From the NCBI GenBank assembly GCA_032358165.1, contig JAALGY010000017.1:434001-498000 (forward strand): a stretch of 64,000 bases of DNA, given 5' to 3'. The number at the start of each line of letters is the position of its first letter. The first letter of the stretch is position 1. This document shows, piece after piece, positions 1 to 64,000 of this stretch. Below the pieces are notes generated by a model, which saw nothing but the letters and a program-made list of their open reading frames with translations, did no database searches and was not told the origin of the DNA. Position numbers and translations under genes: made by a program. This DNA comes from Diplosphaera chodatii (taxonomy: Eukaryota > Chlorophyta > Trebouxiophyceae > Prasiolales > Stichococcaceae).

Positions 1-841
1 CTGAACGACAGGTCGCTGCAGGACCTGCTGCCATACCTCAGGGAGAAGGGCGTGGGCGTGGTCAACGGCAGCGTGCTCAGCATGGGCCTGCTCACCAACA
101 AGGTGTGACGCACACCAGCTCTGATGGTTCCGTCGCATTTGCAGGTCATGACCGTACCATGCCATCACAGCAAAGCCTGGAGGGGTTGCAGCCTGTCCAC
201 GCCCTAGATGGGCACCACAGCGACCCCACCGCAGCAAATGTGATGGCCCAGCCACCTGATGCCGCGAAGTGCGACACATGCAGGGGCCCCCAGACTGGCA
301 CCCGGCGCCGCGTGAGGTGAAGGACGCGGCAGCCAAGGCGGCGCAGCACGCGCGAGACGCGGGCGTGGACATCGCGAAGCTCGCGATCATGGACGCGGTC
401 CGAGCCGAGGCCATCCCCACCAACCTCATCGGCTGCGCGTCCAGGGAACAGGCGCGCACCAGCACTTCAGATACAAGTCTAGTATCTTGTGTGGTCTTGG
501 TTGTCTTTGCTGCGAGATTCTGTGTTTTGCAGCCAGAATGGCGCATCACTGCCGTCAGGCCACGACGGCTGACTGAGAGCTGCCAGCGCACCCCATATGT
601 GTACTGGATGCAGGTGGTGCCCGCGGGCCGGGGGTGTTGTGCAGGGGATGCTGCTGCAGGTGTCACATGGTGTCCCGCCTCTGCGCAGGTGCGGTTGAAT
701 GTCCAGGCGGCGCTGGAAGGCCTGGGGCTGGTGCCCTCGGACAGCCGGCAGCAGGAGGAGGAGGCGCTGCAGGGTGTGCGGGACATCCTGAAGCCGGTCA
801 TGGACACCACCTGGCCGTCGGGGCGGCCAGAAAACAACTGA
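1..841 (+). CDS. L-galactose dehydrogenase, C-terminal part (cut by window start)
   Basis: The visible C-terminal ~139 residues match the end of plant-type L-galactose dehydrogenase, a cytosolic aldo/keto reductase that oxidises L-galactose to L-galactono-1,4-lactone in ascorbate synthesis (family assignment from recall of the plant protein). Exons are 1-102, 284-451 and 689-841, all in phase, with stop TGA at 839-841. Diagnostic stretches are LLPYLREKGVGVVNGS followed by MGLLTN, then GPPDWHPAP directly across the first splice, then DIAKLAIMDAV. The second intron (452-688) begins with GC rather than GT, but the phase and the continuity REQ-VRLNVQAAL support it. The N-terminal two thirds, including the catalytic tetrad, lie outside the window, so activity cannot be judged. 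The gene is upstream of, and on the same strand as, a CAP gene with no obvious functional link. Confidence 0.85.
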
Positions 842-2179
842 GCAGGGTGTGCAGCCCCCGCCGCAGCCACAGGCCCTCAGCTCTAAGGCAGGCAGTGGCC
901 GGTCCCATGAACGAGTACGAGCTCAGCCGCGTGCACTGGTTGTGGCGCCTGGGAATGTGTGAAGATGTCAGGCTGGCGATGATCAAGCTAGCTGGATCTA
1001 TGCAACCCACTCTTGCACAGGAATCGCACAGGCGTTTGGGTCTCGCTGGAGCCTCGACAACATGTCTTCCTGATGCACTGAACCTGCACCAGTCTTTGGC
1101 TTCGCATGCATCAGGCATGCACTGGCGCTGACAGCATGTAGAGACGGCTCTCGGCTCGAAGAAGGGGCCATGTGCTGAATGTGGCAGGCGGATCCTGTCC
1201 TGATGCACGAATGGACTGCCATGCTACCATATGCCAGTGCACGCAGCAACCAAAAACCCTCGTCTCGTGCGGTGTGTTATTGTACCACAAAAGCCTCGAC
1301 AGTTGTTACTGCCTATTAGGAGGGACTCATGTGGCGGCACGTCATGTTACAACTTGAACAAAACACACAAGGAAGTTCACAGGGGAGGCCCACAGGAACT
1401 CACACAGCTGGGCCCCAGGGTTCAGGGCCCGTAATTACTTCGGCGGTCGCCCGTCTGACCAGGGTTTAGACGTGATCCACGGCGCTAACCCCAGCCGCTG
1501 TTCCAGTGCTGGCCACTACAGTTCCGCACACCCACTCCGCCACTGCCACTCACTCTGCCTTCCTCACTGCCAGACGCGCCGCTGCACAGCCGCCGCCGCT
1601 GCACCCCTGCCGATCAGGTGCGCACTGATGCATGTCCGAAGATGACTGTCGGACAGCATGCTGCCAGGTCGCTGTTGCTCCCCGCCTTCAGGTTCTTCGC
1701 CCCACCAATATTAAGATGCATCTTCAGCTTGCGATTGCGCCGCTGTCGCGCCGCCTCTGATGCTCCGCTTGATGTTTCCACCCGACGGTGTTGTCGGCTC
1801 AACAACACGGGAGCCCTGTCGTAGCACCTTATGTCAAACCCGTGGCGCTGCAGACCCCACTGCACGTCTCGGCCGGCCACGCATGCCATCAATGCGGTGC
1901 ATAGCCCACTTCACTCGATGCGTCAATGACCCTTAACACTTTTGTTGCCTCGTCATGCTGCCATCCGCTTGCGTCGGTGACAGCTCGACGCTAACCGCCT
2001 GGCAGCACGCTTCATATGCTCGAGTCAAAGTTCTGAAGCGCCTGATGGTGTCTGTTTGGCGCATTACGCACTGCAGCCGGGCTGCACCTGGCATTTCCGT
2101 CGATGCTCCACGGGGCGCTGACTGAACTTACTGATCGGTAGTCCCCTCCGCTGCAGACGACGCAGGAGTCTCCGCCGCC
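842..2179. other. Intergenic: 3' UTR of L-galactose dehydrogenase and promoter side of the first CAP gene
   Basis: No open frame here has coding-like composition joined to plausible splice sites. The first part should hold the 3' UTR of the upstream gene and the last few hundred bases the promoter of the CAP gene. I see no tRNA-like cloverleaf, no long repeat and no clear TATA element. Confidence 0.5.
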
Positions 2180-3924
2180 ATGGCAAATCGGATGCTGACC
2201 TTCGCGCTGGCCGCCGCTGCCCTGCTGGCGCTGCTCGCGTCCGCAAACGCATCGGTGAGAGGCCTTCATTCCCGGCTGTATGGCTGGGGTCGGCACACGT
2301 GGGATAGGGCGGCGTGCGCAGCAAATTGCCAATTACGCATCACATGCACCGCTCAGCTGCATGTTCTTGCTATCCGTGAGGCCCACTGCACGGGTGGGGC
2401 TGTGAGAAACCTGTACTTGCGCCGTATGCCCCACTGCGGCAAAGTAATCGGATGGGCCGACCGACACAGGTCATTGTGAAGGCCAGGCAACAGGCAACAT
2501 GCAGGCGTACCAGCGTCTTCCCCCTTTCGCAGCCGCAGGTGCTCCTCAGCTACAATCCTTACGCCAAGTTTGTCAACACCCTGTGTCGTGTGTGCTGCGC
2601 AGGCCAACGGGCAGAAGAACCCCGCCATCGTGAAGCGCATCCTGAAGATGCACAACGACCTGCGGGCGCAGCACGGCGCGGCCCCCTTGCGATGGAGCGG
2701 CAAGCTCGCCAAGTCAGCCCAGGTAAGCGTCAATGCGTATCCCAGATCGCCTGCTTGCTGCTCACATGCCAGCAGCACTACGTTTGCATGACCATATGCA
2801 GCGGTAGTGCTGTCACCTGTAACATGCAGCGCGAAGTAGTGCATCTGCGGCCCCTGCAGACACCTGATTACCAAGCGACCGATGCACGACACTCGTAACA
2901 CCGTGCCAGCCTCATTACGCCGCAGCAGCCCCGTGCATGTGCATAACGCCCCCGCCGCTGGCGGGCGGGTCTGATCAGGGCAGAGTGCCGCCGCCTGGCC
3001 CGCTCAGCATGCGCGCATGCAGTGGCGCTTGCCCCTGATTGCCTGCCACTGGGAATGTGGCATTCCGGCGGCAGCCCCTGGCTGCATGTGCGCGCATCCC
3101 ACGCCGTCGGGCAGCGGTGTCAGCCATCTGGGGAGCACTAGCTCCCATTTCCATGGACCCAAAGCTGACGTGCTGCCTCCCATACTCCCTGCAGACCTGG
3201 ACCAACCAGTGTATCTTCGGCCACGACATTGCGGGGCTGCGGGCCGTCGGGTACGGCGAGAATGTGGCGATGGGCTTCGCCACCTGGGACGACGCCGTGC
3301 CGGCCTGGCTGGCGGAAAAGTCCCTCTACAACTTCAACAACCCCGGCTTCTCCGACGCCACCGGCCACTTCACGTGAGTCGCTGTGAGATGCTGTTGTTC
3401 ATCAAGTCGCTGCACAGCACGGGCTGGCAGCGAGACCTGCGCCTGCCACGACACCGCCTGCTGCACTCTCCCGCTGTGCGCAGCTGACAGCTGTGCCGCC
3501 CGGCCCGAGGAAGTACCGGGAGCAGGAAGTACCTGGGGTGCTGACGCCCCGCTGCTTGCCGCGCTGCATGCAGGCAGGCCATCTGGAAGGGCACAACGCA
3601 GGTCGGCTGCGCCAACACCAACACCTGCGGCGGCGGCAAGATGTTCGCCTGCCGGTGCGTTATAATTTAGCGCTTGTGTGTTGTTGTGGGTGGCACTGAC
3701 GGGTGCAGTTTGACGTGGCAGCATCGTCATCTTTTGAGCGGCGCATTGCACAGCAACTGCTGACATTGTGCTCTCACATGCTTGTGACGCTAGTGCCTGC
3801 GCGCATGTGCTGATCTTGTGTTCGCCCACCGCTGACCGCCACCATCTGCTGCCGCAGGTACTTCCCACCAGGCAACTACATTGGCGCATTCCAGGCCAAC
3901 GTGCGCCGCGCCGGCAAGAAGTGA
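2180..3924 (+). CDS. Secreted CAP/PR-1-like (SCP family) protein 1
   Basis: Predicted 173-residue protein from five exons (2180-2254, 2603-2722, 3195-3373, 3574-3654, 3858-3924), all phase-consistent. Residues 1-25 form a signal peptide ([20 protein letters not shown]), so the product should be secreted or enter the endomembrane system. A CAP domain follows: [10 protein letters not shown] near residue 42, [33 protein letters not shown] and the closing [13 protein letters not shown]. The four putative cavity residues of CAP proteins are present (His75, Glu87, Glu106, His123), as are four cysteines in plant PR-1-like spacing. The family function is generally lipid or sterol binding; no enzymatic role is implied. 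A paralogue lies at 15167-16968. The last coding residues are basic (RRAGKK). Start chosen at the first ATG giving a signal peptide. Confidence 0.9.
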
Positions 3925-4921
3925 TGCAGCGGCAACCCCACACCGGCAACACCCCTGCAGCGCCTGCAGAGGCCCACGGCGAATATATATTCAGCTGCAC
4001 CGTTGGCTTTGACAGATAGCATAGACATCAGCAGCAGACGTCCGCAGAGTAGGCTCCGCAGTCAGCAGATACAGATGAAGGGACGCCAAGCAGCACCGGG
4101 CTTTGGCGGCCCTGCAGCAGATTGCTTAGGTAGAGCAGCATTGACAGCAGGAGTTGGAGGCGCCTGAAAAGGCCCGGTCGACGGCCGCTGGCACAATTTT
4201 CTGGGGCGTGCAGAAGGGCGCCGTGTTGTGCATTCCCATTGTAGATGCTGCGGCTGTGGCAGCGGCAGTGCTTGACAGCAAGCCTGCAGCAGTTCGAGCA
4301 GGCGCAGCAGTGACACGTCACAGATCTGACATCTTGCGATGTCGCCGCCACCTACGCCTGTGCTGACCCGCCAGTCGCTAAAGGGTGCGGCCCGCACATA
4401 GCTATGCGGACATCGCTTTCGTGTTTTAATGTGCCGAAGGGTCGATTGGGTGGGCGGGGGTTTCGAAACTCAGACTGACCATCAATTATGCTGTCAGTCA
4501 GAGTTGCATCGTGGTCAGACTATTATTGTTTGCCGAGACATGGTATATTCCTCACGTTGGATACCGCCATGGATGTGTACATATGTCTGACGATTTCAAG
4601 GGTGCTGCAATAGGGTCTTGGTTCAGTGTTGCTTGCTTATAGTTGCAACTTCTGGTTGCACTGGATACTGCATGCAGTGACAGCTTATCGCCTGCTCAGG
4701 TCTGTAAACCTCTTTTTTGAAGCTCGGACGCGCAACACCGCAACACCCGTCACAAAACTTGTACACAGGAGTGTTGTACGAATGACAGCACTGCAGCTGT
4801 TGTGTACCGACACTGAAGTTCGACATCAATCCGCGGCCCACACCACGGAGCCTACATCATGCGCAGCTTCAACTGTCAGCTTGGGGCTGGCTCCTGCCAA
4901 TTGGGTGAGGAGGAGGCGGCG
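3925..4921. other. Convergent 3' intergenic region between CAP gene 1 and HST
   Basis: Both flanking genes end here (tail to tail), so this should be two 3' UTRs. One TGTAA, the green-algal polyadenylation motif, lies at 4703-4707 on the plus strand, about 780 bp after the CAP stop, which makes it only a weak candidate. The segment is AT-richer than the coding parts. I see no gene. Confidence 0.45.
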
Positions 4922-7795
4922 TCACAGGAACGGCAGCAGGAAGTACTCTGAGTAGAACAGCGTCCAGATGCCCTTGTAGAACCCGGCGATCGCTGCCTTG
5001 CTGAAACCTTCTTTCTGTGCCACCTGCACGGCAGCGGCACGATCTTTCACGTACCGTGATCAAGATGTTGTGCACAAGCAGCAGGAGGCGCAGGCACGCC
5101 TGCGGGAATGCAACACAGCATTTGTAAATGTCATCCAAGTGTCTGAAGCACACCACAACCCACCCTGGTGGAGTGGTTCGCCAGCAGGGCCAGCGCCATG
5201 GCGAGCGCTGACCATGAGCGACACAGCAGGGTTCAGCGGGTGCATGCACGGGAGCCCACCCTGGTGTAGTGGATGGCCAGCAGGCCCAGCGCCGTGTGCG
5301 CGCCCACCATGAGCGGCACGTTGAAGGCGTGCGGCATGCGCCACGCCAGCACCCCCGCCCCGATGTAGTTGCACAGCAGCAGCGCCAGCGCTGCAGGGCA
5401 GGGCGCATGCACGTCAGCATGTGCCAGGCGCCGCAGCCACTCAAGCTCCTGCTTGCACGCTGAGGCACAACCCGCCTCCAGCGGACTTGCGCACCAGCAG
5501 CAACACCACACGCTGTGTGCTTCAACCACACTCCGAAACTGTTGGAGACGCATCATGCGGTGCCGTGGCTCACCCAGCAGCGCCAGGCGGTTGGCTCCCA
5601 GCTGCGTGGCGAACGTCTGGATGTTGAACTGGCGGTCGCCCGCGATGTCTGCCATGTCCTTCGTCAGCGCGATCACCGTGGCAAACACCGTCACGAACAC
5701 CGTGATGAATCTGCGAGGATCATTCAGGGCGTATCAGTGCTGAGCTGCGCATGTTTGGCACCCCAGCAGCCGCACCAGCTGTGCTGGCCATGTTGCGGCT
5801 GTGCAGCAGGATTGCTCGCAGCCATGGTCCCACTTCGACCACGAAGCCATGCAAGTCCTGAGCCACTGGCACGCACTGCTGACTGTCCGCTTGTGCATTC
5901 CTGCCAGAAATTGAATAGTCTGCACAGCGGCACTTCATTGAGGGGCTTCAAGGCAAGGGTGCCGAAGCCCACGGACGGCTTGTACCGAGTGGTGAAGCCC
6001 CCAACTCTGCGGGAATCAAGTTCAGCACATCTGAGGCGGGCGCACCCGATGGCGGGACTCCAGGAAAAAGTGTTGAGCCCGATGGCGGCGCGCGTGGCGT
6101 AGTACACCCCGAAGTTCAGCAGGAACCCCCGCACGGTGGCGATAATCATGAATGCGGGCACTGCAAATCGCTTCAGCCGGAAGGGCGGCACGCTGCAGCA
6201 AGAGACACGACACGAGCCAGGTCAGCGGAGCGAGTGAGACCCGCATCTCCGTGTCGCAATGCGCTGTGCCGCTGCCCATGTTCAGGCACCCTTTTGGTAA
6301 TACCCTCAGGGTATTGCCGCCGCTGCTGGCTCATGCTCCAGCAGGCAAGCTGCAGCGCTGCTGGCGCAGGGTGCTTTAACGCTCGTGTTGCCATGCGCCC
6401 CACCTGTAGATGGTCCCCAGCGTGAGGCCGAAGCTGTACAGGGCTGTGATGGTGCGTCCAAAGTTCAGGCCTGCGCAGGGACAAGCGCTGCTGAACACAA
6501 GTCCAAGCAACCGTGCTTTGCAGACCTCGGTGAGCACAAAACATCATACTAACATCCATCAGCTGTGGCTGGCAGTTCCAGCAGAACAGGGTTGCAGATC
6601 ATTAAAATTTTTGCTGGGACCGCAGCCGCAGCTGAGTGAGTGAGTGAGTGAGTGCGGGTCTTAATGTGACACAGCTCGACTACCCTGAACCCCGAAGCAG
6701 CGGGGTGCACTCACTGGTGATGGTGAAGCCGATGGCCGCCAGGCCGACCACCAGGACCCACGCCAGCGCCGGCGACAGCTCGCCTGCAGTCACAAGGGTC
6801 TAGGGTTTACGTGTGCAAAATTACCACTATTGCGGATGCGATGTTCTTACCCGAACCTCAAGCGCATGGCTGAGCATCGCCTGGGACGCGGTGTCTATGT
6901 GTCAGCTTCGGATCAGCGGCCGGCCTCACCAGCGGCGACCGGCAGGAAGGGCTTGTTGACGGCATCAATGTCCACGTCGTAGATCTGGTTGATGCCCACG
7001 ATGTAGCCGTTGCCCGCCAGCAGCGCGACCACCCCCAGCGCCGCGCGCGGCAGCAGTCCCCAGTCGATCAGCTGTGGGATTCAAAGTACATCACTACCAA
7101 ATGTGAGCAGACGCAGAAAGTTCTCTACGTTGAGCCGGTTCTGGCCAGGGCAGTAGTGATAAAGCGGCTCCAGCATGAGCCTGCAATATGCTGTGATCTT
7201 GTCACTGGTGTTGCCAGCATCGGTGGGTCTGAAGGGGCTTGAAGTGTTGGCAGCTTATGCCGCCATGTCTGCGGGCACTCACGTGCTGGTTCTCCAGCAG
7301 CGCCCGGGCTGTGACGGCGCTGGCGCCCAGGATGGTGCCCCGGATCGTGTGCGGCCGCAGGAACTTCCAGAACGCCGCCCGAAAGGCGTTCACCCGCTGC
7401 GACACCGACAGCTGCTCCCCGCCGGCCCCACCCTGCAGCGAGTGCAGAGGCCAGGTGGATCCACAGCGTGGGCTGTATTCATCGTCTCGCTGCGGTCTGG
7501 GCCTCGCTGATACGCCGTTTTAGCGGCGCAAGGCACCCTCGGCGCTGTGTACTCCGGATCACAGGTTCAGACATGTTCCGCGGCGGACCTCGAAGGCTGG
7601 GCTGGCTGCTGCCGACGCGCACGTCAGGGTCCCTGCCCGCTGCAGGCGCTGCCGGTGGTGCCGCTGCTGCTGGTGTGCACACCGCCGCTGTTCAGGTGCC
7701 TGAAATGGCCTCAGCCACGGCCTCTGCAGAAGCTGCCTGCCGAGCTGCGAAGCGGCCGCTGGCCGCTGCTGGGCCTGCAGCATGCCGGTATGCAT
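4922..7795 (-). CDS. HST: Homogentisate solanesyltransferase (plastoquinone-9 synthesis), UbiA family
   Basis: Predicted 383-residue plastid inner-envelope prenyltransferase that joins solanesyl diphosphate to homogentisate. Nine exons on the minus strand, in transcript order: 7795-7589, 7432-7283, 7071-6930, 6783-6715, 6470-6404, 6192-6046, 5710-5574, 5390-5260 and 5023-4922. All phases agree and the length matches plant HST. Exon 1 encodes an Arg/Gln/Ala-rich transit peptide ending near [13 protein letters not shown]. Diagnostic motifs are [10 protein letters not shown], the first Asp-rich motif NQIYDVDID (residues 147-155), [43 protein letters not shown], the second Asp-rich motif KDMADIAGD (about 278-286), and a C-terminus resembling YRFIWNLFYAEYLLFPF of plant [18 protein letters not shown] favours HST over the phytyltransferase of tocopherol synthesis. 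Alternative starts at 7783 or 7885 are possible. The last intron contains a degenerate copy of the preceding exon end. Confidence 0.88.
5159..5319 (-). repeat. Partial tandem duplication of an HST exon 3' end plus 5' splice site
   Basis: Bases 5159-5223 (inside the last HST intron) align with 5255-5319 (the end of exon 8, its GT donor and the first intron bases) at a 96-bp offset. I count roughly 11 mismatches plus a small indel over about 65 bp. In transcript order the copy follows the true donor and has its own intact GTGGG donor. Read in the corresponding frame it still resembles the helix it came from ([11 protein letters not shown] versus [11 protein letters not shown]). Confidence 0.85.
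6631..6653. repeat. (TGAG)n microsatellite in an HST intron
   Basis: About five and a half tandem TGAG units lie in the intron between HST exons at 6470 and 6715. It is a simple-sequence repeat with no visible function. Confidence 0.9.
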
Positions 7796-8319
7796 CGCCG
7801 AACTCCTGCAGCAGGTAGTGGCATGCCGTGTTTTAGCTTGCCATCTACATCTGACGCTTGGCGATGCGGGTGGGGTGGCAAACATGGCATGTCACGCTGC
7901 TCCTCAAACGTGCAGGCGTGGGTCTCACCCTGTATGACATTGCATGATGTTATGTGAGAATCAGATGCTCGCTCGTGCAGCGATCAGCTGGGCTGGCTGG
8001 AGAATGCTGCGAGTGCACATCCACTCTGCCCTGCGTCAGCGGTGCTGGCTGTCTGTGATCCGAAGTCCACGGCACGTGCGAACAACGGGAAAACAGTATG
8101 CCGTGCGTGTGGAGACAAATGAGCGTGTGCAAGGCCGCTGAGGCCAGGTCCTGCACAGCTGGGCTTGTGCGACTAGGGGTGCACTAGGGTCAATCTTCAG
8201 CCAATTAGGGCCAATCGGATCAAGTGAAGGCCATCGTGGCTTTATAGGGCGACTGGCGCTAGTCTGCATGTGCCTGGTGCAGTATCTGATCGCAGGCGTG
8301 TTGCAGGTCGCGGGGCGGC
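7796..8319. promoter_or_regulatory. Shared divergent promoter interval, HST / CYP97A
   Basis: This 524-bp interval separates the start codons of two head-to-head genes for plastid plastoquinone and xanthophyll synthesis. It must hold both promoters and both 5' UTRs, unless an upstream non-coding exon exists. No unambiguous TATA box or known light element was identified by eye. Confidence 0.6.
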
Positions 8320-11300
8320 ATGTGGGTAGCAGGTGGCCTGCAGGCGCCGCAGGGTATAGGATTGCTGCAAGCAGCGCCGCTGGGGGCGAGGCAGCAGTTC
8401 CGAAGTTGCGATGCATGTCGGAGGCAGGCCCGGGCGCAGCCGACATGGCTTGTGCCCAGGGACCGACCATCGGAGTCGATCATCACTTGCAGCTCAAACA
8501 TCAGCAACGGCAGCCAGCCAGATGAGCGAGACAGTGCAGCGCTCAGGCAGCTGAGTGACAACGGCCATCGCTCAGGCCTGGAGAGCATCAGTGGCGGCTT
8601 TGATACCAGCAATGGTGCCAAAGGCGGGTACAACTTGGATGAGCATCCAGCTTCCCTCAATGGCAGCAACGGCAGCGGACCTGCGCGGCAAACGCCGCGT
8701 CTTGTGGGTGCCTATGACAGTGACTCAGAGCAAGACAGTGTCTTGACAGCGCTGGACCAGCGAATACTGGCTGGGGAGTACACAGACGCCGGCTCGACAA
8801 AGGCCAAACTGACGAAGCCGGCGCGAAAAGTGCTGTCCAAAGGCTTCGGCCCCGGTGAGCCATGTGCCAGTACGCGCATGCATGAGTGGTGCATCATCCT
8901 GCCGTTGCCTGCTCTCCTTGCAGATGCTTGCAGTGTACACACGATGCTCAGCTCACCAGCCTCGCTTCACCACTTTCATTGCGTCAAAGCTTCATGATGT
9001 ACATCCCGGTTACCAGCTAGTGCCTGCAGTGGCCGCTCTGGCATGCATGGTTGCTATCATACTGCGCTGAAACTTTGCTGCTGCAACTGGGCAAGCTCAG
9101 CGCGGTCTGATCTGCGCATCAAGCTGCCGGACCGGCCGCTGGTGGCTGTAGCTGCCGCTGATTGGAGGGGAGCACATCAAGGCTCCCACTGGCTGAGTGC
9201 GTGCTGCATGTCGCCTGACTTGCAGGTCGGGCGGCTGCGCTGGCGCTGGCAAAGCAAGCACGCACCTGGGAGCGCGATGCCGCCGTGCGCATGCCAGAGG
9301 CCACAGGTAGGCGCTGCAGCGGATTCGGCCGACTGGTGATGTACAGCTGCAGACGCACTGCAACTGCCACCTCCTCAAATGTTGGTCGGCATCCGGCAAC
9401 AGCTGCCATTATGTGCCGGCAATGTGGAGAGAAAGCGGTGGGGTGTTCCACATCGCTGAGCACGTTGTCATAGGCCATGTGCTGCCTGGGGTGACAGGTG
9501 ATGTGCGGGAGATTGTGGGGCAGCCGGTTTTTGTGCCGCTCTTCAAGCTGTTTTTGACCTACGGCAAGATTTTCCGGCTGTCCTTTGGCCCGAAGTCATT
9601 TGTCGTCATCTCCGACGCTGCAATGGCAAAGCAGGTTCGGCTCCGCACAACCCTGAGCTGATTTTTGAATGGTCTGCATGCTAGGAGTTCCGCGTGTTGG
9701 CAGCCTTGCATGTTTACAATGTACAGTGCCGGCGAGACCATGGTGTCAACTTGTTCTGATGCTGGTGCAGCTGCTGATGACCAACGCGAAGAACTACTCC
9801 AAGGGGCTGCTGTCGGAAATCCTGGAGTTCGTGATGGGCAACGGCATGATCCCAGGTGTGCAAGCAAACCACAACGCAGTGCAATCTGGCACACTGAGCC
9901 CTGCAGGTGCATCATCACGAGGCCCACGTGTTGGAAAGGCTTTGAACAAATACCTTCAGCACCTCTCGGTCTGAGTGCCTCATGGTGCGTGCCCTGCAGC
10001 TGACGGGGAGATCTGGAAGACGCGGCGGCGCGTCATCATGCCGTCCCTGCACAGAGCGTACATCGCCGCCATGATCAGCATGTTCGGCGACTGCACGCTG
10101 CACGCGACCAGGGTGAGCAGAAGTTCCCAGGGCTTTGATGATGCCGTCTGCTGCATTGCCCTGCACTGGCCCAGGGCAGGGGCTCATGTGAATAAACATC
10201 AGCAAGATGTACCTCTGAGAGTCATCGGTGTTAGTGGGACTGCTCCCCACAGCATCACCTACTCTTCCGTTGCTTGTTTGGTGATTAGCTGTGCCCACAT
10301 GCTGTAGCTCCTTCACAAGCTAGTGGGTGGGTGTGTGCGCTCAGGCAGATGCAGGAACCACAGGTCAACACATGTGCTCATGATTGTCAGCAGCATGGCA
10401 TGACATACCTGTGTTCATGCGCAGCTCCTCGAGGAGGCAGCAGACAGCGGGCAGGCGATCGAGATGGAGAACCTGTTCTCGCGGCTCACCCTGGACATCA
10501 TCGGCAAGGCGGTCTTCGACTACGACTTCGACTCGCTGACGCACGATGACCCCGTCATACAGGTGCATATATGATATCAGATTCCCCATGTCTCAACTTG
10601 TCTTGCATACTGTAATCGTTTTGGTGGACAGGCAGCAGCATGCACAGCGGGGCCAGGCGGTGCTGCCCTTGTTTGCGCCACACGCATGTCACATGTGGGT
10701 GCACCCTGCTCAGGGCTGTCCGGTGCCCAATTGACTGTAGCGTGTTGCACCGCAGGCGGTGTACACAGCCCTGCGCGAAGCAGAGTACCGCAGCACAGCC
10801 TTCGTGCCCTACTGGAAGGTGTGCAACCCGCCAGCCGCCCTGCAGCAGCCTCACACTTCAGAGACGTCGCAAGTGCCCGCTGCAGTCGGCAGATATGTGG
10901 CGCCACACCACTGTATCTAAGCCATGACCACATGCTGCTGCCCCTGACCCGACAGCAATGCCCTGCGCAGGTGCCGCTGCTGCGGTGGCTGGTGCCCCGG
11001 CAGCGCCGCTGCACGGAGGCGATGCAGATCGTCAACACCACGCTGGACCAGCTCATCAGCAAGTGCAAGCGCCTGGTGAGCACAGTAGGCTGTCAGCCAT
11101 ACCAAGTCTGCACCACAGCAATGCTCATCGCTGTAGCAGCACGTCCGCAGGTCTGGACTGTGCGCATTCAACTGCAAACAGACCAGTGGCGACAGAGGTT
11201 GAGCACAGCAGCGACACAGGTCAGCAGGCAGGCCGCACCAGGCGTGTTCGGCCGCAAAGCCCGCACATGGCGGCGCTGTCTGCAAGTATGACCGGGCGAC

Positions 11301-13979
11301 TAGTCTCCATGCTCCCCCACAGGTGGAGACGGAGGACGAGGAGTGGACGGAGGACTTCGTGGGGGAGCGGGACCCGTCCATCCTGCATTTCCTGCTGGCC
11401 AGCGGCGACCAGATCTCCAGCAAGCAGCTGCGCGACGACCTCATGACCCTGCTCATCGCGGGCCACGAGGTGGGGAGGGTTTATGGTATTCGAAGCTGTG
11501 GGGCTTTCGCCGTGTGGCAACGCTGCTGAATTGATGAACCTTTTGGATCATACGTCTCCCACCTGAGGCCCTTGCCTGGCCTGGATACAGCCAGCAAGGG
11601 AGCGACTCAGCTGCTTGTGGAATGCACTGACCTGCAGCCAGCAGCAGGCGTTTGCCTGTTGTTTGGGCAGACATGGCTTCCACAAGCAGCATCAGCAAGA
11701 ACACTTGCACTGCAGACATGTACCAGAGCATGCCTGCGGCAATAGCCTAAAGCATACCGGATGCCCAGCCACAGCTTTAGTCGCTGGCACCAGATCCCGC
11801 TGCGTTGTGGGCCGTGCACTGCCTTGATGGTGAGCCACGACGAACCAGCCGGTTGACGCCTGACCACCGACACCAAGGGAAGCTGCTGCGCATGCAGACC
11901 ACCGCGGCGGTGCTGACCTGGACGCTGTACTGCCTGGCGCAGCACCCGCACCACGTGGCCACCCTGCGCGCCGAGGTGCCTTCTCATCGCACACCTGCTA
12001 CCATCACTGAGCAACTCAGCAGTTCAGACGGTCAATCAGAGTCAGCATGCAAACCTTTGGTGCATGGCTGCTGAGCATTGGTGCATGCGCCACAGCAGCA
12101 CTGCTGCCGCATTTGGCAGCCACCACAGTTCTCCAACGATCAGCTGCCGGCTGCCCGACTCCAGTCATGTGGCCTGCTCTCGGACTGGGCGGTCCAGCAC
12201 TATGGAGTGTTTTGAGTTTTGCACAGGTGGACGAGGTGCTGGGGGACCGGTCTCCAACGCTCGACGACATCCGGGCGCTGGGCTTCACCACGCGCTGCCT
12301 GAACGAGTCGATGCGGCTGTACCCGCAGCCGCCCGTGCTCATCCGGCGCGCGCTGGAGGACGACATCGTCGGCGGCTACAGGGTGGGTCCCTTGCTGCTG
12401 CAATGCCCCCTGTGGCAGCGACTCTCTGCCCGACCTGGCCATCCGGCTTGCAGTCATCCCTGCAGCCGCTCTCGGTGACTTGCATGCCTGTCAGCATGCA
12501 CACGCGTGCGCCTCAAATCGCCACGAATGCTTCTGGCACTGCAGCGTGCATGATGACGCGTCTGAACAACTGGCCATCTGCAGCTGCATCCGCATGTCCA
12601 CCTCTACTTGCCGGCTCTGTCTGAGAACAGCTCTGACACAGAACACAGTGACAGGGGATGGTGTGTGCCCCGCAAACCAGGTGGACAAGGACGCGGACAT
12701 CTTCATCAGCGTGTGGAACCTGCACCGGTCGCCGGAGTACTGGGAGCGCCCCAACGAGTTCGACCCCACGCGCTTCGACCTGGCCGCCGGCGTGCCCAAC
12801 GAGACGACGCACAACTTCGCGTACCTGCCCTTCGGCGGCGGCCGCCGCAAGTGCATAGGTGAATGTTCTGATCAACCATCTCAAAGTCCCCGCAGCTGCG
12901 CTGCAGCTCGCCACCTGCTCGCACGGCGGCACTGAGCGTGTGGAGCAGGCAGCCTGCGGCAGGCGGTGGTCTTGGCTGCAGCGTTGCGGCGGCGGTGCAT
13001 CACTTGGCTGCTGCACTGCCCGATGTCAAAGTGCTCAGCTCAGCCGTGCAGGCGACCAGTTTGCGCTGTTTGAGGCGGTGGTGGCGCTGGCAATGCTGAT
13101 GCGGCGGTATGAGTTCACGCTGGACCCCAGCGCACCCGAGGTGCGTTGACACCGTCAGCTCTTGCACCTGGCTGCACGCCGTCGATGCTGCCTGCTGCCC
13201 AGCAGTCCTGTCAGGAGGATGTGCGAGCAGCCGATCAGCTCTGGTTCCGGAATGTCAGGCTGTGTCGGCAGCCACAGCGGATGTCCTGCACGGCAGCACG
13301 AACCGTGCAGCTGTGGTGTGGCAATGCTATGCCGCTGCAACTCTTCGCTGGTAGTGTGCAGCCATGATTACATCGAGAAGGAAGACCAATGCGTGCTATT
13401 GGACCCAGCAAAGCGCCGAGCTGCAAACGTAGCACTGTCTATAATGCTGGCTCATCTTGCTTGCCTCGGAGAACAGGCGGCAGTATTCAAGTCGGAGAAG
13501 TTATAGCCGCAATCAGCAAACACCTCTGCAGAACGCCCAGAAACAAAGCTCGCCATTGTGTGCAGCTTTTGAGTGGTGGACATCCCAAGACTGGTGCTGA
13601 GTGATGTCACGGTACCTGCAGGTGGGCATGACCACGGGGGCCACGATCCACACCAGCGAGGGTCTGCAGATGCACGTCAGCCGCCGCAACACCCAGGTGT
13701 GCAGCCGTCATGTCCTTTGTTGCCGGAAGTTGTAAAACTGTCAGTGCCGAGCACTGGTGGGGTTCTACACCAGCGCTGTGCGAAGAGCCTTTGGCCCCAC
13801 ACGCTGTGTCGTCACAGACCCAGGTGCGTGTTGCAGTGCTGGCCCGGGACTCGTGCAGCGTGCTGATTCATGTCTGTTTCGTCCTGCAGCCTGCGGCGTC
13901 CAGCAACGGAGCCGACCCAGCAGCAGCGGCAACAGCAGCAGGCACAGCGCCGCAGCAACGGCAAGCCCAGGCAGCCTGA
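8320..13979 (+). CDS. CYP97A: Cytochrome P450 CYP97A-type carotenoid beta-ring hydroxylase (plastid)
   Basis: Predicted 689-residue P450 in 15 phase-consistent exons: 8320-8854, 9226-9306, 9498-9634, 9771-9855, 10000-10112, 10425-10562, 10756-10818, 10971-11075, 11323-11469, 11898-11975, 12227-12382, 12681-12858, 13052-13140, 13622-13696, 13890-13979. It follows plant CYP97A (LUT5) almost end to end: [72 protein letters not shown]450 signatures are the I-helix AGHETT (465-470, split by an intron), ExxR at 521-524 (ESMR), and the haem loop [10 protein letters not shown] with ligand Cys604. In plants the enzyme hydroxylates beta-rings of alpha- and beta-carotene on the way to lutein and zeaxanthin. 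The N-terminal region (about 180 residues, Ser/Asn-rich, probably starting with a transit peptide) is longer than in plants, and the exact start is the least certain point. The gene is divergent from HST. Confidence 0.93.
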
Positions 13980-15166
13980 CGCCGTGGTTTGCGGTGCTTG
14001 CTGACATAGCACAGCAGCCGCCGGCTGTTCAGCAGAGTCGCGCAGCAGCGGCAGCAACAGCAGCAGCAAAACGTAGGAAGTGCCAGCAACGGTCTGCACA
14101 GCGCACCGTTTGAGCATTGTGCAGCAGCGGCAACATGAGCAGCGGGCTTCACGGCCTTTTGCACACCCTTTGTGTCGGCACAGTTTGTGCCAGCCAGGGT
14201 TTGAGACCATCGTTTCAGGGGCATTTTGGGTGTTCTGCGGCTTTGGCCGCCGTTTTGCGTCACTTGTGACTGAACTGCACATGCAGCGGCGCTCGCTGCA
14301 TGCGCGTTTTGGCGACATGCTTGTTTGGGTTTGCTCTTGATGTCTTCGTAGGGGCATCTATGCCTCTATCTATCGGGTTGCCTTTACTAGGTCGGGGCTT
14401 TTGGGGGGCCAAATTGCATGTGGGATGCTCCAGGGTGGCCATGAACAACAGAATGGGTTTTGCGCTGCCTGAAACCGAGCATCTGCATGTAGGCTTCTGT
14501 AAGATGAGGCAGCCCGACTGTGCTATGCAACTCCGTAGCATTGCGACATGCTTGCGTAACCCAGCCTCGGCAGATGGGCTCCTGTATGACTGAAGGCAAT
14601 ACCCTGCACGAGTGACCAGCTGGAATACTAATTGCGGGCTTCGTACACAGCCTTCCACCGTCGACGGCATATTATCGCTTGCGACATCGCAATCAGCACG
14701 GACAGCAGTCATACCGGCTCCTTCGCCAATTTTATTACACGCCGCTGGCTTACTGTGCTTTGCGAAGTTCGGCGGCAAACCCTCCCACTGGAGCTGACGC
14801 CACAAGATTTGCCGGTCAACGCGTGCGCAGCGTCAGCCTGCTATCAGGTGCAACCCCCCTTAGAGACTTATTTATGTGTTTTCATGTCAGCCTTGTGGCT
14901 GTTGTGACGGTTTCTCGGTTTGGTGCAACGGCTGCGGGGCCCATGACGCCCCGACTGCAGTATTGTTTCGTGCAAGTGCAGATGCTCATGCCGCTCTTGA
15001 TGCCTGCAGCCTCACAGCATCCACAGTTCTGCTTCAATTGCGACCATCACATGTGTGACGGGCTGCTGGTGTGGCTAGAACTTCCATTGCTGCGGGCAAT
15101 GTCGCCTCGTCTGACTGCAATTACTCCACATGACGCAAAGCAGGTGCAGCAAGCCGTATTAGCACC
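13980..15166. other. Intergenic: CYP97A 3' UTR and CAP gene 2 upstream region
   Basis: No supported gene. It should contain the 3' UTR of CYP97A and the promoter of the second CAP gene. Short CAG-rich stretches occur near 14040-14080. I see no transposon ends. Confidence 0.5.
14498..14502 (+). other. Candidate TGTAA polyadenylation signal for CYP97A
   Basis: A TGTAA pentamer lies about 520 bp after the CYP97A stop. TGTAA is the usual polyadenylation element in chlorophyte green algae; its use here is inferred. Confidence 0.4.
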
Positions 15167-16968
15167 ATGCTCGCCCGCTGCCTCCTCATGACAGCTGTGG
15201 CAGTCTGCCTCACCATTCAAGGCAGCGACGCGGCGCTGGTACGTCGGAACGGCAGTCTGTTGTGTACCACTGCCGGCATGCTTCATCACAACCAACCTGT
15301 TGCAGCCGATGGCGACATCAATCTGCAGCAATGCTAGCACATTAGAACATTGATCACACATCCAATAACATGTACCCATACCGGCATGTGTGTGCCCGGG
15401 GAACACATCAGCCAGCAACACGGTCATTCCTTTGGTGATGGCTGACGTCAAGATTCAAAGGTGTGCAGAACACCCAGGGCGTCGGCAGTGCCACAACGAA
15501 GGCGCAGATCCTAACCCTGCACAACAACCTTAGAGCCAAGTACGGCCGCGTGCCGCCCCTGACTTGGAACACCACGCTGGCTGCGTCCTCTCAGGTGCGG
15601 CTACTTTCACCGTCTCAGTACATCAGCATCATGGCCACCATGCATGATGGAAGGTCACAAGGCTATGAACGATATGCAGCGCACAGTTCAACGTGCTGCG
15701 GCGCACATTTCATGCCTGTCCGTGGTCGTGTACCGTAGTGCCTTGCACCTGTCAGACAGCCCGACAGGCGCCCGCTGGTTGCGTAAGCTGCAACCACGTG
15801 CAGGTATGACGGAGGAGGTGCCAGAAATTTGGTTCAAAAATGCAGTGTTCTTGCGCCTGCAGTCGTGGACCAACCAGTGCAAGTTCTCGCACGATGTGAC
15901 GACGCTGCGGCAGCTGAGATATGGCGAGGTGCGCACCCACTACGTGACATGATGCCTTGGCAAACTTGTGGTGGTCCGGCAGGCCCGCCCCTCACATACC
16001 TGTCGATGCATCCACTGCTGCAAGTGGTTCATGTGTGGAGCGTCCACCATCTTGATTGGAGCCTTCCTGCTTCCCGCAGAACCTGGCGGTGGTCAACGGC
16101 CCGCCCAGCTACGATGTGTGGCCCACAGGTACGTTCCAGTGTACTGCTGGGGCAATTTTGGGCGACGATACAGTTGGCGGAACACAGCGCTTGATATCGG
16201 GCACCCAAACCGGTGCAGCTGCACCGCCGAGCTCTAGCACGGCAGCCACAGTTGCTGCCTCAGGACGCCGACGTGTGCTGCACCGCAGGCATCAGGGGCT
16301 GGAGCAACGAGGCGTCCCTGTACGACTTTTCCGCCCCCGGCTACACCCCCGCCGCCGGCCACTTCACGTGCGCTCAACCCGACCGATGCAACCCTGTAGG
16401 CCTGCACAGATAGATGCCTATAGCCAGACGATACCTGGGGGCTGCCAAGCTGCTGCCCAGGTGCTGGTGCCCTCTACCACGCAGCTTTAGAGGCCAGAGT
16501 CCAAGGGAGGTCTCAAGCGGTTTCTCTGTCGGAGCGTGAAGGGCGCTGCCTTTCGGTGTGCGCAGGCAGATGGTGTGGAAGGGCACCACGCAGGTCGGCT
16601 GCGGGCGCACCCCCAACTGCCAGATTGCCAACTTCGGCCCGGGCACCATGTACAGCTGCCGCTACAGCCCGCCAGGTGCGCAATCAGTTGCGACCCCTGT
16701 GTACATTGCCAGTCTAGCGCCTTGGTCTGCAGTGCGTTGCACGAGTGACATGAGCAGCCATTGGCGTGCCTGACCTACACTGTACCCGACCTGCCCCAAT
16801 AGTGCGTCCCTGCCCATGATACCATGGGTGCTGCCGGTCAAGAAGCGATCGATGAGAAGGGGGTTGCTGCAAGTAGCTCACCTGGCGGCTTTGTGCATGA
16901 CTGCAGGCAACTACATTGGGACCGCCAACTTCCAGGCCAATGTGCTGGCGCCCGCTGCTAAGCGCTGA
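15167..16968 (+). CDS. Secreted CAP/PR-1-like (SCP family) protein 2
   Basis: Predicted 187-residue protein from seven phase-consistent exons: 15167-15238, 15469-15594, 15863-15928, 16080-16128, 16289-16367, 16566-16675 and 16907-16968. Residues 1-23 are a signal peptide (MLARCLLMTAVAVCLTIQGS). The CAP domain includes [62 protein letters not shown] and a FQANV end. The CAP cavity residues His76, Glu88, Glu112 and His129 and the four PR-1 cysteines are conserved. The closest relative in the window is the CAP gene at 2180-3924. The copies share intron positions at the ends of the domain, but this one has two extra introns in the middle (after YGE and after DVWPT) and an insertion around NGPPSYDVWPT. 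Likely a secreted lipid-binding protein. Confidence 0.9.
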
Positions 16969-17167
16969 GCAGACGCCCAGTCATGATCCTGCCAAGACAT
17001 CTTTTTGGCATCGGCAGCGCGACCCAGTGGGCTGTTGACGGTTGGATTTTGACGGGAGTAACAGGAACGTGCCAAGGGGAAATAGTGCTATCGTGACGAG
17101 AAGATGATGCAAAGACGACACACTCTTGTGTGCATGCTAAGTGCTGGTACACCAGCGGTAGGCCATT

Positions 17168-17172
17168 TGTAA
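17168..17172 (+). other. Candidate TGTAA polyadenylation signal for CAP gene 2
   Basis: The first TGTAA after the stop of the second CAP gene, 200 bp downstream. A further TGTAA occurs at 17473-17477, inside the first unit of the tandem repeat. Confidence 0.45.
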
Positions 17173-17462
17173 TTTAGCGATGTACTCGCTGTGCACGAGC
17201 AAGGGTAGGGCGGAGATGCATGCTGCACGAGTGCACGCTCGCCCTGGCAACCTTTTGTAGCAGCATGACAGCCCACATGCTGCTTCTATTCAATTTCTGC
17301 ATGTTCAGCAGATCAGCTCTTCTGTGGTTAGCTCGCCTCACCCAGCTGTGGTGCTCGACAGATGATTTGTGCATTACACACAGGATGCAGAATTGAAGTT
17401 GATGCTAATCTTGCTCGATGGTGAAGTATGATGCTGGGTTTGACTGTTGCGCCGAAGTTGAT

Positions 17463-17706
17463 GAAGTTGCTGTGTAACATGGACCGACTGTCACGGATGA
17501 ATCCCTGCTCGGCCGATATTACATACAATGAATAGTGTACAGATGGTTTGTCTTCGGAATGCATCAATGATCTGACCAGACTGGAAGTTGCTGTGTATCA
17601 TGGACCGACTGTATGTCACGGATGAATCCCTGCTCGGCGATATTACATACAATGAATAGTGTACAGATGGTTTGTCTTCAGAATGCATCAATGATCTGAC
17701 CAGACT
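17463..17706. repeat. Two-copy tandem repeat, ~121 bp
   Basis: Unit 1 (17463-17583) and unit 2 (17584-17706) are nearly identical. Differences are a few substitutions, a 4-base TATG insertion and loss of one C. Each unit contains the pentamer TTACA, the minus-strand form of TGTAA, within GATATTACATACAATG. The repeat lies between two convergent genes. Confidence 0.92.
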
Positions 17707-18453
17707 GACGCGCAGCACTCGGTGTGAAGTGTCAGATGGCATGAAGCTGATATTTCCCTCAACAATCAACTCTACTCCCTCTCACTCTCATGATATTCGG
17801 AAAGCATTCCCACCCAGGCACACTCGAGTTCGTTAAGCCTTAGGAACAAACCGACACCCTGCACTTCAAGCGCTGTTATGTGTTCCGTACGGTCCCAAGT
17901 ACAGCTCGCCTCTGACACACGATGAATCAAAGTTCCAGAGGATATTGCATGGCTTGCCTGCTGACCACCTCATCCACAGCTCGTAATTCAGATATTCTTC
18001 ACATACCAGGCTGCACTCTATGTCATGATGTGCCGCCATGCTGGCTGGATCTTTGCTCTCACTGCAGCCGCGGCCGCCGCTGCAGCAGCCTCTCGCTGCA
18101 GCTCTCAGCTGCCAGTCGCTCTGCTGTGTCCTGATGGCTCCAGCACACGACACCGCGCGCCCCTTGCGCACGCCGACTGGCGCTCACAGTCTCGCGTGTC
18201 TGATGACACCGAAGGGAAGGGACACCGATGCCCGCTGCCGCTGGCATGCCCAGCGCCCAGGGTGCCTAGCTGACCCCCGGCCGTAGCTGCCATCGCTGAT
18301 GTCCCCTGATGGCCCGCTGACCCACAGCGCCAACCCCTGCCTGCCTCTTGCGCCCATCGCCCCGCTGACGCCGCCACATCGGCGGCGCACGGCGCCGGGC
18401 CGCTGCTGTCGGGGTCCCGGGACGGTGGGACTCTAGTGCCTCTCGGGGACTCT

Positions 18454-21400
18454 CTAGTGGCCGCCGGCGCCCAGCGCCTCCCCGGCGGCGATGGTGTGGG
18501 CGGTGGGGCGCCAGGCGGTGCGGCAGCGGACCAGCTCCGCGCCGCCCCGCTGCAGGGTGTGCAGCAGGTGCTGCGTGCCTGCGACGGACAGGGGTTCAGG
18601 GGTCAGGCTGTACCGCTGGCAGGACACCATGAGCCAGCTTGCTCTGCGCTTGCCTTTGTTGGGTTGTCGACCCTTTGGTCTGGTGTGAAGGCTGTTGCCT
18701 TGTGCCACGCACACGGCAGTGAGACCCACAAGCCAAAAAGGCGCAGCACACGCCCCGCTGTCTTGTGTTTGCTCACAGTGGTTTGGTTGCAAACTCCGCC
18801 CTCAGAGCTTCATGCATGTGGCAGGTGGTCTGTGATGCAGGGGTGCCTCGAGTCAGCTAGCCCGGTGAGATGCACCTGTGCCGTTGACGTTGGCGGCGGC
18901 GGCTGAGGGCTCTGTCAGGCGCGCCCCGAAGCAGTCCACGGTATCGCCCGCTGCACACTCCTGCTTGTAGTCGATCTCAATCTGCAGGGACGCCGCCAGT
19001 ACATCAGCACGCTGGCTGGGCCACACTGTAGAGCCCATTCCCCTGAGTGAAGTGCTGCACGTGCAAGGCATCTGCATGCCTGCAAACTGCATTGGCCTCC
19101 ACTGGTGACACATGCAGCGCAGGAGCCGATGCTTGCAGCTGCTGCAGCTGGCTGCCGATGCTGCGGGTCTATGGGCGTCAACATCGAGCAACACCCGAGA
19201 CAGACGCTACAGGGGCCCTCCCCAGGACCCCAAAAGCCAAATCCTGAGCCACCTGGTGCAGCTGGCAGCTGGTGTAGACGTCCAGCGGCACCGTCTCCAG
19301 GCACCACGCCAGGTACGTCACATTGTTCAGGTGCTGGTTCATGTCCACGTCGCTGCGGCGCGCCACTTGCACCGGGCCCACGATCTGCAGGACATCACAA
19401 CATGCGCTCGGGCGTCAGAGTTGTTCGTCGCATGGAGCGCGGTGCCAGAGTGTCTGCTGCAGCGCTCAAGATGATTACGCAGCAGCTCAGCCCCGTCATG
19501 CGGCAGGGACAGACACCTCTGGCGGCTCTGGGAAGTCGGGCAGCTTCTGTTTGGCCTCCTCCTCGGGCACGATGTGCCTGCGGCCAGCAGAAACACATGA
19601 TGAATGATGGCCTTGATGCCACGAGGTCAACATGTGAAACGACATGCATGATGCATGGCTTCGACCAGGCCTGATGCGAGGTGGCACAGCACGGTAGCAA
19701 AGTCCGAAGGCTGCATGCAAGGCTGTGCCAAAATAAAAGCTTTACTTACCAGCAAAGCTAGCATTTGTGCCTCACAAAGCAAAAAGAAGCTAGCATAGAA
19801 AACCTTCCATATCATCTATGAGGCGCACTTGGGTTCTTGCGGCGAAAAGGATTTGAGCTTGGCGACCATGGACTCGGGACAGCGCGCCGGCCGCCGCTTC
19901 TTGGTGTCCAGCATGATCCACGTGCTGCAGGGCCAGGTACAAGCATGCCTCAGCACACGCATGTCTTCACGAGGGTGAACTGCGCATGCTGGGGACATGC
20001 CATGGGCAGCAGCCCGGCCCGATTCGGGCAGCACAGCTCCAAAGGGCAGCGCCCTAGCTGGCGCTTTAGGGTTTAGGTGCAGTGCTGGCCTGGCTGTGGC
20101 AGGGCGTTCACTATGACAGGAGTGCAGCACCTGGTGGCCATGCCAAGCCTGCGACCCGACTTGACGTCGCGGATGTCCCAGTTGCGCTCAAAGGAGATGC
20201 GGCTGTCCTTCTGGAACCACGTCTCGATGGACACCAGGTCCCCCCTGCAGCAGCACATGCAGCTCCCTGTGAGGTCGCATCATGCCTGCGGAACGGTGCC
20301 GCCACTGCTCTGCACCCCCCACGCGGATACTGTGCACGGCAGGGGGAAGGACGCTGCTCTCGCGGCTGGGTGCATCGGCTTTTGTACCAAAGCAAACAGC
20401 GTCGTTTTGCGCCACCGCAGCCGCACCACTGCGGGTAGGCGTCCATGCGGATCTGCATGCGCGTGACGACGAAGATGAGGTTGTGCTCCACCATGATGGG
20501 GTCCGTGGCGAACCCCATGTCGCTGCGGCCCCACATGGCGACCCCATGGTTGCCCGCCACCTCCTGCATGCATGGCACCACGCGGTTCTGCCAGGAACCA
20601 TCGACCGACTGCCGCTGTCAGGGCTGCAGCGTCCTTTGGCAGTCGAGCTGGTCTGCTGCTGATGACGATCTGGTGCAGATGACAGGCGTGCAGGTTGAGG
20701 CCTCGCATGCACAGGGCCCTGCCTGCAGCAGGTTGGCGATGGTGACGATGGTGGTGCGCTGATCGGGGCCGACCTGCAGCAGCACCACACACAACAGATG
20801 ACACCCACATGTTGCAGACAGTTGGAAAAATGCCACGCACCTTCTGGTCATCTGCACGCAACCTGGCGGGTGCAGTGCCGAGGGTGCGCATGCAATGGGG
20901 CCATCTCACCATCAGATTGCTGTTGACAGCGCAGCGCACCTCGTATGCGCGGATGCGGTGCTCCTCGCGGAAGCTGCGCAGGTCGGGCGCCAGGCCGGGC
21001 GCAGCTGGCGTGGGCAGCACGTCCGCGGGGTCGGGCAGCTGGGACACTGGGTCTGCTGCGTCTGCCTGCGGATGACATGATGGCGGGTGCGCTGGCTGCC
21101 TTGGCGGAAGTGCTCATCAATTTCGCTGTACTTCCGCCGATTGCAGTCGGAGCAGGTGGTTCTCTTGGGACCCAGCGACCGCTTTAGGACATAAGCATGT
21201 GTAACATGACGTAACACACAGGAGGCAGCAATCGCCTTTGCACATTCCGCGCGCGCACGTCATGCTGCAGAGTAGCGACGATGTGAGATCTGCCAGCAGG
21301 CGGGAGCGTGCTAGGGCCTCACCGTGTGCTGCTCTGGCGCCGGAGCCTGCCGCTCAACCGTTGTGCTGGCCCTGGCTGCTACGCGCAAGCGGGCAGACTG

Positions 21401-21541
21401 GGGGGCCGCCTCGGCGCTGCAGGGGCACTGCCGCCGCAACACCGCCGGCACCTGATCGGCAACGAGCCTTGACGCCAGCGCCGGCTGCTGGACGCATGTC
21501 CTGTGCCCGTGCGGCGCGGCGCTGGGGACCAAAGCCCTCAT
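18454..21541 (-). CDS. FAT: Plastid acyl-ACP thioesterase (FatA/FatB family)
   Basis: Predicted 388-residue enzyme that hydrolyses acyl-ACP in the plastid stroma and so ends fatty-acid synthesis and sets chain length. Ten exons in transcript order: 21541-21323, 21065-20940, 20773-20723, 20563-20427, 20244-20131, 19924-19829, 19577-19517, 19384-19253, 18981-18876, 18578-18454; all phases agree. Exon 1 is an Arg/Ala-rich transit peptide. The paired hot-dog domains show FREEHRIRAYEV, TTIVTIANLLQEVAGNHGV, MGFATDPIMVEHNLIFVV, the catalytic strand SDVDMNQHLNNVTYLAW (Asn284, His286) and Cys321 in YKQEC, the plant Asn-His-Cys triad. The MNQH-LNNVTY form is closer to FatA, but algae usually have one FAT, so the subclass is left open. 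The intron after LLQ (20722-20564) starts with GC. The last exon ends in LGAGGH. Confidence 0.9.
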
Positions 21542-22633
21542 GATCTCGCTCCTAGATCAACACCCAGCCGGCTTTTGAATTCGTGTGCCACGTACAGAAC
21601 CGTGTGACCTGCCACAGATGTGATGCTCAAACGTCCACTGCACACTCACGCCGGCTGAGAGATCTTGCATTGACTGAGGCCGTCAAAACGGGACCTGCCA
21701 AGCAGCACCGTCCGCTGGAGCAGCGTGGGACCATTACGGTGCGCCGGTAAGTACCGGCTGAATCCTTACGCAGGATGACTACAGTGAAGTTGTGCACTGC
21801 GCCCTGGAGCAAACAGGCGTTGATGTTACGCCGTACTTGCAGCGAGGCAACAGAGCCACAACGCGGATTGTCTGAGGCGTTTTGGTGAGACGAACTGTGC
21901 AACAGCTGCTGCGCAAGGGGCGCGGCTGCCAGTTTCAGCGCTTCACGCAAGCCCTACTTCATTCCCTGTTGAAAGCCAGCTGGTGGGCCAGCACTCGGAC
22001 ATCACCACCCTGCCGCACGCAACGGCATGCAGGATGTGCTCGCTGCAGTCACACGGACTACCCACAGGAGTTGTCACTTTGCCGGCGGTCTGTGAGGTGC
22101 ACCTGACTTGCCCAAACCTCTCATGCGGAGCTTGCATGCGGTGTGCAAGCGGTGGGGACGCTTGCATGGCGCGAAGCGGACGGAAATGGTTGTGTTGTTG
22201 CTATGTGGAAGACACCAGTCAAATCGGAGCTGCAGCGCGGACGCATGCCAATCTGCAGTGCGGGGTGGTCGTCTTTGATGGCCGATGGCTCCTGCCCTCC
22301 CAGGCTCGATGCTAGGCACTGGCAATCAAGCCTGTGTTCTCCTGCTGCTGTCCGTGCGGTTTGTCCTCCTGTCTCGCCGTCAGTGTGCAATTTGCAAGCC
22401 AGGGGCACCACAGGTCCCGACTTCGGGTGTTCCCTTTAGCTCGGCATCCCCAAACCTCTATGGTCCTATAGGATGTGCAGCTAGATTCACCCATCCGTCG
22501 TTTGCTCGTCTGTGCGGCCGTCGGCATGCTGAGCACCCGCCAAAGCGAGGTGCTTGGTCGACCCATCCCGCAGGCGCATGTGACCGATCACCGTGTGCGG
22601 CACTCCGCTGCAGGCCGCCGGCTAAGCGCAGGC
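21542..22633. promoter_or_regulatory. Divergent promoter region, thioesterase / Ser-rich gene
   Basis: About 1.1 kb lies between two divergent start codons. No exon is supported. It should contain the promoter and 5' UTR of each gene; a non-coding or short coding 5' exon of the plus-strand gene cannot be excluded. Confidence 0.45.
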
Positions 22634-25600
22634 ATGGCTACCAGCACCGCCTCGAGGCCCGTGGCGTGGATCGCGGGCTGCGAGGCGGACATCCTAAGCC
22701 AGCCCATACGCAAGGTCAGCCCAGAACCCACCGGAGGCACGTGGAGTTCTTTGTCGCTGTCCGGCCCGCATGACGGCCGGACGACTGCGCAAAGCGCTTC
22801 TGAGCCCTTGACGTGCCCGTGGGTGATGTACGCCATGGCTCCCCGGCCGCCAGGCGTACTAAGCTTGGCTGCAGTGCAGATAGTGGTCCGTGCCCCGCAT
22901 GCAGAGCTACCCGTGGCGCGGCCTGACCGGCCACATGATGGCAAACAGCTGGAGCGCCTCCCAGCCGCTGTCTGCCGAGGTGGCGGCCCGCGGCGAGCCA
23001 GGGGCCCCACGCGAGGCTGGTGCAGAGGTGTGTGCACCCTGGCTGTCGCCATGCGTTGTACCCAGTTGAAGCTGCTGATTGACAGCCGATCAAAGCAGCT
23101 GGCGCACGATCCAGCCAAGCAATAATTGTCAAACGGACGCAGGGCCGCAGGCACCCGCAAGCCCCGTGCTGCAGTGCCCAGCTCATGCCGCAGTGCACCC
23201 GCTGACCGCCAGGCCGCGCCATGGTGGGCAACCTGCTCATGCTGCATGCAACAATCGTCAAGTAGCTTGGCGTGCAGGGCAAGGTGCACGGCGGCCACGG
23301 CGTCCCTCGCACGGCGTCGCTGCCGCAGCTCGCGGCGGGCGGCTCAGACGACGCCTCGCCCGAGGGCCGAGCCCACACCGCCCTGGCAAACTCCGCCTCG
23401 GCGCCGGCCGTGCCGCCCCCGGGCCTCGCGGGCGCGCAGCCCGCGGGCAGCGAGGAGGGCAGGGCCCCCCTGGCGGGCTCGTTGCCGGACGCCCTCCGCC
23501 CCTCCAGCGCGCCGCCCTCGTCCCACAGCCAGCCGGGCGCCCGCAGCTTCCGCTCGGCGACGGCTCCCGGGTTCCCCTCGTCTCCGGAGTGGCCAGGTAT
23601 GCTTGCTGCAAGCCAAGCCCTGTTCATGCGCATCATCAGTAGCCTGGCGGGTCGCCGCGCCGGGCCTGTGCGGCAGTGCAGACTGATCACTGTGCGTGCA
23701 GTCTGCAGCCTGTTGGAGAAGCCAATGAGCTCCAGCACTGTAGGCTGTCTGGCAAGTTGGGGTGATGCACTGCTGACACCCGCTCTGTGTGTGTCTTTCA
23801 GAGGCAGAGCCAGCCAGCAAGGGCATGCCAGCAGCCCCCATCCCGGCGCAGGCACTGGGCATACCCCACTTCGCCAGGTGCTGCCCGTGCATAGTCTCCA
23901 GTTTGCCTTGCATGCTTGGTATCTGGATGGCATTCCACCACATGCACATGCCAGGCCACACTAGTTCCTGCATTCGGCTCTGGCAGCTTGCGAGGGATGA
24001 GTGTGGCATGCAGTTTGCACACTGTATGGTGGTGGTCACACACTGTGATTTGTTAGTGTGCGACAATAACTGCTGTCATGACTTCCAGGCGCTCGACTGG
24101 CGATGGCAGCTACCGTCTGCAGCGCGCCCTGGGCAGCAGCGGTGACTACACTGGCGGCAAGAGCCACGGCAGCTGCTGTGCCCTGGACGCTCTCATCGGC
24201 AGCAGCTCCGACCCGGCCGTGAACAGGTCAGAATCACATGGTGTGTCTATGCATGTGGAGTGCATGCTTGCGCCTGTGGGATGCTGCATGATCCTTTCGG
24301 GAGCAAAATCAGAGTACTCAGGTCTTGTGGAGCCCAAGGAAGTATGCATGCTCACACGTGTGTGCGTGTATTGAAATCCAGCAAGCAGCATGGGAGCTAC
24401 AGCGCTCTCAGCATGCTGGCGAGCCAGGGCAATAGCGAGCTGTCGTCCCAGCTGCCGCCGCTGCCAGCAGCCGGCAGCTCCGTCGGATCCACCCTGTTTG
24501 GTCGCAACTTCCTGCGCCGTGGCACATCGGCAGACCTGGGCGCCTCGACCAATAATTGGGGCTGGCTGGGCCTTGGCAGCGGGAAGCAGCACAAGCAGCA
24601 GCAGCATCAGCAGGAGGCAGCGGCCGGCAGCCCGGGCGCCGATGCGATTCCGTCAGACGACGACCCCTCGTCTGACGGCCACCGGCTGCCGGCCGGCGCC
24701 TTTGATGAGCAGCTGGCGCCGCTGGCCACGGTAACGACCGCCAGCTTCCGTCCCTCCCGCAGCGTGAACGCCATTGGCAGCCTGAGCCCTGGCGCCCTGC
24801 AGCGGCCGCCGTCGCCAGCGGAGCAGCCGGCACTCCGCATTGCAACTGGCCGCCCCCGCTCACCCTCCATCGGCCAGCGCCTGTCCTCCGGCATCCCCTC
24901 AGGTGGGCTTCGGACGCTGCATCGTGGCAACACTTCCTGCTGTGACATGGTGGTTCTCCCGGCCATGCCACCCCACACTACCCCTGCCCAAAGCCCTCGT
25001 GCCTAGCTGAGCTCACCCGGTTCCCGTTGTGTTCTTCGTGCAGGCTCTGGGTCCCTGGGGGCGCTGCTGGCGCGGGAGGGCCGGGGCGCGCCCGCCGCCC
25101 CGCCGCTGCTGGGCGCCGCCACGCCGAAGCGGGGCAGCACGCTGTCGCGGGAGGCGTCTGTGGAGCTCCAGCACCCCCTGGAGCGCCACCAGCGCGGCAG
25201 CAGCGCCGCCCTCGCCGCCCTGGGCGGCAGCCTGCCCGGGTCCCCGGTGAGCTGTTGCCGGAAACCCAAAATAAAAAAAGATACAAAGGGTAAAAGATGA
25301 ACAAAAAAGGGGCACAAGAAGCCGCTGGTGGTGCATGCGTCTCATGCTGTGGGCGGTAAGTGTGATGTATGGGCCTGCTTCTCACACTTGTGCATGCTTA
25401 GAGGCAAACTTGGCAGTGGCTGAGTTAGCGTGCCTCGCCTGGTGCAGACGGTGTCGGCCGGCGGCGGGACCGGCAGCCGCCCGCAGAGTCCCTCGCCCCT
25501 GTCGCCCCAGCGCTCCGCCCCCACCCCGTACCAGCAGCAGCACTGGCAGCCCCCCTCGCCACAGCAGCAGCAGCAGAGGCAGCGGCGGGATTTCGAGCAG

Positions 25601-27716
25601 CCGCCGGTTGTGCGGTCCCCCAGGCGTGGCAGCGGCCGGCTGTCTGGCAACTTCGGCAACCTGAGGTGCGCCCGTCACGCTTTCCCCTCCCTGCGCGGCT
25701 CTGAAGCTTCGAAGTGCACGTTACTGCAGGTGCAGGTTGCATCTGCAATGTGAGGTTGCCACTGCCGCGTCTAAAGTCCCCTTGCTGGTGTCGGATGGTG
25801 TGCTACCGCACAGATGACATTGCACGCGTGTGCTCAACCCCTGGTGTGATTGTAGTTGGACCTTGTGGGCCAAGCTTGATCACCTGCTACTGCTATGCAC
25901 TGAGCATGCTCCTGTGCTGCAGGGTGTCTACATCCCCGGGCGAGCAGACGAGCAGCGCCCTCGGGCTGCTGTCGGCTGCGGCCACTCAGCTGCAGGGTGG
26001 AGCCCGCGGCCGCCGCAGCTTTGCCAGCAAGTCCGTCGGCAGCTCGTCATCGCCCCCTCTGCCTCGGTGCGGCATTGCCGCTGCCCATGCCCACAACGCC
26101 AGCAGTCTGAGGGGTGGCACTGTCACCACAAGGGGAAGGCCACATGCAGTATCCTACACTCTCTGCAGCCTTCATGTAGCCTGTGCTCCCAGCGTGACAT
26201 TGCCGCAATCCCGTGGTGGTACCCCAAACGAGTTTGATGGTATCTCATGGAGAACTATTTAAGGGCGCAGTTCCCCTGCCGGTCTGGGTGGCATCCATTC
26301 AGGTCACCGGCCATCACGCTGAGCAGATCTGTTGACCTCAGCAAGAAGTCTGCCATGGCTTGACCTGAGCTCCTCTGCAGCAGGGCCTGGGCCGCAGCAG
26401 CAGCGGGTCGATGGCGCTGGAGGCCAGCGGCCTGCAGCGCTCGGCGCCCGGCAGCGGCTCCACGAGCGCCAGCGGCTCCACCGATTGGTCCTCCCGCTTC
26501 GGCAGCCTGTCCGCCGACAGCCTGCGCCCCCTGCCCCCCGCAGGTGCTGACACCTTCGCAATACTCCAACAGCAGCAAAGCCACCTGTGTACTGCTGCCT
26601 CCGCCTTGTGGCATTCGCAGCTGTCGGCACCTGGTTTAGTTGGCAGTCATGTGGCATCTCTCGGCTTCTGGCTAGTTTGCAACTGGACATGCTGCCAGTT
26701 CCACAACAACTTTGTGGAGTAGGCTCCCGCAAGAGCGACGCGGTCACCCGGTTGTCAGGGTGCCATGTGCAATCAGATTGCCTCAAGCTTTGTCTCCATC
26801 ACTGCAGAGCAAGAGCGCACCATGAAGGCCGGCAACCGCCGGGGGTCGGGGCCCCTGTCCGCCAGCCTGCTCCTGGGCCTGCTGCCCACGTCCCCCACCT
26901 CTCCGCCAACACTGAGCTTCCAGGTCCGCTCCTCGACCTGCACTCTGCTGTAATGCCCCAATTCATTTCGTGTGCAACCTGCCGAACTTGCTCCCGTACA
27001 CGCTTGCGGCGCCTCGCTGCTCTCGACCTACCGGAAGCGTGTTCTGGGGTTTGCAACACTTGTACTGTGTCGCGTGATGAGCTCCCATGCAGTGACCATC
27101 TCAGAGCCGCGACGGGGCTTTTGCGTCTGCTGCACAGGATGTGGAGCAGCGGCCGTTCGTGGACCAGGCTGCAGGCAGCAGCAAACCGTCGAGCCCGCCA
27201 CAGCGTGTGCCGCTGCCGGCGCCGCACGCGGCGGCGGCAGCACTGCAGCGGGCCACCCTGCAGCACCCGCAGGGCGCCAGCCCCAGGCCCTTTGGCTCGC
27301 TGGTGTCGGACGCGGCGCTGGGCCACGCGTCGCAGGAGGCGGCGCTGCAGGGGGGCGAGCCGCCAGCCGCCGGCGCCGCGGCTGCCGTCGTTGAGGATGC
27401 ACCGCTGGGCCAGCAGCAGGCAGAGGAGTCGGGTGTGCAGTCGTCTTTCGGGTCTATTATCCTGGCGGTGGACCCGGCGGCTGCGCCAAAGGACAAGGCA
27501 GCGGCAGCGGCCATTGCGGCCCACCCTGTAGCGGCGCCGACCTCGCCGCACCACCCCATACACCGCCGTGACAGCGGCGGCCACCACTCGCACAGCGCGC
27601 CGTTGACAATGGCAGTCAAGGTGGTGCCCCGCGTTGGGGAGGCGGACGACACAGGGCCGCTGCGCTCCCGCTTCACTAGTCTGCCCACGCACCTGGACGC
27701 GATCACCGAGAAGTGA
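22634..27716 (+). CDS. Ser/Pro/Gly-rich protein with many R-x-x-S sites, function unknown
   Basis: I do not recognise a family. Supported exons: 22634-22714, 22905-23027, 23278-23596, 23802-23877, 24089-24226, 24382-24902, 25044-25246, 25448-25665, 25923 to 26034 (or 26066), 26381-26543, 26808-26923 and 27138-27716 (stop TGA). All join in phase except around 26034-26381. There, donor 26035 (GTCGGC) keeps the frame and gives about 882 residues, whereas the better-looking donor at 26067 does not. The chain is mostly disordered, but basic-directed phospho-site motifs recur about a dozen times: PRTASLPQ, RRGTSADL, KRGSTLSREAS, SPRRGSGRLSG, NRRGSGPLS, HRRDSGG. The N-terminus (MATSTASRPVAWIAG, then SYPWRGLTGHMM) and the C-terminus (LRSRFTSLPTHLDAITEK) look more ordered. 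Likely a phospho-regulated scaffold; inference only. Confidence 0.62.
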
Positions 27717-29058
27717 GGCGGCGGCGGCGGGGCGGCAGTGGCGGCGGCAGCAGCGGTGGCGCCATCGGACTACAGATGGCTGGGGGAGGTCTCGAGCACC
27801 GGAATCCCGCAACAATCCCACTCTCCCCAGTTGACGGACCCCACCGCAGTGGAGCGATCCAGCCACTCACAGGCGGTTTGCCGCTGCCGCTCAGTCACAC
27901 ACCTATACATCAGCTGCCAGCGCTGTTGCCATGTGTATCGACCACCGACAGCTGCTGGTGAGCGGCACTGCTGCGCATGGACAGCACCAGCAGCTGCCAC
28001 AATAATGTTGTACACACCAGGGGATGCAGCCTGTGCCATCAATGCCATTTGGGTGACATAACTGGAGACGGCCTAGGGTCAGGTCAGAGGGTACATGTCA
28101 GCATGCTGATTTAGGTCTGTCGGCTTGGACATCGCAGTTATAGCTGCGAACTGGTTGGGGCGCCCCCTTCTTGGAGGCAGCTGGACACAGCGCAAACGGC
28201 GTCGCATTGTCTGCTTGATTGGTTCTTGGCGTTAGGGACGTGAGGCACAGATCGGGTTTCCCACACTTGCGCTTGGACACAGCATTGGTGTTGCACTTGG
28301 CACGCAAATGGGGTTCGGCGCAGGCCACAACATGCCGCATCACCATATTTCATGGGCCACGACCCTGGTGTGTAGGGTCGTGTGCGTGTTCCTTGGTTGA
28401 TACCACCCCACATATATCTGGCAAATCTGGCGCCCCAGCAACTGGGTGTTGCGCCGTAATCCGCAGCCATGTACCTGTGTGCTTGCTTCAAGTGCTGTCA
28501 CTAGCCTAGGATTGACTTGCAATGCTGTAGTGTACGTAGTTGTAACCTCAGACACTGCACCAGACAACAGCGGAAACTCTGAACCATACAAAGCACCAAC
28601 GGACACCTCTGAGAAACGTTGTGCAGCAAGAGCAATTGTGGCCAGAATGCCAGCAAAGTGAAAACAGCTTGCAGGCAGTACCGGTAATGGCTGCAGCAGA
28701 ACCTGCATTGACGCTGGTGTACAGTCGAAGGTTGCACGCGTTACCTGATCTAGCAGCTACATGTGCTGACCAGCGCTGACAATACGGAGCACCCGTCCGC
28801 CGTCACTGCTGCAACTTGAGCCGCCCCGACGTGCAGTTCGCAGGCGATCCTGCTTCCCAGTCGCCCAAGGCAGCACTGACCAAGCCTCGCAAGTTGCTGC
28901 TGGCCGCAGCATCTGGTGCGAAAGATGCCTCTGCTCGTTGCCAGCTGCCCCCAGTGCTGCAAGCATGCAGTCCGGCACACTGTCCAGCAACGCGATCACC
29001 GCCTGCCGATGCCGCCGCCCCGCCCTGCCGCCCTGACGCTGCAAACCCAAAGCTTGTC
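27717..29058. other. Convergent 3' intergenic region, Ser-rich gene / MFS transporter
   Basis: Two tail-to-tail 3' UTRs are expected here. A plus-strand TGTAA at 28541-28545 is a candidate polyadenylation signal for the Ser-rich gene. No coding exon, RNA gene or transposon is supported. Confidence 0.45.
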
Positions 29059-32000
29059 CTAGATTGCCACTGCCGGCGCGTCGGCCGGAGGCAGGTACAG
29101 CCCGCGGCTGCCCTCGCCGGCGAGGCACGCGAACAGGGCAGCCGCCGCCAGCAGCAGGGCCGCGTCCGCCGCCAGCGCCCAGCGGACGGTGCTAAAGTCC
29201 GCCAGCAGCCCCAGCATCGGCGGCCCAAACAGCATGCCTGCAGTTGCGCAACCTCCGCTCATCCACATGCTGACAGCAGGCTCTCGAAGGCCGGACTGCA
29301 GGGTGACAAGCTGCCCAAGCATTGGGGCTGAGCCTGTTGCTGAAGCAGCCCACCAGTCCAGCCCCGCAGCCAACGGCGGGAACAGCGTTCCACAGCATCG
29401 CTTCAGGGTTCAAGGGGCGCAGGCAGTGCCCCACCGAGGTCGCCGGCGCAGCGCAGCAGCCCGATGCCGACGCCGCGTGACGCCGGCGGCAGCACATCCA
29501 GGGCATACGCCACGAGCGCCGCCGACCGCAGCGCGTTGCCCACCCCGTACAGCGCAGCCGCGCAGTACAGCGCCGCCCGGCTGCCTGCGGGAGCAGGGTG
29601 CACAGCAGCGGCTCAGGATGTGCATGGGTGCTGCTGGGCGTCATGAGTGCTGAACTGAGACTGCTGCCCTCTCATCGCAGGTCAGGATGCACGAGACCAG
29701 GCTGCACATCGGAGGTGTGAGGGAGGGGCAGTGCCCTTGCTGAGAGTATTCATGCACACAGAAGGGAGGACAGCTGGAGGCAACCGGCATCCAGTTGCAT
29801 AGTCGTGCTTGGAGGCTGCTGCTTCTGTCACACCTGGAGCCTGCACACAGCGAGCATGGCGTGAGGCATCGCAGTGCATCATCGCCGCAGGTCGAGGAGA
29901 CTCACGGGCGGCGGCCATGGCAAGCATCGCGGCGGCCTCGGCGGCGAGACCCGGCAGGATGGCAGCCTTGCGGCTGAAGCGATCCGCCAGCGCCGCCGCC
30001 GGCAGCGTGCACAGCAGCGTCGCCAGCGCGCGCGCCCCGAACATCAGCCCTGTGGTGGCGGCGTGAAATATATGCACGGCGCTGGATGTTCGGTCCGTCA
30101 GGGCCATCTGGCTGGCCTGTGACCCCTCACGCACCTCAGCCGGACACAGCACAGATGCTGTACTTGACACCGCCCGTGCCGCGCACTGGGCCCGTCATGC
30201 CAGGCTTAGCATCAGGTCTGGGCGGCAAGGCGGCAGGACGGTGCGTACCTATGGAGCCGTGGTGCATGTGCCACTCCGCGCGCGCCAGCAGCGGCAGCAG
30301 CGTCGCCTTGCCGCCCTTCACCGTGGCCATGATCGCAATGTTGACCTGCGCGCACGGCTGGCGGGCTGCTCAGCACACCTCAGCAGAAGCGTAGGCCGAG
30401 CCGCGCTGCGTCATGGATGCACAGCTGGGCACAGCAAGCCCCACCTGCACCGCACGCAGCATCGCGCCTCTGCAGGCAGTAGGCGCACGAGTGCTCAGCT
30501 GTCCCGTCATGGCAGCCGCGCGACGACAGCCCGGGCACGATGCAGCAGCGCACCCACCAGCGCGAGGGCGCAGAAGTCCAGGCTGCCGAGGATGGCGAGC
30601 CAGCCGGCGGGCGGCCACCGCCGGTCCGGCTGCCGTCCCAGGCGGCGCCCCGCTGCGCTGCCGTCGGCGCCGTCCCACCCCGGAGCCACAGGGGCTCCCG
30701 CCGCATCTGCTGGCGGCTGCAGCCCAGGGGCTGACGCCGCCGCCGCTGACGTGTCTGCCTGCTGCTTGCTGCTGTCCGCCCACTGCCTGCTGCCGCCGCC
30801 GTTGTCTGGACCGTGCGTAGTGTCCCCCGCCAGCAGCGGCAGCAGCCTCGACCCAGAGTCCCGCCGCCCCTCGGGCGGGTGCTGCTCCGCCTGCCGCCAG
30901 CCGGCCCACTTGCGCCACCCCTGCCGCTGCCGCGGGCGCTGCTGAGCCTCGGCTGAGGCCCGGCCGCGGGCTGTCTCCGGCAGCGCAGATGCTGCGACGG
31001 CCGCCGCACACACCGCCGCTGCTGCCGACACGAAGAATGGCATCCTGCATGTCAAGACGAGACGCTGGTGCGGTAGCGTTGCACAGAATACAAGCAACTA
31101 CACAGCATCTGACTGCAAGCACAGAGTGGTGATGCATACACCGGCGTTCTTTTGGCTTGAGCAGAACCTGCAGAAGGCAAGGCGCAACGAGGAAGGGCAG
31201 GTCTACGGTGCAGTGTCGTGGAATGGTAAAACCCTCAAACCCCGAACCTGAGGCCGGCCACATCTGCGAGCGCGCCGCCCAGGGGCGGACCCAGCAGCGA
31301 CCCCAGGCGGGCCACCACCTGTGTGCGTTTGTCTCGGCAGATATCAGATCTGTCATTTTTGACATGTGAAGTCTGAGACAGAGGCCGCGATGGTGAGCGT
31401 CGTGCTCAAATCGGGAACACTGGACGCAACTGGAAACAACTGTTCAGACCATCCGTTCTGCTGGTCCTTACAGCGGCATCGACGCTGGACACATCAGCAT
31501 CCAAACCGATCTGGCTGCCATCGGGTGAGCGGGTCTGGGTGGCCCCAAGCCATGAGCACTCTGGAGTTCAGCATTCCAGACGCGCCTGGTCGGCGGCCAG
31601 GGTGCGGGCGCGGGAGGGTCTGAAATCTAGTCCACCCTGGAGTCAATGGAACTGGTAGTCTCCAGCGGCACCTGGTTGGCGGCCAGGGTGCGGGCGCGGG
31701 TGGCGGGTGCGCTGACGTCGGCCAGCGACAGCTCCAGCCCCGCCCACTCCCCCGCGGCGCCCGCCCCCTTCACCGCCCACGCCGCCACCAGCGCCGGGTA
31801 GCTGGGCGCCAGGCCGCCACCCACCTTGCCTGCCGGCGGGGCCAATGGTCTTCACACTGAGTAGTGGCCCTGGCAGGGGGGCGCTTTCTAGGTGCCGACT
31901 GAGCAGGCAACAAAACCCGAAAATTGCAGGGCTGTGCTATCCATAGACGCCTCCAAGTGGTGCGCAGTGGTGCAAGCCGGTGGCGCAAGCCAGCCGTGGC

Positions 32001-32884
32001 TTCACAGCTGTTGGCGTGGTCGACAGCCACAAGCACTTTGCTCTGAAGGGTGATGGCACCTAGCGCCATGAGCAGCGGGGCGCCAATGAGCAGCACGCGC
32101 CGCCCGCAGCGGTCCGCTAGCAGGCCCGCCGGCACGTTGCACGCCAGCCGCGCGCACGCAAAGGCTGAAAACACGCCGCCGACGCGCAAGCCGCCCCTCG
32201 CGTGGCTGTGGCCGAAGCTCTGCACAGGGGCAACGCACCGCACATGCCAGCTGTTCTTCAGCTGCGCGTCTTCCATGAGGTGCACACTGAAGTGGGGGCG
32301 CTTCATCCTGCATGATGCGAGGTGCGCACCCTGACGAAGGAGGGGAACACGGCGGCCAGCGAGGTGTGGCTGACCGCCATGAGAGCTGCAAATGCTGCGA
32401 GCGATGCAACGCGCTCGTCGGCCTCGCCGCAGCAGCCCCGTAGCAGCCGCCGCCAGTGCGTCGCGGACTCCTCAGCACCGCCGTGCACTGGCGCCAGCGA
32501 ATTGTCTGGCAGGATGCTGCTGTCGGATGCACCCCACTCGTCGGCGCTGCTGCTGCCGCCGCTGCCAATGTCTCCGCCCTGCGGCAGGCCTGCGTTGGCC
32601 AGCCGTCCTGCTGCTGCCGGCGTGACAGTGAGCTGCGGAGGCTGCATGTGTCCCAGCTCCAGGGCGGCCCACGGCGCACGGCCGCGGCCACCAGACGCTC
32701 CGGCAGCTGCCGGCCATGGCGGCTCCGCTGCAGGCTCAGCCTGCGGCCGCTGCTGCGGAGGGAGGCGATCTGCAGGCTCCTGAGGGCTTGCACGCGCATG
32801 ATGCGCCGCTGGCAGACCGCCTTTGCGCAATGCATCAGCTGGCGCGGCGGCAGGCTTTGGTGCCGCTGCCGATGTGCCATGCAT
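29059..32884 (-). CDS. Major facilitator superfamily transporter, 12 TM with long central loop
   Basis: Predicted 666-residue membrane transporter from nine phase-consistent exons in transcript order: 32884-32330, 32219-32060, 31829-31672, 31318-31248, 31044-30558, 30345-30249, 30049-29906, 29584-29435, 29237-29059. About 150 disordered residues precede TM1 (ASLAAFAALMAVSHTSL). The MFS motif A is clear after TM2 (GLLADRCGRRVLL, residues 217-229) and again in the C-terminal half after TM8 (ALADRFSRKAAIL, about 529). TM5 has GSLLGPPLGGALAD, and TM6 ends in the frequent MFS sequence ALPET. TM7 follows a hydrophilic loop of about 120 residues rich in Arg, Gln and Gly. Substrate is unknown; nothing in the sequence separates sugar, drug or organic-anion porters. 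The start at 32884 is the only long in-frame ATG. The intron after exon 3 carries a duplicate of the exon end. Confidence 0.85.
31588..31700 (-). repeat. Tandem duplication of an MFS exon 3' end plus 5' splice site
   Basis: Bases 31588-31617, within an intron, repeat 31671-31700 (the last coding bases of exon 3 and the first base of its donor) with one mismatch in 30 at an 83-bp offset. Weaker similarity continues to the left (CTGGAGT at both sites). The layout is the same as in HST: the copy lies just downstream of the real exon end in the transcript. Confidence 0.8.
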
Positions 32885-33683
32885 GCTGGGTTCAGGACCC
32901 GGTCACCGCGCTGAGTCTGGCAAGGCCACGTGTAGTACAGATTGTTGACAGCGTCTGCGGCATTGCCGCATGCATGCTGGTGCAGCTGATGATGGAGGCT
33001 GCCGCAGCGAATGGCACCTGGCGCCTACCCACCAGCAGCCAAGCAGCGGCGGGCGCGAGGTAGTTGCCTGCACACTAAGTGGCCTATGTATGACGGTTTG
33101 AAGACTGTGTCGCGCCACAGTAGCGTCTGAACCGCTGAGCTGACTTCAGCTTGTTACAAGGTCTGTGAGATGACCTGCACTACAACACCTGCCCAGCGCA
33201 AGCCGCTGGTTGGCGGGGGCGCTGTGATCAGCAAGCACGACAGGCATGACCGTGGAAGGCCTTTGAATAGCTGCTGCAAAACGGACCAGTGCCTGGGCAT
33301 CCCGAACCCTGCTATCTCTTTTCGGCCTCCAGCTGGTGACTAATGGCTGCCATCTGGCAAGCTGTTGCTCGAATGCTCTGATTGAAGCACAGCTGGCTTG
33401 ACTACTGGAATGACGCAGCGTGTGGGTGAAATCTAACGAGTGCTTCTGATCAATACTATCGGCGGCCACCATTAGATACTGCGAGACATAACGCGCGTTG
33501 CTAGAACACCACATCAAAGCAGTGGTCAGACACACCGCGTGCAGTTGACCTTGCTGAACATGCTTATTGTATACAGAAGAGGGAGCAACAACTAGACCTG
33601 GTATACACATGGCGCGAATGTGCTCTAGCTGTACATACTGTGCATGGCAGGTAGATTTGCATCATCATTATCCTCTATCCAGC
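32885..33683. other. Gap between MFS start and the 3' end of the coiled-coil gene
   Basis: About 800 bp holding the MFS promoter and the 3' UTR of the next minus-strand gene. A minus-strand TGTAA (TTACA at 33154-33158) is a possible polyadenylation signal for the coiled-coil gene. No exon is supported. Confidence 0.45.
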
Positions 33684-36600
33684 TTAGGTCCCAGTCAGCC
33701 CTGACGATCCTCCTGAGCTGGTTGCAGGTGCCGGCTCCTGATCTGATGCACCCGTGCCCGATGCCGGCGGCACAGCTTTCGCCGCAGGTCGATCTGCAGG
33801 CGCCTTGGCTGATGTCGTTGATGCGCCCGCCAGCATGCCCGACTGTGCTGCCCTTGCTACCACTGCTGCCGCCGCCAGCACCACGCCGCCCCCCGACATA
33901 TCCCTGGCCGCAGGCGACAACGTGCTGCCTGCCCACATAACGTGTGCAGCCGCGCCAGACGCCGAGGCTGCCAGCGGCGGCGGGTCTGCTGCCATCGGGG
34001 AGGCCATGTTGCTGGATGCGCCCACCGCTCGTGCGGCTGCATCAGACGCCGAGGCTGCTGGCAAGGGCGGCGCCGCCGCTGTTGCAGGAGAGGCCATGTT
34101 GCTGGACACATTTGGCCTGGTGCCGCCGGCAGCTGCATCAGACACTGAAGTTGCTGCCGGGGAGTTGGCGCCGCTGGCCTCCCCTGCAGCGCGCGCTTGC
34201 CGCCGTAGATGCAGCTGCCGGATCTGCTGCTCCTCGCACTCGTCCAGCTGCAGGCGCCAGAACATCGGATGATAGTGCATAGAGTCCAACCAAGGCAAGC
34301 TGATGTGACAACAGTGACAGCAATCGCAAGGCTACAATATCACCGAGCTACCGCGGGCGGACTGGCGGTGCAGCCTGCAGTAGCATCGACTAGTCGCTGC
34401 CTTGCAACCGTGTGGCATCCCAACGCATGCACATGCAGTACCGATAGCCTGTGCTCTTACAAAAGTAGCAGGAGTAGCACTGGCGTTGTCATGAATGCGA
34501 CTGCCTCATGCCCAATGGTCTGCGTGGAACGCAGCAACATGATCCGAGCAGCAACATGCACATGGGATTGCAGCAGGAAGCGGCACCTCCTTCTGCAGTG
34601 CCGCCCCGTGCGTCACCGCCGCCGCAAGCTCCGCCTGCAGAGCCGCCGCCCGCGCCTGTCCAGTCTGCGCATGCAGAGCGCCACGGTTTCGACCAGGTGC
34701 ACTGATCACAGTCCAGGTTGCAGCTCCATCAGCCATGAGCTCTCCCAATAATATAGTAATCTCACAGGTGTAGTCATGAACCTGAAGCATCTGTCACATG
34801 CAATGTGGCCAACGTACACAGCTTGACGTCATGCGCACCTCTGCAGCAGGGGCAGCAGCGGCGGCCGTGCCCTGCGCCGCTGCCACAATGCTCGCTCCGG
34901 CCGCCGCTTCCAGCTGCCGTCGAACAACCTCCTGCTGCCGCTTGGCCGCTTCCAGCTGCGCCTGGGCGGCGTCGGCACGGGCACTTTGGGCTGCCGCCTC
35001 AGCGCAGAGCTCTGTGATCCGCGCAGCGTTGTCACGACACCTGCACAGCATGATTGCAGACTGCTGAGGTTTCTGTCCTGACTGACGCCAGCTCAGAAAA
35101 CGACTCATCAAGTGCTGCAGTGGTGAGCTAGGCGTGACCTGAGGCTCGAGGGCTATGCAAGTTCTCGGCCGCACAGCAGCAACAGAAATGGGATCCCAGT
35201 GGCATCCTGCAAGAGGGCTTCAGCACTGGCTGCAGAAATTGGACCCATAAACCCTGAAACTCACTGGCCGCCCTGGACATCCATCGTCGCCCGGCACTGC
35301 GCCAGCATGCCCTCCAGCGCCTTCGCATACTTCGCCTTGCACTCCAGCTGCATGTTGGGGAGGTGCCAACACTATAAGAAAAGGGGTCCAAAGCTCTCAA
35401 GCATAGACTTCAAAGTAACACAGAAACGCAGGTTTGTGCAAGGGAAATTGGATGACAGTTTGGTGGACGGAGACACTAGAGGACTGGATGAGCATTTGCA
35501 ACAGGTGGGACCAAAGCAAGCGGCCGCGCACTGAGTGCTGATACACCCTGCAAACCCCTGCAACTTGCAGTGCAGGCCCTGGCGGCATTTGCGCCTGAGG
35601 CCCACCTGCTCCAGGGCATCCGCCTTGGCGTATTCGGCCGCCTCCAGGCGTGCGGCGAGAGCGTTCGGCAGCACGGCAGCCGCCGCCGCAGGGGACCTGG
35701 CCCGCTGCTCCGACTGCGCTGCCGCCGCCAGCCGCTGCAGGCCGGTCTGCTGCCGCGGCGACTGCTGCTGCTGCTGCTGGTTGGCCCTGGCATCTGCTTC
35801 CGCCGCAAGCTTGCGGGCTGCGGCCGCAGCCACGGCTTCATCGTGCGCCTTCTGCTCAGCCGCCGCCACCGTTGCCCGTGCCTAACCACATTGGACTGGC
35901 AGAGTCAGCAACCACCAGATATGTATGGGAGCATAGATTGCATGCCTGGGCAGGCAGCTCAAACGGTCCGCAGCCAGGACACAAGTGGGCAGCTCGCAAG
36001 CCACAAGCAGGCTGCAGAAGGCAGGCGCAAAGATATCACGGGCAAAGCTTGGCGGCTGCGCACCTCGCGCTGCGCGGCGGAAGCGGCCGCTTCTGCTGCT
36101 TCCAGCTTCCGCTGAGCGGCGTCCGCCGCCGCCTCCGCCTCGAAGCGGGCCGCCTCGGATTGCAGCTTTGCCTGCCGCGCCGCCTCCTGCGCCGCACAGG
36201 CACACCCACTGATCATGCCATTGCAATCACATCATGGCCTGATGGACCGTTCTATGTGCTCCAATTGCGACGTGATGGCTACCTTTCCTGCTGAATCGGC
36301 AGCCTGCACGGCTGCTGACAGTGCAGTGGAGACACCTCATGTCATCAGAGTGCAACCTCACAGCATCGTGCAGTGGCGACCAGACCGGCACCATGCTACT
36401 ACACTCAACTGGCAGCTTGGGACTGCCAAGCATGGCATACAACATGCCAGCAGGGTCATCAAACTGCAGGCCATATGAGATCTGTTGACTGCAGGGCACA
36501 GCGTGGGACTGTGGCTGTGTCGCAAATCCTAAATCGCCTCACCAGCTGCGGCACACTGTGCATTGTGGCTGTTTTGTAAACCCTAAATCGCCTCACCAGC

Positions 36601-39600
36601 CGCAGCACACTGTGCATTGTGGCTGTTTTGTAAACCCTGAGTCGCCTCACCAGCTGCGACCGAAGGGCGGCCGCCTCCGAGGCGCTGTCCCGCGCCGCCG
36701 CGGCCTCATGCTCGGCGGCCGCCAGCGCGCCGGACTGCGACGCTTCCGCGGCCGCCAGCCGCTCCCTGAGGCCCGCCGCCTCGCCCCGGAGCCGGCCCGC
36801 GGCGGCGCTGGACGCCCTGCCGGCCGCCGCGGCCTGCACCGCACCAGAGTGTCAGAATGCTCACGCCTCCGCTGCGGAGAGAGCCTGCTGCGGGGCGAGT
36901 GGCCTTGCTGCCATCGTTGCCGCTGCAGCGCGGCAGCCGCCGTGCCGCTGCCAGCCTGGCCAGTGACACACAGGTCAGCTAGGTGTACCGCTCGTGCTTG
37001 TGGGGACCTGTTTCGCACCTCGTCCCGTTGCCGTGCCAGCTCAGCGGCCCGCGCCTCGCCCTGCGACCTGGCCTCCGCGACCGCCCTCGCGACCGCGGCC
37101 GCCTGCCGCGCATCAGCCGCAGCCCCCCAGCGCTGCTTGACAGTGGCCACGGTCCGGGCGGCTCCGGCCTGCCACCGTTCTACCGCCGCAGCGACTGCAG
37201 CAGCCTGCCGCTCGTCGGCTGTGGCCTGCCACTCCTGCTTCGCCGCCGCCAGTGCCGCCGCTTGTGCAGCGGCGTGCCGCTCATCAGCTGCAATCTGCCA
37301 CTCCTGCTTCGCCGCCGCCACTGCCGCAGCTTCCGCAGCGGCCTGCCGCTCGTCGGCTGCAGCCTGCCACTCCTGCTTTGCGGCTGCTAGCGCCGTAGCA
37401 ACTGCAGCAGCCTGCCGCTCATCAGCTGCAGCCTGCCACTTGCGCTTCGCCGATGCCACAGCTTTTGCAGATACAGGAGCCTGCTGCGCATCGGCAGCCG
37501 CCTGCCACTCATGCTGCGCCTTCGCCACCGCCGCGGCAACCGCAAAGGCGCGGCGCTCATCAGTCGCCGCCTCCCACTGCCATCTGGCAGAAGCCACCGC
37601 CTCAGCAGCCGCAGCAGCCTGCTGTTTCTGTGATGTGGCCTGCCACTCCTGCTTCGCAGCTGTGACCGCCTCAGCAGCCGCAGCAGCCTGCTGTTTCTGT
37701 GATGTGGCCTGCCACTCCTGCTTCGCAGCTGTGACCGCCTCAGCAGCCGCAGCAGCCTGCTGTTTCTGTGATGTGGCCTGCCACTCCTGCTTCGCAGCTG
37801 TGACCGCCTCAGCAGCCGCAGCAGCCTGCTGTTTTTGTGATGAGGCCTCCCACTCCTGCTTCGCCACTGCCACAGCTGCAGCAACTGCCCCACTCTGTCG
37901 CTCATCAGCAGCAGCTTGCCACTCCTGCTTCGCCGCCGCCACCGCCGCAGCAGCTGCATCAGCCTGCGCCGCAGCGGCTGCAGGCTTCCACTCTGCCTTC
38001 GCCCAAGCCAGCGCCTCGGCCTTTGCTGCCACGACTGCAGCGCTCTGTCGCTCATGTGCTGCGGCATTGCACGCGGCCTTGGCAGTCGCCACTGCTGCAA
38101 TGACTGCAGCAGCCTGGCGCTGTTCAGCCGCTGCGTTGCACTTCCGCTCGGTGGCCGCCACTGCTGCTTCCTGCTGCCGCTTGGCTGCTTCCAGCTGCAT
38201 GGTGGCGTCTGCAGTGGCGGCCGCGACGGCGGCCATCTGCCGCTCCTGGGCAGCAGCGGCTGTCTGTTCTGCTTCAGCCACGGCGGCGGCAGTGGCGGCG
38301 CCCTGCTGCCGCTGCAGCTCGACAACAGCCCGCCGCTGCTGCAGGGCCTGCGCCTCGGCTGCTTCCTGCTTGCCTGCCGCTGCTGCTGCAGCGTCGCGCG
38401 CCGTGTCGCGCTGCGCCTCTGCCTCAGCTTGCGCTGCCTGTGCTGCATCCCGCTGCCGCTCCGCTTCCGCCGCGATGTCGCTGCACTCGGCGGTGGCCGC
38501 TAAGCCCTGCTCCCGCACGGCGGCCGCCTCCCGCTCCAGGGCATCCGCCCGCCGCACCGCCGCCGCCTGCGCCGCCTCTGCACTGCGCTGCCGCTGCCAG
38601 GCCCTGTCCGCTTCCGCGGCCGCGTTCCGCGCCCGCTGCACAGCGCTGACAGAGGCGGTCTGCGCCTCCGCCGCCGCCTTCGTCTGCTTCCGGGCGTCCG
38701 CCTCTGCCGCTTCCCGCTTCCCGGCCGCCTCCGCCAGCGCCGCCCTGAGCCCGTCGGCGGCGAGCAGGCGCTTCCGGGCGTCCGCCTCGGCCGCCTCCTG
38801 CTTCCCGGTCGCCTCCGCGAGCTGCGCTCTGAGCTTGTCACCCAGTGTGCGCTGTGTGGAAGCCTCGGCCTCGGCTGCCTTCTGCTTGCGGGCGGCCTCG
38901 GCGAGCGCCACCCCCAGTCGGGGCGCCGCCTGCCGCTGCTGCTCCTCCCGTGCCGCCAGCGCCTCGACAGCTTCCTGCAGTTTGCACTCATGCGTCTTGA
39001 CATGCAAATTCTGCTGTGCAAGGAGCACTAGGTGTATGTCATGCACGTGGGCCAGCTGTATGACTTCAAGCAGGTTCACAAGGAAATCTGTAGCCGCATC
39101 CACCTGCTGTCGTCAACAGCGAGCTCGTCGCTCAGCTGCTGCTGACAGTCATTGTGCACGGCTACAGTCTGTTCATTGACATGCACAGCCCCCACTGGAC
39201 TGCTGGTGCCAAGTGCAGTGTGACACAACACCATTCGGGCGGCCTCGGCTTTGTCTCGCTCCGAGCGCGCCGCCGAGACCGCCGCCACCTGCGCCTCCGC
39301 CTGCCGCCGCGCATCCGCGGCCCCCGCTTCCAGCTGCCGCCTGGTCTCCGCAGCGGCTGCCTGCGCGCCAGCAAGCGCGGCGGCCTGCGCCGCCGCCGCC
39401 GCCGCCGCCTGCTGCTGGGCTGCGGCGTGCGCCGCCTGCAGCCGCTGCCGCTCGGCAGAGTCCTGTGCCGCGTCCACTTCCAGGCGCTGCCTGACGTCTG
39501 CGGCGGCCGCAACTGCGGTCGCATGCTCCGCTTCAACCGCTTCCAGCTGCTGCTGGGCTTTCTCAGCGTCCGCCTGCGCCGCCGACAGCGCAGCGCTGTG

Positions 39601-42120
39601 CTCCATGGAAGCGGCCTGCAGCTGCTGCTCGGCCTCGGTCCTGGCCGCCTGCGCCGCTGTCAGCACAGCAGCATGCTCTGCAGCAGCTGCTTCCAGCTGC
39701 CGCTGAGCTTCCGTGGCAGCCGTCTGCGACTCCGCAAGCGCAGCAGTCTGCTCTGCAGCATCTGCTTCCCTCTGCCGCTGGGCTTCCGTGGCGGCTGCCT
39801 GTGCTTCTGCAAGCGCAGATGCATGCTCCGCAGCAGCCGCTTCCAGCTGCTGCTCGGCTTTTGTCCTGCCTGTCTGTGTCGCTGCTAACGCAGACGCATG
39901 CTCCGCTGCTTGTGCCTCCCGCTGCTGCTGGGCTTCTGAAGCGGCTGCCAGTGCTGAGGTGTGCTGCTCGGCACCCGCTTCCCGCTGCCGCTGTGCTTCC
40001 GCAGCATCTGCCTGAGCTGCCGCGAGTGCAGCAGCATGCTGTGTGGCAGCCGCTTCCAGCTGCTGCCTGGCCTCAGCGGCGTCTGCCTTGATGGCCTCTG
40101 CCTGCCCCATAGCCTCAGCTGCTGCAGCGGCCGCTGCCTCCCGCTGCCGAGTTGCCTGGCGTGCATGGCACACAACGTCCCGCACGCATGACGTCAGCAG
40201 GCGCATAAGCTCAATTAGAGGGACAACCATGAAATCAGGCGCCGGCGGGTCACATGGCTGTCCGTCTAGCGCCAAACCATAGCTGGGCCAAAGCCCTTCA
40301 GCCGTGCTCAACCCCCTTACTGCAAAGCGTTATCACGTCATCACTGCAGCCTGGCCGTGCCACCAGCTGGAAGGGCGTCGACGCCGTACCTCGCTGCAGG
40401 CGGCCCGCGCAGCAGCTGCCTCTGCGCGCGACCGCACCATCGCCGCCCGCGACGTCGCCGCCTCGGCCAGGGCCGCCTCAAGCTCGGCGGCCACCTCAGC
40501 GGCGCGCGCCGCGGCCTCAGCATCGTACTGCATGAATATGAACACTGGGGGGCTTCATGGTTGTCAGCTGGTGTATGGCAGGTGTGTGCCCGAGTCAAGA
40601 CATTGGGGTGCGCAGCCTCGGCACAGCGGCTGCGGCCAGAGCCACACTGAGAACAGGCTGCCTCTGCCGGAGTGTAGAGCGGCCACCTGCGCCGCAGCGT
40701 TGGGGTCCCGCGGGCGGGCCTCAGCTTCGTGCAGCCGCCGCTGCAGCTCCTGCTGCGCGATTGCTGCTTCCTGCTGCCGCTGCTCCGCCTGCTGCCGCGC
40801 AGCCGCGAGCTCTGCCCGCAGCGCCTCCTCTGCTTCCTGCTGCCGTGCCGCCAGCTCAGCGAGCGCTGCGTCATGCGCCGCCACAGCATCGCTGCCGGCG
40901 GCCGCGGGCTGGCCGCGCTGAGCGTGAGCCTGACCGCCGCGCGCTGCGCTGACCTGCCGCTGCAGGGCCTCCAGGGCCGCGCGGGCCTCATCACGCTGCC
41001 GCAGCGCTTCCTGCTTCCCGGCGAGCCGCTCCGCCGACTGAAGGCACAACGTCACAAAAGGTGTGAACTTTCACTGACTGCTTACTGCTGTCTGTGCAAC
41101 CCTTGACGGCAGTCTGATCTGGCCACTTAAGTATGGTGCCAACCTCACTGCATTTGGTGGCACAGACTGCGTTCTGCAAGCTGGACATGTGGGGACCCAC
41201 CTCTGCGGCACGGCGCTGCATCTTGCGCTGCAGCAGCGCGGACCAGCCGCGCTCCCACGCCACCTTGCGCTCGTACCTCGCCTGCACCCCAGCTGCCCGT
41301 CCGTCAGTCACCAAACCCTTCTGTCTCCTCTTCCGTTGTTCTTTGGTGGGCTCCGTTCTTTGTGCGCTGCTTCGGACATCTGATGCCAGGAGCAGCACAC
41401 ACGATGTGTGGTTTGTGTCTCCCCGAGGCAAGGGCATGCGTCTTTGCAGCTTCGCATGTTTTGTAAACCCTAAATAGCAGGCAGCAGACCCTGCGGCGCA
41501 CCTGCAGCTGCATGAAGTCGCGGCCCATCTCGTCGTGCCGCGTCGCCGCCCCCGCCAGGAAGTCGTCGGTGTCCTCATCCTGACATGGCAGCAGTACGGC
41601 CGTGGGCATCATGAGAAGTCGGTGTAATCCCTGTGGACCACCCTGCCGGATGTGGAGCGTCTGCTGGCACCCAGGCAGCCTTGCTGCCGCACAACCAGCC
41701 CGCTCACCAGCAACGAGGGCAACCTGCATGATTGGTTGTCACGCTGTACCCAGCGAACGTCACTCCTCTGCAACTGCCTCCTATAGAGAGGGCTTGTGGC
41801 TAGGGTTTTCGCACGCACCAGCCTTTGGCGAATGTCACCGGCGCGGTCGGCATCCACCCGCATTCAGCGTTTGGGGTGGCATTAAGGATTTAAAGCCTCA
41901 CCAGCTCCTGGCGGATGGCGCCGACGTGGTCGGGGTCCACCCGCATTCAACAGTTAGGGTGGCATTTAGGGTTTAGGGGCCTCACCAGCTCCTGGCGGAT
42001 GGCGCCGACGTGGTCGGGGTCCACCCGCAGCTCGGGCCCCGGCTCCGCGGCCCGCAGCACATCCTGCGCCCGGTCGAAGGCCGCTTCCGCTGCTTCCGCT
42101 TCCTCCGCTTCCGGCACTGC
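33684..42120 (-). CDS. Large Ala/Gln/Glu-rich coiled-coil protein with 23- and 25-residue repeats
   Basis: About 1,740 residues in minus-strand exons, in transcript order: 42120-41986, 41579-41502, 41281-41201, 41037-40687, 40527-40390, 40143-39232, 38974-37019 (652 codons in one exon), 36833-36651, 36186-36064, 35881-35606, 35347-35265, 35040-34839, about 34760 to 34587, and 34247-33684 (stop TAA). Phases agree throughout; the acceptor of the 34587 exon is uncertain. Early segments are VRQ/acidic (FDRAQDVL, DEDTDDFLAGAATRHDEMG), then long helices such as QREADAAEQTAALAE. One exon carries a 23-residue tandem repeat with an invariant Trp (KQEWQA). The tail is low complexity (SNMASPATAAAPPLP twice, diverged). 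No catalytic domain is seen; a filament or scaffold role is inferred. It may be the C-terminal half of the gene at 42273-49340, because a putative 20-base exon at 42251-42232 would connect them in frame. Confidence 0.7.
36535..36650 (-). repeat. 54-bp tandem copies of an exon end, donor and telomere-like motif
   Basis: The sequence CGCCTCACCAGC starts at 36535, 36589 and 36643, a strict 54-bp period. The last copy is the genuine exon 3' end (exon low end 36651) with its GTGAGG donor; the other two lie in the downstream intron. Each unit also has TTTTGTAAACCCT followed by AAAT or GAGT. In transcript orientation this reads as a TTTAGGG-like sequence just after each donor. Confidence 0.92.
37224..38052 (-). 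repeat. 69-bp in-frame tandem array encoding a 23-residue Trp repeat
   Basis: Units start at 37224, 37293, 37362, 37431, 37500, 37569, 37638, 37707, 37776, 37845, 37914 and 37983: twelve units with an exact 69-bp register. Units at 37638 and 37707 are identical and 37776 differs at two bases; the rest are diverged. Each encodes 23 residues of the pattern KQEWQATSQKQQAAAAAEA plus a linker, with the Trp at a fixed place. The array sits inside one 652-codon exon. Confidence 0.93.
39232..40143 (-). repeat. 25-residue coiled-coil repeat exon
   Basis: This 304-codon exon repeats the pattern AATEAQRQLEAAAAEHA followed by a variable LxxAQA linker at about 25-residue (75-bp) spacing, for at least five recognisable units, some with 24 or 28 residues. 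Twenty-five equals 7+7+11, which fits a coiled coil with one hendecad stutter per unit. DNA identity is lower than in the 69-bp array, so it is probably older. Confidence 0.75.
41813..42035 (-). repeat. 84-bp tandem copies of an exon end, donor and (TTTAGGG)n motif
   Basis: Fifty bases at 41896-41945 repeat 41980-42029 without a mismatch, 84 bp apart. The right-hand copy is the end of the exon whose last base is 41986 plus its donor; the left-hand copy is in the downstream intron. A third, diverged copy lies at about 41813-41866. Between copies is CATTTAGGGTTTAGGGG (41964-41980), two telomere-type units. Even the diverged copy still translates to a similar peptide (RVDADRAGDIRQRL versus RVDPDHVGAIRQEL). 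Confidence 0.95.
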
Positions 42121-42272
42121 CTGCAGGCCTGGCCACACGCAAGCACGCAGACATTTGTGTCTCCAGCCATTATTTGCGGGATGCATCGGAATGTACTGCA
42201 AGGCATGCCTCCGCAGGCTGGCAGCACCCACACGGTGTGGCCGTGGCGCTGCTGACTGGCGACGCAATGTGT

Positions 42273-45200
42273 TCAGGCGCAGGGGCACTCTTTCCTGAAG
42301 ATGTGCTCCGTACCTGAGCTGCCCCCTGCGGGATGGCTGCGACCCTGCCGCTGCCGCTGGTGCGGCCGCACTGCCTGCGCCGGGCCCGGCTGTTGCTGCT
42401 GTGCGCCCTGCAGTGCCTCCTGCCGCAGCTCAGCGGAGGGCACAGTGTCTGATGCTGGAGGTATGAGCAGGAGCTCCAGCGCAGCTGGCGGCTGCTGCTG
42501 CTGCGGTGCTGGCGGGTGTGGCTCATCTGCTGCTGGTGACTGCCACACATCCTGCAGCGGCAGCTGCTGCTGCTGCTGCTGCTCTGGCTGGACTGAGACT
42601 GGTACATCGATGCCTGCCATGGACGTCGCGTCTGCGCCATCACCGGCTGCGTCAGCAGCTGAGACGTCCACGAGCCTGGCCCCTGGCGTGGCATCTGCCC
42701 CAGGCGCATCTGCAGCTGCTCTGGTGACACCCAGCGCAGGCGTCGCCTTGTCGGCTGGAACCACCAAGGACGGCGGCTGCTGGTGTGGCGGCATTGCCTC
42801 GTCTGCAGCTCCTGCAGATCTGGGAGCGGAAGCGGGGGCTGCAGATGGAGCAGGACGCTCGCTGTCTGCGCATTGAAAGGTTGGGAGGTTGGAAGTGCAA
42901 CGCCCTTTCTTGAGCTACAGGATATTGTTGCAGAGCCATGCAATGCCTGGTACGATTGTGAGCTGTCCAAGCAGACCACGAAACATTGCATTGCAGCTGT
43001 GTGCAGGTGATGAGACGCAATTGCATGTGGGCCACCTGAGGCCGAGTGCGCAGCCGCCTCAGAGTCGGTGTCGGCAGCAGCTGCGGCGGCAGCGTGTGCG
43101 GGGACAGCCAAATCGGGCGAAGTGGCTGCACGCCTGGGGTGAGGGCCTGAGCCTGTGGCCGCCGCCTTGCGGGGCTGCACCTGCGAGCGGTGGATGTCAC
43201 ATTGTGAGCAGTTCATCCTGAAGACATGGGAACAGTGGAACCTGGGAGCTGGTGGTCATCCATCATTGCTTCTAGCCATGGAACAGCCAGATGTGTAGAG
43301 CTTGACGCTTGACGCTTGACGCAGCCTACTGAAGCCCACTGTGAGCCGGCAGCAGAGACACGGTAGCACCCAGCATGGCAGGGACCCTGATGTACAGTGC
43401 ATCCTGACATCCATCCGCTGCCGCGTGATGAACTTTTGCCGGATGCGCAGGCTGCAACAGGATGCATCAGCAGACCCGCACCCCATCGGGGGATGCCGCA
43501 TCGCGCTTCCGCTTCCGCCCGCCGCTGCCCCTGCCGCCGCCTCTGCCGCTGCCCCTGCCCCTGTCGCGGCCGCCAGGCCGATGGGGAGTCGAACCTCGGG
43601 CGCCGTTTCTGCCCCTGCCCCTGCCCCTGCCCGGGCCAGAGCCACGACCCCGACCCCTGCAAAGCGACATCAGACGGTGTCACCTGCGTTGCTGTGCTGC
43701 GTAAACCACGGTGTTCTGGGCGACACAATGGCACCGCCTTTTCGCAGCCCGTCACAGCAAGCGCCGGCTGCAAGCAGGTAGAGACGTGCCATGACAGGCA
43801 CCGCATGCTCAAGTCTGGCCATGTTCTATAGTTCTGCTGGCGACAGGAACGCTTGTTGAGCGCGCCGTCTTTGGCGATGCTGTTGCACACCCGGGTCGAG
43901 CTCACCTGCCGGCGCCGGGCACGCCCCGCTGCCGTGGCGTCGCATCAGCGGAGATGCTGGATGCCTCCTCAGATGACGTGGCCTCATCAGCTGCCGCAGC
44001 ATCCCCCGAGTCTGTCGCCGCCTCCGCCCCCGCAGCGACAGCCACAGCGCCTGCTGGAGCCTCTGCCGGCCCTGTATCAGCTGCCGCTGTTCCAGTGGCT
44101 GCACTGGGAGCGACGCCATCAGACGTCTCTGGCAGGAGCGGCGGCCGCGCGAGAGCTGCATGTCCCGGCTGCCCTGTAGGGCGCTGTTTAGGCTGGCCTG
44201 TAGCGGCGGCGCTGGGCTGCGCGGCGTCGGGCGGCTCGCGGCTGGCCTGCAGGTGCCGCAGCGCGATCAGCCACCGCGGCTTCCTGCCCGGCCTGTGCAG
44301 CATAGCAGCCCTGTGGCAGCCCTGTGTGAATCTGTGCATGACAGCGACCTCCATCTAAGTGCGTACATCTTCCACGATAGGCTGTGGCTGAAGTGCTCTG
44401 CTATGCTGATTGCTTTGCAGTAAGCACGCCATGATGAGTAAGGTGATAGGCATGTTGTGTGATGGCGGCAGGCTGTGTGCAGATGCAGTGAAACCAAATG
44501 AAAACTGGCGATAGCTGAAGCGGCCTGCCTTTTCCTGCTGGCTTCGAGGATGGCCTGCGCCTCAGCCCAGCCGAGCGCCGCCACCGGCCGGCCGTCCGGC
44601 TTTGGCAGGGCCAGCTCCTTCCCGAGCTTCCTGCTGCCTTGGGCCTGGCCGCCCGCTCTCTCCCCTGCCGGCTGCTCCCCGCCTGCGCGGCTGGCGGCTG
44701 GCGCTGCAGCAGCTGCTGCCCCGTCAGCGTGCGCCACATCAGAACGTTTCTGCGGGGACGCTGGTTCGCCACCAGGAGCGCTTGCAGCTCTGTGCTGGGG
44801 CTGCTGCCTGGGCGACGCTGAAAGTGACTGTGCCGGGAATGCAAGCTCGTCGCCAGCGATGCCAGTGAGCGAGGCCTTCTTGCTGCTGCGGGGCCGGTGG
44901 GCGGAGGGCGGCCCTGTGTCTGACAGGCGGCGGCGCTGCTGCCACCCGGCTGCAGGGCTGACTGCTGCAGCACGCTGCTCGCTGATGTCAACGCCGCCAG
45001 AGTCAGAACGTTCATCCGCATCTGCCGCCGGTGCCGCCGGCTGCTGCTGGCTGCCCTGCGGCTGCTGCAGATTTTGCTGCTGCCCGGCTTCCACGGAGCC
45101 TGACATTGCACCGGTGTCCTCGTGAGATTTCGAGGCACTGCCCGATTGCATGGGCTGTGCTGCCTCCACATCCCCATCGCTGACTACAGGGCTGCCAGAG

Positions 45201-46297
45201 CGAAATTCGTCACGACCAGCGTCCGGCAGCTCGCTGCTGCCCCGCCGCTGCCGCCGCAGCTGCCGCTGCCGAGGCTGCGGTGCGCCTGACGGCGCCAACT
45301 GAACGACACGCGCCCCCTGCTGCGCTTCCAAGGCCGCCGCCGCATCACCAGGACCCGCATCTGCCGCTGCCGCTGCAGTCCCCGCAGTCCCCGCAGCCAC
45401 ATGCTCCAGGGCCTGGTGTAGCAGCCGTGAGCCCGGGCCCGTGCGCGGCTCCTGCTGCAGGCGCTGCCGTGCTTCCGCGGCGCCGAGCTGGCACACCTGC
45501 CGGCCGTCCCGCAGGAACTGCAGCGATGGGTGGTCCGTTGGCAGGCCGCCCGCGGTCACATGACGGAGCGCTGACAGCCATGTGAACTGCGAGGCCGATG
45601 TTCCGCCAAGGGGTTTATGGTGCCGCGCCGCCATGAGGACAAATGCCTCATGGCGGCTCAGGTCCGACAGCCACCGCCCATCGGGCGCCTTCTGGTAGTA
45701 GGCGTCCTTCGGGGACAGCACCGGCTGCTCTGCGGGCCACGGCGGCAGCTGCAGGGCTCCACTGCTTACAGCTTCCACGGCGTCTGCTGCGGGCTGGGCG
45801 GCTCCTGGGGCCGGCGGCTGCTGCGGGGCAGGCCCCGCAGCCTGCATCGCAGGCCCGCCTGCTGACGCTGTGCCGCTGTCGGGTCGCCTGGGCTGCTGCG
45901 ACCCGCTGGCTGCTGCTACTGCTGCTGCTGCTGCTGCTGCAGCATCATGTGTTGCTTGAGCATAATGTAAGGGCTCTTCAGCCAAGCCCGCTTCTGGTGC
46001 TGCCCCTCCTACCTCTGCTGACTCATCTGCAGAACTACCTCCGCTGCTATGCACGCCAGACTGTGAGGCCGCTTCTGAGCTTCCCTCAGCAACTGCCTCC
46101 CGCCGTCGTGACTTCTGCGGTGGCTGCCGGCTGTCCTCAGGGTTCCAACTGCTGCTGGGGTCCGACTCTGCGTCTGACTCTGCAGCCGCACCTGAAATAT
46201 CAGGCACCGCCTGCCGTCTGCCCGCAGACCGTTGCCGCTGCCGCTGAGGACCAGCTGCTACAGGCGGCTCTGGGGACTGCTGCTGATGGCGGCGCTT

Positions 46298-46328
<31 letters not shown>

Positions 46329-49300
46329 CAATGCGGCTGTGGGATGGGCATGGCCCTGCCGGCCCGCCGCTGCAGCGCGGCCACGAACTCGGGCGTGGAG
46401 TCTGGCGGCGGCGCGTCCAGCAGTGCCTGCAGGAGCAGTGCCATCACTGCTGCTCACCGCTACTACCAGGGTGATTGGCCTTGGTGAGGCAGGGCGTGCA
46501 TGTGCAGTTCCACATACGCATGGTCAGCACTGCACCGCGGCTGTGGGGGCCCCTTCATTTGGATATGAAGCAAGTTGGCAGGGTGCTACCAAATACACAC
46601 CAGGTTGAAGAGCAGCTGTTTCAGCTGTCAACAAGCCACAACAATTGTACAACAAGCCAATGTACTGCAATGCATCTGAGCGGTTCCCCACCAGGGCCTC
46701 TGGAGTTGAGAGCGTGGCCACGGCGCGGCCCTGGGGGGTGAAATGGCGGGAGGGATCGGAGTGGGCGGGCCACCGGTGGCGGCAGCCGCGGCCCCCCTGC
46801 AGCACCGCCGCCAGCGCCTTATCTACCCCGCCGCTGCCGCCGCGCTGCAGGAGGCCCCCGGTGCTTGCCCGCCTGCGGCGGCCGTTGCTCCGTGGTGAGC
46901 TCGGCCCGGCGGCTGACTCCTCCCCCTGCGCTGGGGGGCTGCCACCTCCGCTGTGCGCAGCGGCGGCGGCGGCATCGGATGCAGAGTCGGCTTCAGCAAA
47001 GATGTCGTCAGCGTCGCCGACTTCCCCGGTGCCGGGCAGCTGCGTCGACCCCTCGACCTGCAGCGCAGCCCAGCAACTCGGTTGTGCAACTCCATAATGA
47101 AGCAGTCAAGATGCGCAGCAATCAGGCGATGTGCGCGTCACGTTCTGTACGCGCTCTTGCATCTGACGAATGGTGCACCCATTGCCACTATGTCCGAGGT
47201 CTTGGGTGCTGCTACGAAGAGCTTTTCACCCGCAATAGTATTTTCACAATTTCAGTATGTACCCACCAGTCCGCCGCCGTGCATAGCAGGAGACAGGGAC
47301 TCCAGGCGCGGCAGGGACGACGGCGGCCTGCGCCTCTGGCCATCCTGAGCCAGGGTGGCCAGCAGCTGCTGCCGCTGCCCGGAGTCCTGGCCGCCGTCGG
47401 CGCCCACCGACGGCTCGAAACCATCGCCATCTGCAGCAGCGCACGCCAATCAGCAAGCGACTGCTGCGTGTGCCAGTCATTCCATGGAGATGCTGGACTG
47501 TGGCGCTTCTGTACCGCATTGACTGTTGCTCATCAACTGACTGTACCATTCCCAATTGCACATAAATATATATGTGTGTGTGTGTGTGTATATCTTCTGC
47601 CCGCAGTCACAGCAATTCACCAGAGGATCCGGTTTCCATGTCGGTGTCGGTCTGCTGCTGCGCCCGCTGCTCCACCGCGGCAGCTGCATCGCGGATGCGC
47701 AGCCTGCCTCGGCCCCTGCCCCTGCCAGACGTGCTTCGACCCCTGCCGCCGCCACGGCCGCCCCTCCCCCTGCCGTTGCCATTGCCGCTGCCGCTGCCAC
47801 GGCCAGGCCTGCCCAGCTTGACGGCCGCCTTTCTCACTGCAGGCGTGACAATGTTCAAGTTTGACGAGTCTTGACACGCAAGACCGCCAGAGCTCTCACG
47901 TTCGCCTGCGATCTTGGAGGAGAAGGCAGCCTGTGGCCATGTCGCAGTGACTGAGCAGTCCACTTGTACAGTTCTCTTCATGACCCGGCTGTCTGTGCTG
48001 TTATTTTGTGCTGCTGGTTGCCATTCATGTGCACCTGACACTGCCCTGCCACCGACGCCGCGGCCACCGCCGCGCCCGCCCCTGCCTCGGCCCCTTCCGC
48101 CGCCACCAGGGCGGCCGGGGGCTGCTGCCGCACCGCCAGCACCAGGCGCATCAGCCTGGTCCACAGCAGCTGCAAGCAACGGGCGACCAGAATGATCACT
48201 ACCTGCACGTTTGTTCAGATCCACACCTCACCCATCAGTCACATCGTGTGTATCCGACCAGCGTTGCTTTCTGGCGCACCAGCATTCGGCCGTGCATCTG
48301 CAGGCTGCCTGTCCGGTTCTGCGAAAATGTCGGCTGCCCCAGTAGTTTGCTGTGGCGCTTGCTCGCGGCGCTCTGGCTGCTGCCGTGCAAGACTTCCGCG
48401 TATATCTGCTGGAGCTGCATCAGCAGCAGGGAGCTGGTTCGGCTGCGCCACGGCAGTCTGAGTGGCGGCAGAGCTTTGGGCACCAGCTGGCTGTTGTGGC
48501 TGCTGGTCCTGCATCCGGCTGTCCGCTGCATGCGGTACCGAGACTGTGCCAGGGCGTCCAGCTGCACCCTGTGCATCCTCGTCCATGACATACTGCGCAA
48601 GTGACAAGCAGGACATCAGGTCCATGCATGGCATGGGCAAATGCGAATCAGGCCGTCTCTGACTGAGATGCAGGGCAGGCGTCTCGAAGGGTGACATGCC
48701 GAGCACGCGCAGGCGCAGGTCCAGTGGGCATCACCAGATCGGCAGGGAGGTGCAGAGCTGGGGACTGAGGCGTGGGCGGCGGCGGCGCCGGCTGCAGGCT
48801 GCCTGCGGACGGCGAGCCGCCATTTTGGGGCTGTTCCCCTGCACCATTGGCGGGCTGCGCTGCAGGGTGGGACCCGGCGCCGACTGCCCTGAATCCTGGC
48901 TGAGGCGGCAGCACCCGGTGCATGGCGCCTGCACTTTGGGGGTGATTCTGTACGGAGATGCTGCCGTTCTGCAGCGGAGGGGCGCCAATCCGAGTGACAG
49001 CCCCGCCGCCGGCAGGCTGCTGAGCGGCGTGCCTGCCGCCGACGCCGCCGCTGTCGCTGCTGCTGTGGGTGAGCTGCCGCAGCGCCGCCAGCGCCGCCGC
49101 CCTGCTGGACGCCGCGCCCGCCTGCCCCGCAGCATGGCCAGAGGCGTGGCCATTCAGCCCGCCTGGCGCCCGCGGGCTGTGCATCCGGCTTACCGCAGAC
49201 CCGCCAGGCTGCTTCCGCTTGGCAGATGCAACCCGTGCGGGCGGCTGCGACTCCGCCCGTGGGTCATACTGCTGCCTGCCGGGGGAGGCCACCCCGGCGT

Positions 49301-49340
49301 CGTCGGCGGCAGCAGCGGCGACAGGAGGCCACCCCGGCAT
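42273..49340 (-). CDS. Disordered RGG-box, Gln/Ala-rich nuclear-type protein, possibly 5' half of the coiled-coil gene
   Basis: No family recognised. Exons in transcript order: 49340-48735 (ATG MPGWPPV), 48592-48259, 48202-48035, 47905-47621, 47430-47267, 47057 to about 46780, about 46440-44529, 44292-43906, 43656-43482, 43180-43036 and 42865-42314; most phases agree. Three exons carry RGG boxes (GRGRGRGGRGGGRG, twice, and RGRGSGRGGGRGSGG) typical of RNA or DNA binding, and two carry a DIFAE-D motif. A short ordered stretch at about 45450-45716 contains RWLSDLSRHEAFVL and TWLSALRHVTAGGL, and a third WL-x-ALRH occurs at the start of the 44292 exon. The intron 44528-44293 has a GC donor. Basic patches such as KRKRD suggest nuclear import. 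If read through, translation stops at 42273; if a 20-base microexon is used, it continues into the coiled-coil gene. Confidence 0.58.
42562..42583. repeat. CTG/CAG trinucleotide run (poly-Gln)
   Basis: About seven tandem CTG units on the plus strand, read on the minus strand as Gln codons in the disordered protein. Confidence 0.85.
46302..46328. repeat. CTG/CAG trinucleotide run (poly-Gln)
   Basis: Nine tandem CTG units on the plus strand encode a nine-Gln tract in the minus-strand disordered protein. Confidence 0.88.
47567..47593. repeat. (AT)n(GT)n dinucleotide repeat in an intron
   Basis: A TATATA run followed by about nine GT units lies in the intron between the minus-strand exons ending at 47621 and starting at 47430. 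The transcript would carry a purine-poor AC run. Confidence 0.9.
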
Positions 49341-50485
49341 CGCAGCGGGCAGCTAGGCTATGCCCCCCAGCCGCTGTCGCCATGCTCCTGTTTGTGACGC
49401 CAGCGCCGCACTAGCAGTGCTGATCCGGCCCACCGTTCCGAATGCGTTGCACCTGTGCATCGTGGGAGTGACACTGAGACCGTGCAACCTGAGAGCAGCG
49501 CAGATTCAGGTTGACCTGGCTTTGCCATGGCGGCAGCTCACCCAAGATCGTCTGCAGGAGTGCGCTGACGTGCAGCTGATTCAACCCTGCTGCAGTCATG
49601 TCTAGTGCGCCAAGTGATTGACATGGCTTGACAAATCAGACATTGGACAGCACTCGACATTGTCGTCCCAGATAGTCCCAGATGAGGGGGTGCTCCGAAT
49701 GATACGTGCAAGGGTTGCATATGCATATCAAGAAACGCCCAAAGCAGTTGCGCAGCCTGCGACAAACTGCTGATGGCCGCAATGGGTTCCGAACATGCTT
49801 TCGATGTCACGGATTAGTGGGACACCTTGTCAGGAGCATGTTGCTGGGGCGCGCCTTCTAGCGCTCACAGATGGTTCTGGTATACCATGTGTACCGCAGC
49901 ATGTGGACCAAATTGTCAAAGCATAATATTGCGCTCCTCCCTGGCTCCTCTCCGACATCCGAAGGCGAGCAAAGGGGGCAAATGAAACGGTGGGCGAGAG
50001 CGCAAAACAGAACACCTCGGGCCATTGCTCAGTTTGCATTGCACTGCCGACTTAATGTGCATTTGATCGTCGGTGGTCTATGCACAGAAGGGTGTGTCAC
50101 ACTTCGGTATCAGCAAGTGTGAGGACGTGCCAGGAGTTGATTAGGTGACTTCCACCCAAACTTTGTCCAGGCCTCACTGGCACACTTGAGGCAGCTGCCG
50201 GTCCTCGAATACGCTACGTGCGTCTTCGACAAGATTCAATGTGACCCTTGTAGTTCTTGGGCGATCTGCACACTGCCACATACCAAGACGGCGCTCAGCT
50301 GCGGCAGTCAAGCTGTTAGCCAACAGGCGGGCAGACGTGCCTGAGCAGGCTGCCGGTACGCGGCTGCTTTATATGCCGAGGCTCAGCAGTCCGCTGCTGG
50401 GCTCGGTGCCGCCTGCACATCAGGTGCACACATCAATGTAGCGGCTAAAGCTGCGCAGCAGCCGGCGCCTGCCTCTCCCGACGCC
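49341..50485. promoter_or_regulatory. Divergent promoter region, RGG gene / VPS53
   Basis: About 1.1 kb lies between two divergent start codons. No exon, RNA gene or repeat is supported; both promoters must be here. Confidence 0.5.
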
Positions 50486-53400
50486 ATGGCGGAGGTGGCG
50501 AGCCAGCCGGCCGGCATGCCAAACGGCGGTGCGGCCGCGGCCAATGGCGCAGCTGCGCAGCCCGCCACGCCGTCCTCGCCGCTACAGGGCCGCCCGGGGG
50601 ACGCGCTGGACAGCCCCGACTTTGACGCCGTGAAGTTCCTCAACGAGATGTTCCCCACAGGTACCGAGCGCCTGCCTTTGGTGCAACTGCGCTGCGCATC
50701 CAGCCGTCGCAACAGCTGCATGCGCAAGCGGGCCTCGGATGATGCGGCCTTGCATTTGAGAGCGAGGGTGCCCATGCCTCTGGTAGATCGACACCAGGCT
50801 GTTCACGACCTGTGCAGAGGCGTCGCTGGTGGGCCTGGACCCGCTGATCACCACGCTGCGCGCCAAGATCCGGCGGGTGGACGCTGAGATCCTGGAGGCC
50901 GTGCGGCAGCAGAGCGCGAACGGCGGGTGCTCCAGGTAGGTGCTTCACGCGAAATTGCCGTCCCTGCAAGGGCCCCAAGCAACTGGATGTTGTCGACAGG
51001 CCGCCTGCACAGCAGCAGCAGCAGCAGCAGTAGCAGCAGCAGCAGGGTCCCAGCAATGCATGCTTCAGCGTCCGGCAGGGGTCTGGACATGGAACACAGT
51101 GTCATCTGCACAACACGACCTGCACTGCATGCCCGTGCAGGCAGGATCTGGTGCAGGCGAAGCAGGGCATCGGCGAGCTGTTCAGCCGGGTGGCGGACAT
51201 CAAGCGCAAGGCAGAGGCCTCGGAAGCCATGGTTCAGGTGCGCTGTGAAGAAGGCGGCCCCCATCTTTGCAGACTACATTGCTGTCCACGGGTTTTGAAA
51301 ACGCTTGCCAACGATATCGTTAGAGACGCATCAGGCAGCAATGCTGCTGGGTGACAGAACGTACTCCTCAGCACCTTCGCAGTGAATTGCGGCAACCGAC
51401 CTCGTTGATGGGGTCGCATTCTAGGAAATTTGCCGCGACATCCGGAAGCTGGACCATGCGAAGTCGAACCTGACGGCCACCATCACCGCCTTCCGCCGCC
51501 TGTCCATGCTCGTCACCGCCGTGGGTGAGGCCTTCAGCTGATCACCTGCAAACTCAGGACTTCAATCGCATGCCCTGCCTGCTACTTGGATCTCCGAAAT
51601 CATCTATGCAGAAAGCACAATTGATTGTTCTATGCAGCCCTGCGCGTCTCACAGATTGTGCGCATCGCATGGGCTATTATCAGATACCGACAATTAGTAT
51701 ATCATCATTGTGCGTCCTCACCTGCAGACCAGCTGCAGCGGGCGGTGGAGCGCAACGAGTACGGCGAGGCGGCGCACCTCATCGAGGCGGTGCAGCAGCT
51801 GGCGGGCCACTTCCAGTCGTTCGTGGCCATCCCGAAGGTCGCGGAGCTGTCGGGGCGCGTGGCCACCCTGCAGCGCGCCGTGCAGGTGAGGGTTTTAAAT
51901 GGTGACGACCCTTGAAGGGGGATTTGTAATTGAGGCAGGCTGATCAGAATGGCATTGCTGCAACAGTGGCCACAGAGTGGCAGAAAGGCGCTGTGCTCGT
52001 GCCGCTCACTGCTATGATGGATGCCCAACAACATCTCCTGATGACCCTCAAACCCAGGTATCCTGCAACCCAAATGATGTACGTGCTGCAGGCCAACGCG
52101 ATGCGGGAGTTCGAGCTGCTGGGCCCCAACGAGGACAAGCCCAACCCGCTGCTGCTGGAGCGCCTGCGCGCCTGCTGCCAGGTCATCAACGCCCTCGGCT
52201 ACAAGGTGATGCCTTCGACTAGCTCGCCAGCCGTCCAGACTATCTTCGTAGGCTCGTTGGCAAGGCATGACCACCCTGACGTTCGCCAGCAGCCCATGCA
52301 AACGGTGCACGGTTGCAGCACCGTTAGCGTGGTGAGCGTTCAGACCTCAGGGTTGAGGATGAAACTGTTGCAGGCACGCTAGAGCTCTCCTCATATTCAA
52401 GCTGTTTAAGAGGGCAACTTGCTACCTGTGGGGGGTGTTGCTTTGGATATGCAACTCAGGTTTGCTGCAACCCACGTCCGCAGGTCTGCCCTCACCAGGA
52501 ATAGTTGTCACTGTACTGAGACTATCCAGCGCTTTGCCTATATGATTGAATTGCTAGCGACGAATGCAGGCGCGGGACGACCTGACGGATGCGATGTGTC
52601 GGAAGGAGATGGGGGTGTACACCGCCATCTTTGGCACCACGGGCGACACGGCGGCCCTGGAGCGTACTGACCGCCGCTACCTGTGGCTCCGCAAGCGCCT
52701 GGGCAGCCGGCAGGAGGTGCGGCCCTGCCATGTCAACGCACATGCCATGGGCCACTTGTCTCTCTGTATAGCATCGGCACCTGCCACCAGCTGTAGCACT
52801 GGCCAATCCTGGGCGGCAGCTTGCGCGGGCAACATGTTGCTGCGCAACCATGGGCAGCAAGGCTGTGCCTATCCTCAACCTCTGAGCAGGGCAATCACGA
52901 CTGCGATGTCTCCAGCCTCCCACCGCAGACTCTGACTATGGTCCTTGAACAACTGCAGGTGTGGGGCATCTTCCCACCGGAGTGGCACCTGCCACAGCTG
53001 GTCTGCCTCGCCTTCTGCACCATCACAAAGTCTCACCTGGCGGAGATCCTGGACGCAAAGGCACGTCAGCTGTGTTGCCTGCCTGTTGCGCTGTGTCCTT
53101 TGTGCCATTCTTTCTACATGACGGTGCCTAGCACAGCCGCCAGCATGGCCCACAACTCATGGAGACGTCGTCAAGGGTGTGTGGAGGGAATGCGCATTGA
53201 ACTGAGAAGGGATAGTTTGCATGTGCAGGCCGCCGAGCTGCCGAGCCAGGTGGAGGCGCTGCTGCGCGCCGTCAACACCACCAACGACTTCGAGAACGAG
53301 CTGGCCGCCCGTTTCGGCGACGCCTCCCCAGCCGAGGTGTGGCAGGAAGCCTGGACTGAATTATATGCAAAACCCAGCCATTCATGACCCTTGACATCAA

Positions 53401-56400
53401 ATATGGCCATTGTTCATCTGCAGCACCATCAGGACGGAGTGATAGAGTCCCACGGCATCCTGTACACAAAGATGTGTTGCTGGCAAGTGCTCTGTCACAT
53501 CAAAGCAGCTGGTGGATGACAGACCGCATATATCTGCTATCAGGACTAGACGTGCAGACGCTTCTGCAAACTTTTGCAGGATGAAGACGGCGATGGGGAC
53601 GGCGTGCCGCCCGCGGATGATGTGATGTCAGCCTCGGGGGTGCGCAGCCGCTACGAAAAGCTGTTCCGCGAGCGGCAGGCCGCCGCTGCGGTGGGTATTC
53701 CAGAACAACCCTGTGCACAAGCGGGCTCATTAGTGTCATGTAGTCAGGCACCTCGCGATGTGGGCACCACAATGCTTTCATGGACTGAAAATGCATCTGA
53801 AAGGCATTTGTTTCCGTCTGGATATGCGTTGAACTGAGATGGGGCTGTCGATGCAGGCGCAGCAGGACGATGGCGACGGGGGCCCAGGGGCGGAGGCGCC
53901 GGGCGCGGGGGCGGTGCCCGTGCGCACCCCCTTCCAGGGCGCCATCTCCACCGTCTTCACCAAGCATCTCTCGTGAGCGCTGCCGCTCATTCTGTGCATT
54001 TTCTACACCCAGTGCACATTGGCAGTGGACCTCGCTCCCCCTGCGTCAGGCATAACAGTCACACCATGCCTGTGCACGCTGCAAATTGTGGAGGCATGTA
54101 GTGCAGCGTCAGCTGAACCGCTCCTGCAGCCTGCGGTGCTTTCGCGCCACATCCCGAACGATCTCATGTTCGCGTCATCGTTGGTGCTGTGGTCTTAAAA
54201 CCCTGAGGTGGCATCGGCGCAGGTACTATGTGGAGGCCCAGGAGCGGGAGCTGCTGGGGACCCTAGACGCGCTTGTGGGCGAGGAGTCCTGGCGCCCCGC
54301 GGACGAGTCGGCGGGGGCGGGGGTGCTGCGGTCGGCGTCCCAGCTGTTTGGCGAAATCAAAAAGTCGCTGGTGCGGTGCAGCAAGTACATCACCCGCGGC
54401 CCCGCGCTGCTTCAGCTGATGACCACCTTCCAGGTAAGCATCTGCATGTGCCTGTCTGCAGCAACAGGACAGGGGTGGAGATGGGTCCCTCCGGGGTAGG
54501 TCCAGGGTGTGAGGGTGGCGTCTGTGATATGTTTTAAGGTTTAGAAACCCGCAGCCCATCCGGTGTGCTGCTGCCTCTGCCAATGGCCAGGACACGAAGC
54601 GAAGGCTGCCACAGCGAACCCTGACGCACAGTTCTGTCGATGGTCAGCTGTGGCCTGCGACTTTGAGTTGCGCCGACATTTGATGACCGCTGACACCCAA
54701 TGCCCAGCTCTGCCAGGAATGCCCTCCTGTCCACAGCTCCTGTTGCTTGTTCAGCTCGTACTATTCAGCTCGTAATGTGCGCTGTCCCCAGGCAGCTCGC
54801 AGGGGGGGTGTCCACATGAGCAGTGCAGTTGCATTGCTATCTCTGCCAGGAATTGGACTTAGATGGGGGTGTCAGCACCGAGCGCTGTACTGCTGCAGAG
54901 GGTCGCCAGAGCATACACTGCACGGCTGATGACACGGCTGCCGCGCACGGCGTCTGGAGCTGCTGCGGGCGCCACGCCCAGCCTGGCCACCCAGGAGTGG
55001 CATGTGCGGCTGGCCGACGGCGATGTGTGAGTCCCCTGCTCCCCATCAATTGCTCACTATTGTAACGCTCTCACAGGCACACGTGCATGCACGCTGCTTG
55101 TGGCCATATTTATGGCTGGCGGCTGGCATGTCGTTCTCGTTTTTGTGCTCCACCGGCTGCGCAGCCAGTCTGTGCTGCAGGGGCATCTCTTCGCTCTGCT
55201 GCACGGATGATGTGAGCAGCCTGTGCACATCCATAACAGCCTTCACTCAATGTCCTGGGCCTCATGCGTTTACCTCACAGCACATGCCAGCAGGGTTCGA
55301 GGGCTGTTGTGCTCTGCACAGGGGCGCCTGCTGCGCGGTCGTCACCACCGCCGAGTACTGCACCGAGGTCATCGGCGCCCTGGCCCGCAATGTGGCCAAG
55401 CTGCTGGACCCGCCCCTCGGAGACGAGGTGTGTCCGTCTGGCTGCGCATCCAACATCTTTCCCCACCCACCGAGTTTCATACTCTCGCTGTATGTGGTTT
55501 CGGCCTCACGCTGACGCTGCAAGTGCCCGGTTCTTGTAAGAGGTCCATGCATGCGCTGCCAGCCGCTGCTCTTCTTGCGGGGGCCCATGGCACGGTCGCA
55601 ACACTCAGTGACTCGATTAGGCTGACATGCCCGAACCCTCGTATCCTGGGCGCTGGGTGCAGGTGGATGTTTCAGAGGAGGAGGAGGGCTTTGCAAGCGT
55701 GACGACCGCGGCGCTCAATACCCTGCTGCTGGGCCTGGAGACTCGGCTGGATGCGTGCCTGGGGTCGTTGATGCGCTACAACTGGGCGGCCACCGAGTCG
55801 GTGAGCTTAGTGCTTGCTCATCACACCACGCTTGTCCTATGCCAGGCTTCTGGTATGCACGGCAGACTGGTCTGGATTGCAGGTGACATGTTGGACATGA
55901 TCCGCTAGGGCAGTGGGACAGTTACTGCAGACATGTGGACCTCGCTGCACTTGGGGCAACCATACCGACTGGCAGTTTCTACAGTCCCTGTCCCTCTGTC
56001 TTGCAGGTGGGGGACCAGTCGGACTTTGTCACGGCGATGGGGCGCACGCTGCAGGAGTTTGGGCCGCCGCTGGGGGCCGCGCTGCCGGAGCACCACTTCG
56101 CCTTCCTGTGCGACAAGGTACCCCAGAGGCACATCTGCTGCTGCCTTGTGCCCGTCCTGCACAGGCTGGGCGGTCATTCTGCTGTCGTTGTGATGGAGGT
56201 TGGCAAACCATATGCCTGGTAATCGCTCGCGTTACCACTGTCAGCAGTCGTCTGGGGGCCACATGGCTGCAGCAGCCACACAGAGCGGCAGACCCACCTC
56301 TCAGCATTTGCACTTGCTCAAAAGCGCACAGCCACTCAATTACAGATCCAACCTTGTGCTCTTGCTGCCACGCTCACATGTGACCTCTAGTCGACGTGCA

Positions 56401-58028
56401 CCTGTGTCGCCGCAGCTGGCGTCCAGCTTCCCGCGCCGCTTCGGCGAGGCGGTGTCGCGGTGTCGCAAGATCGGCGAGGCTGGCAGCCAGCAGCTGCTAC
56501 TGGACACCCACGCCGTGCGCAGCCTGCTGCTGGGCTTTCCCGCCTCAGGTGACCAGACCTTCTGTCCCTGGTATCGTGCAGTACTACATGCTTAGTCTGG
56601 CAATAGTCCAAAAATGCAATATGCCCGGTACAGTAAGGAAGCGTTGCAGAGACCCAATCCACGTCCAAGGGAAGTCCTGCAGTGGTCACCAGCCATTCTG
56701 GCATGAGTGTTCCATACATGGTGTGCTACAGGGCGGCCAGGCGAGCCCGCGCCGGCGATGTTCAAGGCAGCCGTCACCAGGGAGCTGGGCAGAGTCGAGG
56801 CGCTGCTGAAGGTGACATGGATTTATGTTCAGGGCAACTCTTCCGGCGTCTGGCCAGGACGTGGCCGAGCATCTGGGGCCAGCACAGCGGCCTTTGTATG
56901 CAGGAATGTGTAACGTCTGGATGGCTGACCGCTTCCGCCTAAACCCTTGGCGGTATGCAGGTGGTGGGCTCACGGCCAGACACGCTCCTGCACAACTTCG
57001 CGACGCTGCTGCCTGGCGCGAACGCTTCCGACTTCCAGCGCATCGTGGAGCTCAAGGTGGCCTGCACCGCCCTGTTTCGATGCAACATGACGCCAAGCCA
57101 GGCTCATGAGGCCGCCCCGATGATGCCAGGCTTCAGCTTCTGCACCGACTTGCGCCAAGTCTGTACTCCTGGTTACAACGCATCAGCCAGAGATTGCCTT
57201 TGGCAGTAATGGTCACACATCCCTCCTCGTGATTTCCTCTCTCCCTATGGTGCAGGTGCTGAAGAAAGTGGAGGCGTCGGCGCTGCTGGAGGCGTACAAC
57301 CGGCGCATCGGGCGGGCCGGGCAGCCCACCGCTGCCGGCGGGACGCTGCTCGCAGGTTGGCTGTTGTCTGCCCACTGACGCCATGTTGGGCAGAGCCTTC
57401 CAATCCAGACACCAAGTTTCCACGATGTAGAAGTAAGTGATCATGTGTCAAGTTAACACACTGCCATTCTGCACACTCAGGCAACACAGCAGCCGGGGAC
57501 GGTCGCAGTGGCGGCGGCGCCGCAGGGGGCCCGGGGCTGCTGCCCCGGCTCGCTACAGGCGGCCCCACAGCGGGCGCGCCCTTTGCCAACAGCCCCGCCT
57601 CGGCGGCAGCAGCAGCCAGGGTGCAGGCCTCTACACAGGTGGGTAGTTGGTGCTGATGTGACACGCACACAAGGTCGTGTGGTTTCACGTGTAAACGCCC
57701 CACCCGGGCCTGGTCTTGTGCATCCTTAGCCGCTCCCCATCCAGCGAAGCAGGGACAGTTGGCAGCGTGGTCGTCTCCACCTCTACCTCGTCACTATCCG
57801 CTCAGCAACCGGTGTTTCGTTACCGCGTCAATGCGTGCTCTCTGTGCCCAGGAGCTGGCATCGCGCTTCCGCAGCAACGCCAACACGGCGGCGCAGCGGG
57901 CGCAGGCGGCGGCGGGCACCGCCACCGACCGCATGCGCGAGTCCTTCGCCTCCATGCGCATGCTGAGCTTCGGCATGGGGCGCGAGCGGCAGCAGGACGG
58001 CAGCAGGAAGCAGCAGGGCCGGCGGTGA
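50486..58028 (+). CDS. VPS53: VPS53, subunit of the GARP/EARP tethering complex
   Basis: Predicted 927-residue tether subunit for endosome-to-Golgi retrograde transport, working with VPS51, 52 and 54. 22 phase-consistent exons: 50486-50660, 50818-50935, 51141-51237, 51425-51524, 51728-51885, 52092-52205, 52570-52716, 52959-53060, 53229-53336, 53580-53690, 53857-53972, 54223-54433, 54899-55026, 55322-55427, 55663-55800, 56007-56117, 56416-56548, 56732-56811, 56961-57056, 57256-57355, 57481-57638, 57852-58028. The VPS53 N-terminal domain is clear: FDAVKFLNEMFPT, LITTLRAKIRRVD, EICRDIRKLDHAKSNLT, NEYGEAAHLIEAV, AIFGTTGDTAALERTDRRY, WGIFPPEWHLPQL. Later parts keep VVTTAEYCTEVIGALA and the helical-rod region. 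The intron 53061-53228 starts with GC. The C-terminal ~110 residues (from LLAGNTAAG on) are low complexity and ungrouped. Other than Gly/Ala insertions the length fits the family. Confidence 0.92.
51010..51046. repeat. CAG trinucleotide run in a VPS53 intron
   Basis: About eleven CAG units interrupted once by TAG, inside the intron 50936-51140, so it is not translated. It is polymorphism-prone simple sequence. Confidence 0.88.
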
Positions 58029-58523
58029 TGGCGGCGCGGGGCCAGGGGACACGAGGACGCAAGGTCGCCAGCCGCAGGGGAAATAAGGAGATGGGGAACA
58101 GTGGAGCGACGGCGGCACATGACTGCGGCTAGATGGCCTGGACATTATCCCTTTCTGGAATCAGCAACAGGGCCAAGCAAGGTCGGCAAAACAACTGGCA
58201 GGATGCCAGGTTGGGTAGTGCATATGTGCCGAGCTCCCTGTGGTCATAGGGTGCTGCATGCTGACCGTGAGTCGCTGCAGTTTGTCACAACAAGGTTGGC
58301 TGGACCATACAGCCTTCGGACTGCTATGTCTGGACATGCCTCCAAAGGCATACACCTTGAACGTAGACGAAGCTTGTCATGCTGGGCAGCAGCGGTCTGT
58401 CCTGCAAGCCAAAGCCCTATCATAGGCAGTCGAGGGCGGCCAATCCGCAAGGAGATCAGAACTGTCAATGGCAACACGGCCAAATCAGCTCAGCGGTGAT
58501 CACAAGCCGCCTGCGCCGCCGCC
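58029..58523. other. Short same-strand gap between VPS53 and the PAM2 gene
   Basis: 495 bp that must contain the VPS53 3' UTR and the promoter of the next gene. No exon and no TGTAA were seen. Confidence 0.4.
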
Positions 58524-61500
58524 ATGAGCCTCGTCGCGTACAGCAGCGACGAGGAGGGCTCGGCGGAGGATGCGGCAACGTCGCTGCCGCTGAGCTCTAA
58601 GGCGTCCAGGGACCGCCCCCATGCAGCTGGCCAGCGAGCAAAGCGGACTGTATCCAAGGCTCCTGCGCCTCAAAAAGCAGCCTCGACGCGAGAGGGCGAT
58701 CTGAGTGGGTCTGGCGGCAGCGTAGCCGCCGCTGGCGCCGCGGCTGCGGTGCTGGCAGCCGGCTTCCTGCTGACCAAAGTGCTCCGACGGCGGCTGGGCG
58801 GCGCCGGCGACCGCGATGCGGCAAAAGGCAAGTGCTGCAAACACAGCATGCATTTTTGCATGCGCTTTTGGCGTCAGTGCGCCTGCCGCCGGTTCGACCA
58901 GATCTTTCTTGTGCATGCCGAGGCAGCAAACAGTCGATTGGCCAGCAATGGTCCGCGAGCAGCAAACTGCCCTGCCTCGCTCTAGTAGCACTTCCTGATA
59001 TCATACAAGGTTGTCACCACGGTTGTTTCGCAGCACTGTAAAGACCCTGCACCTGGCTGCTGCACAGAGTTTGAGGTTGCTTGTCTGCTGCAGACGGCGA
59101 TGCACACGCTGCCAGTGCTTCAGCGCAGCAGCCGCTGACCCGCCGGCGACGGCACGAGCTGCAGCAGGAGGTGGCGGAGGCCAAGGCAGCGGCCTCTGGC
59201 AAGCGCACTGCATCACGCACCAGGTGCAGACTGAGGGGCTGCATGTAACGTGGTCGTAGCATGCCTTTCCTTACCTCGCACCTCTCCTCTATGTCACTAT
59301 CGCACAGTCAGGCAGGCCTCCGGCCGAGCCTGCCCCTGCCATGATTGTTTCCTGCAGGACATGTACCTCTACACTCGGCTGCCTCCATGCTCCCTGCTCA
59401 ACATAGTCCTTCCTGTTCTGCAGCTCGAGGGACCTGGGGCCCTTCGGCCCGCCAGCAAGCCCACGCACCGCCTCCGGCCTGGTGCCAAAGGTGTGCACGT
59501 GACCTGGCGTCTCACAGCACACAGCATGCAGTGTCGACGCTCAAGTGCTGCGGTGCCTCTGGGCGCCGGGCGTGCACATGCATGCGCATGCAGATGCTAG
59601 GCAATCATTCAGTGTGCAGTGCATCATCACACACGCGTTGACTGCAGACTGATCGACATTGGCACATCGTCCGTGTGCAGGTGCCCCGCAGAGCCGATGA
59701 GTCGCCCGGGCAATCTCCCCTTCGGCAGCGGACCACCGCAGCCTCACCCAAGAAGGCTGCCCGCGGCAGCACGCCCACCAGGACGCCTGTGAAGCGGGCT
59801 GCTGGCGTGCGGCGCACTCCGCTCAGCAGTGCACATGAGGCTGCGGGCTCGGCCGAGGGCGGCAGGCCGACAATGAATGGTGTTCACCCACCGCCGGCGC
59901 CAGAGGCCACATTGGCCACTGCAGCGGCACCGCAGCGGTCACTCGAGACAACAACTGCTGATGTGCCCCGTGCAGCTGTGGCTGCAGCTGACCCTGCGCC
60001 CGCTGAGGCTGTAAAGGCTGCGGACAGCAGCAGCGAGGCTCAGGCCAGAGGGGCTGCGGCGCCTGCGCAGCTGACAGATGCCGAGGCGTTTGCCGCCGAG
60101 TTCGAGAGGGCGCTGTCACTGCCCTCCGCTGCAGGGCCGCCTGCAGCCGCGCACACAGATGACAAGCAGTCGGAGGTGCAGCAGTCTTCCGGCGCCCCAG
60201 CTGTGCCATCAGACGCCGGCGCTGCTGCAGCTGCTGCGGCTGCCGATGCACCACATCAGGCAAATACAGACACATCTGTGGCAGAGTCGCCAACGCCGCA
60301 GCAGGCCAGCGCTGAGGATCAGTCGTATGAGGCAGACGCCGCGACCCCCCCTGCAGCGGAGGCGGCAGTATCAGATCCTGCCCCTGCAGCTGAGCAGCCA
60401 GCAGAAGCAGCGCCAGAGGCCGCTGATCCGGAGCCTGCAGCCGACACAGAGCTTGCTTCAGCAGTGCATGCAGTCAGCAGCGAGGCAGGGCAGAGCGCTG
60501 CTGCTGCCGACGCAGCGGCTGAGAGCGTTGCCAATGCAGAGGCACCAGAGACAGAGGCAGAGCCGCATGCTGGGGCAGATGCAGAGGATGCTGCAGTCGC
60601 AGAGGCAGAGGCAGAGCCAGCCGCTGCCGATGATGCAGTGCCAGAGGCTGCAGAAGATGCAGAGGAAGGTGTCGCCCCAGACACTCCAGCACATGCATCA
60701 GCAGATGCCACAGTCGATGCGGGGGCGGATACAGCGCCAGAGCAAGCTGCTGCGCCAGACACAGTCCGTGAGGACGCAGATGCTGCAGAGTCGGGGGCAG
60801 AGCCAGGCGTAATCGAGGCGACGGCACCCACGCCCGAGGTGGCCACCACATCACACACGACAGAGCCTGATCAGCCTGCAGGCAGTGAGCCAGCAGCAGC
60901 TGTGCAGCCGGCTGCAGCAGGCGGTGAGGCAGGCAGCGACTCGGCGGCTGCCGCTGAGCCACTCGGGGGAGCACCCTCGGAATCAGAGGAGCCTGCTCCT
61001 GTGTCAGAGGACCACGATCAGCAGCCGCAGCACCAGCACCAGCACCAGCAGGAACAGAAGCAGGAAGGTGCTGGGGCCCTGCAGGAGCCCATGAACGATA
61101 GTCATGCTGCAGATCCTCCACAGCAGCAGCAGCAGCCGGCGCCGGTTCAGCCGCTGCAGTTTGGCACAGTACCTGCAGCTGTGACAGCGGCCGCAGCCCC
61201 AGCACCCACAGCAGCGTCAGCGGCTGCAGCATCAGCGCCTGCATCTGCTGCCTCGAAGCTCAACCCCGCGGCCAAGGAGTTCACACTGAACCCCGCTGCG
61301 GCAGCGTTCCAGCCGCGGCCCGCCTCAGCACCCCCGCTTTCGTGGGCGGACCGCCTCAAGCGCTCTGCTGCTGAGGCGCCAAAGCCTGGTGCGATCACGT
61401 GTTGCCTCACTCCTCTGCCTCAGTGTTTGGGCTCGCACTAGCCTGGTGATACATGTTGCTCACGTACTGACGTGTCTGCAGCTGGCACCATGCGCCTGCA

Positions 61501-62282
61501 TCCGATTGCTGAAGTGTTGCTGACTCATGTAAGATGGATGGTCTGGCGTTGCTGCAGACCCAAAGGCAGCCGCACCAGAGGAGCCAGATGTGCCGCCTGG
61601 GCGGCTATCACCAGTGGGAGGCCAGCCCGCCAACAAGGCGCACGCCAGCAGCGGCGGCGGTGGCGCCGACGGCAGCGGCAACGGCGGCGGCGGCGGCGGT
61701 AACAAAGCAGAGGGCTGGACTGCCGCCAAGCCGCGGCGCGGCAGGAGGGGCCAGCAGCAGCAGCAGCAGCAGCAGGGTGTGGCAGCACACACTGTTGCGA
61801 TGCCACGGCGGCCTTCTCCGCAGCCGCAGCAGCAGCAGCGGCAAGCGCAGCCTGCAGCCCCACAGGAAGACGCTGAACAGTCACAGCAGCAGCTCACGCC
61901 TGCGGCGGGTAGCAGCGGCGGCAGCAGCAGAGGTGACGATGAGGGTGACCAGCAGTCGCAGGAGCAGCCAGCAACACAGGAGCTGTTGCAGGAGGGGCAA
62001 ACAAGCACAGGGCAGCCGGACGCACAGATGCCAGCGAAGCGGACATCCTGGGCAGACCTTGTGGCTCGACATGAGACTCCGGCTGCGCAGGCGGCACCAG
62101 CGCCGTTGCCTTCAGTCCCAAAGGCGTCCCCACCAACCTCTCCATCGGCACTCCGACTCCACAGTTCCAGCAGCAGCCCTGCGGCGGACACTGACGCCGC
62201 TGGCGGCGCCAGCCCTAAGGCAGATGCAGCTAAAGCGGAAGAAGAGGGCTGGACGCAGGTGCACTTTCAGGAGCATTATTAG
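58524..62282 (+). CDS. Acidic disordered protein with N-terminal membrane helix and PAM2 motif
   Basis: Predicted 977 residues from five phase-consistent exons: 58524-58827, 59094-59223, 59424-59490, 59681-61388 and 61558-62282 (stop TAG). The N-terminus is acidic (MSLVAYSSDEEGSAED); residues 66-86 form one hydrophobic helix (VAAAGAAAAVLAAGFLL) followed by KVLRRRLGG, a signal-anchor pattern. A basic stretch (SPKKAARGSTPTRTPVKRA) is followed by about 450 residues dominated by Ala, Glu, Pro and Asp. At 694-701 comes LNPAAKEF, the core of a PAM2 motif, which in ataxin-2 and similar proteins binds the MLLE domain of poly(A)-binding protein; SWADRLKRSAAE and later TSWADLVARHE follow. The C-terminus is EEGWTQVHFQEHY. 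The first intron has a strong GC donor (AG|GCAAGT). Role inferred: membrane-linked mRNP factor. Confidence 0.78.
61752..61775. repeat. CAG trinucleotide run (poly-Gln)
   Basis: Eight CAG units in the last exon of the PAM2 gene encode an eight-Gln tract within GRRGQQQQ. Confidence 0.88.
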
Positions 62283-62433
62283 GAACTAGTTCCTACAGTG
62301 TGTGAATGATCAAGCACATACACCAATCAGCTACTGCAGTCAGAAGCGTGCAACTGTCATGCATCTGTTATGAGGGTTGCAGCTTCTGCGTGACATCAGA
62401 GCACCACAGTCTGACATCACAGCTGTGCATGAG

Positions 62434-64000
62434 ATGCAGGTGGCGGGGCGATCCAGTGGCAGCCGGCGGCGCTCTTCGGGCAGCAGCGACATGCCGGAGT
62501 CACCATCCCGGGGGCCGCGCCGGCAGCAGCCGCCGCCCGCACGGAATGGCAGCGGTGGCGGGAATGGCAGCAGGCAGCGGCGTGGGCCCCCTGCGCGTAG
62601 CAGCAGCAGTGGTGTGCTCTCGGAACCTGCACTTTGCATTCGGGGCAGGGCACGAGGTTTGGGGGAGCAGCACATGTTGTGCCGAGCATTTGCACCTGGT
62701 TGCAGCGCAACACGGAGCCTGCGTACTATCCATACCCGTGCAGCAGTTCCAAACAAATGATCTGCTGGCTTGTTTGGTTACAGGTGAGACGAGCAGCGAC
62801 GCTGGCATTGCCACTGCGCTGCGGTCAGGGCCGCCACTGCGAGGCTTCGGATCGGGCTTTGCAGCTGATGGCCCCCGTGCTGGCGCTGGCACACAGGTGA
62901 GGTCTCAGGCGCCTCTGTTAGCTCCCTGTCATGTGTTGCAAGTTGTGGTCCGGCTCCTGTAATTAGGCTCCTGCCAACTGCGTCTGCTGTCGTGCTCCGT
63001 GCGTCCCCTCAGACAAGCCGTGTGCATTTGGCCCGCTGGTGAAGCGCGAATGATGCCCATGTCAATGCACTGAAGGCCAAGCATATGGCTGATGCACTCG
63101 AGTCCCTGCTGAGGCCGTCACGATGATGCTTGACTGCAGTCGTCAAGCTGGCGGTCGGTAGAGCAGCCGGCGGCCAGGGCCAGGGACCAGCCGCCGCGCC
63201 CCAAGCAGCAGCCATCGTTGCCGCCGCCGGCGCGGCATTCGCAGCAGCAGCCACAGACCCAGCCGCCGTCATATCAGCACGCGGACGGCACGTCAGCTGA
63301 GCGCCATCCATTGAAGCAGGAGCCGTCCTCGCAACAAGAGCCGCACATGAACGGCGGGCTCTCAGAGGACGAGCCGCCACCAGCGCCACAGCCGCCAGCG
63401 CCAGAGCCACAGCAGCAGCAGCCACCGCCTTCAGAGGAGCAGCAGGTATACACTCAAAACAGGGTAGCCACTCAAAATTAGAAGAGCTCGCCGTGGTTGG
63501 TCTAGAGAAAATTTCTGCTTTCACCATCTGCTTTCAAACAGATGGTGGTCTGAAGGTTGACGTGAGGATGCTGCTGCAATTGAGGCGTGCATGTACGTTG
63601 ATGAAGCCAGTCCATATGTACACTGAGAAACCTCGACCCTGCAGGTGGCGGAAAATGGGGAGCCGCCGGCCGCGGAGCCTGACGCCGCAGTTGATGGCGC
63701 GGCGGGAAGGGCAGAGCCGGCGGCAGAACCCGAGTCCCATCCATCACAGCAGCCCCAGGCGGCGGCGGCCGAGCAGCCAGCCGCCGCAGAGGCGGCGGCG
63801 CCCCAGGCGGCGGCAGCCCCATCACCTGAACAACGAGAGCCTGGGCCAGAGCCTCAGCCTGAGCCGGCTGCAGAGCCAGCATCCGAGGCGGCATCAGAGG
63901 CAGCGGATGAGCCTGGCAAGCCCGAGGCAGCAGGGGGCGACAGCACTGCTGAGCAGTTGGCACAGGCAGCAGAAGAGCCGTCCGCACCACAGCTGGAGGC
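62434..64000 (+). CDS. Gln/Pro/Ala/Glu-rich protein, 5' part (cut by window end)
   Basis: Four phase-consistent exons are visible: 62434-62611, 62784-62896, 63140-63445 and 63645 to beyond 64000. The sequence starts MQVAGRSSGSRRRSSGSSD, an Arg/Ser-rich patch, then Pro/Gln-rich (ARHSQQQPQTQPPSY) and Pro/Glu/Ala-rich repeats (EPGPEPQPEPAAEPASE). No domain is recognised, and nothing folded is visible before the window ends. Only about 150 bp separate it from the stop of the PAM2 gene, so it could instead be alternative 3' exons of that gene; the ATG at 62434 overlaps a possible CAG splice acceptor, which leaves both readings open. Confidence 0.6.

Follow-up and report, generated by a model that had tools for sequence, protein, structure and literature searches.

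The window, a stretch of 64,000 nucleotides (C15:434001-498000 in a genome of 85.6 Mb and 55 contigs), was analysed with a gene model that was self-trained on the sample sequence and predicted 684 introns, with the consensus CAG/GTGCGC at the donor and TGCAG/G at the acceptor (the slash marks the splice border). Among the named matches of one protein of the window, Artemisia annua (58% identity, 60% of the query covered) and Parachlorella kessleri (67%, 90% covered) ranked best, and green algae were frequent among the other named matches (120 listed of 1392). Together with the TTTAGGG telomere, these matches point to a green alga, probably a trebouxiophyte.

On the minus strand, an exon with a duplicated 3' end (...ELRVDPDHVGAIRQEL; 41986..42128) was placed by the gene model, its translation and the same exon end on contig C47. 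It terminates in ...CGCCAGGAGCTG, directly followed by a GTGAGG donor, and the intron behind it (41580..41985) has its counterpart at the equal position on C47. The duplicated unit comprises about 44 last exon bases and the donor, 51 bases altogether, so that both copies include the exon-intron junction. Copy 1 (41979..42029) has the functional place, and copy 2 (41895..41945), at a lag of 84, is identical to it at 51 of 51 bases. Copy 3 (41813..41862) is clearly decayed, carries a donor-like GTGCGT followed by AAAACCCTA and matches the inner copy on C47. TRF described the array with a period of 83, 2.4 copies and a score of 296. These data bear out the initial annotation, which had reported a perfect copy of exon end and GTGAGG donor 84 bp further on and a diverged third copy; the position of the donor agrees with the intron of the self-trained model. 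It had also placed telomere units between the copies, and this holds for copies 1 and 2, where a telomere-like tract (41965..41978, minus strand; CCCTAAACCCTAAA in the sense direction, TTTAGGGTTTAGGG on the other strand) starts 7 nt into the intron and is confined to the gap. The gap between copies 2 and 3 has only ATTAAGGATTTAAAG at the equivalent place, a decayed form of TTTAGGGTTTAGGG. This 14-mer occurs once in the window and was found in none of 100 shuffles. Copy 2 begins about 21 nt past the tract and not directly at it.

Although exon end and donor are the same in copies 1 and 2, the intron parts of the two copies differ by 8 changes in 33 aligned positions and one gap, which points to conversion between the copies or to a younger exchange confined to the exon part. 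Behind the innermost, old donor there is already AAAACCCTA, and judged from the sequence the telomere-like DNA of this array may therefore be older than the duplication. As a sequence, the ladder of competing donors that had been proposed does exist, but a read-through from donor 1 would meet a stop codon before donor 2 is reached, whereas the array at 36.5 kb is predicted to stay open. A search of the array DNA against the genome matched only the array itself and its block copy on C47.

Three further introns had been listed as alike, and all of them (5024-5259, 31319-31671 and 36187-36650) were indeed found. The telomere motif ascribed to them is present as clear units in 36187-36650 and as a decayed unit in 31319-31671, but 5024-5259 has merely AACCCT. 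The second array (36510..36671, minus strand) has three units of 54 bp that consist of the exon-end GCTG, GTGAGGCG and TTTAGGGTTTAC-like DNA; its counterpart on C47 has a single donor. It is open in frame, and every donor step would add 18 codons. The in-frame read (36537-36692) gives VRRLRVYKTATMHSVLRL / VRRFRVYKTATMHSVPQL, and a longer protein would be possible if the inner donors were used. In the third array (31575..31700, minus strand), there are two copies at a lag of 86 with the decayed filler CTAGATTTCAG, whereas the counterpart on C47 has three copies with CTAGGGTTTCTAGGG and CAGGGTTTAGAG, and there the telomere unit is clear. The fourth array (5159..5293, minus strand) has two copies at a lag of 96 and lies in a homogentisate prenyltransferase-like gene. 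A further example was found in locus L053 on contig C33, where an exon end, a GTGGGTG donor and AAACCCTAAA are arranged in four exon-end copies 109 bp apart; since it was noticed through three identical motif matches in a row, it demonstrates recurrence and not frequency. The 16-mer TTTAGGGTTTACAAAA has only two occurrences in the genome, at 36572-36587 and 41459-41474, in introns of one gene model that are 5 kb apart, and it looks as if one filler had been the template for the other.

The age of the arrays can be judged from a colinear block of about 30 kb that the window (27645-57641) shares with C47:2375001-2405000 and whose aligned pieces are about 72-97% identical. Exons are conserved in this block and introns have diverged, which might reflect two related subgenomes or a large duplication of old date. 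Three arrays lie inside the block, and two of them are common to both block copies, which argues that they are old and not assembly errors. The related locus on C47 (L002/L020) has two copies at a lag of 85 with CCCTAAA behind the first donor. The inner copies correspond between the blocks; apparently, the first duplication predates the duplication of the block and the window gained a further copy. The 36187 array is present in the window copy of the block only. Of the block's 58 introns in the window, 38 could be paired by our rule with an intron at the equal place on C47, and the remainder are without a partner. Because the host introns are paired on C47 while the two copies are unlike in their tracts and in one array, the change apparently took place within existing introns, and the arrays look younger than their host introns. 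Birth of introns by telomere insertion or duplication was considered and is rejected for the three block arrays, whose host introns have partners on C47; the pairing covers these three, the 5024 array being outside the block.

Single telomere-like tracts are also found in the block. One of them (TTTAGGGTTTA in the sense direction; 41464..41474, minus strand) lies 27 nt from a donor, opposite an 18-nt gap in the weakly aligned C47 counterpart, a second one (AGGGTTTA in the sense direction; 35248..35255, minus strand) lies 9 nt from a donor and is kept in both block copies, and a third one (CCTAAACCCT; 56938..56947, plus strand) lies 13 nt from an acceptor. Tracts at 41282 and 55801 are present in one block copy only according to weak intron alignments that scored below the best of 300 shuffles (27.0 against a shuffle maximum of 27.6 at 41282, and 22.6 against 26.8 at 55801).

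How common such copies are was addressed with a self-copy scan of 525 predicted introns of 80-1500 bp. Introns at the edges of loci were excluded, those of the first 4 kb of locus L003 were removed since they overlap with the window, and the 36.5-kb intron, which the model had split in two, was joined by hand. Donor-spanning copies were found in 5 of the 525 introns: the four of the window (5024-5259, 31319-31671, 36187-36650 and 41580-41985) and L020:5896-6218, which is the C47 counterpart of one of them. In L021, the counterpart of 31319, the model had picked another donor and the match was not scored as spanning. Acceptor-spanning copies were found in 2 of 525, both in L008 and one with TTTAGGG. 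At a score of at least 13 there were 7 introns with donor-side self-matches, 5 of them spanning the junction (1.25 when other introns were the targets), and 4 with acceptor-side self-matches, 2 of them spanning (0.25 with other introns). The comparison of donor with acceptor copies, which the initial annotation had named as a refuting test, stands at 5 versus 2 among the 525 introns, too few to speak for or against an excess. Donor-side arrays concentrate in the window and its duplicate block, and at a score of 13 none was present in about 166 kb outside of these.

The suggestion that the arrays are a recurrent mutational or splicing feature of the genome therefore needs to be modified. A mutational feature tied to telomere-like DNA does recur, but donor-spanning copies are few (5 of 525), and the presence of a telomere tract at an intron end is the stronger regularity. 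The terminal repeat of the organism is TTTAGGG, as seen in the array at the end of contig C7, and the same unit is present at internal sites of the genome, as expected for interstitial telomeric sequences made of the organism's own unit. From 30 loci of the 14-mer TTTAGGGTTTAGGG, 13 distinct interstitial ones were kept (16 belonged to the C7 terminal array and one was a second register). These were chosen by the 14-mer alone, and all 13 fall in predicted introns. Twelve are at most 40 nt away from an intron end, where uniform placement in the same introns predicts 5.0 (p 3e-5), and ten lie on the donor side (2.5 expected; p 1e-5), five of these ten in CCCTAAA sense.

The donor-side preference was also seen by pattern counts over the whole genome, which include overlapping registers and a few matches in terminal arrays. 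The telomere 10-mer has 1097 matches, terminal arrays included. The donor-like GTGMG stood upstream of it 200 times as compared with 112 in the mirror control (pooled p 4e-7), a control that is impure since it also catches donor copies behind the tract and acceptors followed by GTGMG. Within 25 nt the counts were 123 versus 51 for TTTAGGGTTT, the TTTAGGG sense, and 77 versus 61 for AAACCCTAAA, the CCCTAAA sense, the latter not significant (p 0.10). With the 14-mer in TTTAGGG sense the counts were 32 versus 15 (p 0.009). A cross-match by hand of 45 interstitial 14-mer tracts on C1-C14 gave GTGMG upstream on 21 of 90 sides, compared with 6 of 90 in the mirror (p 0.003) and with a base rate of 7.1% (p 4e-6); clusters at the end of the lists of C7, C12 and C14 were left out as arrays, C7 being the one confirmed contig end. 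On the acceptor side the pattern gave 60 versus 45, a test that is unusable because the mirror catches donors after TGCAG.

A composition-matched control leads in the same direction. Telomere-type 8-mers occur at 33 sites of the sample, 26 of them intronic and 7 outside predicted introns. Near an intron end were 18 of the 26, as compared with 131 of 314 sites of 19 other arrangements of the same letters (p 0.004); on the donor side it was 10 of 26 versus 67 of 314 (p 0.035) and on the acceptor side 8 versus 64 of the 314. Taken individually, one control set exceeds the near-end fraction of the telomere words (3 of 4 sites), one almost equals it (13 of 19) and one nearly equals the donor fraction (3 of 8). 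A list assembled by hand from the 13 14-mer loci and 22 of the 33 sample rows has 30 of 35 sites near an intron end, 21 on the donor and 9 on the acceptor side (expected 13.9, 7.0 and 6.9). It omits the 7 rows that fall outside introns of the model and 4 intronic ones (three second or later copies in arrays, and L003:6955, an interior site), and with the latter four restored the count is 30 or 31 of 39; the count made by rule is the composition-matched one (18 of 26). Compared with intron interiors, the donor zones of 510 introns are 6.7-fold enriched in AGGGTTT and the acceptor zones 3.7-fold in AAACCCT. AGGGTTT ranks second among the donor-zone 7-mers (p 3e-4), which would fail a correction for all words. 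In an exploratory comparison of 30 hand-listed sites, the distance of the tract into the intron fell with rising exon length (Spearman -0.47, p 0.008), which is a hint of a role of chromatin and no more.

Tight flanking direct repeats of 7, 9 and 14 bp were found at 3 of 47 tracts, against 0.07 expected, and were absent at the other 44. In the clearest case, L003:6715, GGGTTTAGGGTTTT stands between the two copies of a 14-bp repeat located at the donor; a staggered break that was filled in and received telomeric filler would be expected to give rise to such repeats. Flanking direct repeats were rejected as a mark that holds for the tracts in general: 2 of the 13 14-mer loci had them at a score of at least 9. 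Over all sites it was 11 of 44, some of the 11 being array members, compared with rates of 6.6% for flank pairs that were mismatched and 7.1% for places picked at random in introns.

Arrays and tracts may be scars of the repair of DNA breaks at exon-intron borders, with filler made by telomerase and subsequent duplication, a reading to which we give an even chance. A break or a pair of nicks near an exon border would leave 3' ends, to which telomerase could add TTTAGGG units, between one and three of them. The site would then be closed as the overhang is filled in and the ends are joined, sometimes with a duplication of the overhang, which would leave the exon end and donor on either side of telomere-like filler. 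Unequal exchange or slippage could multiply the short repeat (to 3 x 84, 3 x 54 or four copies at 109 bp), and the exon part could be held uniform by conversion between the copies. The gene would survive since the first donor stays intact and the rest would be removed as intron. In favour of this reading are the terminal TTTAGGG repeat, the clustering of tracts at intron ends, the three tight flanking repeats, the tracts and the array present in one block copy only, and the array of equal layout on C33. Against it are the 44 tracts that lack a tight repeat, the telomere-like DNA at 41.9 kb that may be older than the duplication, the non-significant count in CCCTAAA sense, the weak alignments at 41282 and 55801, the self-trained exon models, the lack of donor-side arrays at the given score in about 166 kb elsewhere and the 7 of 33 sample sites outside predicted introns. 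Selection against damage to exons would purge insertions there, yet it should spare the interiors of introns, and by itself does not yield the clustering at the ends; open or nicked DNA at exon edges or the edges of exon-sized nucleosomes could account for the preference.

Selection for splicing signals is a different explanation: splicing would be aided by TTTAGGG-like G triplets that follow the donor and by CTAAAC-like words ahead of the acceptor, telomere-like words would be retained and the tandem copies would be incidental. The enrichment of AGGGTTT in donor zones (6.7x) and of AAACCCT in acceptor zones (3.7x) would be expected from it, and at intron 35041 TTTCAGGGTTTA was retained in both block copies while much else diverged. 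The orientation bias on the donor side (123 versus 51 in TTTAGGG sense, 77 versus 61 in CCCTAAA sense) also fits such a role, a point against the repair of breaks. However, a G triplet does not require exact repeats of two or three units, other arrangements of the same letters have, as a group, no such excess, five of the ten 14-mer tracts on the donor side have the CCCTAAA sense, and the block copies differ in the tracts at 41282 and 55801, albeit in weak alignments. Altogether, we consider this explanation rather unlikely. Slightly less probable still is ordinary tandem duplication, in which slippage or unequal exchange copied a border unit and the telomere-like words were not causal. The repeated unit does include the telomere-like stretch, the intron parts of the copies are related and the innermost old copy already bears AAAACCCTA, but tracts cluster at intron ends also where there is no visible duplication, and three of them lie tightly between direct repeats.

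That the arrays are functional alternative donors which tune the gene, by adding a stop at 41.9 kb or 18 codons per step at 36.5 kb, would agree with copy 2 having retained every base of exon and donor while 8 of 33 intron positions changed and a gap arose, and with the open frame at 36.5 kb. Conservation extends over the whole exon part and not the donor alone, which looks like conversion between copies, and copy 3 has decayed; such a role is very improbable on the sequences at hand. Tandem repeats are commonly misassembled, but two of the arrays recur in the C47 block, each with its own differences, and the copies differ in their intron parts, so that we regard an artefact as next to negligible.

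Related phenomena are known from other systems. In mammals, interstitial telomeric sequences were inserted during the repair of double-strand breaks (PMC2246262), and the likeness is in the short internal tracts with deletion of the target, filler or, in a minority, duplication (4.6% in rodents, 16% in primates). A preference for splice borders is unmentioned in the parts of that report considered here, whereas the algal tracts examined sit at intron ends, some with multi-copy duplications of the border. Plant telo boxes (AAACCCTA) are likewise single telomere units within genes, for which the authors propose that telomerase acts at free 3' ends arising with transcription (PMC3022908). They are most abundant in 5' UTRs, and introns as a whole show no enrichment (150.7 per Mb versus 155.2 genome-wide in Arabidopsis), and "splic" is absent from the text of that report as available, whereas here the 13 14-mer loci are in predicted introns. 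CST and Pol alpha-primase, a machinery that also fills in telomere ends, produce small tandem duplications at 3' overhangs (PMC8355091); those are induced breaks in mouse and human cells, and telomeric filler is unmentioned in the parts of the report considered. It is from these three reports together that we infer one mechanism, a combination which is our own. In the potato RdRp gene a tandem duplication over the first intron and second exon crosses an intron-exon border as well and gave a new intron (PMC4974935, as far as its text was available), whereas in the arrays described here it is introns already present that became longer, at their donor border. Introners (PMC9860276, in the parts considered) are similar in that intron change is recurrent and linked to insertion, but here no shared family of intron sequences was found and the telomere unit alone recurs. 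A shared introner-like element was rejected, given that the array DNA matches only itself and its block copy and that TTTAGGGTTTACAAAA occurs twice in the genome. Among the titles and opening lines of abstracts listed from the open-licence literature, no report of telomere tracts at splice borders was found.

More generally, it is tempting to speculate that in this lineage telomerase and telomere-type fill-in regularly act at breaks which favour exon-intron edges, and that telomere DNA and border duplications thereby keep supplying extra splice donors and lengthening introns, with the position of the break possibly tracking exon-sized nucleosomes; we put this forward tentatively, as rather doubtful. 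If true, exon borders would be a preferred target of telomerase-assisted break repair, and the telomere enzyme would be tied to changes in gene structure and to a datable source of alternative splice sites. The duplicated blocks would then be a built-in comparison for asking why exon borders change by duplication.

Some other features of the region should be mentioned. Two introns of L020 (C47:2394110-2394409 and 2394564-2394755) are absent from the window copy of a coiled-coil gene (around 38437-38592); the stretches inspected by eye have no telomere tract and no evident direct repeat, and two neighbouring absences would fit loss through cDNA. Separate from the intron arrays is a 124-bp tandem duplication at 17463-17707, which is A+T-rich for the window. 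Coding repeats of 69 and 75 bp are present at 37185-38003 and 39521-39936 in an alanine-rich coiled-coil protein, and some of the 69-bp units are identical.
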